Of a DNA stretch of 38,608 bases, positions 1 to 38,608 are shown piece by piece. The position numbers and the translations under genes were made by a program. The notes under the pieces are model-generated. The model saw only the letters and a list, made by a program, of their open reading frames with translations. It made no database searches and was not told where the DNA came from. Source of the stretch: an uncultured Muriicola sp. (GTDB taxonomy: Bacteria > Bacteroidota > Bacteroidia > Flavobacteriales > Flavobacteriaceae); the NCBI RefSeq assembly GCF_947258935.1, contig NZ_CAMYKH010000029.1:1-38608 (forward strand), in the 5' to 3' direction. The first letter of the stretch is position 1, and each line of letters begins with the position of its first letter.

Positions 1-79
1 GGGATCATCGCACGCAGGTGCGGTAATCCTTAGTGAAATGTTGAGGGATCATCGCACGCAAGTGCGGTAATCCTTAGTG
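1..79. repeat. Two 35-bp hairpin-forming direct repeats (REP-like)
   Basis: Copies at 1-35 and 45-79 differ at one base (G17 versus A61) and are separated by 9 bp, giving a 44-bp period. Each contains the inverted pair CGCAC/GTGCG around a 4-base loop (GCAG, or GCAA in the second copy, a GNRA-type loop). An outer GGAT/ATCC pairing gives an imperfect stem of about 11-12 bp with one internal mismatch. The pair lies just past the stop codon of the minus-strand gene ending at 99. It starts at base 1, so the array may continue outside the window. This resembles extragenic palindromic repeats; the family is not recognised. Confidence 0.75.
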
Positions 80-98
80 GATCGTGGAGTGTTTTTTA

Positions 99-1079
99 TC
101 AAGCCGGAACCGAACGTTTTTTAACAATGTGGTCCATAATGATCTTCGCATGGATACGAGAGTTCTCAATAAACCATTTGTGTGTTTCCATGCCGCCACA
201 GATCACTCCAGCCAGATACAAGCCGGCAATATTAGTTTCCATGGAATCTTCATTGTATTCGGGCAATCGTTTTTTATCATCAGATAAGTGAATTCCCAAG
301 GATTCCAGAAAATGAAAATTGGGTTTGTACCCGGTAAGTGCCAGTACAAAGTCATTGTCAATTTTCTGAGTTCCATTCGGGGTATTGAGGATTAATTGCT
401 TTTCCCTTATTTCAGAGACCGTCGTATTGTAATAGGCCTTGATACTTCCCTCTTTAATTCTATTTATAATATCGGGACGTACCCAGTATTTAACACGTTG
501 TCCAACCTCTGGTCCTCTGATGATCATACTTACCTCAGCCCCTTTGCGCCAGCATTCCAGGGCAGCATCTACAGCTGAATTACTGGCTCCGATCACTGCC
601 AATTTCTGACTGGCATAAAAATGAGGATCCTTGTAATAATGAGAAACCTTTGTCAAGTCTTCACCAGGAACATTCAATTTATTTGGAAGATCGTAAAAGC
701 CAGTAGCTATAATGACGTTCTTTGCTCTGTATGCTTGTTTCTCTGTTTTCAATTCAAAAACACCTTCTTTTTTTACAATGGAAGTTACTTTTTCAAAAAG
801 ATGAATATTTAAATTATTGGAGGTGACGATCCTTCGATAATACTCGAGTGCTTCATTTCGCCTGGGCTTAGCCTCTTTACTGATAAAGGGAATTTCATCT
901 ATTTCTAGTTTCTCGGAAGATGAAAAGAACTGCATATTCACAGGATAATTAAATAGAGAATTCACAATAGGCCCCTTCTCTAATATAAGGTAGCTTATTC
1001 CTTTTTTCTTCGCTTCCAGGCCACAAGCGATACCAATAGGTCCCCCTCCAACTATGATCAGATCTAGCTCCTTTATCAT
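99..1079 (-). CDS. ypdA: YpdA-family flavoprotein, putative bacillithiol disulfide reductase
   Basis: This is a 326-residue FAD/NAD(P)H oxidoreductase. An N-terminal dinucleotide motif GGGPIG (residues 11-16) follows a hydrophobic strand, a second nucleotide site reads IGASNSAVD in mid-protein, and the ATG motif of two-dinucleotide-binding flavoproteins is present (IATGFYD). The FFSSSEKLEI and KPRRNEALEYYR segments match YpdA/Bdr, which recycles oxidised bacillithiol with NADPH in the cytoplasm. There is no CxxC pair, so it is not thioredoxin reductase. The position equivalent to Cys14 of Firmicutes YpdA (GGGPCG) is isoleucine here, and the nearest cysteine is C19. It is monocistronic, divergent from the CBS gene, with a TAGTTTTG -7-like element at 1117-1124. 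The family call is strong; the substrate is inferred. Confidence 0.85.
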   Translation of the reverse strand: MIKELDLIIVGGGPIGIACGLEAKKKGISYLILEKGPIVNSLFNYPVNMQFFSSSEKLEIDEIPFISKEAKPRRNEALEYYRRIVTSNNLNIHLFEKVTSIVKKEGVFELKTEKQAYRAKNVIIATGFYDLPNKLNVPGEDLTKVSHYYKDPHFYASQKLAVIGASNSAVDAALECWRKGAEVSMIIRGPEVGQRVKYWVRPDIINRIKEGSIKAYYNTTVSEIREKQLILNTPNGTQKIDNDFVLALTGYKPNFHFLESLGIHLSDDKKRLPEYNEDSMETNIAGLYLAGVICGGMETHKWFIENSRIHAKIIMDHIVKKRSVPA

Positions 1080-1116
1080 TTTTTATTTCTTAGTCCATTT
1101 TCGCATTAATTCATAA

Positions 1117-1124
1117 CAAAACTA
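1117..1124 (-). promoter_or_regulatory. Candidate -7 element (TAGTTTTG) for the ypdA-like gene
   Basis: It matches the Bacteroidota -7 consensus TAnnTTTG, 37 bases upstream of the ATG at 1079. No TTG lies at the usual distance upstream, so support is the -7 match and position only. Confidence 0.35.
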
Positions 1125-1239
1125 GGCATTAATTAATAAAATACCTGAAAATACATTGGTTTGCTAAACCTGATATTTATCATTCTTTCAAGAGATAAAG
1201 AATCGGATATTTAAGATATCAAACTAAAAGATTCGCATC

Positions 1240-1665
1240 ATGACAATTACAATAGATATACCCGTAACAACCATCATGAGCAAGCATATTATTTCTGTTG
1301 ATGTCAAAGATGGTTTAGAAAGAGCAGAACATTTGTTTAAAAAGCACAACATAAGACATATGCCGGTTACAGACCACAAAAAGATCGTGGGCATGCTCAG
1401 CATAAATGATCTGCTGCGAATTAGCTTTGCTGATGGAGCCTATCGTGAGGAAGGAGATATAAAGTCTGATATCTACGAAATGTTTAGTATAAATCACCTT
1501 ATGATTCGCACACCGGAAACTATTAGCCCAAAAAACACGATAAGAGAGGTAACCTCCTTACTGGTTAATCGGAAGTTTCATGCTCTTCCTGTAGTAGACG
1601 GGGAAAAAATCGTAGGGATGTTAACTACAACCGATCTGTTGAAATATTATCTTTCCATGTTTTAG
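1240..1665 (+). CDS. CBS domain-pair protein
   Basis: This 141-residue cytoplasmic protein consists almost entirely of two CBS motifs. The first is at about residues 10-65 (ends IVGMLSINDLLR) and the second at about 85-140 (ends IVGMLTTTDLLKYY); the shared IVGML-T/S-DLL pattern shows the repeat. CBS pairs bind adenine nucleotides and act as energy or ligand sensors, but a stand-alone pair does not reveal its partner. Its stop codon (1663-1665) overlaps the stop of the convergent rpe gene (1662-1664). No other gene is on its strand nearby, so it is probably transcribed alone from the 160-bp gap it shares with ypdA. Confidence 0.85.
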   Translation: MTITIDIPVTTIMSKHIISVDVKDGLERAEHLFKKHNIRHMPVTDHKKIVGMLSINDLLRISFADGAYREEGDIKSDIYEMFSINHLMIRTPETISPKNTIREVTSLLVNRKFHALPVVDGEKIVGMLTTTDLLKYYLSMF

Positions 1666-2324
1666 GAAATAACAACATGTGCTAATTCGGCGATTGTTGC
1701 TGTGGGGTTCTTCGACTTAAAAACGTAGCTCCCTGCCACCAAAACATCTGCCCCGGCTTCAATTAGCTTCGCGGCATTGTCCATACTTACACCGCCATCT
1801 ACTTCAATTAAGGCAGAAGCATTGTGTTCTTTGATCATTTGTTTTAGCGTCCTGACCTTATCATAGGTATTTGGAATAAAACTTTGGCCTCCAAAACCGG
1901 GGTTGACACTCATAATAAGCACCAGGTCCAGATCTCCTATGATATTTTTCAATAACTCAACATTCGTATGAGGATTTAGAGCCACCCCGGCTTTCATCCC
2001 TGTCGCCTTTATTGCTTGCACGGTTCTGTGTAAATGTGAGCATGCCTCATAGTGCACAGTAAGCAAATAGACGCCAAGATCTGAAAAGGTTTGGATATAC
2101 CGATCCGGATCCACGATCATCAAATGTGTATCCAGTGGTTTGGTAGCAAATTTTGAAATGGTCTTTACCAGGGGCATCCCATAAGAAATGTTTGGTACAA
2201 AAAGACCATCCATAATATCTAAATGGTGCCATGCTGCCTCACTCTGATTCACCATCTCAACATCTCTTTGAAGATTGCCAAAATCGGCTGCCAGGAGGGA
2301 GGGGGCTATTTTAATAGTACTCAT
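1662..2324 (-). CDS. rpe: Ribulose-phosphate 3-epimerase
   Basis: This 220-residue TIM-barrel enzyme interconverts D-ribulose 5-phosphate and D-xylulose 5-phosphate in the pentose phosphate pathway. Diagnostic segments in order: IAPSLLAADF at the N-terminus, HLDIMDGLFVPNISYG (metal-binding His and catalytic Asp), DTHLMI, MSVNPGFGGQSF, EVDGG and the phosphate-binding AGSYVF. Length is normal for the family. The ATG at 2324 is preceded by a TACCTTTG promoter-like element. The upstream rpoD transcript ends at a strong terminator at 2383-2411, so rpe is transcribed independently. Confidence 0.97.
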   Translation of the reverse strand: MSTIKIAPSLLAADFGNLQRDVEMVNQSEAAWHHLDIMDGLFVPNISYGMPLVKTISKFATKPLDTHLMIVDPDRYIQTFSDLGVYLLTVHYEACSHLHRTVQAIKATGMKAGVALNPHTNVELLKNIIGDLDLVLIMSVNPGFGGQSFIPNTYDKVRTLKQMIKEHNASALIEVDGGVSMDNAAKLIEAGADVLVAGSYVFKSKNPTATIAELAHVVIS

Positions 2325-2348
2325 GGGTTTATACTTACGAATTGCTTA

Positions 2349-2356
2349 CAAAGGTA
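2349..2356 (-). promoter_or_regulatory. Candidate -7 promoter element for rpe (TACCTTTG)
   Basis: It is an exact match to TAnnTTTG, 24 bases upstream of the rpe start and downstream of the rpoD terminator, where an independent promoter is needed. A CTG about 16 bases upstream is the only trace of a -33 element. Confidence 0.5.
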
Positions 2357-2382
2357 ATGAAATAGGGTTATTCAGGTGGCAT

Positions 2383-2411
2383 AAAAAAACTCCGGTAATC
2401 AGCCGGAGTTT
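2383..2411 (-). terminator. Rho-independent terminator after rpoD
   Basis: A perfect 9-bp inverted repeat (AAACTCCGG/CCGGAGTTT, 2387-2395 and 2403-2411) with a 7-base loop is followed on the minus strand by seven T residues. It lies 120 bases beyond the rpoD stop and directly before the rpe promoter. Confidence 0.9.
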
Positions 2412-2530
2412 ATTCATCAATCAAAAAACGAACAGTCATGATAAACTGTTGTTATTGTATGCAAATTAAGTTAAAAACTCCAGTATTCCAATTATGCGAC
2501 CAGACATCTAACCTATTGCTATAAGAATGT

Positions 2531-3394
2531 TTATCCCAAGTATGTTTTTAAGATCTTGCTCCTGGAGGTATGCTTTAACCTTCTGATAGCCTTCTCCTTT
2601 ATTTGACGTACTCGTTCTCTGGTAAGTTCGAAAGTCTCGCCAATTTCTTCCAGGGTCATAGAATGTTGACCGGCAAGGCCAAAATACAACCTTATGACAT
2701 CTGCTTCTCTTGGTGTAAGGGTTTCCAGGGCTCTTTCGATCTCTGTTCTTAAGGATTCGTGAAGTAGATCTTTGTCTGGATTAGGCGATTCACCACTGCG
2801 CAGAACATCGTAAAGATTAGAATCTTCACCATCTATCAATGGAGCATCCATAGATACATGGCGTCCAGAGTTCTTTAGCGACTGCTTCACGTCTTCCACG
2901 GTCATGTCTAATTCCTTAGCTATTTCTTCAGCAGACGGCATACGCTCATGGGCTTGCTCTAGAAACGCAAAGGTTTTATTGATCTTATTTATAGACCCTA
3001 TCTTATTTAATGGTAAACGAACAATTCTAGATTGTTCTGCCAATGCTTGCAGTATGGATTGACGTATCCACCATACAGCATAGGAGATAAACTTAAACCC
3101 TCGGGTTTCATCAAAACGTTGAGCCGCTTTTATAAGTCCCAGGTTTCCTTCATTTATCAAATCGGGTAGGGTAAGACCCTGATTTTGATACTGCTTCGCC
3201 ACAGAAACTACAAACCTCAGGTTTGCTTTGGTAAGTTTTTCCAGGGCTGTTTGATCACCTGCCTTGATTCTCTGTGCCAATTCTACTTCTTCATCAGCCG
3301 TGATCAGGTCTACTTTTCCAATTTCTTGTAAGTATTTGTCCAGCGACGCGGTTTCCCGATTCGTCACCTGTTTAGTAATCTTTAACTGTCTCAT
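2531..3394 (-). CDS. rpoD: Primary RNA polymerase sigma factor RpoD/SigA
   Basis: This 287-residue sigma-70 is the compact Bacteroidota form without the long acidic N-terminal region 1.1. Region 1.2 covers about residues 17-50. Region 2 includes the core-binding [12 protein letters not shown] and the -10 recognition segment around [10 protein letters not shown]. Region 3 follows, and region 4 ends in the helix-turn-helix [17 protein letters not shown]. It directs housekeeping transcription from TAnnTTTG promoters such as those in this window. A purine-rich AAAGGA ribosome-binding-like site lies upstream of the ATG. It is flanked by the pnp terminator upstream and its own terminator downstream, so it appears monocistronic. 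Confidence 0.98.
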
Positions 3395-3511
3395 CTGTTA
3401 AGTTCCTTTCTATTTAGGTTCAATGTGCATTGACTGCATATACTTATACGTAAAAAAAGAGGGAATGTTACAATTAAGACCCGAAATTTTCATTAAAATG
3501 TTAAAAAAATC

Positions 3512-3538
3512 AAAAAACCCCGACCAATGGTCAGGGTT
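3512..3538 (-). terminator. Rho-independent terminator after pnp
   Basis: A 10-bp stem with one G-T pair (3516-3525 with 3529-3538, minus strand AACCCTGACC/GGTCGGGGTT) and a 3-base loop is followed by T6, then a further T7 run. It lies about 22 bases past the pnp stop. Confidence 0.9.
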
Positions 3539-3560
3539 TAGGGCTTTTATTAGGAAAATA

Positions 3561-5762
3561 TTAATCTCTGCGTTGTCTTGGGCCTCTTCTATCGTTACCT
3601 CTACTTCGATCATTTCTTGGAGGTCTTTCTACGTAGCCTTCAGGTTTTGGTAAAAGGGCCTTTTTGGAAACTTTATCCTTTCTGGTCCTTGGATCTAATC
3701 CAAAGTACTTCACATCAAAAACATCGCCCATGTTTACAACATCGGAAACATTCTCTGTGCGTTCCCAGGCCAGTTCAGAAACATGGAGCAACACCTCGTT
3801 TCCGGGGGCATCCATATATTCTACCACGGCGCCAAAATCAAGCATCTTGATTACTTTAACTTCATAAATGCTTCCAACTTCAGGTTTGAATAAAATAGCA
3901 TCTATTCTTGCCATTACAGCTTCAATACCTTTTTTACCAACACCTAAAATTTCAACTATTCCTTCTTCCGTTACTGGATCTTCGTTAATAACAATAGTTG
4001 TTTCAGTTTCTTTTTGCATTTCCTGAATTACTTTTCCACCAGGTCCAATTAAGGCGCCGATAAATTCGTTAGGAACACGTCTTGTTACCATTGTAGGCGC
4101 ATGCTCTTTTACATCAGCATTTGGTGTAGCAATTGTATCAGTTAATTTCTCTAAGATATGTAAACGACCATCACGTGCTTGTTTCAATGCATTAACCAGG
4201 ATCTCGTACGATAATCCTTTTACTTTAATATCCATCTGGCAAGCTGTGATACCATCTGCAGTACCAGTTACTTTAAAATCCATATCCCCTAAGTGATCTT
4301 CATCACCTAAAATATCAGATAATACAGCATATTTTCCAGAATCAGCATCAGAAATTAATCCCATTGCGATACCAGAAACTGGTTTTTTCATTTGTACACC
4401 TGCATCCATCAACGCCATTGTACCAGCACAAACTGTTGCCATAGAAGAAGAACCGTTAGATTCTAAAACTTCAGATACAATTCTTACTGTATAAGGACAA
4501 TCTGCTGGGATCATTCCTTTTAAAGCACGTTGTGCTAAGTTACCATGTCCAATTTCTCTACGTGAAGTTCCACGAATAGGTCTTGCTTCTCCAGTACAAA
4601 AAGGAGGGAAGTTATAATGTAAATAGAAACGCTCTTCACCTTCTTGAGATGGCATATCTATTTGGTTTGCATCTCTTGATGTCCCTAATGTTACAGTTGC
4701 TAAAGCTTGAGTTTCGCCACGTGTAAAGATTGAAGAGCCATGCGTTGATGGTAAGTAATCTACTTCACACCAAATTGGTCTAATTTCATCGGTCTTACGG
4801 CCATCTAAACGTAAACCTTCGTTTAAGGTTAAATCACGAATTGCAGCTTTTTCAGCTTTGCGATAATAATCAGAAACTAAATCACCAAAGTCTTCTAATT
4901 CTTCTTCAGAAAACGTCGCTTTTATGTTTTCTTTTATTTCTTGAAATGCAGCACTTCTTTCTTGTTTAGCAGATCCAGCTTTTGCAATCGCATATACTTT
5001 ATCATAAGCCATATCATAGACTTTCTTCTCTAAATCGGCGTCTTCTCTTTCCCCTTCATATTCACGCACCTCTTTCTTTCCGAATGCTTCAGCTAATCTA
5101 ACTTGAGCAGCACATTGTACTTTAATCGCTTCATGAGCAAACTTAATTGCATCAGCCATTTCTTCTTCAGAAATTTCATCCATTTCACCTTCCACCATCA
5201 TTACTGAATCAGCAGAAGCACCAATCATCATCTCTAGATCAGATTCTTCTAATTGAGCACGTGTTGGGTTAATAACAAATTCACCATTAACACGACCCAC
5301 TCTTGCTTCAGATATTGGGCATTCAAATGGGAAATCTGATAATTGAATTGCAGCTGAAGCTGCTAATCCAGCCATTGCTTCCGGCATCACATCATCATCA
5401 TGAGACATTAATTGAATCATCACTTGTGTTTCTGCGGTATAATCTTTTGGGAATAATGGACGTAATACACGGTCTACTAAACGCATGGTAAGTACTTCAC
5501 CGTCGCTTGGTCTTGCTTCTCTTTTAAAGAAACCTCCAGGATAACGTCCTGCAGCAGCAAATTTTTCTCTGTAATCTACCGTTAACGGAAGAAAACCAAG
5601 GTCTTTTTGTTCGTAATTGGATACTACTGTACACAGTAACATACATTTACCCGATTGCACAACAACAGAACCGTGGGCCTGTTTTGCCAGTTTTCCGGTT
5701 TCGATAGAAATAGTTCTACCGTCACCAAGGTCAATGACCTCTTTAAATGTTTTTGGAATCAT
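3561..5762 (-). CDS. pnp: Polyribonucleotide nucleotidyltransferase (PNPase)
   Basis: This 733-residue enzyme is the phosphorolytic 3'-5' exoribonuclease of mRNA decay. It has two RNase PH cores (about 12-145 and 325-540), with the phosphate-binding GTSRRE (398-403) and metal/catalytic aspartates D487 and D493 in [12 protein letters not shown]. These are followed by a KH domain (about 560-610, GxxG at IGPGGK), an S1 domain (about 628-697) and a basic RG-rich tail. It is downstream of rpsO, the classic order, separated by a terminator-like hairpin. Leucine codon use changes abruptly inside the gene: residues 95-624 use TTA for 33 of 37 leucines, but the two ends use TTA for only 4 of 15. The reading frame is intact. 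Confidence 0.98.
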
Positions 5763-5776
5763 ACTTTTTAATTAAT

Positions 5777-5828
5777 CCTGTCTTTATACAGGGTTGTTAA
5801 ACAATGGTCTGCCGCCCTCATGGTCGGC
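5777..5828 (-). promoter_or_regulatory. Structured pnp leader (two small hairpins)
   Basis: The leader between the rpsO terminator and pnp has a 7-bp stem with one mismatch (5811-5817 with 5822-5828, 4-base loop) and a 5-bp stem (CCTGT/ACAGG, 5777-5792) 15 bases before the start codon. PNPase represses its own leader in enterobacteria through a hairpin; a similar role here is inference only. Confidence 0.3.
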
Positions 5829-5911
5829 CGAAGTTGTGTTGTTGTGTTGTGGACCAATGAAAAACTGAGTGTAAGCTTTTTAATGTTGCCCTTTACAGGG
5901 ACTTGAGAATG

Positions 5912-5937
5912 AAAAAAGGGGAAGACACGTCCTCCCC
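5912..5937 (-). terminator. Terminator-like hairpin after rpsO
   Basis: On the minus strand GGGGAGGAC and GTCTTCCCC pair with one G-T (5918-5937), followed by six T residues, just past the rpsO stop at 5945. No promoter consensus is evident between it and pnp, so partial read-through into pnp is likely. Confidence 0.8.
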
Positions 5938-5944
5938 TTACCTT

Positions 5945-6214
5945 TTATTTTCTGATATTCAATTCTACTATTAGTTCGCGGTATTTTTGAATGTCTTTCT
6001 TTTTTAAATAATCTAAAAGACTTCTCCTTTTACCTACGAGCATTACCAGAGATCTTTCTGTATTGTAATCCTTATGGTTTTTCTTTAAATGACCTGTTAG
6101 GTGGTTGATCCTATGAGTAAACAATGCAACCTGCCCTTCTGTGGAACCGGTATTGTTCTCGTTTCCACCATGCTTTTTGAAGATTTCCTTCTTCACCTCT
6201 TTGGTTAAATACAT
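5945..6214 (-). CDS. rpsO: 30S ribosomal protein S15
   Basis: This 89-residue protein has the expected S15 length and the conserved core GSTEGQVALFTHRINHLTGHL followed by the basic GKRRSLLDYLKK segment. It binds 16S rRNA in the central domain early in 30S platform assembly. Its leucine codons are mixed (4 TTA of 11), a useful comparison for the biased core of the neighbouring pnp. It is followed by a terminator-like hairpin and pnp. A TATCTTTG element lies 55 bases upstream. Confidence 0.98.
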   Translation of the reverse strand: MYLTKEVKKEIFKKHGGNENNTGSTEGQVALFTHRINHLTGHLKKNHKDYNTERSLVMLVGKRRSLLDYLKKKDIQKYRELIVELNIRK

Positions 6215-6268
6215 GCCAATATTTTATTTAATGATTATTATGTATCTGATTGATTTTCAATCGAGCGG

Positions 6269-6276
6269 CAAAGATA
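6269..6276 (-). promoter_or_regulatory. Candidate -7 promoter element for rpsO (TATCTTTG)
   Basis: It is an exact TAnnTTTG match, 55 bases upstream of the rpsO start, in the divergent gap with the lipoprotein gene. There is no good TTG upstream. Confidence 0.45.
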
Positions 6277-6380
6277 GGGATATTTTTAGAATACACCCCT
6301 GGGATATTTTTTTTTTGGTCTTGTGTTAAACCTTTCTTAAAAATATATGTCCTAGGAGAGTAATCTTTAATAACTATATT

Positions 6381-7241
6381 ATGAAAAAGAGTCTCAAAAC
6401 ATTGAACTACGCAGGAGGAATGCTTATGGCAGCTGCTTTGCTATTTTCCTGTAACAAAGAAGAATCCACACCATTTGTGGAACAAGAAACATTTGAAGTG
6501 GCCGAACTGAAGGCCAGTGATGAATCTGAATTGATCTCCGAGGAGATCTTGAACATCGCTGAAGATGTCTATACTTCAGATGAGGTGATATCCACTTCCA
6601 AGTTTTCTTACAATTCAGATTTCTTACCAGATTGTGTTACCATTACCACAGTTGTAACCTCAACGACCAAAGAACGTACTATCGATTTTGGTGAAGGCTG
6701 TGAATTACCCAACGGTAATGTGCTTAGTGGCATCATTTTTCTTAGCTACGCCAAAGACATGGAACAAGCCACTAATACCCTAAGTCTTTCTTTGGAAAAC
6801 TTTACATTTAATGGTGTAGCCATTGAAGGAGGTGCTTCTATAGAAAGGATGCGTTCTAATGAGAACGGTAATCCACAATCTGATGCTAACGCCAGCTATT
6901 CTGCCATCTGGCCAAATGGCGACACCGCCAGCTTTTCCGGGAACAGAACAAGAGAATGGATAGAAGGAGTTGGAACCGGTTTTTGGGGAGACAATGTGTA
7001 TCTTATTTCCGGAAAAGGAACCTTTACCGGTCCACAGGGGAATGTCTTTATGAAAGAGACGGTTACCCCATTGCGAAGAGAACTATCTTGCCGATTTATT
7101 GTAAGTGGAATTTTGAATTTTTCAAGAAATGATGCTACTGCTAGTCTCGACTTTGGTGATGGAAGTTGCGATGCCAAAGGGATGCTGACGTATCCTGACG
7201 GTACAACAAAGGAGATCTTTCTTCGAAGATTTAAAAACTAA
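6381..7241 (+). CDS. Putative lipoprotein of unknown function
   Basis: This 286-residue protein has a lipoprotein signal peptide: a lysine-rich start, a hydrophobic stretch and the lipobox LLFSC with Cys24 as the lipidation site. A Glu/Ser-rich linker (about 25-65) follows. The mature part carries two related motifs, DFGEGC followed by LPNG near residue 110 and DFGDGSC followed by YPDG near residue 262, so it may consist of two similar beta-rich halves. No catalytic motif is visible and I do not recognise a named family. It is monocistronic, divergent from rpsO, with a perfect terminator 20 bases after its stop. Confidence 0.8.
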   Translation: MKKSLKTLNYAGGMLMAAALLFSCNKEESTPFVEQETFEVAELKASDESELISEEILNIAEDVYTSDEVISTSKFSYNSDFLPDCVTITTVVTSTTKERTIDFGEGCELPNGNVLSGIIFLSYAKDMEQATNTLSLSLENFTFNGVAIEGGASIERMRSNENGNPQSDANASYSAIWPNGDTASFSGNRTREWIEGVGTGFWGDNVYLISGKGTFTGPQGNVFMKETVTPLRRELSCRFIVSGILNFSRNDATASLDFGDGSCDAKGMLTYPDGTTKEIFLRRFKN

Positions 7242-7260
7242 TTGTTTGTTACTAAATGAA

Positions 7261-7291
7261 AAGGCCCTGAATTCATCAGGGCCTTTTTTTT
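7261..7291. terminator. Bidirectional terminator between lipoprotein gene and accD
   Basis: A perfect 10-bp stem (AAGGCCCTGA/TCAGGGCCTT, 7261-7270 and 7276-7285) with a 5-base loop is followed by an 8-T run on plus; the minus side has T4. It serves the lipoprotein gene and probably also accD. Its T-run touches the ancestral accD stop codon (7290-7292). Confidence 0.92.
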
Positions 7292-7385
7292 ATCTTACCG
7301 GATTATTTTCAATCAGATCTATATAGAGATTGATCTTCTTTTTCAATTCACTTCTGTGCACAATAAAGTCTAGAAATCCATGCTC
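7290..7385 (-). pseudogene. accD: Displaced 3' end of accD (out of frame)
   Basis: In the frame ending at a TAA at 7290-7292, the minus strand reads [17 protein letters not shown] and continues to ...ENNPVR. This is the usual AccD C-terminus. It is out of frame with the main accD reading frame, which stops at 7370-7372. It begins (GAG, 7383-7385) where the main frame still reads VVKE, so about 17 residues normally between these segments are missing and the remaining length is not a multiple of three. Confidence 0.8.
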
Positions 7386-8095
7386 TCTTTTACTACGCGA
7401 GGTCCGGCAAATCCTATTAAGGCACCGGGTTCTGATATATTGATATCACCCAACATGGCATAAGAGGCTGTAGTGCCTCCTGTGGTAGGATCTGTACACA
7501 ATGAAATATATGGGATCTGCGCTTCAGCCAGCTGTGCCAGTTTTGCAGAGGTCTTGGCCAATTGCATCAAAGAAAGAGCGGCTTCCATCATCCTTGCACC
7601 ACCTGACTTTGAAATCATAACAAAAGGCACCTTTTTTTTGATGGCTACATCAATGGCACGTGCGATCTTTTCTCCCACAACACTTCCCATAGATCCCCCT
7701 ATAAAGGTGAAATCCATACAGGCCACCACCAGGTCTTTGCCCATAGATTTGCCTATAGCAGTTCGTACGGCATCCTTTAATCCTGTCTTCTTTTGTGCTG
7801 CCTTTAAACGATCGCTGTACTTCTTGGTGTCCTCAAACTTTAGTGGATCCTTGGAAGTTAGTTTTGTGTCTAATTCGCTGAACTTGTTGTCGTCAAAAAG
7901 AATTTCAAAATATTCCTTACTACCAATACGTACATGGTAATCATCTTCCGGACTTACGTAAAAGTTCTTTGCGAGCTCATCGTATTCTACGATCTTCCCC
8001 GTTGGGGACTTATACCAAAGCCCTCTGGGGGTATCTTTCTTCTGCTCCGTGGCAGTTTGAATTCCTTTTTCTGTTCGTTTAAACCAAGCCGTCAT
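7370..8095 (-). CDS. accD: Acetyl-CoA carboxylase carboxyltransferase beta subunit, C-terminally truncated
   Basis: This is the beta subunit of the carboxyltransferase that moves carboxyl from carboxybiotin to acetyl-CoA, the first step of fatty acid synthesis. The N-terminus ([14 protein letters not shown], then [11 protein letters not shown]) and the crotonase-fold core with [17 protein letters not shown] and [16 protein letters not shown] are typical. The four zinc-ribbon cysteines of the E. coli protein are absent, as I recall for Bacteroidota AccD. The frame ends after GPRVVKE with SMDF and a stop, giving 241 residues against the roughly 280 expected. The missing C-terminus is readable in another frame (7290-7385). 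It lies 30 bases downstream of fbaA and is probably co-transcribed. Either a real frameshifting deletion or a sequence error. Confidence 0.9.
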
Positions 8096-8125
8096 AGTGT
8101 CTACATTTAAAGTGCAAGATTAAAC

Positions 8126-9193
8126 TTATAGGGTATTCACATTATTTAGATCCTCAAAGGCCTTCTTTAATCGAGCTACAAAAGTATTTTCTCCTTCGCG
8201 TAACCAAACCCTGGGATCGTAATATTTCTTATTGGGTTGATCATCTCCATCAGGATTACCGATCTGAGTTTGTAAATAAGCTCCTTTCCCCTGAATATAA
8301 TCCCTGATCCCTTCCATAAAAGCGTACTGCAGGTCGGTATCAATATTCATCTTTATAACTCCATATCCAATACCTTCTCTAATTTCTTCTACTGTAGAAC
8401 CAGATCCACCGTGAAATACAAAATCTATATGATTGTGTTCTACACCGTATTTCTTTGTAATGTACTCCTGAGAATTTTTAAGGATCTTAGGAGTAAGTTT
8501 TACATTCCCCGGTTTGTATACCCCATGTACATTTCCAAAGGCTGCGGCAATTGTGAATCTGTGGCTAACTTTGGATAACTCTTCGTAGGCATAGGCTACT
8601 TCTTCGGGTTGGGTGTACAACTTAGAATCATCTACATCCGTGTTATCTACTCCATCTTCTTCTCCTCCTGTTATTCCGAGTTCAATTTCGAGGGTCATGT
8701 CAATTTTACTCATTCTGGATAGATACTCCTTACAGATCCCGATATTCTCTTCCAGGGGTTCTTCCGATAGATCAATCATATGTGAGCTAAAGAGCGATTT
8801 CCCTGTTGCCTTATAATGAGCTTCACTCGCATCAAGAAGTCCATCTATCCATGGAAGAAGTTTTTTGGCACAATGATCTGTATGTAAGATTACAGTGGCA
8901 CCATATGCCTTTGCTAATTCATGAATATGTTTTGCACCGGCTATGGCACCCTTAATGGCAGCCTGCTGCCCATCATTAGAAAGGCCTTTTCCTGCATTAA
9001 ACTGAGATCCTCCATTCGAAAATTGGATGATCACCGGGGAATTAAGTGCAGCAGCAGTTTCGAGAACCGCATTTATGGTATTAGAACCTGTTACATTTAC
9101 TGCGGGAAGGGCAAATCCTTTTTCCTTGGCATAATTAAAGATCTCTTGAACTTCATTACCCGTAGCAACACCTGGTTTTATAGTATGTGACAT
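8126..9193 (-). CDS. fbaA: Class II fructose-bisphosphate aldolase
   Basis: This 355-residue zinc-dependent aldolase of the class IIA (E. coli FbaA) type cleaves fructose 1,6-bisphosphate in glycolysis and works in reverse in gluconeogenesis. Visible are the zinc/catalytic segment LHTDHCAKKLLPW, the ELGITGGEEDGVDN region, the second zinc site FGNVHGVYKPGN and the phosphate-binding VFHGGSGS followed by GVIKMNIDTD. Length is normal. The ATG at 9193 is preceded by a TACTTTTG element. accD follows 30 bases downstream on the same strand. Confidence 0.97.
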   Translation of the reverse strand: MSHTIKPGVATGNEVQEIFNYAKEKGFALPAVNVTGSNTINAVLETAAALNSPVIIQFSNGGSQFNAGKGLSNDGQQAAIKGAIAGAKHIHELAKAYGATVILHTDHCAKKLLPWIDGLLDASEAHYKATGKSLFSSHMIDLSEEPLEENIGICKEYLSRMSKIDMTLEIELGITGGEEDGVDNTDVDDSKLYTQPEEVAYAYEELSKVSHRFTIAAAFGNVHGVYKPGNVKLTPKILKNSQEYITKKYGVEHNHIDFVFHGGSGSTVEEIREGIGYGVIKMNIDTDLQYAFMEGIRDYIQGKGAYLQTQIGNPDGDDQPNKKYYDPRVWLREGENTFVARLKKAFEDLNNVNTL

Positions 9194-9229
9194 AGTATTT
9201 TGTTTGATCTGTTAGTATGGTTACTCGCG

Positions 9230-9237
9230 CAAAAGTA
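9230..9237 (-). promoter_or_regulatory. Candidate -7 promoter element for fbaA-accD (TACTTTTG)
   Basis: It is an exact TAnnTTTG match, 36 bases upstream of fbaA and just past the end of the tamL-like gene. No TTG at the expected -33 spacing. Confidence 0.45.
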
Positions 9238-9252
9238 ATAAAATAATTAGCT

Positions 9253-11844
9253 CTAAAAGGGATAATTGATCCCTATTTGTAAGACCGCATTACCGAAATT
9301 GTAATCTCTGAACCATCTTTTAGAAGCTACTTCAGCAGGATTATAAGTTTTAAATCCGGCATCTACCCTAAATACAAAGTAGGTAAAATCATAGCGCAGA
9401 CCGAAGCCCGTTCCTAAGGCAATATCACCTAAAGAATTAAATCCACTAAAGGTTTTGGCCGGGTCGTCTACATTATCCCATATATTCCAAATATTCCCTG
9501 CATCTGCAAACAAGGCTCCTTTTATATTGCCTACTATAGGGAAACGATATTCAAGATTAAAAGCTAGTTTTAGGTTGGCTTCATTAAAATCATTTATATC
9601 ACTAGAACTACCAGGGCCCAGTGAGTAAGGAAACCATGCTCTGTTATCATTAGACCCTCCGGCAAAATAACTTCGTACAAAAGGAACGCTTTCTGAATTT
9701 CCATAAGGGGCTGCTACTCCAATGAAACTGTGAAAAGCCAGTACATTGGACCTATTGAGATCCCAGTGTTTTATAAAATCGAATTCGGTCTTTATGTATT
9801 GGGAATAGGGCACTCCGAAAACCAATAAATTATTGTCATTGTTTTCTTCGAAAGGAAAAATATAAGACAAGGCAGAAAGAAGATTGCCGGCACTTTCTAA
9901 TTTAAATCTGAACTGATAGAAACTATTATCATTGATACCAATTTTGTTGTTTTTTGTAAAAGTATAGTTGCTGGAAAAGATCAAATTGTTTTCTGTGAGT
10001 CGCGCGCGCCGTTCTTCAATTCTGCTAATATCAATGAAGTCTTCCGTACTGGAGGTAATACTTCCATCTAAAATTGCCTGAGTAAACCCGGTAGTTCCAT
10101 CGGGAATAATAAGTTTAGGATCATTTGGATCATCTGTGGCTTCGTAAAAACCGGATAATGTAGGATCGTTCTCATAGATATCGGCACTTGCAATATCATC
10201 TACTTGCCTATAACTACTGCCATATACATTAAAAAAACGATCCGGATTTACATTTCTTACATATAGTATATTTAGTAGTTCAATAGAGTTTTTTTTGAAA
10301 CTATCAGGAACCCAATTGTATCCCAGAATGGTATTTAAGGTTTGTTTATCCAGGCCAATGTTCTTTTGAAAACTCGTTCCAGCAGAGATCCTTGTTTGAG
10401 GAAGCATATAATAGGGAACAATCTTTTTTGTATTCAACAGTGGAAACCATAACCTGGGGAAGGTCAGATTAATATCAGCTCCAATCTCAGAGAAAAAGTC
10501 TTCCGGGAGGGAGGTGTCACTTAACAAGCCAAAGGTTCCCCGCGCAGACAGACTTAGGGTTTCTGCTCCTCCAAAAACATTCCTGGTAATTAAGGAACTA
10601 CTAAAGCCTATACCTAGGCGTTGAATGTTAGAATGAGTTACATCGAGGTTTAGACCCAGAGAATATTTTGGTCTTGCAGTGAGATAAATATTAGAGATCA
10701 GTTTTGTTTGTGTGCTGTCTTCAATGATCTGAATATTTGGATATTTAAAGGTATTGAGGTTAGTAATTTGACGGTAGGTTCGCAGCCTGTCCAGATCCCG
10801 GTATAGGCTATCCTTTTCAAGAAAGATGGCATCGGTCAGAGCCTTTGGTTTGTAACGCAGCCTATCCTTAAAGTATATTGTGTAGTTTTCAAATTCTTGA
10901 GATTGGAGATCACTTTCCTCATCTCCAAAATTATAGTCGGCATAAATATTGATCTTTTCGAAGGAAAAAACTTTATATTCAGACGTTGTTACGGCACTAT
11001 CCCCTCGTTTCCTTAAATTTTCAATATTGAGTTCAACTTTCATATTCTGATCGTCTCCTACTTCCGTTGTATCACGAAGAATATCATAAGTAATAGAGCT
11101 CTCCTGAAAATTATAGACGCCGGTATTCCTGAATAGCTCCGTTAGACGTTGTCTTTCATTATTGAAGTCGACCAGATCAAATTGTTTATTTTCCTCAATA
11201 AAAGACGCTTTCTTGTTTAAGCTGTAAATAGAGTCTATAGCAGGGGATGCTATATTTTTAGATAAGGAATCAATGATATATGGTTTTCCCAGGGTAATCA
11301 GATAATCAATTGCCGCACGCTGACTTCTTTTTTCCTCAACTATCTCAAAAGTGGTTGAATTATTAAAATAGCCTTTACTTCCGTAGAAAGCACTTAGTCG
11401 CTGTAGTGATTTTCTGGTTCTGGAAGTGTCTATGATTACCGGAGCTTCACCAATCTTCTTCAGCCATTCACTATAGCCCGTTACCAGAAAGGATTCGCCC
11501 AGGGCTTCCACCTGTTTTTGTGATAAGAAAGATGCCAGGCGCTCTTCTCTTTTTGGTTTTCTGTGCAACCAGTCCTGAAATAAGGAATCAGGATCTTTCT
11601 TGGCCAGGTTGTATAAATTTAATCGCAATGGATATCCAAGGACACGCGTATTAGGTTCCTGAACAATAAGACTCTTGATATCTTCATCTACCACTTTTTC
11701 CCCATCTGTAATAATGCTATTTTTTGTGAGGAGTAATTCACCTTCTTCCACTCTTTTTAAGGCATTGCAGGAACTAAGCACGGCGATAAGCAAGAAGATA
11801 CCTATTTTAGCAGTGTAGCCTTTAAGATGAAAGGGGGTATTCAT
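9253..11844 (-). CDS. BamA/TamA-family outer-membrane lipoprotein (TamL-like)
   Basis: From the ATG at 11844 this is an 863-residue protein with a lipoprotein signal peptide (lipobox VLSSC, Cys26), POTRA-like alternating segments in the first half and a C-terminal Omp85-type 16-strand barrel ending in phenylalanine (LQIGINYPF). Bacteroidota carry a lipidated TamA relative, TamL, which is the closest description; a role in outer-membrane protein assembly or envelope transport is inferred from the family. The open frame extends 14 codons further to 11886, but that start would overlap the divergent methyltransferase and place the signal peptide internally, so 11844 is preferred. The gap to the divergent start is 24 bp. 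Confidence 0.88.
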   Translation of the reverse strand: MNTPFHLKGYTAKIGIFLLIAVLSSCNALKRVEEGELLLTKNSIITDGEKVVDEDIKSLIVQEPNTRVLGYPLRLNLYNLAKKDPDSLFQDWLHRKPKREERLASFLSQKQVEALGESFLVTGYSEWLKKIGEAPVIIDTSRTRKSLQRLSAFYGSKGYFNNSTTFEIVEEKRSQRAAIDYLITLGKPYIIDSLSKNIASPAIDSIYSLNKKASFIEENKQFDLVDFNNERQRLTELFRNTGVYNFQESSITYDILRDTTEVGDDQNMKVELNIENLRKRGDSAVTTSEYKVFSFEKINIYADYNFGDEESDLQSQEFENYTIYFKDRLRYKPKALTDAIFLEKDSLYRDLDRLRTYRQITNLNTFKYPNIQIIEDSTQTKLISNIYLTARPKYSLGLNLDVTHSNIQRLGIGFSSSLITRNVFGGAETLSLSARGTFGLLSDTSLPEDFFSEIGADINLTFPRLWFPLLNTKKIVPYYMLPQTRISAGTSFQKNIGLDKQTLNTILGYNWVPDSFKKNSIELLNILYVRNVNPDRFFNVYGSSYRQVDDIASADIYENDPTLSGFYEATDDPNDPKLIIPDGTTGFTQAILDGSITSSTEDFIDISRIEERRARLTENNLIFSSNYTFTKNNKIGINDNSFYQFRFKLESAGNLLSALSYIFPFEENNDNNLLVFGVPYSQYIKTEFDFIKHWDLNRSNVLAFHSFIGVAAPYGNSESVPFVRSYFAGGSNDNRAWFPYSLGPGSSSDINDFNEANLKLAFNLEYRFPIVGNIKGALFADAGNIWNIWDNVDDPAKTFSGFNSLGDIALGTGFGLRYDFTYFVFRVDAGFKTYNPAEVASKRWFRDYNFGNAVLQIGINYPF

Positions 11845-11868
11845 AAGAATCAAAAATACATTATTTGG

Positions 11869-12612
11869 ATGGTTGTAAAAAGTCAAATAAAGTTTATAAA
11901 AAGCTTACAACAAAAAAAATACCGGATCTTAAACGGCCTGTTTGTGGTTGAGGGGGTAAAGATGGTAAATGAGCTACTTCAGACCGAACTAAAGTTGCAT
12001 GGTCTTTATACGACAAACCCAGAACTCCTTCCTTCTAAAGCCTTTGAATATGAGAAGATAAGTGAGGCAGAGCTGCATAAAATAAGTGGTTTAAAATCTC
12101 CAAATAAGGCAGTTGCGATCTTTAATATCCCAGATTCGGCTCCGGTCCACTTTAATGACTGGATCCTTGTTTTAGATGGAATAAAAGATCCTGGAAATTT
12201 GGGGACCATCGTCAGGTTGTGCGACTGGTTTGGAATACCACAGCTTGTATGTTCTACTGACACCGTAGATTGTTACAATCCTAAAGTTTTACAAGCAACG
12301 ATGGGTTCTATTGCACGGGTGAACATAGTGTATATGGATGTGGAAACATTGGTGAAGAAGTCGGATCTTGCAGCAGTAGGGGCTTTTATGGAAGGCGATC
12401 CTGTTTACCAATACAATTGGCCTTCAAAGGGGATGTTGATCATGGGTAATGAGGCGCACGGGATTTCCAAAGGTTTAGAAGCCTTGTTAGATAAGAAAGT
12501 GAGTATTCCTCAATTTGGTAAGCCTACCACCGAAAGTCTTAATGTAGCTACGGCAACGGCCATTCTTTTGAATGAATTAAGAAGAAAAAGAGCAGGTGCT
12601 ACTCAAAAGTGA
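11869..12612 (+). CDS. TrmH/SpoU-family RNA 2'-O-methyltransferase
   Basis: This 247-residue SPOUT-class enzyme has a short substrate-binding N-terminal domain (KFIKSLQQKKYR, then FVVEG) and a knotted AdoMet domain. Motifs are LDGIKDPGNLGTIVRLCDWFG (motif 1), MGNEAHGIS (motif 2) and IPQFGKPTTESLNVATATAI (motif 3). The family methylates ribose 2'-OH in rRNA or tRNA; the exact target is not evident. The open frame begins at 11827, but the ATG at 11869 (MVVKSQIK) gives the normal N-terminus and avoids overlap with the divergent tamL-like gene. Its 3' end overlaps convergent porT by 14 bases. Confidence 0.9.
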   Translation: MVVKSQIKFIKSLQQKKYRILNGLFVVEGVKMVNELLQTELKLHGLYTTNPELLPSKAFEYEKISEAELHKISGLKSPNKAVAIFNIPDSAPVHFNDWILVLDGIKDPGNLGTIVRLCDWFGIPQLVCSTDTVDCYNPKVLQATMGSIARVNIVYMDVETLVKKSDLAAVGAFMEGDPVYQYNWPSKGMLIMGNEAHGISKGLEALLDKKVSIPQFGKPTTESLNVATATAILLNELRRKRAGATQK

Positions 12613-13297
12613 AATTTACAAAAACCCCGCGTGTTCTTAAGGCATCAATATTGCCGGTCCATGAACTGCTGGGGTCATTATCGGGGATCAATTCATCGGT
12701 TATGGCAAAGACCCCTCTTATAGAGGGAGAAAACTTAAAGTATTCCGTATAAAAATCAATACCAAACCCAAGTTCGTAATTAAATACCTGCTTTTTCATC
12801 CGAAAGGTACCACTGCTGTTGTCGTCCAGGCTAGCTTCATTACTACCCAGATTCATGGATGCTGAAACACCCCCCACCAGAAATGGTTTCCAGTTGCCTA
12901 ATCTCTTAGTGCTTGCTTTTAAAAGTAAAGGAAAGTTAATATAGGTAGATTTTACCTCTCTGATAGCATCATTTTCTTCAGAAAAACCTGGAAAACCAAG
13001 GGTTCTTGAACCATAAAATAAACCGGGTTCAAAACGTAGATCGAAAAATTTATTGAGTCGTAGTTCACCAATAAGACCAACATTGAAACCTATTGTTTTA
13101 TTGACTAAAATATCCTGAAGATCGTTCTTGTAGTTAAACTTGAAATCGTATTGGTTAAAACCCAAAAAGTAGCCCCAATTCAACAATGCCTTGTCCTCGT
13201 TTTCCAGATTGAGGATTGGCTTCTCATTAAATTGCGCCTGTAGGACCTGTCCTTTTATCAAAAACAACAGGACCAAAAGGAAGAAAAATCTTCTCAT
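12599..13297 (-). CDS. porT: Type IX secretion system protein PorT/SprT
   Basis: This 232-residue outer-membrane beta-barrel has a clear signal peptide (hydrophobic core, probable cleavage after LQA). Amphipathic strands follow, including FDLRFEPGLFYGSRTLGF, TYINFPLLLKAS and KPFLVGGVSAS, and the protein ends in aromatic FVNFTFE. These match the PorT/SprT family required for T9SS function and gliding in Bacteroidota. Context agrees: it starts 4 bases after ubiE, a neighbourhood I recall for sprT in flavobacteria. It is probably co-transcribed with ubiE. A generic porin-like (OMP_b-brl) protein is the alternative. Confidence 0.85.
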   Translation of the reverse strand: MRRFFFLLVLLFLIKGQVLQAQFNEKPILNLENEDKALLNWGYFLGFNQYDFKFNYKNDLQDILVNKTIGFNVGLIGELRLNKFFDLRFEPGLFYGSRTLGFPGFSEENDAIREVKSTYINFPLLLKASTKRLGNWKPFLVGGVSASMNLGSNEASLDDNSSGTFRMKKQVFNYELGFGIDFYTEYFKFSPSIRGVFAITDELIPDNDPSSSWTGNIDALRTRGVFVNFTFE

Positions 13298-13301
13298 AAG
13301 C

Positions 13302-14030
13302 TTACTTTGTGGCGATATAAATAGACGCCACTCCGAATGTTTGTGGCCTATTCTCCATACCTATAAACCCGATTTTCTTTAAAATATTGTTGAATTCTAT
13401 ACCGTGTGGAAAAACAGATGCAGATTCGCTTAAGTATCGATAGGCGGAACGATCTTTGGAGAAGAGTTTTCCTATTGCGGGTAGGATAAACTTTGTATAA
13501 ATTGCATAACCCTGTTTAAAGGGGGTCTTTGATGGGACCGAGGTCTCCAGAATGACCAGTGTTCCACCAGGTTTTAGCACCCTGTAGATCTCTTGCAGCC
13601 CTTTTTCCAGGTGTTCAAAATTACGTACCCCAAAAGCCACCGTTACCGCATCAAAACTAGCCTCTTCAAATTGCAGGTTTTCACTATCTCCAACGACCAT
13701 TTCAACGGTGCCTTCCAAATGCTTTTGGATCACCTTTTTCTTTCCAACGGATAGCATCCCGGTTGAAATGTCCAGACCTACTATTTTCTCGGCACCGGTT
13801 TCTACCAGATTAATTGCCAGATCACCTGTACCTGTTGCAATATCAAGGATTTTTTTTGGTGCTCGTTCTTTCAGAATATAGACAACCCTCTTTCGCCATT
13901 TTACATCAATTCCAAAAGAAATAACTCGGTTTAAACCATCGTACTCTCCAGAAATTGCATCGAACATAGTAGTAACCTGTTCTTTTTTGCCCTTTGCAGA
14001 GTCCTTGTAAGGTTTAACGTTCTTGGCCAT
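13302..14030 (-). CDS. ubiE: Demethylmenaquinone methyltransferase UbiE/MenG
   Basis: This 242-residue class I AdoMet methyltransferase performs the last C-methylation of menaquinone synthesis. Motif I is [14 protein letters not shown], the UbiE signature [13 protein letters not shown] is near the N-terminus, and [26 protein letters not shown] is the second UbiE signature. Flavobacteria respire with menaquinone, so demethylmenaquinone is the expected substrate; the product is the electron acceptor of the Nqr complex encoded further along. porT follows 4 bases downstream. A TATCTTTG element lies 17 bases before the start. Confidence 0.96.
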
Positions 14031-14046
14031 TTCATCAATTTTGCGG

Positions 14047-14054
14047 CAAAGATA
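14047..14054 (-). promoter_or_regulatory. Candidate -7 promoter element for ubiE-porT (TATCTTTG)
   Basis: It is an exact TAnnTTTG match ending 16 bases upstream of the ubiE start, which would give a very short leader. No TTG at -33 spacing. Confidence 0.45.
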
Positions 14055-14268
14055 CTACAATGCCTTCGTAATCATGAGGGCTATTTGCTATATGTAATTT
14101 CTTGAACAGAACAAAGTACCGTGGATTTTAGGAAGGGTTGAAATAAATTTCCGTAATTTTGACCCGCAAAACCATGCAACTCTTTCTTAGGTAAGTGCCG
14201 TGGCTTTATAGATCAGAATAGAACTACTTATATGGTCTGTACAATATGATAAAAGACCTTTTTAGCTC

Positions 14269-15618
14269 ATGAAAATTATAATCGCTGGCGCAGGTGAAGT
14301 AGGATTTCATTTGGCAAAATTACTATCCTATGAATCACAGGATATCACTCTAATAGACACTAACAAAGATTGTCTTATATATGCAGACAATCATTTGGAT
14401 ATAAAGGTGTTAAGAGGAGACGCCACTTCAATATCTATCTTACAAGAGGCACATATAGAGAAGTCCGATCTGGTTATCGGGGTAACTTCTTCCGAAACTA
14501 CCAATATTACCTTGTGTATGTTGGCAAAACAGATGGGATCTAAGAAAACCATTGCCAGGATCTCCAATACCGAGTTTTTAGATCACAGGGAAAATATAAA
14601 ATTTTCCGAATTGGGAATAGATGAGTTGATCTCTCCGGAAGAATTGGCAGCTTCCGAAATACAGTTGCTCCTAAATCAATCGGCATTTCACGATACCTAT
14701 GAATTTGAAAATGGTGCACTTATCATGGTGGGTGTTTCCTTGCCTAAGAGTGCTCCTTTTATTGGAAAATCGGTTAAAGAAGCCGCTTCCATTTTTCCAG
14801 AATTGCATTTTATGCCAATTGCCATGCAACGAGGAGGCACCCAATTTACGCTGATCCCCAGAGGTGATACTATTTTTAAGGCAGACGATCAGGTGTATTT
14901 TATTACTGATAAAAAAGGCGTTGATGAACTGTATAAACTTACAGGCAAAAAGAAAGAGGACTTGAAGAATGTTATGATACTCGGCGGGAGTAAGGTAGGA
15001 TTCAAAGCAGCTCGTGATCTGTGTGCAAAGAAATTCAATGTAAAACTAATTGAAAAGAATAAAGAAAAGGCCTTTGATCTCGCAGATATTCTGCCCAATG
15101 CTTTGGTTATCAATGGGGATGGTAGAAACGTGGAATTATTGGAGGAAGAGAGTCTGGAATCTATGGATGCGTTTATTGCGGTCACAGGAAATTCTGAGAC
15201 CAATATCATGTCTTGTTTGGTGGCAAAATCGAAACATATAAAAAAGACCATCGCCCTTGTTGAGAATATGGATTACTTTCAGTTATCCCAATCCATAGGG
15301 ATCGATACGCTTATCAATAAGAAACTTCTGGCAGCCAACAATATCTTTCGATATATCCGAAAAGGAGAGGTAGTGGCTATGACAAGGCTCAATAACCTCA
15401 ATGCAGAGATTCTTGAGTTTAAGGTAAAGCCTTCTTCCAAAATGAATGGTCAGATTATTAAGGATTTAGACTTCCCGAGAAATGCGATCATTGGCGGTAT
15501 TATTCGCAAAGATAAAGGTATGGTAGCCCTGGGCGATTTTGAAATAGAGGAGGGGGATAAGGTAGTTGTTTGCTGTTTGCCGCAGGCCATTCAGAAAATA
15601 GAAAGGTTATTTTTATAG
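14269..15618 (+). CDS. trkA: Trk potassium uptake regulatory subunit TrkA
   Basis: This 449-residue peripheral membrane protein has two tandem RCK units. The first nucleotide-binding site is IIAGAGEVGFHLAKLL at the extreme N-terminus and the second is MILGGSKVGFKAA near residue 237. Each is followed by a TrkA-C (RCK_C) module, the last ending in EEGDKVVVCCLPQAI. The family gates TrkH by binding NAD(H) or adenine nucleotides. trkH begins one base after its stop, so they form an operon. The 238-bp upstream gap holds a TAATTTTG element at 14154-14161 with TTG only 13 bases before it; use of this site would give a leader of about 100 bases. Confidence 0.96.
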   Translation: MKIIIAGAGEVGFHLAKLLSYESQDITLIDTNKDCLIYADNHLDIKVLRGDATSISILQEAHIEKSDLVIGVTSSETTNITLCMLAKQMGSKKTIARISNTEFLDHRENIKFSELGIDELISPEELAASEIQLLLNQSAFHDTYEFENGALIMVGVSLPKSAPFIGKSVKEAASIFPELHFMPIAMQRGGTQFTLIPRGDTIFKADDQVYFITDKKGVDELYKLTGKKKEDLKNVMILGGSKVGFKAARDLCAKKFNVKLIEKNKEKAFDLADILPNALVINGDGRNVELLEEESLESMDAFIAVTGNSETNIMSCLVAKSKHIKKTIALVENMDYFQLSQSIGIDTLINKKLLAANNIFRYIRKGEVVAMTRLNNLNAEILEFKVKPSSKMNGQIIKDLDFPRNAIIGGIIRKDKGMVALGDFEIEEGDKVVVCCLPQAIQKIERLFL

Positions 15619-15619
15619 T

Positions 15620-17110
15620 ATGGGGTTTAATTCCAAAATAATTACTCACCTCATGGGATTGCTCCTTCTTTTTAATGGGGGTTTTATGATCCTGGCTGCA
15701 CTGGTGAGTGGTATCTATCAGGACGGGGTTACACTTGAGATTACGTTGGCGGCCATAGTAACAATGTTCATTGGGGTTTTGGCAATGTTCTTTACAAGGG
15801 GACATGATAAAGAGGTAAATAGGAAAGAAGGGTACATTATAGTAACCTTCGGATGGATCATAATGGCTGCCTCGGGAGTGCTTCCATACTTGTTCTCGGG
15901 AACGATCCCAAATATTACCAATGCCTTTTTTGAAACCATGTCCGGGTACACCACTACTGGTGCCTCTATCATTGATGATATTGAAATACTCCCTGAAGGA
16001 ATTTTATTTTGGAGAAGTTTAACCCATTGGATTGGAGGTATGGGGATCATTGTACTGGCCATAGCCATTTTGCCGTTGTTGGGAATTGGCGGGATGCAAT
16101 TGTTTGCCGCAGAGGCTCCTGGTCCAAATGCAGATAAATTACATCCAAGGATAACGGATACGGCCAAACGACTTTGGCTAATCTATTTTGGCTATACAGT
16201 TGCAGAAACAATCCTATTAAAACTTGCGGGGATGTCTTTATTTGATGCAATGAATCATTCGCTGGCGACACTTTCAACGGGTGGCTTTTCAACAAAGAAC
16301 GCAAGTCTGGCCTATTGGAATAATCAGCCGCTCATTCAATATATCGTTATCTTTTTTATGTTTTTGGCAGGAAGCAATTTTGTTCTTAGCTATTTTGCTT
16401 TTAAAGGAAAGGTGCAAAAGATCATACGAGATGAAGAATTTAAATACTATACGGCGTTTATTGTCATCTTTTCTGTTATTGTTGCTCTGGTGATCTACTT
16501 TAAGGCCAATGTACCGATAACTGAATATCACCCAATGGTTCTGGGCGATGCGGAAAGCTCTTTCAGACATTCACTGTTCCAGGTAGTAGCGATTGTCACC
16601 ACAACGGGATTTGTGACAGCCGATTTTACCGCATGGACACCCTTTATAACAGTGTTCTTTTTTGGTCTGATGTTTGCCGGAGGATCTGCGGGTTCTACCG
16701 CAGGAGGGATCAAAATAATGCGGCATATTCTGATCATAAAAAATGGATTGTTAGAGTTTAAGCGAACCCTTCATCCAAACGCAATAATCCCTGTTAGATT
16801 TAATAATAAGACTGTAACCGAGCATGTGGTTTACAATGTAATAGGATTTTTTGTGCTGTATATGCTTCTGTTTGTTATCGGTGCTTTAGTTCTGGGGTTT
16901 CTGGGACTCGATTTTGACTCTTCTATCGGGGGTGCAGCATCTGCCTTGGGCAATGTAGGGCCGGCATTTGGTTCTCTTAGTCCACTCAATAATTTTAACA
17001 GCCTACCTGCATTAGGGAAGTGGTGGTGTGGGTTTCTGATGCTTGCCGGAAGACTGGAATTGTTTACCGTTCTTATCCTGATGACCCCTTACTTCTGGAA
17101 GAAAACATAA
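15620..17110 (+). CDS. trkH: Trk/Ktr-type potassium transporter membrane subunit TrkH
   Basis: This 496-residue inner-membrane protein has the fourfold pore-repeat architecture of the SKT superfamily. The four selectivity-filter segments are visible: TTTGAS (111-116), STGGFS (219-224), TTTGFVT (327-333) and LGNVGPAFG (443-451). Hydrophobic helices flank each, and the glycine-rich gating loop GGSAGSTAGGIK (354-365) is intact. It takes up K+ under control of TrkA, encoded one base upstream. The gene ends 6 bases from the convergent aminotransferase with no obvious terminator between. Confidence 0.96.
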   Translation: MGFNSKIITHLMGLLLLFNGGFMILAALVSGIYQDGVTLEITLAAIVTMFIGVLAMFFTRGHDKEVNRKEGYIIVTFGWIIMAASGVLPYLFSGTIPNITNAFFETMSGYTTTGASIIDDIEILPEGILFWRSLTHWIGGMGIIVLAIAILPLLGIGGMQLFAAEAPGPNADKLHPRITDTAKRLWLIYFGYTVAETILLKLAGMSLFDAMNHSLATLSTGGFSTKNASLAYWNNQPLIQYIVIFFMFLAGSNFVLSYFAFKGKVQKIIRDEEFKYYTAFIVIFSVIVALVIYFKANVPITEYHPMVLGDAESSFRHSLFQVVAIVTTTGFVTADFTAWTPFITVFFFGLMFAGGSAGSTAGGIKIMRHILIIKNGLLEFKRTLHPNAIIPVRFNNKTVTEHVVYNVIGFFVLYMLLFVIGALVLGFLGLDFDSSIGGAASALGNVGPAFGSLSPLNNFNSLPALGKWWCGFLMLAGRLELFTVLILMTPYFWKKT

Positions 17111-17116
17111 GAAAAT

Positions 17117-18301
17117 TTAAAGGACCTTTTTGATCCTGGCAACGGCCTCTTTTATCTCACTTTCTGAGGCTGCATATGAAATACGGATACAATTGGGATT
17201 TCCAAAAGCCTCCCCCGTTACGGTTGCCACATTAGCCTGCTCCAGCAGGTACATCGCAAAATCCGATGCGTTGTTGATTCGCGTGCCTTGCAGCTCTTTG
17301 CCAAAATAACTGGAAACGTCCGGGAATACATAAAAAGCACCTTCGGGTACATTAAGCTTAAATCCATCTATGGTGCCTAACAATCCAAGAATAAGATCTC
17401 TTCGTTCTTTGAATTTATCGATCATAAACTGGATCTTGCTAACTGGTGCTTCCAGTGCGGTAATGGTAGCGCGCTGGCCAATGGCATTTGCTCCACTAGT
17501 GATCTGACCCTGATATTTTGTACAGGCTTTGGCGATCCAGTCGGCCGCACCTAAATATCCAATACGCCATCCGGTCATAGCAAAGGCTTTGGACACGCCA
17601 TTTACAGTAATGGTACGGTCATACATACCATCTATAGTGGCAATACTGGCATGTTTCCCTCTAAAATTAATATGTTCATAGATCTCATCCGATACTACAA
17701 AGATGTTAGGATATCTTTTAAGGACCTCAGCAAGTCCTTGGAGTTCTTCTTCGCTATAGACAGAACCACTTGGGTTGCAAGGGGAACTGAACCAAAGCAT
17801 TTTAGTTTTGGGTGTTATAGCGGCCTCCAGTTGAGCCGGAGTCATTTTAAAATCGGTATCAATGCTAGTTGGTACTTCAACAGGTGTTCCCTCTGCCAAT
17901 TGAACAATGTCTCTATAGCTAACCCAATAAGGTGCAGGTAAGATAACCTCGTCGCCTTTATTGAGCATTACCATGGCTACATTCGCGAGCGACTGTTTAG
18001 CTCCGGTAGATACTACAATTTGGTTGAGGTTATAAGTAAGCTGATTGTCTCTTTTGAATTTTGCAGAAATAGCCTGTTTCAGATCGGCATAACCATCCAC
18101 AGGGGAATAACTGCTATAGTTGTCGTCTACGGCTTTTTTAGCGGACTCCTTGATAAAATCCGGGATGTTAAAATCGGGTTCTCCAAGACTAAGACCAATG
18201 ATGTCTTTGCCTTCATTTCTCAATTCTCTGGCTTTTGCGGCCATAGCTAAGGTGGCCGAAGTAGATAATTTATTAATTCTATCGGAAAGTTGGTTACTCA
18301 T
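17117..18301 (-). CDS. Pyridoxal-phosphate aspartate aminotransferase (class I)
   Basis: This 394-residue fold-type I aminotransferase matches the prokaryotic Ib aspartate aminotransferase group. Visible are LSLGEPDFNIPDFI near the N-terminus, YSSYSPVDGYADLK, the PLP-stacking segment VSTGAKQSL, CNPSGSVYS, SDEIYEH and the PLP lysine in SKAFAMTGWRIGYLG (K238). It catalyses aspartate plus 2-oxoglutarate to oxaloacetate plus glutamate, possibly with broader specificity. It starts 12 bases after the desaturase stop on the same strand, so the two are probably co-transcribed, though no metabolic link is obvious. Confidence 0.93.
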   Translation of the reverse strand: MSNQLSDRINKLSTSATLAMAAKARELRNEGKDIIGLSLGEPDFNIPDFIKESAKKAVDDNYSSYSPVDGYADLKQAISAKFKRDNQLTYNLNQIVVSTGAKQSLANVAMVMLNKGDEVILPAPYWVSYRDIVQLAEGTPVEVPTSIDTDFKMTPAQLEAAITPKTKMLWFSSPCNPSGSVYSEEELQGLAEVLKRYPNIFVVSDEIYEHINFRGKHASIATIDGMYDRTITVNGVSKAFAMTGWRIGYLGAADWIAKACTKYQGQITSGANAIGQRATITALEAPVSKIQFMIDKFKERRDLILGLLGTIDGFKLNVPEGAFYVFPDVSSYFGKELQGTRINNASDFAMYLLEQANVATVTGEAFGNPNCIRISYAASESEIKEAVARIKKVL

Positions 18302-18313
18302 GCCTGCTAAGGT

Positions 18314-19417
18314 TTATTGATACTGCAAACTGGGATTTTTACCCAGCTCTTTCAAATGTTTGAAGTGCGAAATTATGGCTTTTCTAGTAGTTTTATATTC
18401 ATTATACGGCAAATTAAATTCTTTGGCCGTCTCTTTCACAATTTTAGAGATTTTTGTGTAATGAATATGACTGATGTTTGGAAATATATGGTGCTCAACC
18501 TGATGGTTCAATCCACCTGTAAACCAATTTACGATTCTGTTCTTTGTACCAAAATTAACGGTGGTAAACAATTGGTGAATGGCCCACGTATTTTTCATGG
18601 TTCCATCTTTTTCGGGTAGCGGAGTTTCTGCCTCATCCACCACATGCGCAAGCTGAAAAACTACGCTTAAAATTACACCGGCTACATAATGCATAATAAA
18701 AAAGCCTAAAAGTATTTTCCACCAGGAAATACTTAGCACTAACATGGGTAAAACAATCCATATGGAGAGATAAATGGCCTTGGTGCCTAAAAGAACACTC
18801 CAATTTAGGAATGGATTGGGAAATTTACCATAGGAAAGCTTTCGCTTAGTATACCGGTACATCTGCTGAAAATCTGTCGTAATGGCCCAGTTGAATGTAA
18901 GCAAGCCATACAGGAAAACAGAATAAAAATGTTGAAATTTATGCAACTTGTGCCATTTGGCATGTTTGGAGAAACGCAGTACCCTTCCTGCTTCCAGATC
19001 TTCATCATGATTGTGAATATTGGTATAGGTGTGGTGTAGTACATTGTGTTGTACCTGCCAGTTATATACATTTCCGGCAAGGATGTAGATGCTGCTCCCC
19101 ATAAGTTTATTTACCCATTTTTTTGTGGAATATGAGCCATGGTTGCCATCGTGCATTACATTCATGCCTACTCCGGCCATCCCAACACCCATGGTAATGG
19201 ATAGTAATAAATTTGCCCAGTTAGGCAAATTGAGGGTAAGAATCAAAAAGTAAGGTGCTAGAAAAAGAGAAAACATTACAGCTGTTTTTAGGTGCAGCTT
19301 CCAGTTGCCTGTCTTCTTTAAATTGTTGTCTGCAAAGTACGCATTCACTCGTTTATTAACGGTTCGAAAGAAATTTGCAGAGTCTTTCCTAGAAAATTTT
19401 ATAGTAGTTTTCTCCAT
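18314..19417 (-). CDS. Membrane fatty acid desaturase
   Basis: This 367-residue integral-membrane di-iron enzyme introduces double bonds into acyl chains, probably for membrane fluidity. All three histidine boxes are present: HDGNH (89-93), HNVLHH (124-129) and QVEHH (307-311). Hydrophobic segments lie at about 45-85, 105-120, 168-180 and 215-260. The QVEHH form of the third box is typical of front-end and related acyl-lipid/acyl-CoA desaturases. The regiospecificity cannot be read from sequence. There is no fused cytochrome b5 domain. It is first gene of a two-gene unit with the aminotransferase; a near-consensus TATCTTTA lies upstream. Confidence 0.93.
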   Translation of the reverse strand: MEKTTIKFSRKDSANFFRTVNKRVNAYFADNNLKKTGNWKLHLKTAVMFSLFLAPYFLILTLNLPNWANLLLSITMGVGMAGVGMNVMHDGNHGSYSTKKWVNKLMGSSIYILAGNVYNWQVQHNVLHHTYTNIHNHDEDLEAGRVLRFSKHAKWHKLHKFQHFYSVFLYGLLTFNWAITTDFQQMYRYTKRKLSYGKFPNPFLNWSVLLGTKAIYLSIWIVLPMLVLSISWWKILLGFFIMHYVAGVILSVVFQLAHVVDEAETPLPEKDGTMKNTWAIHQLFTTVNFGTKNRIVNWFTGGLNHQVEHHIFPNISHIHYTKISKIVKETAKEFNLPYNEYKTTRKAIISHFKHLKELGKNPSLQYQ

Positions 19418-19512
19418 AAGTTTGGATTCAAAGCCGTAAAGATAACGTAATATCTTGCTTTATAATGCCCGGTAAGTCATAAAATATGATTAATAAATGC
19501 CACTAATTATGG

Positions 19513-19520
19513 TATTTTTG
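19513..19520 (+). promoter_or_regulatory. Candidate -7 promoter element for rsmG (TATTTTTG)
   Basis: It is an exact TAnnTTTG match ending 18 bases upstream of the rsmG start, in the divergent gap with the desaturase gene. No clear -33 TTG. Confidence 0.45.
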
Positions 19521-19538
19521 TTCGAATAAAAAGCAGGA

Positions 19539-20195
19539 ATGAACCCAGAGATCATCTATCATTACTTTCCGGAACTCTCAGAATTACAAAAGGAACAATT
19601 TGGGCTACTAGGTGTACTATACCAAGATTGGAATAAAAAGATCAATGTTGTCTCCCGTAAGGATATAGATGAATTGTACCTCAGACATGTGTTGCACAGT
19701 CTGGGAATTGCCAAGGTGATGGCTTTTCAACCCGGAACTCGCATATTGGATGTTGGAACAGGAGGTGGATTTCCCGGTATTCCTCTGGCCATTCTATTTC
19801 CTGAGATCCATGTAACTATGGTAGATGCTATAGGGAAAAAGATACGGGTAGTACAGGAAGTAGTGGAGGGATTGGGAATCACGAATACAAGGGCTTTACA
19901 TACCAGAGTGGAGGACTTGGAGGAACAATTCGATTTTATTGTTAGCAGGGCGGTGGCAGCTATGCCTACTTTTGTTCATTGGGTAAAGGGAAAGATTAAT
20001 AAACACTCTACCCATTCCAAGAAAAATGGGATACTATACCTAAAAGGAGGTGATTTAACGGAGGAGTTGAAGATCTATAGGAATGCGGAGATTTTTGACT
20101 TATCCCAATACTTTTCAGAAGAATTTTTTGAAACCAAAAAGGTGGTGTATCTACCTTTGAAATATCATGGACTCTTAAAAACTAAACATCGATAG
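19539..20195 (+). CDS. rsmG: 16S rRNA (guanine-N7)-methyltransferase RsmG
   Basis: This 218-residue class I methyltransferase makes m7G527 (E. coli numbering) in the 530 loop of 16S rRNA. The N-terminal segment LYQDWNKKINVVSRKDIDEL matches the family substrate region. Motif I reads ILDVGTGGGFPGIPLAI, followed by DAIGKK and SRAVAAMPTFVHW. Length is normal. It is transcribed alone, divergent from the desaturase gene. Its 3' end overlaps by 21 bases a possible small minus-strand frame (20175-20303). Confidence 0.96.
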   Translation: MNPEIIYHYFPELSELQKEQFGLLGVLYQDWNKKINVVSRKDIDELYLRHVLHSLGIAKVMAFQPGTRILDVGTGGGFPGIPLAILFPEIHVTMVDAIGKKIRVVQEVVEGLGITNTRALHTRVEDLEEQFDFIVSRAVAAMPTFVHWVKGKINKHSTHSKKNGILYLKGGDLTEELKIYRNAEIFDLSQYFSEEFFETKKVVYLPLKYHGLLKTKHR

Positions 20196-20303
20196 ATAGG
20201 AGTGTCGGCACTTACGCGCGTATTGTACTACAGCCGAATGCACAGTAGTCCAAAGTCCCTTATCTTGACTCCCCATATTCTCTGAATTTTTTCTTACTTC
20301 CAT
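20175..20303 (-). CDS. Possible 42-residue small protein
   Basis: An ATG at 20303 opens a frame beginning MEVRKNSENMGSQDKG and ending SYLSMFSF. A consensus -7 element TAAATTTG sits 22 bases upstream, which is why the frame is worth listing. It has no signal peptide or recognised motif; two lysine/arginine-rich stretches flank a short hydrophobic middle. It overlaps the rsmG 3' end in antisense. The frame could be chance, and I do not recognise it. Confidence 0.25.
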   Translation of the reverse strand: MEVRKNSENMGSQDKGLWTTVHSAVVQYARKCRHSYLSMFSF

Positions 20304-20325
20304 AGGAATTTAGATTTACAATATT

Positions 20326-20333
20326 CAAATTTA
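20326..20333 (-). promoter_or_regulatory. Orphan -7 promoter element (TAAATTTG) in the rsmG-pruA gap
   Basis: It matches TAnnTTTG on the minus strand although no annotated gene starts there. It could drive the 42-residue frame or an antisense RNA over the rsmG 3' end. TTG lies 11 bases upstream, shorter than usual. Confidence 0.3.
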
Positions 20334-20433
20334 CGCAAAAATTACAATTAATTAACGTTAAATTTACATTAATAGTATGTGAATGCTGGTATAATACCCC
20401 TTAACATACTAGAAAAGTGTTAGAAAGGAGCAC

Positions 20434-20466
20434 AAAAAAAACCCTAAGAGATTTTCTTAAGGGTTT
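20434..20466 (-). terminator. Rho-independent terminator after pruA
   Basis: On the minus strand AAACCCTTAAGA pairs with TCTTAGGGTTT (one bulged T), followed by a T8 run. It starts 26 bases past the pruA stop. Confidence 0.88.
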
Positions 20467-20492
20467 CATTATTGGTATGTGTAAAGGTGACT

Positions 20493-22121
20493 TTATCCCA
20501 AAAATGGATATCTATAATCTTCAGGAGTCACAAAAGTTTCTTTGATCAATCTAGGGGATACCCATCGCATTAAGTTTTGAGCAGATCCTGCTTTGTCATT
20601 GGTGCCCGATGCCCTGGCACCTCCAAATGGTTGTTGTCCAACTACCGCTCCGGTTGGTTTGTCATTAATATAAAAATTCCCTGCGCAATTCTGCAGTACT
20701 TTAGTGGCTTCTTCTATGGCGTATCTGTCTGTAGCCATCACTGCTCCTGTTAAGGCATAAGGAGAAGTGCTGTCTACTAATTTCAATACCTGGCTCCATT
20801 CTTTATCATTATAGACATAGATCGTAACCACAGGACCAAATAATTCCGTTTCCATAGTTACATAATGGGGATCTGTTGTAAGAATAATTGTGGGTTCAAT
20901 AAAATATCCTTTAGATTTATCATATCCTCCGCCGGCCACAATCGCAGCTTCTTTATCCTTCTTTGCTCTCTCAATATAGCTTACTAATTTGTCAAAAGAA
21001 CCTTCATGGATCACAGCTGTAATAAAATTGCTCATATCCTCGGGTGACCCCGGAGGATTTAAGGAATCGAGGTCTTTCTTCGCTTCAGATAAAATTTCAT
21101 CGGCCGTAGATTTTGGTAAATAAACCCGCGATGCCGCGCTACATTTTTGTCCCTGGAATTCAAATGCTCCGCGAACAATGGCAGTGGCTACCTGCCTGGG
21201 CTTAGCCGTGGGATGTGCCACAATAAAATCCTTGCCCCCTGTTTCCCCTACTATCCTGGGATAGGTCTTGTATTTGTGGATATTGTTCCCTATTTGGGTC
21301 CATAAATTCTTGAATACATCTGTTGAACCCGTAAAGTGAATTCCGGAGAAATCCGGGTGCGCCAGAAGGGTCTCAGTGATCATCACAGGATCGCCATAGA
21401 TCACATTGATAACTCCATCGGGTAGTCCGGCCTCTTTGAAAACATCCACGAGGATCTTGGCCGAAAATATTTGACTGTCACTTGGCTTCCAAACTACTAC
21501 ATTTCCCATCATGGCTGCACTTGCAGGTAAATTCCCTGCAATAGCTGTAAAATTGAATGGGGTAATGGCATAAACAAATCCTTCCAAAGGTCTGTATTCT
21601 ACCCGGTTCCAAATTCCTTCTGCTGAATCTGGTTGCTCCTGATAGATCTGAGACATATATTCCACATTGAATCTAAGGAAGTCTATAAATTCACAAGCGG
21701 CATCTATCTCTGCCTGGTGAATGGTCTTGGATTGAGCTATCATGGTAGCTGCATTGATCTTAGCCCTGTAAGGTCCGGCTACCAATTCTGCTGCCTTTAA
21801 AAAGATCGCAGCGCGCTGTTCCCAGGCAAGATCTGCCCATTCACTTCTGGCCTCTAGGGCCACATTGATGGCCTCTGTTACGTGTTTCTTTGCTGCTATA
21901 TGATACTGACCAACTTTGTGCTTGTGGTCATGGGGAGGTGAAAGGGGTTTTGTATTCCCTGTTCTGATCTCTTTTGAGCCAATAAATAAAGGAATGTCTG
22001 CTGCTCCTTTAAAATATGCCTTGTATTGTTTTAAAACGGCCTCTCTTTCGGGAGATCCTGGAGCAAAGCCCTTAATAGGTTCATTAACTGCTACTGGTAC
22101 TTGAAAAAACCCTTTACCCAT
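20493..22121 (-). CDS. pruA: L-glutamate gamma-semialdehyde (1-pyrroline-5-carboxylate) dehydrogenase
   Basis: This 542-residue aldehyde dehydrogenase oxidises glutamate semialdehyde to glutamate with NAD+, the second step of proline catabolism. The family start KGFFQVPVAVNEPIKGFAPGS is present. Further along are ITPFNFTAIAGNLPASAAMMGN, the catalytic-region GETGGKDF and the nucleophile Cys in FQGQKCSAASR, then FGPVVTIYVY. It is the stand-alone monofunctional form; no proline dehydrogenase domain is fused and none is encoded nearby. It has its own TACCTTTG element upstream and a terminator downstream. Confidence 0.96.
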   Translation of the reverse strand: MGKGFFQVPVAVNEPIKGFAPGSPEREAVLKQYKAYFKGAADIPLFIGSKEIRTGNTKPLSPPHDHKHKVGQYHIAAKKHVTEAINVALEARSEWADLAWEQRAAIFLKAAELVAGPYRAKINAATMIAQSKTIHQAEIDAACEFIDFLRFNVEYMSQIYQEQPDSAEGIWNRVEYRPLEGFVYAITPFNFTAIAGNLPASAAMMGNVVVWKPSDSQIFSAKILVDVFKEAGLPDGVINVIYGDPVMITETLLAHPDFSGIHFTGSTDVFKNLWTQIGNNIHKYKTYPRIVGETGGKDFIVAHPTAKPRQVATAIVRGAFEFQGQKCSAASRVYLPKSTADEILSEAKKDLDSLNPPGSPEDMSNFITAVIHEGSFDKLVSYIERAKKDKEAAIVAGGGYDKSKGYFIEPTIILTTDPHYVTMETELFGPVVTIYVYNDKEWSQVLKLVDSTSPYALTGAVMATDRYAIEEATKVLQNCAGNFYINDKPTGAVVGQQPFGGARASGTNDKAGSAQNLMRWVSPRLIKETFVTPEDYRYPFLG

Positions 22122-22148
22122 GACAATCTGTTTTGGTTAAAAATCATG

Positions 22149-22156
22149 CAAAGGTA
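22149..22156 (-). promoter_or_regulatory. Candidate -7 promoter element for pruA (TACCTTTG)
   Basis: It is an exact TAnnTTTG match, 27 bases upstream of the pruA start in an 81-bp gap. The -33 region lacks TTG. Confidence 0.5.
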
Positions 22157-22202
22157 CTAAAAGGAGGAAGGTTTAGAAAATACTTATCCTCTAAAAAAGA
22201 TG

Positions 22203-22595
22203 CTAATTTAAAGCGAAGGGAGCACTAAATTTGAAGGCCGGAACATAGACCCTGAATTTTTCGGTAGTAGAAAAATTAACCATGTTGTAATACCCTTTCA
22301 TTGATCCGATTGGAGAGGATAATAAACAACCAGAACTATAGGTGTGTGACTGTCCCGGTTTTATTACGGGTTTTTTTCCAATGACCCCTTCTCCATCCAG
22401 GATCTCCATCTCATTAAGGGCATCATAGATCTGCCAATGGCGAGAAGTTAGTTGCACCGAATTTTTACTTTGATTTTCTATCGTTATGGTATAACCAAAA
22501 GCAAAATGTGTTTTATAATTTTTGAAAAATGTTCCTTCAAAACTTGTCGCTACTGAAATTTTAATTCCTTTGGTAACTTGTGTAATCATTTTCAT
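22203..22595 (-). CDS. apaG: ApaG-domain protein
   Basis: This 130-residue protein covers a single ApaG/DUF525 domain of Ig-like fold. The family core is clear: YTITIENQSKNSVQLTSRHW, then the GEGVIGKKPVIKPGQ glycine-rich loop and the Y-SSGCLLSSPIGSMKGYY segment. ApaG is associated with divalent-cation efflux phenotypes in enterobacteria; the biochemical role is unsettled. The start could be Met1 (22595) or Met3 (22589). It is on the same strand as the upstream T9SS plug gene, with the small membrane frame (22686-22835) in the gap between them. Confidence 0.93.
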   Translation of the reverse strand: MKMITQVTKGIKISVATSFEGTFFKNYKTHFAFGYTITIENQSKNSVQLTSRHWQIYDALNEMEILDGEGVIGKKPVIKPGQSHTYSSGCLLSSPIGSMKGYYNMVNFSTTEKFRVYVPAFKFSAPFALN

Positions 22596-22685
22596 GTCTT
22601 CTATAACCAGCTTAAATCAGTCTTTCAAAAAAAATAATAGGCGTTAAGGTATAAATTCTAGTTTAAATATAATAAAACATAGGTC

Positions 22686-22835
22686 TTACACACTTTTGGG
22701 ATCATACCTGGCCCCAAAATATTCTCCTAAATACCTTTCATTGAGCAAGATAATAATTATGCCTAAAAAGAAGTAGCATTGGAAAAAATATTCGGTGTAG
22801 CGATATTTTTGTCTGCTGTAACCTAACCTTTTAAT
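22686..22835 (-). CDS. Candidate small membrane protein overlapping the plug gene stop, start codon unclear
   Basis: The open frame runs from an in-frame stop (22863-22865) to TAA at 22686-22688 and contains no ATG, GTG or upstream TTG. From the ATT at 22835 it would read IKRLGYSRQKYRYTEYF, then the hydrophobic helix YFFLGIIIILL, and end LGEYFGARYDPKSV (49 residues). The basic head, single transmembrane helix and polar tail look protein-like. The ATT overlaps the TAA of the plug gene as in translationally coupled pairs. Either it uses a rare start (ATT, or CTG at 22859), its start has been lost by mutation, or it is chance. Confidence 0.35.
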   Translation of the reverse strand: MKRLGYSRQKYRYTEYFFQCYFFLGIIIILLNERYLGEYFGARYDPKSV

Positions 22836-24075
22836 TGCTGATGGTCCTGGAATTGGCAGTTCCTATGCCTATGATCCCATCGTATAGATCTCCAAAATTT
22901 CGGTAATAAACAAGGATCAAATAGTTGTTTTCTGTAAAATGGAAATTACCCCCTATGGCGTTAAGATCAATACTGCCATCACTTTTTTTCAGGGCATAGT
23001 TGTAATTATAGAAACCTTGCTTAAGAAGTAGGGTAGCCTCCAGATTGCCGGTTTTGTCATTGTAGGTCAATTTATTGGAATCATCGAGTGCATAATTATT
23101 GTATTTCCCATAAATATAGACATCGTCTAAACCTATTCGCGCTGTATATGGTAAGGTAAAATGAACTCCTGTGTATTCCGCTTCTCGAGATCCGTCGGTT
23201 CCTTGTAAAGTTCTAATTACAAAATCACCATTGATATCCGGGAAGTAGGTATATGGTCTGTTAAACCTGTAGATGTCAGGAAATAGATAGTGCTGATATA
23301 TGTCTTGGAATTCAATACGTGAAATGGCTGCTGTAGGAGCTCTAAGATCACTGGTATCAAAATTTAGAAATTCGTTGCCTCCAAAAAAGCTGGTTTCCTG
23401 ATCATATTTATAAACTAATTCATTCCCCAGCGTGTATTGAGGAACAATTGAATTGATCACTAAATTCCATTGGTAATTTTTTATCAAGGCAACCTTTATC
23501 TCCTTTTTAGGATTCACCCATGGAAATCCGGCAGAATTTATTGTGAATTGAACAGATTGTTTCTCATCGAGATAGTTAAAATCTCTTGAACGGCGAACAA
23601 CAGCAGCTACTCTAACCAGATTCTGATACACCACAAAACGTCGTGAGAATTGAAGTTCGTAAGAACTGTTATAGATCTCCAACATATAATTACCACTTAC
23701 TTTAAGTCGGACATTGGCATTGGGGATGGAAAGTTGATAGTTAGAATAAGGCTGCAGAGTAGAATAACTATTCTCATAATTTATGATCCGTTGATTATCT
23801 ATCCCAACCAGGTATTGCGACTTTAATAACTGTGAAGGTGTCCAATCATAATCGCAATGAATAATAGTATAATAATAGTCTTGTTCTGCGGCAAGGAGAT
23901 CATCAAATTCAAGGTAAATATCCTGGCCTAATTGTACTATTGGAAATTGGTCCTCAGTCTCACCTTTAAAGATAACAGATTTAATATTCTCGGGAGGATT
24001 TACCTCCTCCTGAACCTGTGCAAAGGTCTGGAAGACAAAGCAACACAAAATAAATTGTTTAAGATTTAGGCGCAT
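22831..24075 (-). CDS. Type IX secretion system Plug protein (DUF5103 family)
   Basis: From the ATG at 24075 this is a 414-residue exported protein with a signal peptide (hydrophobic FILCCFVFQTFA, cleavage about residue 19) and beta-rich domains. The segments YYYTIIHCDYDWTPSQLLKSQYL, FSRRFVVYQN and WVNPKKEIKVALIKN match the DUF5103 family. That family includes the Plug seen closing the lateral or periplasmic opening of the SprA translocon in Flavobacterium johnsoniae. The open frame extends 16 codons further to 24123, but the 24075 start puts the signal peptide at the N-terminus and fits the promoter at 24095-24123. It is divergent from nqrA. Confidence 0.88.
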   Translation of the reverse strand: MRLNLKQFILCCFVFQTFAQVQEEVNPPENIKSVIFKGETEDQFPIVQLGQDIYLEFDDLLAAEQDYYYTIIHCDYDWTPSQLLKSQYLVGIDNQRIINYENSYSTLQPYSNYQLSIPNANVRLKVSGNYMLEIYNSSYELQFSRRFVVYQNLVRVAAVVRRSRDFNYLDEKQSVQFTINSAGFPWVNPKKEIKVALIKNYQWNLVINSIVPQYTLGNELVYKYDQETSFFGGNEFLNFDTSDLRAPTAAISRIEFQDIYQHYLFPDIYRFNRPYTYFPDINGDFVIRTLQGTDGSREAEYTGVHFTLPYTARIGLDDVYIYGKYNNYALDDSNKLTYNDKTGNLEATLLLKQGFYNYNYALKKSDGSIDLNAIGGNFHFTENNYLILVYYRNFGDLYDGIIGIGTANSRTISN

Positions 24076-24094
24076 TAATGGGCTATTTTTAAGC

Positions 24095-24123
24095 CAAAGG
24101 TAAACAAAAACTATGCCCTGCAA
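24095..24123 (-). promoter_or_regulatory. Promoter of the T9SS plug gene (TTG-N18-TACCTTTG)
   Basis: It carries both Bacteroidota elements: TTG at 24121-24123 and TACCTTTG at 24095-24102, separated by 18 bases. It lies 20 bases upstream of the chosen start at 24075. This is the best promoter match in the window and supports that start over the one at 24123. Confidence 0.75.
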
Positions 24124-24185
24124 ATTCCCTTCGCTGTAATGCCCAAATTTATAGTCAATAATTATGAATACTTTCTTTTAATTGG

Positions 24186-24193
24186 TATTTTTG
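24186..24193 (+). promoter_or_regulatory. Candidate -7 promoter element of the nqr operon (TATTTTTG)
   Basis: It is an exact TAnnTTTG match, 35 bases upstream of the chosen nqrA start at 24229. This position makes the longer nqrA frame from 24139 unlikely, because transcription would begin inside it. No clear TTG at -33. Confidence 0.5.
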
Positions 24194-24228
24194 GGCAAAT
24201 TTTTATAACCATAAAAGGTTTCCATTTC

Positions 24229-25581
24229 ATGTCAAAAGACATTCGAATTAAAAAGGGTTTAAACATCAACCTGGTAGGCGCTGCGGAGCCTACAACCTCC
24301 AAAGCTGCTCTAAGCAATGTATATGCTATCAACTTGTCCGATTTTCATGGGCTAACACCAAAGATGATGGTTAAGGAAGGAGCTGAGGTAAAAGCAGGAG
24401 AACCCTTGTTCTTCAACAAGAAGATAGAGAATATGATGTTTGTTTCGCCTGTAAGTGGTGAACTAATTGAAATAGAACGGGGAGCTCGCAGAAGGATTCT
24501 TACCATTAAGATCCTGGCAGATAAGACGCAAGAACAGCTCACCCATAATACCATAGATCTTGGAAAAACCTCCGCCGCAGAGATCAAAAAATTTCTTCTG
24601 AAATCGGGGTGCTGGCCTTTCATAAAACAACGACCCTATGACCTGATTGCAAACCCGCAAACCACGCCTAAGGCGATCTTTATCTCCGGATTCAGTTCTG
24701 CGCCATTGGCAGCCGATATGGATTATGTGCTTCAGGGCAAAGAAAAAGAATTACAGGCCGCATTATCGGCTCTTTCAAAATTAACTCCCGGTGCCGTTCA
24801 CGTTTCTGTGAGTTCTTCTTCCAATTCGCCCCTTGCGGCAATGGAAGGTGTAGTTCTGCATAAAGTATCGGGGCCTCATCCGGCCGGACTTGTAGGAACA
24901 CAGATCAACAAGATTGATCCAATTAATAAAGGAGAGCTTGTTTGGACCATTAGTCCTCAAGATTTGGTAATTATAGGAGAAGCTTTGCTAACCGGTAAAT
25001 TCAATGCGGAAAGATTGATAGCACTAGCAGGTTCTTCCATTAAGAAACCTCACTATTTCAAGACAAAAATTGGAGCAGAGATTGCCACTTTCTTATATGC
25101 TAGTGGCGTAAATGATAAGAATTTCAGGGTAATTAATGGTGATGTACTCACAGGTTTAAAAACCCGCCCAGACGGTCATCTAGGGTTTTATAATACAACG
25201 GTTTCGGCTATTCCTGAAGGGGATGATTATGAATTTTTTGGATGGAATAAACCGGTATTCGACAAAGTTTCTACAACAAGGGCACTTACATTTTCATGGT
25301 TACAGCCCAATAAGAAATTTGACCTAAACACCAATACCAACGGGGAACACAGGGCTTTTGTGGTTACCGGGCAATACGAGGAAGTCTTTCCGCTAGATAT
25401 TTATCCATTACAATTGCTAAAGGCATGTATGGTGCAAGATCTGGATGAGATGGAACAATTGGGATTGTATGAAGTGATTCCGGAGGATTTTGCCCTAACC
25501 GAATTTGTTTGCATTTCAAAACAACCCCATCAGAAGATTATTAGAGAAGGATTGGATTTACTTTATAAAGAAATAGGATAA
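24229..25581 (+). CDS. nqrA: Na+-translocating NADH:quinone reductase subunit A
   Basis: This is a 450-residue cytoplasmic peripheral subunit of the Na+-NQR complex, which oxidises NADH, reduces quinone and exports Na+. It begins MSKDIRIKKGLNINLVGAAE. The Rnf/Nqr barrel-sandwich segment MMVKEGAEVKAGEPLF, SPVSGELIEIERGARR and LHKVSGPHPAGLVGTQI follow. The open frame starts at 24139, but homologues start at the equivalent of 24229, the promoter lies between the two, and 24229 is preceded by an A-rich AAAAGG stretch. It is the first gene of nqrABCDEF; nqrB follows 2 bases after its stop. Confidence 0.96.
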   Translation: MSKDIRIKKGLNINLVGAAEPTTSKAALSNVYAINLSDFHGLTPKMMVKEGAEVKAGEPLFFNKKIENMMFVSPVSGELIEIERGARRRILTIKILADKTQEQLTHNTIDLGKTSAAEIKKFLLKSGCWPFIKQRPYDLIANPQTTPKAIFISGFSSAPLAADMDYVLQGKEKELQAALSALSKLTPGAVHVSVSSSSNSPLAAMEGVVLHKVSGPHPAGLVGTQINKIDPINKGELVWTISPQDLVIIGEALLTGKFNAERLIALAGSSIKKPHYFKTKIGAEIATFLYASGVNDKNFRVINGDVLTGLKTRPDGHLGFYNTTVSAIPEGDDYEFFGWNKPVFDKVSTTRALTFSWLQPNKKFDLNTNTNGEHRAFVVTGQYEEVFPLDIYPLQLLKACMVQDLDEMEQLGLYEVIPEDFALTEFVCISKQPHQKIIREGLDLLYKEIG

Positions 25582-25583
25582 GG

Positions 25584-26858
25584 ATGAGGAATAAAAGACT
25601 AACGTTTAAGAAAAGACTGCATATCCTGAAGCATCACTACAGGGACAAAAAGTTAGCACCGGCTTTTAATGCCTTTCATACCTTTTTGTTCTCTCCAGAT
25701 GAGACCACCCATTCCGGAAGTCATATCAGAGGGGCCGATGATCTGAAGAGGACCATGAATACAGTGATCATGGCTTTGATCCCGGTATTGTTGTTCTCTA
25801 TGTTCAATGCAGGGTATCAATATTATTCAGCCATAAACGGATTTCCGGAAAATTTTTCGGTTTGGAACGATTTCATTACATGGGATAATTTTTGGATTGG
25901 TATCACTAAAGTCTTGCCTCTTGTGGTTGTGTCCTATGGAGTTGGCTTGTTGGTTGAATTTATTTTTGCCGTCATAAAAGGCCATGAAGTAGAAGAAGGG
26001 TATTTGGTGACCGGGATGCTGGTACCATTGATAGTACCAATTGACACTCCACTTTGGATGTTGGCCGTTGCCGTGGTATTTGGAGTAGTGATAGGAAAAG
26101 AAGTATTTGGAGGCACAGGGATGAACATCCTGAATCCTGCGCTTACCATACGAGCTTTTCTGTTTTTTGCATATCCTACCTGGATGAGTGGAGATAAAGT
26201 ATGGGTCCATGGAGCGGTTGAAAGAGCCGGGACACCAGACGCGATCTCAGGAGAAACAATCCTGGGTTATTTGGCCCAGAACAATGCCAGTGAATTTTCA
26301 TATTCCGTTTCCGATATGTTCTTCGGATTTATTCCGGGTTCGGTTGGAGAAACTTCTGCTTTCTTAATCTTACTTGGAGGGTTATTCCTAATCTTTAGCA
26401 AGATCGCCAGTTGGCGTATCATGGTAAGCGCTGTAGCAGGCGCCTTGGCTATGGGACTTATTTTTAATGGGGTAGTAGATGCAGGATGGATCTCTGAATC
26501 GAGTAAATTCTACGGATTGATGAGTTTTGAATTCTGGAAACATCTCATTGTAGGTGGCCTTGCTTTTGGTATTGTCTATATGGCCACAGATCCGGTAACC
26601 GGATCACAGACCAATAGAGGGAAATGGATCTACGGTTTCCTTATCGGATTTATTTCGGTGATGATCCGGGTATTTAACCCGGCATATCCTGAAGGTGTAT
26701 TCCTTGCCATATTACTTATGAACGTTTTTGCGCCTACTATTGATCATTATGTTGTACGTGGTAATATCAGCAGACGAATGAAACGTTTTAAGGATGCCGT
26801 GATTATTCCAAAGGATACAGATACTAAAGAAGCAGCAGTAAAAGTTGAAACCATATAG
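25584..26858 (+). CDS. nqrB: Na+-translocating NADH:quinone reductase subunit B
   Basis: This 424-residue multi-spanning membrane subunit is homologous to RnfD. It holds a covalently bound FMN, and the probable attachment threonine is T225 in SGET, the equivalent of the Vibrio SGAT site. The conserved GGTGMNILNPALTIRAFLFFAYP and ATDPVTGSQTNRGKWIYG segments are present, and hydrophobic helices fill about 60-200 and 255-395. It carries part of the Na+ path and the quinone site. ApbE, encoded downstream, is the family that attaches this FMN. Gap to nqrC is 3 bases. Confidence 0.97.
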   Translation: MRNKRLTFKKRLHILKHHYRDKKLAPAFNAFHTFLFSPDETTHSGSHIRGADDLKRTMNTVIMALIPVLLFSMFNAGYQYYSAINGFPENFSVWNDFITWDNFWIGITKVLPLVVVSYGVGLLVEFIFAVIKGHEVEEGYLVTGMLVPLIVPIDTPLWMLAVAVVFGVVIGKEVFGGTGMNILNPALTIRAFLFFAYPTWMSGDKVWVHGAVERAGTPDAISGETILGYLAQNNASEFSYSVSDMFFGFIPGSVGETSAFLILLGGLFLIFSKIASWRIMVSAVAGALAMGLIFNGVVDAGWISESSKFYGLMSFEFWKHLIVGGLAFGIVYMATDPVTGSQTNRGKWIYGFLIGFISVMIRVFNPAYPEGVFLAILLMNVFAPTIDHYVVRGNISRRMKRFKDAVIIPKDTDTKEAAVKVETI

Positions 26859-26861
26859 CTT

Positions 26862-27608
26862 ATGAATAAAGAAAGTAACATCTATACAGTTCTTTTTGCC
26901 GGTGCAATGGTGATCGTGGTAGGTAGTATTTTAGCTTATCTGGCTTCGGCTCTAAGTGCAAAGATCAAAGAGAACGAGCGCTTTGAAAAGCAGCAGAATA
27001 TCTTATATGCCATGGGGGTGAACCAAAATGAGGACGAAGGCAGTGTTGATTTTGTGCCTACGGACAGAGTAGAACAAGAGTTTTCATCCTTTATTACTGA
27101 ACAACTCGTGATTGAAGGCGATAAGATTACACAGAATGATCAGGCCTATTTAATAAACATCAAGAAAGAACTTGATCTCATAAAAGACGGTAAAACACCA
27201 AAACTGCCAGTATTCATAGGAGAAAAGGATGGAGAGACTTTCTACATAGTTCCTATGTACGGCAAAGGTCTTTGGGATGCCATTTGGGGGTTTATGGCCT
27301 TGGATAAAAACATGACAGTACAGGGAGTTTATTTTGATCACAAAGCAGAAACCCCAGGCTTGGGTGCCAATATCAAACAGCGCTACTTTATGGATGATTT
27401 TAAAGGGGAAACCATTTTAAATGGTTCACAGTATGCGGGAATCAAAGTGGCAAAAGGAAATAATGACCCAGTAAATAATATCAAGGACGATAATGAGGTA
27501 GATGCCCTTGCCGGTGCAACTATTACCGGGAACGGGGTATCTGAGATGATCTCCAAGACCGTTCGCCTGTATAAGGATTATTTTGAATCATTAAGAAATA
27601 AAGGATAA
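26862..27608 (+). CDS. nqrC: Na+-translocating NADH:quinone reductase subunit C
   Basis: This 248-residue subunit is anchored by one N-terminal helix (about 8-32) and has a periplasmic FMN-binding domain. The flavinylation motif is AGATIT (217-222), with the last threonine as the expected FMN-phosphodiester site, followed by GNGVSEMI. The central segment YGKGLWDAIWGFMALD and AETPGLGANI are typical of the family. It passes electrons to NqrB. It lies 3 bases after nqrB and 1 base before nqrD. Confidence 0.97.
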   Translation: MNKESNIYTVLFAGAMVIVVGSILAYLASALSAKIKENERFEKQQNILYAMGVNQNEDEGSVDFVPTDRVEQEFSSFITEQLVIEGDKITQNDQAYLINIKKELDLIKDGKTPKLPVFIGEKDGETFYIVPMYGKGLWDAIWGFMALDKNMTVQGVYFDHKAETPGLGANIKQRYFMDDFKGETILNGSQYAGIKVAKGNNDPVNNIKDDNEVDALAGATITGNGVSEMISKTVRLYKDYFESLRNKG

Positions 27609-27609
27609 C

Positions 27610-28257
27610 ATGGCATTACTCACTAAAAAAGACACCAAATTAATATTAGATCCCTTAGCGGATAACAACCCCATTACCATTCAGGTACTTGGGATCTGCT
27701 CGGCTCTGGCTATCACAGCAGAATTAAATGCATCTATTGTAATGGCCGTGTCAGTACTATTCGTGCTAGGCCTGGGAAATGTAGTGATATCCCTGATGCG
27801 TAATATTATTCCTTCCAAGATCAGGATCATTGTTCAGTTAGTGGTTGTGGCTGCCCTGGTGATCATTGTGGATCAGGTTTTAAAGGCCTTTGCTTATGAA
27901 TTGAGTAAGACCCTGGCGGTGTTTGTTGGTCTTATCATTACCAATTGTATTATCATGGGAAGGTTTGAGGCATTTGCCCTAGGTAATGGCGTATGGCGCT
28001 CTTTTCTGGACGGTATAGGAAATGCAGCTGGATATGGAATTATTTTGATCATTGTGGGATTCTTCAGGGAATTACTTGGCTCAGGAACTTTGCTGGGTAT
28101 TCCTGTATTGGGAAATCCTATTGATAAAACAGGATTGTATTCAATAGGGTATGAGAACAACGGTTTTATGTTGCTTTCTCCTATGGCCCTTATCGTTGTT
28201 GGAATTTTGATCTGGATACAACGTTCCAGGAACAAAGCATTAATTGAAGAAAATTAG
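27610..28257 (+). CDS. nqrD: Na+-translocating NADH:quinone reductase subunit D
   Basis: This 215-residue six-helix membrane subunit belongs to the NqrD/RnfE family. The two cysteines that in Vibrio help hold the intramembrane iron centre between NqrD and NqrE are present as C30 (VLGICSALA) and C113 (ITNCIIMGR). The conserved GNAAGYGIILIIVGFFRELLG segment is also there. It starts one base after nqrC. The 21-bp gap to nqrE is the widest inside the operon. Confidence 0.97.
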   Translation: MALLTKKDTKLILDPLADNNPITIQVLGICSALAITAELNASIVMAVSVLFVLGLGNVVISLMRNIIPSKIRIIVQLVVVAALVIIVDQVLKAFAYELSKTLAVFVGLIITNCIIMGRFEAFALGNGVWRSFLDGIGNAAGYGIILIIVGFFRELLGSGTLLGIPVLGNPIDKTGLYSIGYENNGFMLLSPMALIVVGILIWIQRSRNKALIEEN

Positions 28258-28278
28258 AATAGATCTTAAACACACAAT

Positions 28279-29016
28279 ATGTTAGAACACGTAGAATTAT
28301 TTTTTAAGTCTATTTTCATAGATAACATGGTATTTGCCACCTTCCTGGGAATGTGTTCCTATTTGGCAGTATCTAAGAAGGTAGCCACGGCAGTAGGACT
28401 GGGAGCTGCGGTTATTTTTGTGTTGGCCGTTACGGTTCCACTGAACTGGTTGTTAGATCAGTACATCTTGCGAGATGGTGCTTTGGCCTGGCTAGGACCA
28501 GAGTACGCAGACTATAATTTAAGTTTCCTTTCTTTTATTCTATTTATAGCAACCATTGCAACAATGGTACAACTGGTTGAGATAGTAGTGGAAAAATTTT
28601 CTCCAGCTCTGTATAACTCTTTAGGGATTTTTCTCCCGTTGATCGCAGTAAACTGCGCCATCCTGGGAGGTTCTCTTTTTATGCAGGCCAGAGAGATTGC
28701 AACACTAGGCCTCGCTTTTAACTACGGACTTAGTTCTGGAATTGGCTGGTTCCTGGCAATTCTAGCCATAGCCGCTATACGAGAAAAGATCAGGTATTCT
28801 AATGTGCCGCCACCACTTAGGGGCTTAGGGATCACCTTTATAATTACCGGATTAATGGCCATTGGATTTATGAGTTTTGGAGGAATGCTGACAGGAGGAG
28901 ATGAAGCTCCTGCTCCAGAACCCACCACTGCTCAGAAATCTGAAATTGAAAAAACAACATTGGAAAAAGAGAAGCAAGAAAAAGCAGTCTCTTATAACAC
29001 AATCGTAAAAGAATAA
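28279..29016 (+). CDS. nqrE: Na+-translocating NADH:quinone reductase subunit E
   Basis: This 245-residue membrane subunit is a paralogue of NqrD with inverted topology (NqrE/RnfA family). Cysteines C26 (FLGMCSYLA) and C126 (AVNCAILGG) match the iron-centre ligands. After the last helix (about 190-205) there is a charged hydrophilic tail of about 40 residues (EAPAPEPTTAQK, then a Glu/Lys-rich run) that the roughly 200-residue Vibrio protein lacks. The tail is probably cytoplasmic or disordered and may be lineage-specific. nqrF follows 2 bases downstream. Confidence 0.97.
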   Translation: MLEHVELFFKSIFIDNMVFATFLGMCSYLAVSKKVATAVGLGAAVIFVLAVTVPLNWLLDQYILRDGALAWLGPEYADYNLSFLSFILFIATIATMVQLVEIVVEKFSPALYNSLGIFLPLIAVNCAILGGSLFMQAREIATLGLAFNYGLSSGIGWFLAILAIAAIREKIRYSNVPPPLRGLGITFIITGLMAIGFMSFGGMLTGGDEAPAPEPTTAQKSEIEKTTLEKEKQEKAVSYNTIVKE

Positions 29017-29018
29017 GC

Positions 29019-30326
29019 ATGATTTTAGCTACAAGTACTCTTGGTACCGTTCTAATCACAGTAATAGCATTTATGGTGCTACTACTTCTTTTGGTAGCCC
29101 TCTTACTTTTTACAAAGGAAAAATTATCTCCTTCAGGTCCGGTGACCATTACCATCAATGGGGAGAAAAAGATAGAGGTAGCCTCAGGGAATTCATTATT
29201 ATCTACCCTTGGTAACCAAAAGATCTTTCTTCCATCGGCTTGCGGTGGTGGAGGAACATGTATTCAGTGCGAATGCCATGTCTTGGCAGGCGGGGGAGAG
29301 GCATTGCCTACGGAAACTCCTCATTTTTCTAAAAAGGAATTGAACCATGGAGCTCGTTTAGCCTGTCAGGTAAAGGTGAAACAGGATATGGACATTACCA
29401 TCCCGGAAGAAGTATTTGGGATCAAGAAATGGGAAGGAACAGTAGTTCGAAATTATAACGTGGCTTCCTTTATCAAAGAGTTTGTGGTGCAGATCCCTGA
29501 GGATATGAACTACAAAGCAGGCGGATATATTCAAATTGAAATCCCTCCTTGTGAGATCAAGTTTGCCGATATCGATATTACAGCTCACCCGGAAGAGCAT
29601 GAAACTCCTGATAAATTCCAGACAGAATGGGATAAATTCAATTTATGGCCCTTGGTGATGAAAAATAATGAGGTTGTTGAGCGTGCCTATTCTATGGCTT
29701 CCTATCCTGCAGAAGGAAGAGAGATCATGCTTAATGTTAGGATCGCCACACCACCTTGGGATCGTTCTAAGAATGGGTGGATGGATGTAAATCCTGGCGT
29801 AGCTTCTTCCTATATTTTCGGTCAGAAAAAAGGAGATAAAGTTACTATTTCGGGCCCTTACGGCGAATTCTTTATCAATGAGTCGGATGCCGAAATGCTT
29901 TATGTAGGCGGAGGAGCCGGTATGGCACCAATGAGATCGCATTTGTATCATCTCTTCAAGACCTTAAAGACGAATAGAAAGGTTACTTACTGGTATGGAG
30001 GTCGTTCAAAAAGAGAATTATTCTATTTAGATCACTTCAAAAGCCTGGAAAAGGAATTTTCAAATTTCAAATTCTATATGGCTCTATCCGAACCAATGGA
30101 GGAAGATAATTGGAAAGTGAAGGAAGACCTTGATGGTCCTGGTGATGGCTTTGTTGGATTTATTCACAATTGTGTGATCGATAATTATCTGAGCAAGCAC
30201 GAAAGTCCGGAAGACATAGAACTCTATTTCTGTGGTCCACCATTAATGAACAAAGCGGTGCAAAAGATGGGAGAAGATTTCGGAATTCCAGATGAGAACA
30301 TACGTTTTGATGATTTTGGAGGATAA
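29019..30326 (+). CDS. nqrF: Na+-translocating NADH:quinone reductase subunit F
   Basis: This 435-residue subunit is the NADH entry point. An N-terminal membrane helix (about 10-31) is followed by a ferredoxin-type [2Fe-2S] domain with ligands C75, C81, C84 and C116. An FAD domain follows with RAYSMASYP (222-230), then an NADH-binding domain with VGGGAGMAP (296-304) and the C-terminal YFCGPPLMNKAV. It is the last of the six structural genes and is followed 21 bases later by a strong terminator hairpin, beyond which lie a small gene and apbE. Confidence 0.97.
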   Translation: MILATSTLGTVLITVIAFMVLLLLLVALLLFTKEKLSPSGPVTITINGEKKIEVASGNSLLSTLGNQKIFLPSACGGGGTCIQCECHVLAGGGEALPTETPHFSKKELNHGARLACQVKVKQDMDITIPEEVFGIKKWEGTVVRNYNVASFIKEFVVQIPEDMNYKAGGYIQIEIPPCEIKFADIDITAHPEEHETPDKFQTEWDKFNLWPLVMKNNEVVERAYSMASYPAEGREIMLNVRIATPPWDRSKNGWMDVNPGVASSYIFGQKKGDKVTISGPYGEFFINESDAEMLYVGGGAGMAPMRSHLYHLFKTLKTNRKVTYWYGGRSKRELFYLDHFKSLEKEFSNFKFYMALSEPMEEDNWKVKEDLDGPGDGFVGFIHNCVIDNYLSKHESPEDIELYFCGPPLMNKAVQKMGEDFGIPDENIRFDDFGG

Positions 30327-30347
30327 TAGCACCTATAATTTATCTAT

Positions 30348-30379
30348 AAAAACCGATATCAGCATATATCGGTTTTTTT
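30348..30379 (+). terminator. Terminator after nqrF, directly before the next gene
   Basis: A perfect 9-bp stem (AACCGATAT/ATATCGGTT, 30351-30359 and 30366-30374), extended by three A-T pairs, has a 6-base loop and a T7 run. The T-run ends only four bases before the ATG at 30384, so the hairpin also occupies the next gene's ribosome-binding region. It could act as a partial terminator that lowers expression of the two downstream genes. Confidence 0.88.
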
Positions 30380-30383
30380 GATT

Positions 30384-30656
30384 ATGGGTGTAAATAGCAA
30401 GCTCAAGAAAAATCCACAATTTGTCTGTCTAAAGGAAAAGGAACTGCATTTTATTGTGGTGCGTAGTATTCCATATCCTGAGGATCCGAGCAAGTACGAC
30501 ACTTCGCTTATGACAAAGATCAAGGAACACGCTTTAAAGCACGAGGCCAGGACCTATTTTGCAGGGGTTGGACTTTCCAATGCAGCAGACCGTACTCAGC
30601 CAGTTTATCTAAATGAAGATTATATCGTAGAATATGAAGGCCTTGTTGAGATCTAA
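30384..30656 (+). CDS. Uncharacterised 90-residue protein between nqrF and apbE
   Basis: This is a small soluble-looking protein: MGVNSKLKKNPQFVCLKEKE, then a hydrophobic strand HFIVVRSIPYP, a helical lysine-rich middle, YFAGVGLSNAADRTQPVYLN and a C-terminal IVEYEGLVEI. No signal peptide or membrane helix. I do not recognise a named domain, although I recall a similar short protein beside nqr genes in flavobacteria. The open frame extends two codons upstream to a TTG at 30378, but that lies inside the terminator T-run, so ATG 30384 is preferred. It overlaps apbE by 23 bases, suggesting coupled translation. A link to Nqr assembly is inferred from position only. Confidence 0.8.
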   Translation: MGVNSKLKKNPQFVCLKEKELHFIVVRSIPYPEDPSKYDTSLMTKIKEHALKHEARTYFAGVGLSNAADRTQPVYLNEDYIVEYEGLVEI

Positions 30657-31662
30657 ACGCACAATCTTATTTGTCTCATTACTATCAATTTTGCTGGTCT
30701 CTTGTCAGCAACAAAAACCTTGGATCAAAAATACAAACACCGGGGATGCTCTTGGAACCTCATATAGTATTATATACTTGGCGAATGATTCCTTAGATCT
30801 GAAGCATGGCATTGATTCAGTATTTCAAGTAGTGAACGCCTCCATGTCTACGTATATCCCAAGTTCAGATATTTCCAGAATTAACAAGGGAGATTCTTCG
30901 GTAGTGGTGGATGCCATGTTCAGGGAAGTGATGGCTATATCTAGAGAGGTGTATATAGAAACCAATGGTTATTTTGATCCCACTGTAGGGATCCTCGTCA
31001 ATGCCTGGGGTTTTGGCCCGGGGGTGCAAACTTCTATGGATAGTGCAACGGTAGAAACCCTAAGATCTTTTGTGGGCCTGGATAAAATTAAGGTAACTGA
31101 AGATTTCAGGATAGAAAAAGAATCGCCGGAAATACAAATCGATTTTAATGCAATTGCGAAAGGGTATGCCATAGATCGGCTTGCGGCTTTTTTGGATAAT
31201 AAGGAACTTCAAAATTATCTTGTTGAAGTAGGAGGAGAGATCGTTGCTAAAGGAGAGAATAAGATCAAATCTCAGGAATGGGTTGTGGGGATAGACGATC
31301 CTCAGGTTACCTTGGGCCGCCAATTAAAGATAACCCTGAATCTAAAGGACGAAGCTTTGGCTTCTTCGGGGAATTATCGCAAATTCAGAATCGATTCTCT
31401 TACGGGTCAGAAATATGTACATACGATAGATCCCAAGACAGGATTTACTAAGAATTCTAACGTTTTAGCGGCCAGTGTCATAGCCCCTTCCTGTGCAGTA
31501 GCAGATGCCTATGCAACGGCCTTTATGGCCATGGATCTCGAAGCCTCTATTGCCCTGCTGAACTCGAACGAGATATTAGAGGGCTATTTGATCTATCTGG
31601 ATACCGAGGGAAAAGTAACCGAGTTTATGACACCCGGATTTAATGAGAAGGTAAGGCGATAA
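30634..31662 (+). CDS. apbE: FAD:protein FMN transferase ApbE (lipoprotein)
   Basis: This 342-residue enzyme attaches FMN from FAD to threonines of Nqr/Rnf subunits. It has a lipoprotein signal (LLVSC, Cys24). Its ApbE motifs are ALGTSYSI, STYIPSSDISRIN, FDPTVGILVNAWGFGP, VEVGGEIVAKG, and HTIDPKTGFTKNS with the metal-binding SCAVADAYATAFM. Expected targets in this operon are NqrC T222 and NqrB T225, so its place behind nqrF is functional. It overlaps the preceding small gene by 23 bases. Its TAA abuts the stop codon of the convergent methyltransferase gene with no base between. Confidence 0.96.
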   Translation: MKALLRSKRTILFVSLLSILLVSCQQQKPWIKNTNTGDALGTSYSIIYLANDSLDLKHGIDSVFQVVNASMSTYIPSSDISRINKGDSSVVVDAMFREVMAISREVYIETNGYFDPTVGILVNAWGFGPGVQTSMDSATVETLRSFVGLDKIKVTEDFRIEKESPEIQIDFNAIAKGYAIDRLAAFLDNKELQNYLVEVGGEIVAKGENKIKSQEWVVGIDDPQVTLGRQLKITLNLKDEALASSGNYRKFRIDSLTGQKYVHTIDPKTGFTKNSNVLAASVIAPSCAVADAYATAFMAMDLEASIALLNSNEILEGYLIYLDTEGKVTEFMTPGFNEKVRR

Positions 31663-32430
31663 TTAGGCCTTATTGACCACAGGAATGATCTCTATTTGTG
31701 CCAGCCGATACCGGTCCACTTCTTCTTTAGAAAGCTGTGAGGCGTAATGGACGGGACTCACTTTAAATCCAGCCTCTTCCAATGTTTTAAAATAATCGCG
31801 GCCATAGATACGAACATGGTCATACTGACCAAAGACCTTTGCGCGTTGCTTTTTGTCTGTAATACTGTCATCTTCATAGGTACTAGCCCTATCCAGATCT
31901 TGAGGGATCTGAAAAATGCCCCACCCTCCGGGCTTCATGACCCGAAATAATTCTGACAAAGCCTTGGCATCATCCGGGATATGTTCTAATACATGATTAC
32001 AAAGGATCACATCAAAACTATTGTCTTCAAAGGGTAAGTTACAAATATCAGCTTTTACGTCTGCCAGTGGTGAATTCAGATCTGTGGTAGTATAATCCAG
32101 GTTTTTAAGTTTCCTAAATCGTTTATAGAAAGCTTGTTCAGGGGCAAAGTGCAACACCTTATGAGTTGCAGTAAAAAAATCGGTTTCATTTATTAAATAA
32201 AGCCATAGTAGCCTATGTCTTTCAAGAGATAGGGTAGAAGGGGATAGTACATTTTCACGCGGATGTTCATACCCATAGGGCAGGAATTTTCTAAACTGTT
32301 TTCCGTCAATGGGATCTGTATATCTATTTCCTTTGAGCGAAAAGGCAAGCAAAGGTTGCACCATATAGCTGAATTTGATCAACAAAGGCCTGGGAAACAA
32401 CTTTAAGACAAATTTAAATACCTGTTTCAC
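31663..32430 (-). CDS. Class I SAM-dependent methyltransferase
   Basis: This 255-residue protein has a Methyltransf_11-type core: VLHFAPEQAFYKRF in place of a canonical glycine-rich motif I, DYTTTDLNSPLADVKADICNLPF, and FDVILCNHVLEHIPDDAKALSELFRVMKPGGWG. The first 40 residues are basic and hydrophobic (FKFVLKLFPRPLLIKFSYM), possibly a membrane-associating segment. The substrate cannot be read; no quinone-, tRNA- or sugar-specific signature is visible. It is third in the gpmI-map-methyltransferase operon, 15 bases after map. Confidence 0.85.
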   Translation of the reverse strand: MKQVFKFVLKLFPRPLLIKFSYMVQPLLAFSLKGNRYTDPIDGKQFRKFLPYGYEHPRENVLSPSTLSLERHRLLWLYLINETDFFTATHKVLHFAPEQAFYKRFRKLKNLDYTTTDLNSPLADVKADICNLPFEDNSFDVILCNHVLEHIPDDAKALSELFRVMKPGGWGIFQIPQDLDRASTYEDDSITDKKQRAKVFGQYDHVRIYGRDYFKTLEEAGFKVSPVHYASQLSKEEVDRYRLAQIEIIPVVNKA

Positions 32431-32445
32431 CTCTTTATTTAATAA

Positions 32446-33264
32446 TTACAGCTGCAACTTAGAAGTTCTGTATGCGTCTTCTTCATCACTTTTAATGCCT
32501 AGTGCATCATAAATATATTGAAAGGTAGAAAGGAGTTCGGGTTTGCCGTTGATCAGGGCAATATCATGTTCAAAATGGGCGCTGGGTTTCCCATCTGCAG
32601 TCAGGATGGTCCAACCATCCTTCAATTGTTTTATTCTTCTCGTACCCATGTTCACCATAGGTTCTATGGCCACTACCATGCCTTCCACAAATTTTTTTCC
32701 TCTTCCTCTTTTCCCATAATTGGGCATTTCAGGGGCTTCATGAAGCTTTTTTCCCAATCCGTGGCCTACCAGTTCGCGTACAATGCCATAACCATGAGCT
32801 TCACAATACTGTTGTATGGCATACCCAACGTCACCTACACGGTTTCCGATTTTGAAGTGCTCTATCCCTACATAAAGAGATTCCTTGGTGATCTTTAATA
32901 GTTTTTTGGTTTCGGGGGCAACTTCACCAACTTCAAAGGTGTAGGCATGATCGCCATAAAAATCATTTTTTAAGGCTCCGCAATCTACGGAGAGTATGTC
33001 TCCATCCTTTAAAGGTTCATCGCTCGGTATTCCATGTACTACCTGTGCATTAGGACTTAGATTTAGTGTATTAGGAAAGTCGTACATCCCTAAAAATCCG
33101 GGCGCTGCCCCGTGATCCCTGATAAAGGTTTCGGCCAGTTCATCCAGATATAATCCTGTAACCCCAGGTTTGATCTCGGAAGCCAACATTCCCAATGTTT
33201 TGGAAACTATGAGTGCGCTTTCGCGCATTAGTTCAATTTCTTCCGATGTTTTTACTACGATCAT
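32446..33264 (-). CDS. map: Methionine aminopeptidase, type I
   Basis: This 272-residue metallopeptidase removes the N-terminal methionine from new proteins. The pita-bread fold ligands are visible: the first aspartate in LSVDCGALKNDFYGDHAYTF (two Asp), His in ELVGHGLGKKLHE, then MVVAIEPMVNMG (Glu) and SAHFEHDIALI (Glu-containing). Asn-rich LNLSPNAQVVHGIPSD is also typical. There is no N-terminal zinc-finger extension. It lies 22 bases after gpmI and 15 before the methyltransferase gene. Confidence 0.96.
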   Translation of the reverse strand: MIVVKTSEEIELMRESALIVSKTLGMLASEIKPGVTGLYLDELAETFIRDHGAAPGFLGMYDFPNTLNLSPNAQVVHGIPSDEPLKDGDILSVDCGALKNDFYGDHAYTFEVGEVAPETKKLLKITKESLYVGIEHFKIGNRVGDVGYAIQQYCEAHGYGIVRELVGHGLGKKLHEAPEMPNYGKRGRGKKFVEGMVVAIEPMVNMGTRRIKQLKDGWTILTADGKPSAHFEHDIALINGKPELLSTFQYIYDALGIKSDEEDAYRTSKLQL

Positions 33265-33286
33265 ATTTTACCTGCTTCCTGTAATT

Positions 33287-34810
33287 TTAAACCAGTGATT
33301 TTTGAGTCATGGCATTTGGTTGATGCAGACCCATCATATGAAGGATGGTTGGTGCTATATCACCTAAGACCCCGTTTTTTACTGCTTTTATGTCCTTGTC
33401 TACTACTATCAGAGGCACTGGGTTGGTGGTATGAGCTGTATTAGCACTTCCATCTGGATTTATCATGGTATCACAATTCCCATGATCTGCAATGATAAGG
33501 GTGCTATAGCCATTTTCCAAACCGGCGGTAACTACAGCTTCGGCACAACTATCAACCGTTTCCACCGCTTTTATAGCAGCTTCCATTACACCGGTATGCC
33601 CAACCATATCCGGATTTGCAAAATTTAGACAGACAAAATCGGCTTCACCTTTTTTTAATTCCGGGATGATAGCATCTCTGATATCGTATGCGCTCATTTC
33701 CGGTTGAAGATCATAGGTGGCTACTTTTGGGGAGGGGCACATAATGCGCGATTCACCATCAAAGGGAACTTCCCTACCTCCATTAAAGAAGAAAGTAACA
33801 TGCGGGTATTTTTCTGTTTCGGCGATACGGATTTGTTTTTTTCCCTGGTTGGCAAGGATTTCGCCAAGTGTATCATGAAGATTCTCTTTATCATAAACCA
33901 TTTTGATCCCTTTAAATGAATCGTCATAGTTGGTCATAGTCACATAGTACAGTTTCAGTGCCTTCATATGAAAATCTGGGTGATCCTTTTGTGAGAGCAC
34001 TTCTGTTAATTCACGACCTCTGTCTGTCCTGAAATTAAAAAAGATCACTACGTCGTCCTCTTTTATAGTTGTAAGTGGAGATCCCTGCTCATTAGTAACA
34101 ATAATAGGTTTCAGGAATTCGTCCGTAAGGCCATTATCATAATTTTTTTGGATACTAGAGAGAACATCTGTAGTCTTTTCTCCTTTGCCATTTACAACCA
34201 GATCGTAGGCCAATTGTACTCTTTCCCAGCGTTTATCTCTGTCCATTGCGTAATAGCGACCAATAACACTGGCGAGTTTTGCTTTCTTATCCTTACAGAA
34301 ATGAATCAGGTCTTCCATAAATCCTTTTCCACTCCTGGGATCTACATCCCGTCCATCCGTAAAAGCGTGTATAAACACATTTGTAAGCGAATTATCTTCT
34401 GCTGCAGAGATCAATCCTTTTAAATGGGTAATATGACTATGAACACCTCCATCGCTTACCAAGCCGAGTAAATGAACGTGTTTTTGATGTTTTTTCGCAT
34501 AGAGAAAAGCTTCTTTGATCACCTTCTCATCTTTTAGTTTATCCTCTTTAACCGCTTTGTTGATCTTGGCCAGATCCTGATAAACAATTCGCCCTGCCCC
34601 TAAATTCATATGGCCTACTTCACTGTTCCCCATTTGGCCTTCGGGCAGGCCTACATTCATCCCATCAGTAAGAAGGTTGCTATTGGGGTACTTTTTATAA
34701 AGAGAACTTATAAAAGGTGTTTTAGCCTGATCAATAGCAGAAACCTTTGGATCCGGAGATTTTCCCCAGCCATCAAGGATCATCAAGATCACTTTTTTAT
34801 GCATTTCCAT
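33287..34810 (-). CDS. gpmI: Cofactor-independent phosphoglycerate mutase
   Basis: This 507-residue alkaline-phosphatase-fold enzyme interconverts 3- and 2-phosphoglycerate using two Mn2+ ions. Visible are LMILDGWGKS with the first metal Asp, the phospho-serine region MGNSEVGHMNLGAGRIVYQD, HAFTDGRDVDPRSG, FFNFRTDRGRE, and the C-terminal metal sites NFANPDMVGHTG and IADHGNCD. Two near-initial ATGs exist (34810 and 34804); either gives a normal protein. A TATTTTTG element lies 23 bases upstream. It heads the gpmI-map-methyltransferase operon. Confidence 0.97.
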   Translation of the reverse strand: MEMHKKVILMILDGWGKSPDPKVSAIDQAKTPFISSLYKKYPNSNLLTDGMNVGLPEGQMGNSEVGHMNLGAGRIVYQDLAKINKAVKEDKLKDEKVIKEAFLYAKKHQKHVHLLGLVSDGGVHSHITHLKGLISAAEDNSLTNVFIHAFTDGRDVDPRSGKGFMEDLIHFCKDKKAKLASVIGRYYAMDRDKRWERVQLAYDLVVNGKGEKTTDVLSSIQKNYDNGLTDEFLKPIIVTNEQGSPLTTIKEDDVVIFFNFRTDRGRELTEVLSQKDHPDFHMKALKLYYVTMTNYDDSFKGIKMVYDKENLHDTLGEILANQGKKQIRIAETEKYPHVTFFFNGGREVPFDGESRIMCPSPKVATYDLQPEMSAYDIRDAIIPELKKGEADFVCLNFANPDMVGHTGVMEAAIKAVETVDSCAEAVVTAGLENGYSTLIIADHGNCDTMINPDGSANTAHTTNPVPLIVVDKDIKAVKNGVLGDIAPTILHMMGLHQPNAMTQKSLV

Positions 34811-34832
34811 GGGCGAGTTTAAAATTATCTTT

Positions 34833-34840
34833 CAAAAATA
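34833..34840 (-). promoter_or_regulatory. Candidate -7 promoter element of the gpmI operon (TATTTTTG)
   Basis: It is an exact TAnnTTTG match, 22 bases upstream of the gpmI ATG. It lies downstream of the terminator at 34943-34974, so gpmI needs a start signal here. No TTG at -33. Confidence 0.5.
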
Positions 34841-34942
34841 GTATGATTTTATGGGGATTGCCACATTTCGTCATCCTTTTTCGCAGAACGGAGATAATCT
34901 AAAAAGAATAATACAATCGAAAGATCAATGGGAAGTAGTATT

Positions 34943-34974
34943 CAAAAACAAAATCCCCGGCGAAAACCGGAGAT
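34943..34974 (-). terminator. Rho-independent terminator after the 55-residue protein gene
   Basis: On the minus strand ATCTCCGG pairs with CCGGGGAT (8 bp, one G-T; 34967-34974 with 34953-34960) around a 6-base loop, followed by TTTGTTTTT. It sits 45 bases past the stop at 35019. Confidence 0.8.
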
Positions 34975-35018
34975 CTGCATATATTTTGAGTAACCCAAGT
35001 GTTCTCGCAAAAGGGTCC

Positions 35019-35186
35019 TTAAAATTCAAAACCAGTAAAGGCTCTATATAGAAATGCATATACTGCCATCCCTAACATTAAGGCGCAAAAAACGGAATAG
35101 CCCTTTAATAAAAAAACCACAAACTCTGGTTTACAGTCATCAAAGGCTTCCAGGTATAAATTTTTGAAGTGTAAAAGTGTTCCCAT
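35019..35186 (-). CDS. Small conserved membrane protein, 55 residues
   Basis: The protein reads MGTLLHFKNLYLEAFDDCKP, then a membrane-spanning segment around FCALMLGMAVYAFLYR and a short tail FTGFEF. One or two helices span about 22-48. It resembles a short Flavobacteriaceae family that I recall as DUF6747, but this is uncertain. It fills a 495-base gap that would otherwise be unexplained, has -7 elements upstream (35203-35210 and 35252-35259) and a proper terminator downstream, so it looks like a complete stand-alone gene. Function unknown. Confidence 0.75.
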   Translation of the reverse strand: MGTLLHFKNLYLEAFDDCKPEFVVFLLKGYSVFCALMLGMAVYAFLYRAFTGFEF

Positions 35187-35202
35187 ATAGTTTTTGTTTT
35201 CA

Positions 35203-35210
35203 CAAAGCTA
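35203..35210 (-). promoter_or_regulatory. Candidate -7 promoter element for the 55-residue protein (TAGCTTTG)
   Basis: It matches TAnnTTTG, 17 bases upstream of the ATG. A second match (TATCTTTG) lies at 35252-35259, just after the T-run of the M48 gene's weak terminator. Which one is used cannot be told. Confidence 0.4.
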
Positions 35211-35260
35211 TAAGGGTTAAATTGAGTGAAATAGTAGGATTGGGAGAATTTCAAAGATAG

Positions 35261-35280
35261 AAAAAAAAGGATACTATCCT
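35261..35280 (-). terminator. Weak terminator after the M48 peptidase gene
   Basis: A 5-bp stem (AGGAT/ATCCT, 35276-35280 with 35268-35272) with a 3-base loop is followed by T8 on the minus strand, 25 bases past the stop. The stem is short, so termination may be partial. Confidence 0.5.
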
Positions 35281-35305
35281 AATTTTGGTCGATGTATTAC
35301 AAATC

Positions 35306-36070
35306 TTAACTGCCCTGATACTTTTGAATGGCTTTTTTTATCTTTTCAATCCTATTTTCCGGATCCGGATGGGTACTTTGAAATTCGGGAGCCCGGTTTG
35401 GTCCCCCAGCTTCTTTTAGGATCTCCATCACGCGTATCATTTCTCTTGGTTGGTAGTGCGATCTTATCATAAATAATACGCCCAGGTCATCGCTCTCCAG
35501 TTCATCACTACGTCCATTTGTTAAGAGGGTATTTTGCCCTATGCTTCCAACTATATTTCCGGCATCGGCCCCAACCTGAGCACCCATACTTAAGGTCTTC
35601 CAGAAATTACTTTCGGCAATACGTTCTGCAGAATGTCTGCCGATTACATGCCCAATTTCGTGCCCAAGAACGCCAGCTAATTGTGCTTCATTCAATTGAG
35701 AGAAGAGGGCGTAAGTAATAAAGATCTGTCCTCCGGGGAGTGCAAAGGCGTTGATGGTCTGATCGTCTGCCAGTAAATGAAATTCATATTTATAAGGTGT
35801 TTCCCTGGCAATACTATTTTGTACAAGTTTATTTCCTACGGCATCCACAAAAGACTGCATACGTTCATCAGGGTATAAGCCGCCGTATTGTTGTGCAATT
35901 TGAGGAGTACTTTGAAGTCCGATGGCGATCTCCTGTTCTGCCGTCATATTAATATTTTGAACCCTGCCGGTATAAGGGTTTTTTTCCTTGTTACTGCAAC
36001 GCTGTACTAAAGCGAAGCCAACGATTGCCAGGCCAATAAAAATTCTAATTTTCCAATTGGCTCTTCTCAT
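35306..36070 (-). CDS. M48-family zinc metallopeptidase
   Basis: This 254-residue protein has an N-terminal hydrophobic segment (FIGLAIVGFALV, 11-22) for export or anchoring. Cys25 follows but the preceding residues (VQR) are a poor lipobox. The M48 domain carries HEIGH (H137, E138, H141) and the third ligand region RSDELESDDLG (E190). FALPGGQIFITYALF is the usual preceding strand, and STHPDPENRIEKI is the typical C-terminal element. It resembles periplasmic BepA/LoiP-type quality-control proteases; substrate unknown. It starts 37 bases after the M15 gene on the same strand, so co-transcription is likely. Confidence 0.93.
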   Translation of the reverse strand: MRRANWKIRIFIGLAIVGFALVQRCSNKEKNPYTGRVQNINMTAEQEIAIGLQSTPQIAQQYGGLYPDERMQSFVDAVGNKLVQNSIARETPYKYEFHLLADDQTINAFALPGGQIFITYALFSQLNEAQLAGVLGHEIGHVIGRHSAERIAESNFWKTLSMGAQVGADAGNIVGSIGQNTLLTNGRSDELESDDLGVLFMIRSHYQPREMIRVMEILKEAGGPNRAPEFQSTHPDPENRIEKIKKAIQKYQGS

Positions 36071-36107
36071 GGAACAAGTAGTTTTGAATGATATACCATA
36101 TAGTCAC

Positions 36108-36842
36108 CTATAAAAGTACTCTGTTTATATCCAATATATTATCCCTGATATAGGTTTTGATGAATCCGGTAGTTAGGAATTCGCTTCCTACAAAATCTTC
36201 TTCAACCAATAATTGAAGAATGTTCTTTTTTCGAAATATCTCGAGCATAGGAACGGAAAGCGGTGCATAGCTATAATGCCACGGCTCGTATTTAAATCCA
36301 CGGCGTTTCGACTCATTTGTATAGACCAGGTAAAAACCGTATTCCCGTGCATGTTCATCCATCCAAACCTTTAGGTCTGCAAATGGTCCGCCTTCTTCGA
36401 ATTTAGTAGGAACCAACACGTCCCCTTCCGTATTTTTGCTGGCATCAATGATATCGATTTCTGTACCCCAATGATGTCTGCTGGTACCCGGTATCGTAGA
36501 GTATTCAATGATCTTATCTATTGCCTGTAATGGTTCCATTCCATCATCTTCTGTATACTGCAGGTATTTCCTTTCGAAAATGGCCAGTTGGCGGTCAAAA
36601 CTTCGATAGCTGGATACGATCTCAATTGATATCCCATCCTGATAGGCGGCTTTTTTCATTTCAATAAAGGCATCGTGTGCTTCTTTACGAAGGTTGATTC
36701 CCTCCCCGTACAAATCGATGTCTGCTTTGCCCATCAATTCCGAAATATCGTAGGCCGCAGTTTGAGCCCAGGTAGCAGTATGAATAGTCATAATCATTAT
36801 CACTATCAAATTGATTTTTAGAATAAAAGATCTTCTAAGCAT
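36108..36842 (-). CDS. M15-family D-alanyl-D-alanine carboxypeptidase (VanY/LdcB type)
   Basis: This 244-residue exported protein has a signal peptide (cleavage near residues 26-27, TWA/Q). The zinc-peptidase motif SRHHWGTEID gives S121, H123 and D130; the third ligand is His189 in EPWHY. The SSYRSFDRQLAIF segment (77-89) is typical of the family. It trims D-Ala (or L-D bonds) from peptidoglycan stem peptides in the periplasm. It lies 37 bases upstream of the M48 peptidase gene. No promoter consensus is evident upstream. Confidence 0.92.
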   Translation of the reverse strand: MLRRSFILKINLIVIMIMTIHTATWAQTAAYDISELMGKADIDLYGEGINLRKEAHDAFIEMKKAAYQDGISIEIVSSYRSFDRQLAIFERKYLQYTEDDGMEPLQAIDKIIEYSTIPGTSRHHWGTEIDIIDASKNTEGDVLVPTKFEEGGPFADLKVWMDEHAREYGFYLVYTNESKRRGFKYEPWHYSYAPLSVPMLEIFRKKNILQLLVEEDFVGSEFLTTGFIKTYIRDNILDINRVLL

Positions 36843-37013
36843 ATTAGATTCCTTAAGAGGTTAAAAAATAAGACTTCAGAGCCACATATTTGCGATCCCT
36901 AAATTAAAATAAATTCAAGAGTTATTGGCAGATTACATCATATAATGTTGAAAGTGCCTCTCGATCAAAGTTCGCATTCATGACATGGAAAATAGCATCT
37001 TCAATTGGAGGAT

Positions 37014-38180
37014 CTAATTTGAGATATAGAGATACCCCTGATGTTTTTGCCGCAGGTCATGCATGGTAATAATATAAAAGTAGATCCCCGAAGCTAGTCC
37101 GGTTCCTCTTTTCACAACTGCTTTCCGGTTAGACTGACCGTTGAAATCGTTTTGGTAATTCGCTTTGGAATAGACCAACACCCCGTAGCGGTCAAAGATC
37201 TCCAAAAGATTATTTGGCGAATTCTCCATACCCTCTAATACCAACATATCATTGGCACCATCACCATTTGGTGTCATAAAATAATTGTCCAGCTCCATAG
37301 TGGTATAGGTTTCCAGCCTGCTATCATTACCCCCTATGGTAAATATTTCATACTCATTGGGTACCACAGTTTCTGAGGTAACGGACCCATAGCCCATACC
37401 ACCTTCAACGGCAGAGTTCCCAAGGTTTACCCATTGGTTTTCGGTCTTGCTCCAGCCTACAACCTTTAGCTCGTTTAAGTATTCTCCCAGGGCACGTACA
37501 TTGCTGTATTCATCCCAGGTTAGGGTTATTTTAGAAGGAACATCGCTTTCCAGGCGCCAAAATTCTTTATCACTCACAGAAATAAATTCTGTAGCTTTTT
37601 TATTGGTACTGAAATCAACATTTAATGTTTTTGAGTTATTGGGATCTTCGAAAAAATAGGCACATTTAGCCATAGCATTGATAGCTACAGACTCTATGGT
37701 TAAAGGGCGTAACCTATCTTCATTCCCCACAGGGAACAAAAAGGATTCCTTGTTGGTCATGGCACCATACCCATCAATTTTGGATACGCTGCTTTCTCCA
37801 ATGTAGAAAGAGTAATCAAGAAAGTTTGAATATATGGCAGTACCCGATTTTTCGGTAACAATATCGCCCGTGATAAGGTTTACATTGTTATGAACATTAA
37901 CTGAAGTTTCTAATACAAGTCCGCCACCAACGTCTACTTCTGTATCAAAAAGTACAGGCATATAAGCGCCTGAGATGGTCAATGCATCCTGATCGCTATA
38001 AAAACCAACCAGCCCGGTGGTTTGATCAAAAGTACCATCATATACAAGATCCAGATGAAAGCCAACGTTAGTATTACCATGTAGCTGTATCACTCCATAG
38101 TTATGAACGGCCTCTTGTGCATAAATGCATGAAAGAGAAACATACAACATTAAAATAGATACAAATACTAATTTTCTCAT
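37014..38180 (-). CDS. T9SS type B sorting-domain surface protein
   Basis: This 388-residue secreted protein has a signal peptide (cleavage about residue 21, IYA/Q), a beta-rich body of unknown type, and a C-terminal gliding-motility-associated (CHU_C, type B) sorting domain of about 90 residues. That domain starts YFMTPNGDGANDML, then LEIFDRYGVLVYS, and ends GIYFYIITM and HQGYLYISN. Such domains direct export through the type IX system, to which PorT and Plug in this window belong. It lies 86 bases downstream of the partial gene at the right edge; together they may be a surface-protein pair. Confidence 0.92.
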   Translation of the reverse strand: MRKLVFVSILMLYVSLSCIYAQEAVHNYGVIQLHGNTNVGFHLDLVYDGTFDQTTGLVGFYSDQDALTISGAYMPVLFDTEVDVGGGLVLETSVNVHNNVNLITGDIVTEKSGTAIYSNFLDYSFYIGESSVSKIDGYGAMTNKESFLFPVGNEDRLRPLTIESVAINAMAKCAYFFEDPNNSKTLNVDFSTNKKATEFISVSDKEFWRLESDVPSKITLTWDEYSNVRALGEYLNELKVVGWSKTENQWVNLGNSAVEGGMGYGSVTSETVVPNEYEIFTIGGNDSRLETYTTMELDNYFMTPNGDGANDMLVLEGMENSPNNLLEIFDRYGVLVYSKANYQNDFNGQSNRKAVVKRGTGLASGIYFYIITMHDLRQKHQGYLYISN

Positions 38181-38266
38181 AAGGCTTTTATACTATGGCT
38201 TGTTTTGAAAGAAGTTATGGAACACTTTATTCTTATCACATTTATATTACTGAAACAAACATATTA

Positions 38267-38608
38267 CTATAGCATATTAATTATGTGCCAATTGGTACCG
38301 TCACTCTGAAACCAAAAAATTTTGTCATTATCAATTTTATTATCTGGGTCTCCTTTTACATCCAAATAATTGATGTTGGTAAAATTATCTCCTGTACCAA
38401 GATTCTTTATTACATAGATTCGTCCCCTACAAGTGTTTGCTGCCGGGAGTGATATAATCAGGTCCTTTACTGTAGTCGTTATCAAAGTATGATCATTCAC
38501 CCCCAGGGTTGTGTTCACTGCCGTTGAACGTATTGGGGTTGAAAAAGATCCGGAGACTTGTAAAGTGGAATTTGGGGTTGTATTTCCTATCCCAATTTTA
38601 CCGTTTGT
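38267..38608 (-). CDS. C-terminal part of a repetitive surface or fibre-like protein (partial)
   Basis: The frame is open from the window edge to TAG at 38267-38269, giving 113 residues of the C-terminus. It begins TNGKIGIGNTTPNSTLQVSG, a motif common near the ends of long Bacteroidota surface or phage-tail-fibre-like proteins. Beta-rich segments follow (IISLPAANTCRGRIYVIKN) and it ends FWFQSDGTNWHIINML. A shorter reading from an internal GTG at 38518 is possible but unlikely because the frame stays open with family-like sequence beyond it. No sorting domain is present at this C-terminus. The start and full length are outside the window. Confidence 0.8.
   Translation of the reverse strand, partial: TNGKIGIGNTTPNSTLQVSGSFSTPIRSTAVNTTLGVNDHTLITTTVKDLIISLPAANTCRGRIYVIKNLGTGDNFTNINYLDVKGDPDNKIDNDKIFWFQSDGTNWHIINML

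Follow-up and report, generated by a model that had tools for sequence, protein, structure and literature searches.

The window analysed here is a stretch of 38,608 nucleotides from an uncultured Muriicola sp. (assembly GCF_947258935.1, contig NZ_CAMYKH010000029.1, positions 1–38,608 of the forward strand), in which accD lies between an intact upstream gene and a terminator-like stem-loop (Table 1). AccD is the carboxyltransferase beta subunit of acetyl-CoA carboxylase; its gene is required for fatty acid synthesis and is expected to be essential. The upstream neighbour, which we take to be a class II fructose-bisphosphate aldolase, is 92–95% identical over its full length to proteins of the relatives G005 and G003, and 92% identical to one of G002 over a slightly shorter match. 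As a separate observation on the terminator, window positions 7255–7291 resemble part of the accA region of G002, with 89% identity across 37 bases.

Table 1. Features at the accD locus, in window coordinates.
Feature	Coordinates	Strand	Details
accD main frame	7370..8095	(-)	241 aa = 237 native residues + 4 foreign
Junction left by the missing 52 bases, GAGAG inside GTAGTAAAAGAGAGCATGG	7383..7387	(-)	52-column gap vs 29/29 relatives
Usual AccD C-terminus (E-HGFLDF...NNPVR*), different frame	7290..7385	(-)	conserved vs relatives
Terminator-like stem-loop between accD and convergent gene 6381-7241	7258..7288	(+), stem symmetric	one stem-loop, against a mean of 0.2 (sd 0.5) in shuffled sequence
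Intact gene upstream of accD	8126..9193	(-)	355 aa

An earlier note on this DNA had described an out-of-frame deletion truncating accD, which is true of the sequence as given. The open reading frame runs from 8095 to 7370 and its 241 codons end in VVKESMDF and a stop, retaining 237 of about 285 native residues. In the alignment exactly 52 bases, not a multiple of three, are missing relative to 29/29 relatives, and the C-terminal ~45 residues of AccD are out of frame in the assembled product. The usual C-terminus does lie just behind the main frame in another frame (7385–7290), as the note had it: a GAG codon (E) at 7385–7383 is followed by a tail frame on the minus strand from 7382 to 7293, with its stop at 7292–7290. 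Read in this shifted frame, the tail matches the AccD of four relatives at 68–79% over 38 residues and is therefore no chance match. The nine relatives compared have 18 residues between VVKE and HGF, that is 17 plus the E, so that the “about 17 residues” said to be absent was the right figure.

As assembled, the product falls short of the AccD family. Its 237 residues align to profile positions 3–238 of 285 in TIGR00515 and score 290.1 bits, below the membership cut-off of 317.45, in comparison with 347.0 and 346.4 bits for the whole proteins of two relatives (L003 and L033); the whole in-frame C-terminal segment by which we would assign a protein to AccD is likewise lacking in the present genome. 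Over the 237-residue aligned part, the AccD of the nearest relative is 97% identical. When the solved AccD chains 2f9y_B, 8uxz_D and 2f9i_B are aligned via the whole protein of L003, the lost part corresponds to their C-terminal part, and in a structure model of the L033 protein it comprises the last helices and a strand (251–279). The mean pLDDT of that model is 58.9, and that of a model of the window product is 52.9, which makes both weak evidence. At the other end of the protein, we observed that cysteine is found in none of the 23 aligned flavobacterial AccD within columns 20–60, and the window product has none there either; a limited literature search on such a cysteine-free N-terminal region gave nothing plainly on topic. 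The four cysteines of 2f9y_B in the corresponding region presumably form a zinc site.

The earlier note had proposed aligning the gene with close relatives. The 52-column gap is confined to the present genome, all 29 aligned relatives being whole, and the full AccD tail runs across the junction at 80/80 named loci (the two sets overlap in part, and one locus, L081, was found by a looser motif). The missing segment includes G240, L243, P244, F247, Q248, E251 and F252, each invariant in 23/23 aligned AccD. Across a panel of 60 genomes, 58 matched the accD query and 55, the present one included, carry accD proper, three of the matching genomes (G039, G044 and G057) having done so through large carboxyltransferases only. 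Within Flavobacteriaceae, accD was detected in 239 of 249 genomes, and in all 210 of those with a completeness of 90% or more and a contamination of 5% or less, the present genome counted; among the matches listed for the 249 genomes, that of the present genome alone ends before residue 279. G086, the one genome with two partial accD matches, has them on two contigs. No truncation like the present one was seen in the relatives aligned, at the named loci, in the 60-genome panel or among the family matches listed. Nor was the note's suggestion of a second accD copy elsewhere borne out: a search of the genome itself gave a single accD and a single copy of the tail, its other match being a large carboxyltransferase at 31% identity.

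Behind the lesion, the tail still looks selected when codon positions are compared with seven of the eight same-genus relatives (the sequence of the eighth, G007, is cut off by the edge of its contig). Second-position differences number 0 in 7/7 comparisons, and third-position differences 8–19 per 30 codons. Against the nearest relative, path averaging gives about 14 synonymous and 2 nonsynonymous changes, with one residue different, and only 1 of the 30 tail residues is unique to the present genome. An old pseudogene was rejected on this ground, since the tail behind an old lesion should have drifted. A tail that is still conserved implies instead a lesion of very recent origin, or one that is absent from the organism. 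At sites where the seven relatives agree, first-position changes unique to the present genome affect 2 of 22 sites in the tail versus 0 of 200 in the body of the gene, and one of the two alters a residue (Q to E); this may be a faint hint of relaxed constraint.

A conserved tail in a shifted frame would also fit −1 ribosomal frameshifting at A-AAA-GAG, by which a near full-length AccD lacking 17 residues would be rescued, and a one-base step back after the AAA codon does regain the tail frame through to its stop. However, we take A-AAA-GAG not to be a strong slippery site, intact relatives need no shift, and the protein so made would still lack the residues invariant in 23/23 aligned AccD; we regard such a rescue as highly improbable.

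The junction itself bears on whether the loss could have happened in the cell. The AAGAG/GAG motif to which the earlier note had drawn attention is present, but replication slippage on short repeats does not follow from it cleanly: the two stretches coding for V-K-E in relatives lie 54 bases apart, not 52, and they form an exact repeat of 8–9 bases in only two of the eight relatives checked (8 bases in L003, 9 in L010). Clean slippage between them was therefore rejected, as it would take out 54 bases and keep the frame; it does not fully explain the lesion, and a loss of 52 needs some further change. A genuine deletion that is very recent or strain-level, arising by slippage or short homology and leaving AccD inactive or weak in the affected cells, nonetheless draws on several of these observations: similar stretches sharing 8 and 9 exact bases in L003 and L010 lie at the junction, no N marks it, the conserved tail fits a very young event, and the first-position changes are concentrated in the tail (2/22) relative to the body (0/200). 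In a variant of this explanation, the sample would be mixed and the assembler would have followed a mutant path. Set against a recent deletion are the spacing of the repeats and the expected essentiality of a gene found in 210/210 good family genomes. PMC5437119 points the same way, describing a reduced-activity screen of B. subtilis acetyl-CoA carboxylase suppressor mutants in which no truncated subunits were obtained, a lack that its authors consider to agree with essentiality. Taken together, we judge a recent deletion to be rather unlikely.

The alternative is that the fault lies in the assembly, a gapped draft that totals 2.90 Mb in 155 contigs and is 94% complete. No match over the cut-off was found for accA in the present genome, and in a DNA search with the 20 kb around accA in G002, a region that, as we name its genes from translations, presumably also holds thrS, infC and rplT, only one 37-base terminator-like piece matched the present assembly. 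In the same search the accD neighbourhood of G002, used as a control, matched at 76%. The thrS protein of G002 also gave no match in the assembly, in a search without a positive control of its own. The accA region is thus missing from the assembly, and the absence of accA is uninformative about the organism.

Joins between sequence pieces are a second source of concern. Five N-runs occur in 469,148 sampled bases of the present genome, although some N may be masking rather than assembly gaps, in comparison with 1 in 1,275,000 bases of G002, 1 in 55,001 of G006, and none in 56,000 of G005 or 40,000 of G003; this exceeds the rate in the one-contig relative without being extreme. Of the five, three could be assessed, the other two, both on contig 8, being unmatched in the G002 stretches compared. 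On contig 6, 15 N stand for 34 bases in G002, a gap 19 bases short that breaks the frame of a 584-aa gene (18764–20493), which we take to encode an aromatic amino acid hydroxylase. Another run of 19 N stands for about 86 bases in G002 (~67 short), and a reading frame runs into it. The third, on contig 7 (30777–30785), consists of 9 N with the same 31 bases on either side, the pattern that overlapping but unmerged ends of two contigs would give; it was judged on its own flanks alone, and the 31-base duplication could be real. All three joins look mis-sized, the first two with one diverged relative as the yardstick and true differences in length therefore possible, and they indicate that joins in this assembly can err by tens of bases, a magnitude matching the loss in accD. 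Both kinds of fault that one would look for alongside an assembly artefact, missing regions and wrongly sized joins, are found in this assembly.

Frame breaks outside the N-runs are rare. Among 142 ORFs mapped in the comparison with G002 (33 of them in the window; best matches below 60% identity, or covered for less than 35% with no second frame, are excluded from the count), two frame breaks were accepted, namely accD and the contig-6 N-gap, making accD the only one without an N. Ten ORFs had been flagged: besides these two, six have a stop only near one or other end of the alignment, and two on contig 10, with two stops each and in one case a frame change as well, were judged to be non-coding frames. 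When window ORFs were compared with the relatives, considering matches of at least 45% identity, a split match at 33029–33713 was rejected, as its ORF lies antisense to a pair of genes whose own matches are complete. The mapped ORFs being otherwise clean, the assembly is not generally error-ridden.

The earlier note had left open whether the deletion is real or an artefact, with an assembly collapse among its options, and the evidence leans to that option short of proving it. We consider it probable that the 52-base loss is a local assembly or join error. Two pieces of accD would have been joined and the short stretch between them dropped, through a false join or collapse at or near the two similar V-K-E coding stretches and perhaps aided by them; the join would have been left unmarked, with no N, and the organism itself would have an ordinary AccD. 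This reading draws on the restriction of the gap to the present genome, the tail that is still conserved, the holes in the assembly and its mis-sized joins, from which we infer that the accD junction is a false join of the same kind. Counted against it are a junction without N, unlike the other joins; N-runs that are not unusually common; mapped ORFs that are otherwise clean; gap sizes taken from one diverged relative; and the tail's own first-position changes (2/22 versus 0/200). The lack of truncated subunits among the B. subtilis mutants of PMC5437119 speaks for this reading as well, and PMC11017572 attributes many putative pseudogenes to assembly errors. The accD case resembles such spurious pseudogenes in being a frame-broken gene of a draft assembly that is whole in relatives, and differs in that a 52-base loss is involved and that the error here is a probable one.

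If the loss is an artefact, it serves as a warning only, namely that an essential gene found broken in one draft, with a tail that looks selected, should be presumed an error. If it is real, it would show that members of the Flavobacteriaceae can lose AccD, or at least its conserved C-terminal part. That the deletion is both real and survivable, whether through a −1 frameshifted AccD without its 17 conserved residues or through a large one-chain carboxyltransferase, appears very unlikely to us; the evidence leans not to a new kind of enzyme but to an assembly error or a very recent mutation.

The second of these routes would have accA and accD both being lost, with a large one-chain carboxyltransferase beside a biotin carboxylase making malonyl-CoA instead. 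The lack of an accA match here could be read in that way, and the genome does encode two large carboxyltransferases, one of 513 aa that adjoins a 480-aa biotin carboxylase (contig 24) and another of 542 aa (contig 8). We take the large one-chain enzyme of this genome to be PccB-like. Proteins of the PccB/mmdA type (TIGR01117) share the weak similarity to AccD noted above (31%) but are separate proteins of 513–542 aa rather than a second accD; the two score 786 and 357 bits, below the TIGR01117 cut-off of 998.8. Joint loss was rejected as the explanation of the missing accA, because the accA neighbourhood of G002 and thrS are essentially unmatched in the assembly and the hole accounts for it. 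Moreover, the contig-24 type is matched in 8/8 same-genus relatives (in G007 by a weak partial match), including those with a whole accD, and the accD tail is still conserved here; replacement of AccD by such an enzyme seems to us exceedingly doubtful. The replacement does have a possible parallel outside the family, in three genomes of other families of the same order (G039, G044 and G057; 76, 99 and 97% complete). These have no accD or accA match over the cut-offs, their weak matches to the two models falling within large carboxyltransferases of 524–554 aa (G039:C8, G044:C34 and G057:C56), and they may make malonyl-CoA via the large one-chain enzyme.
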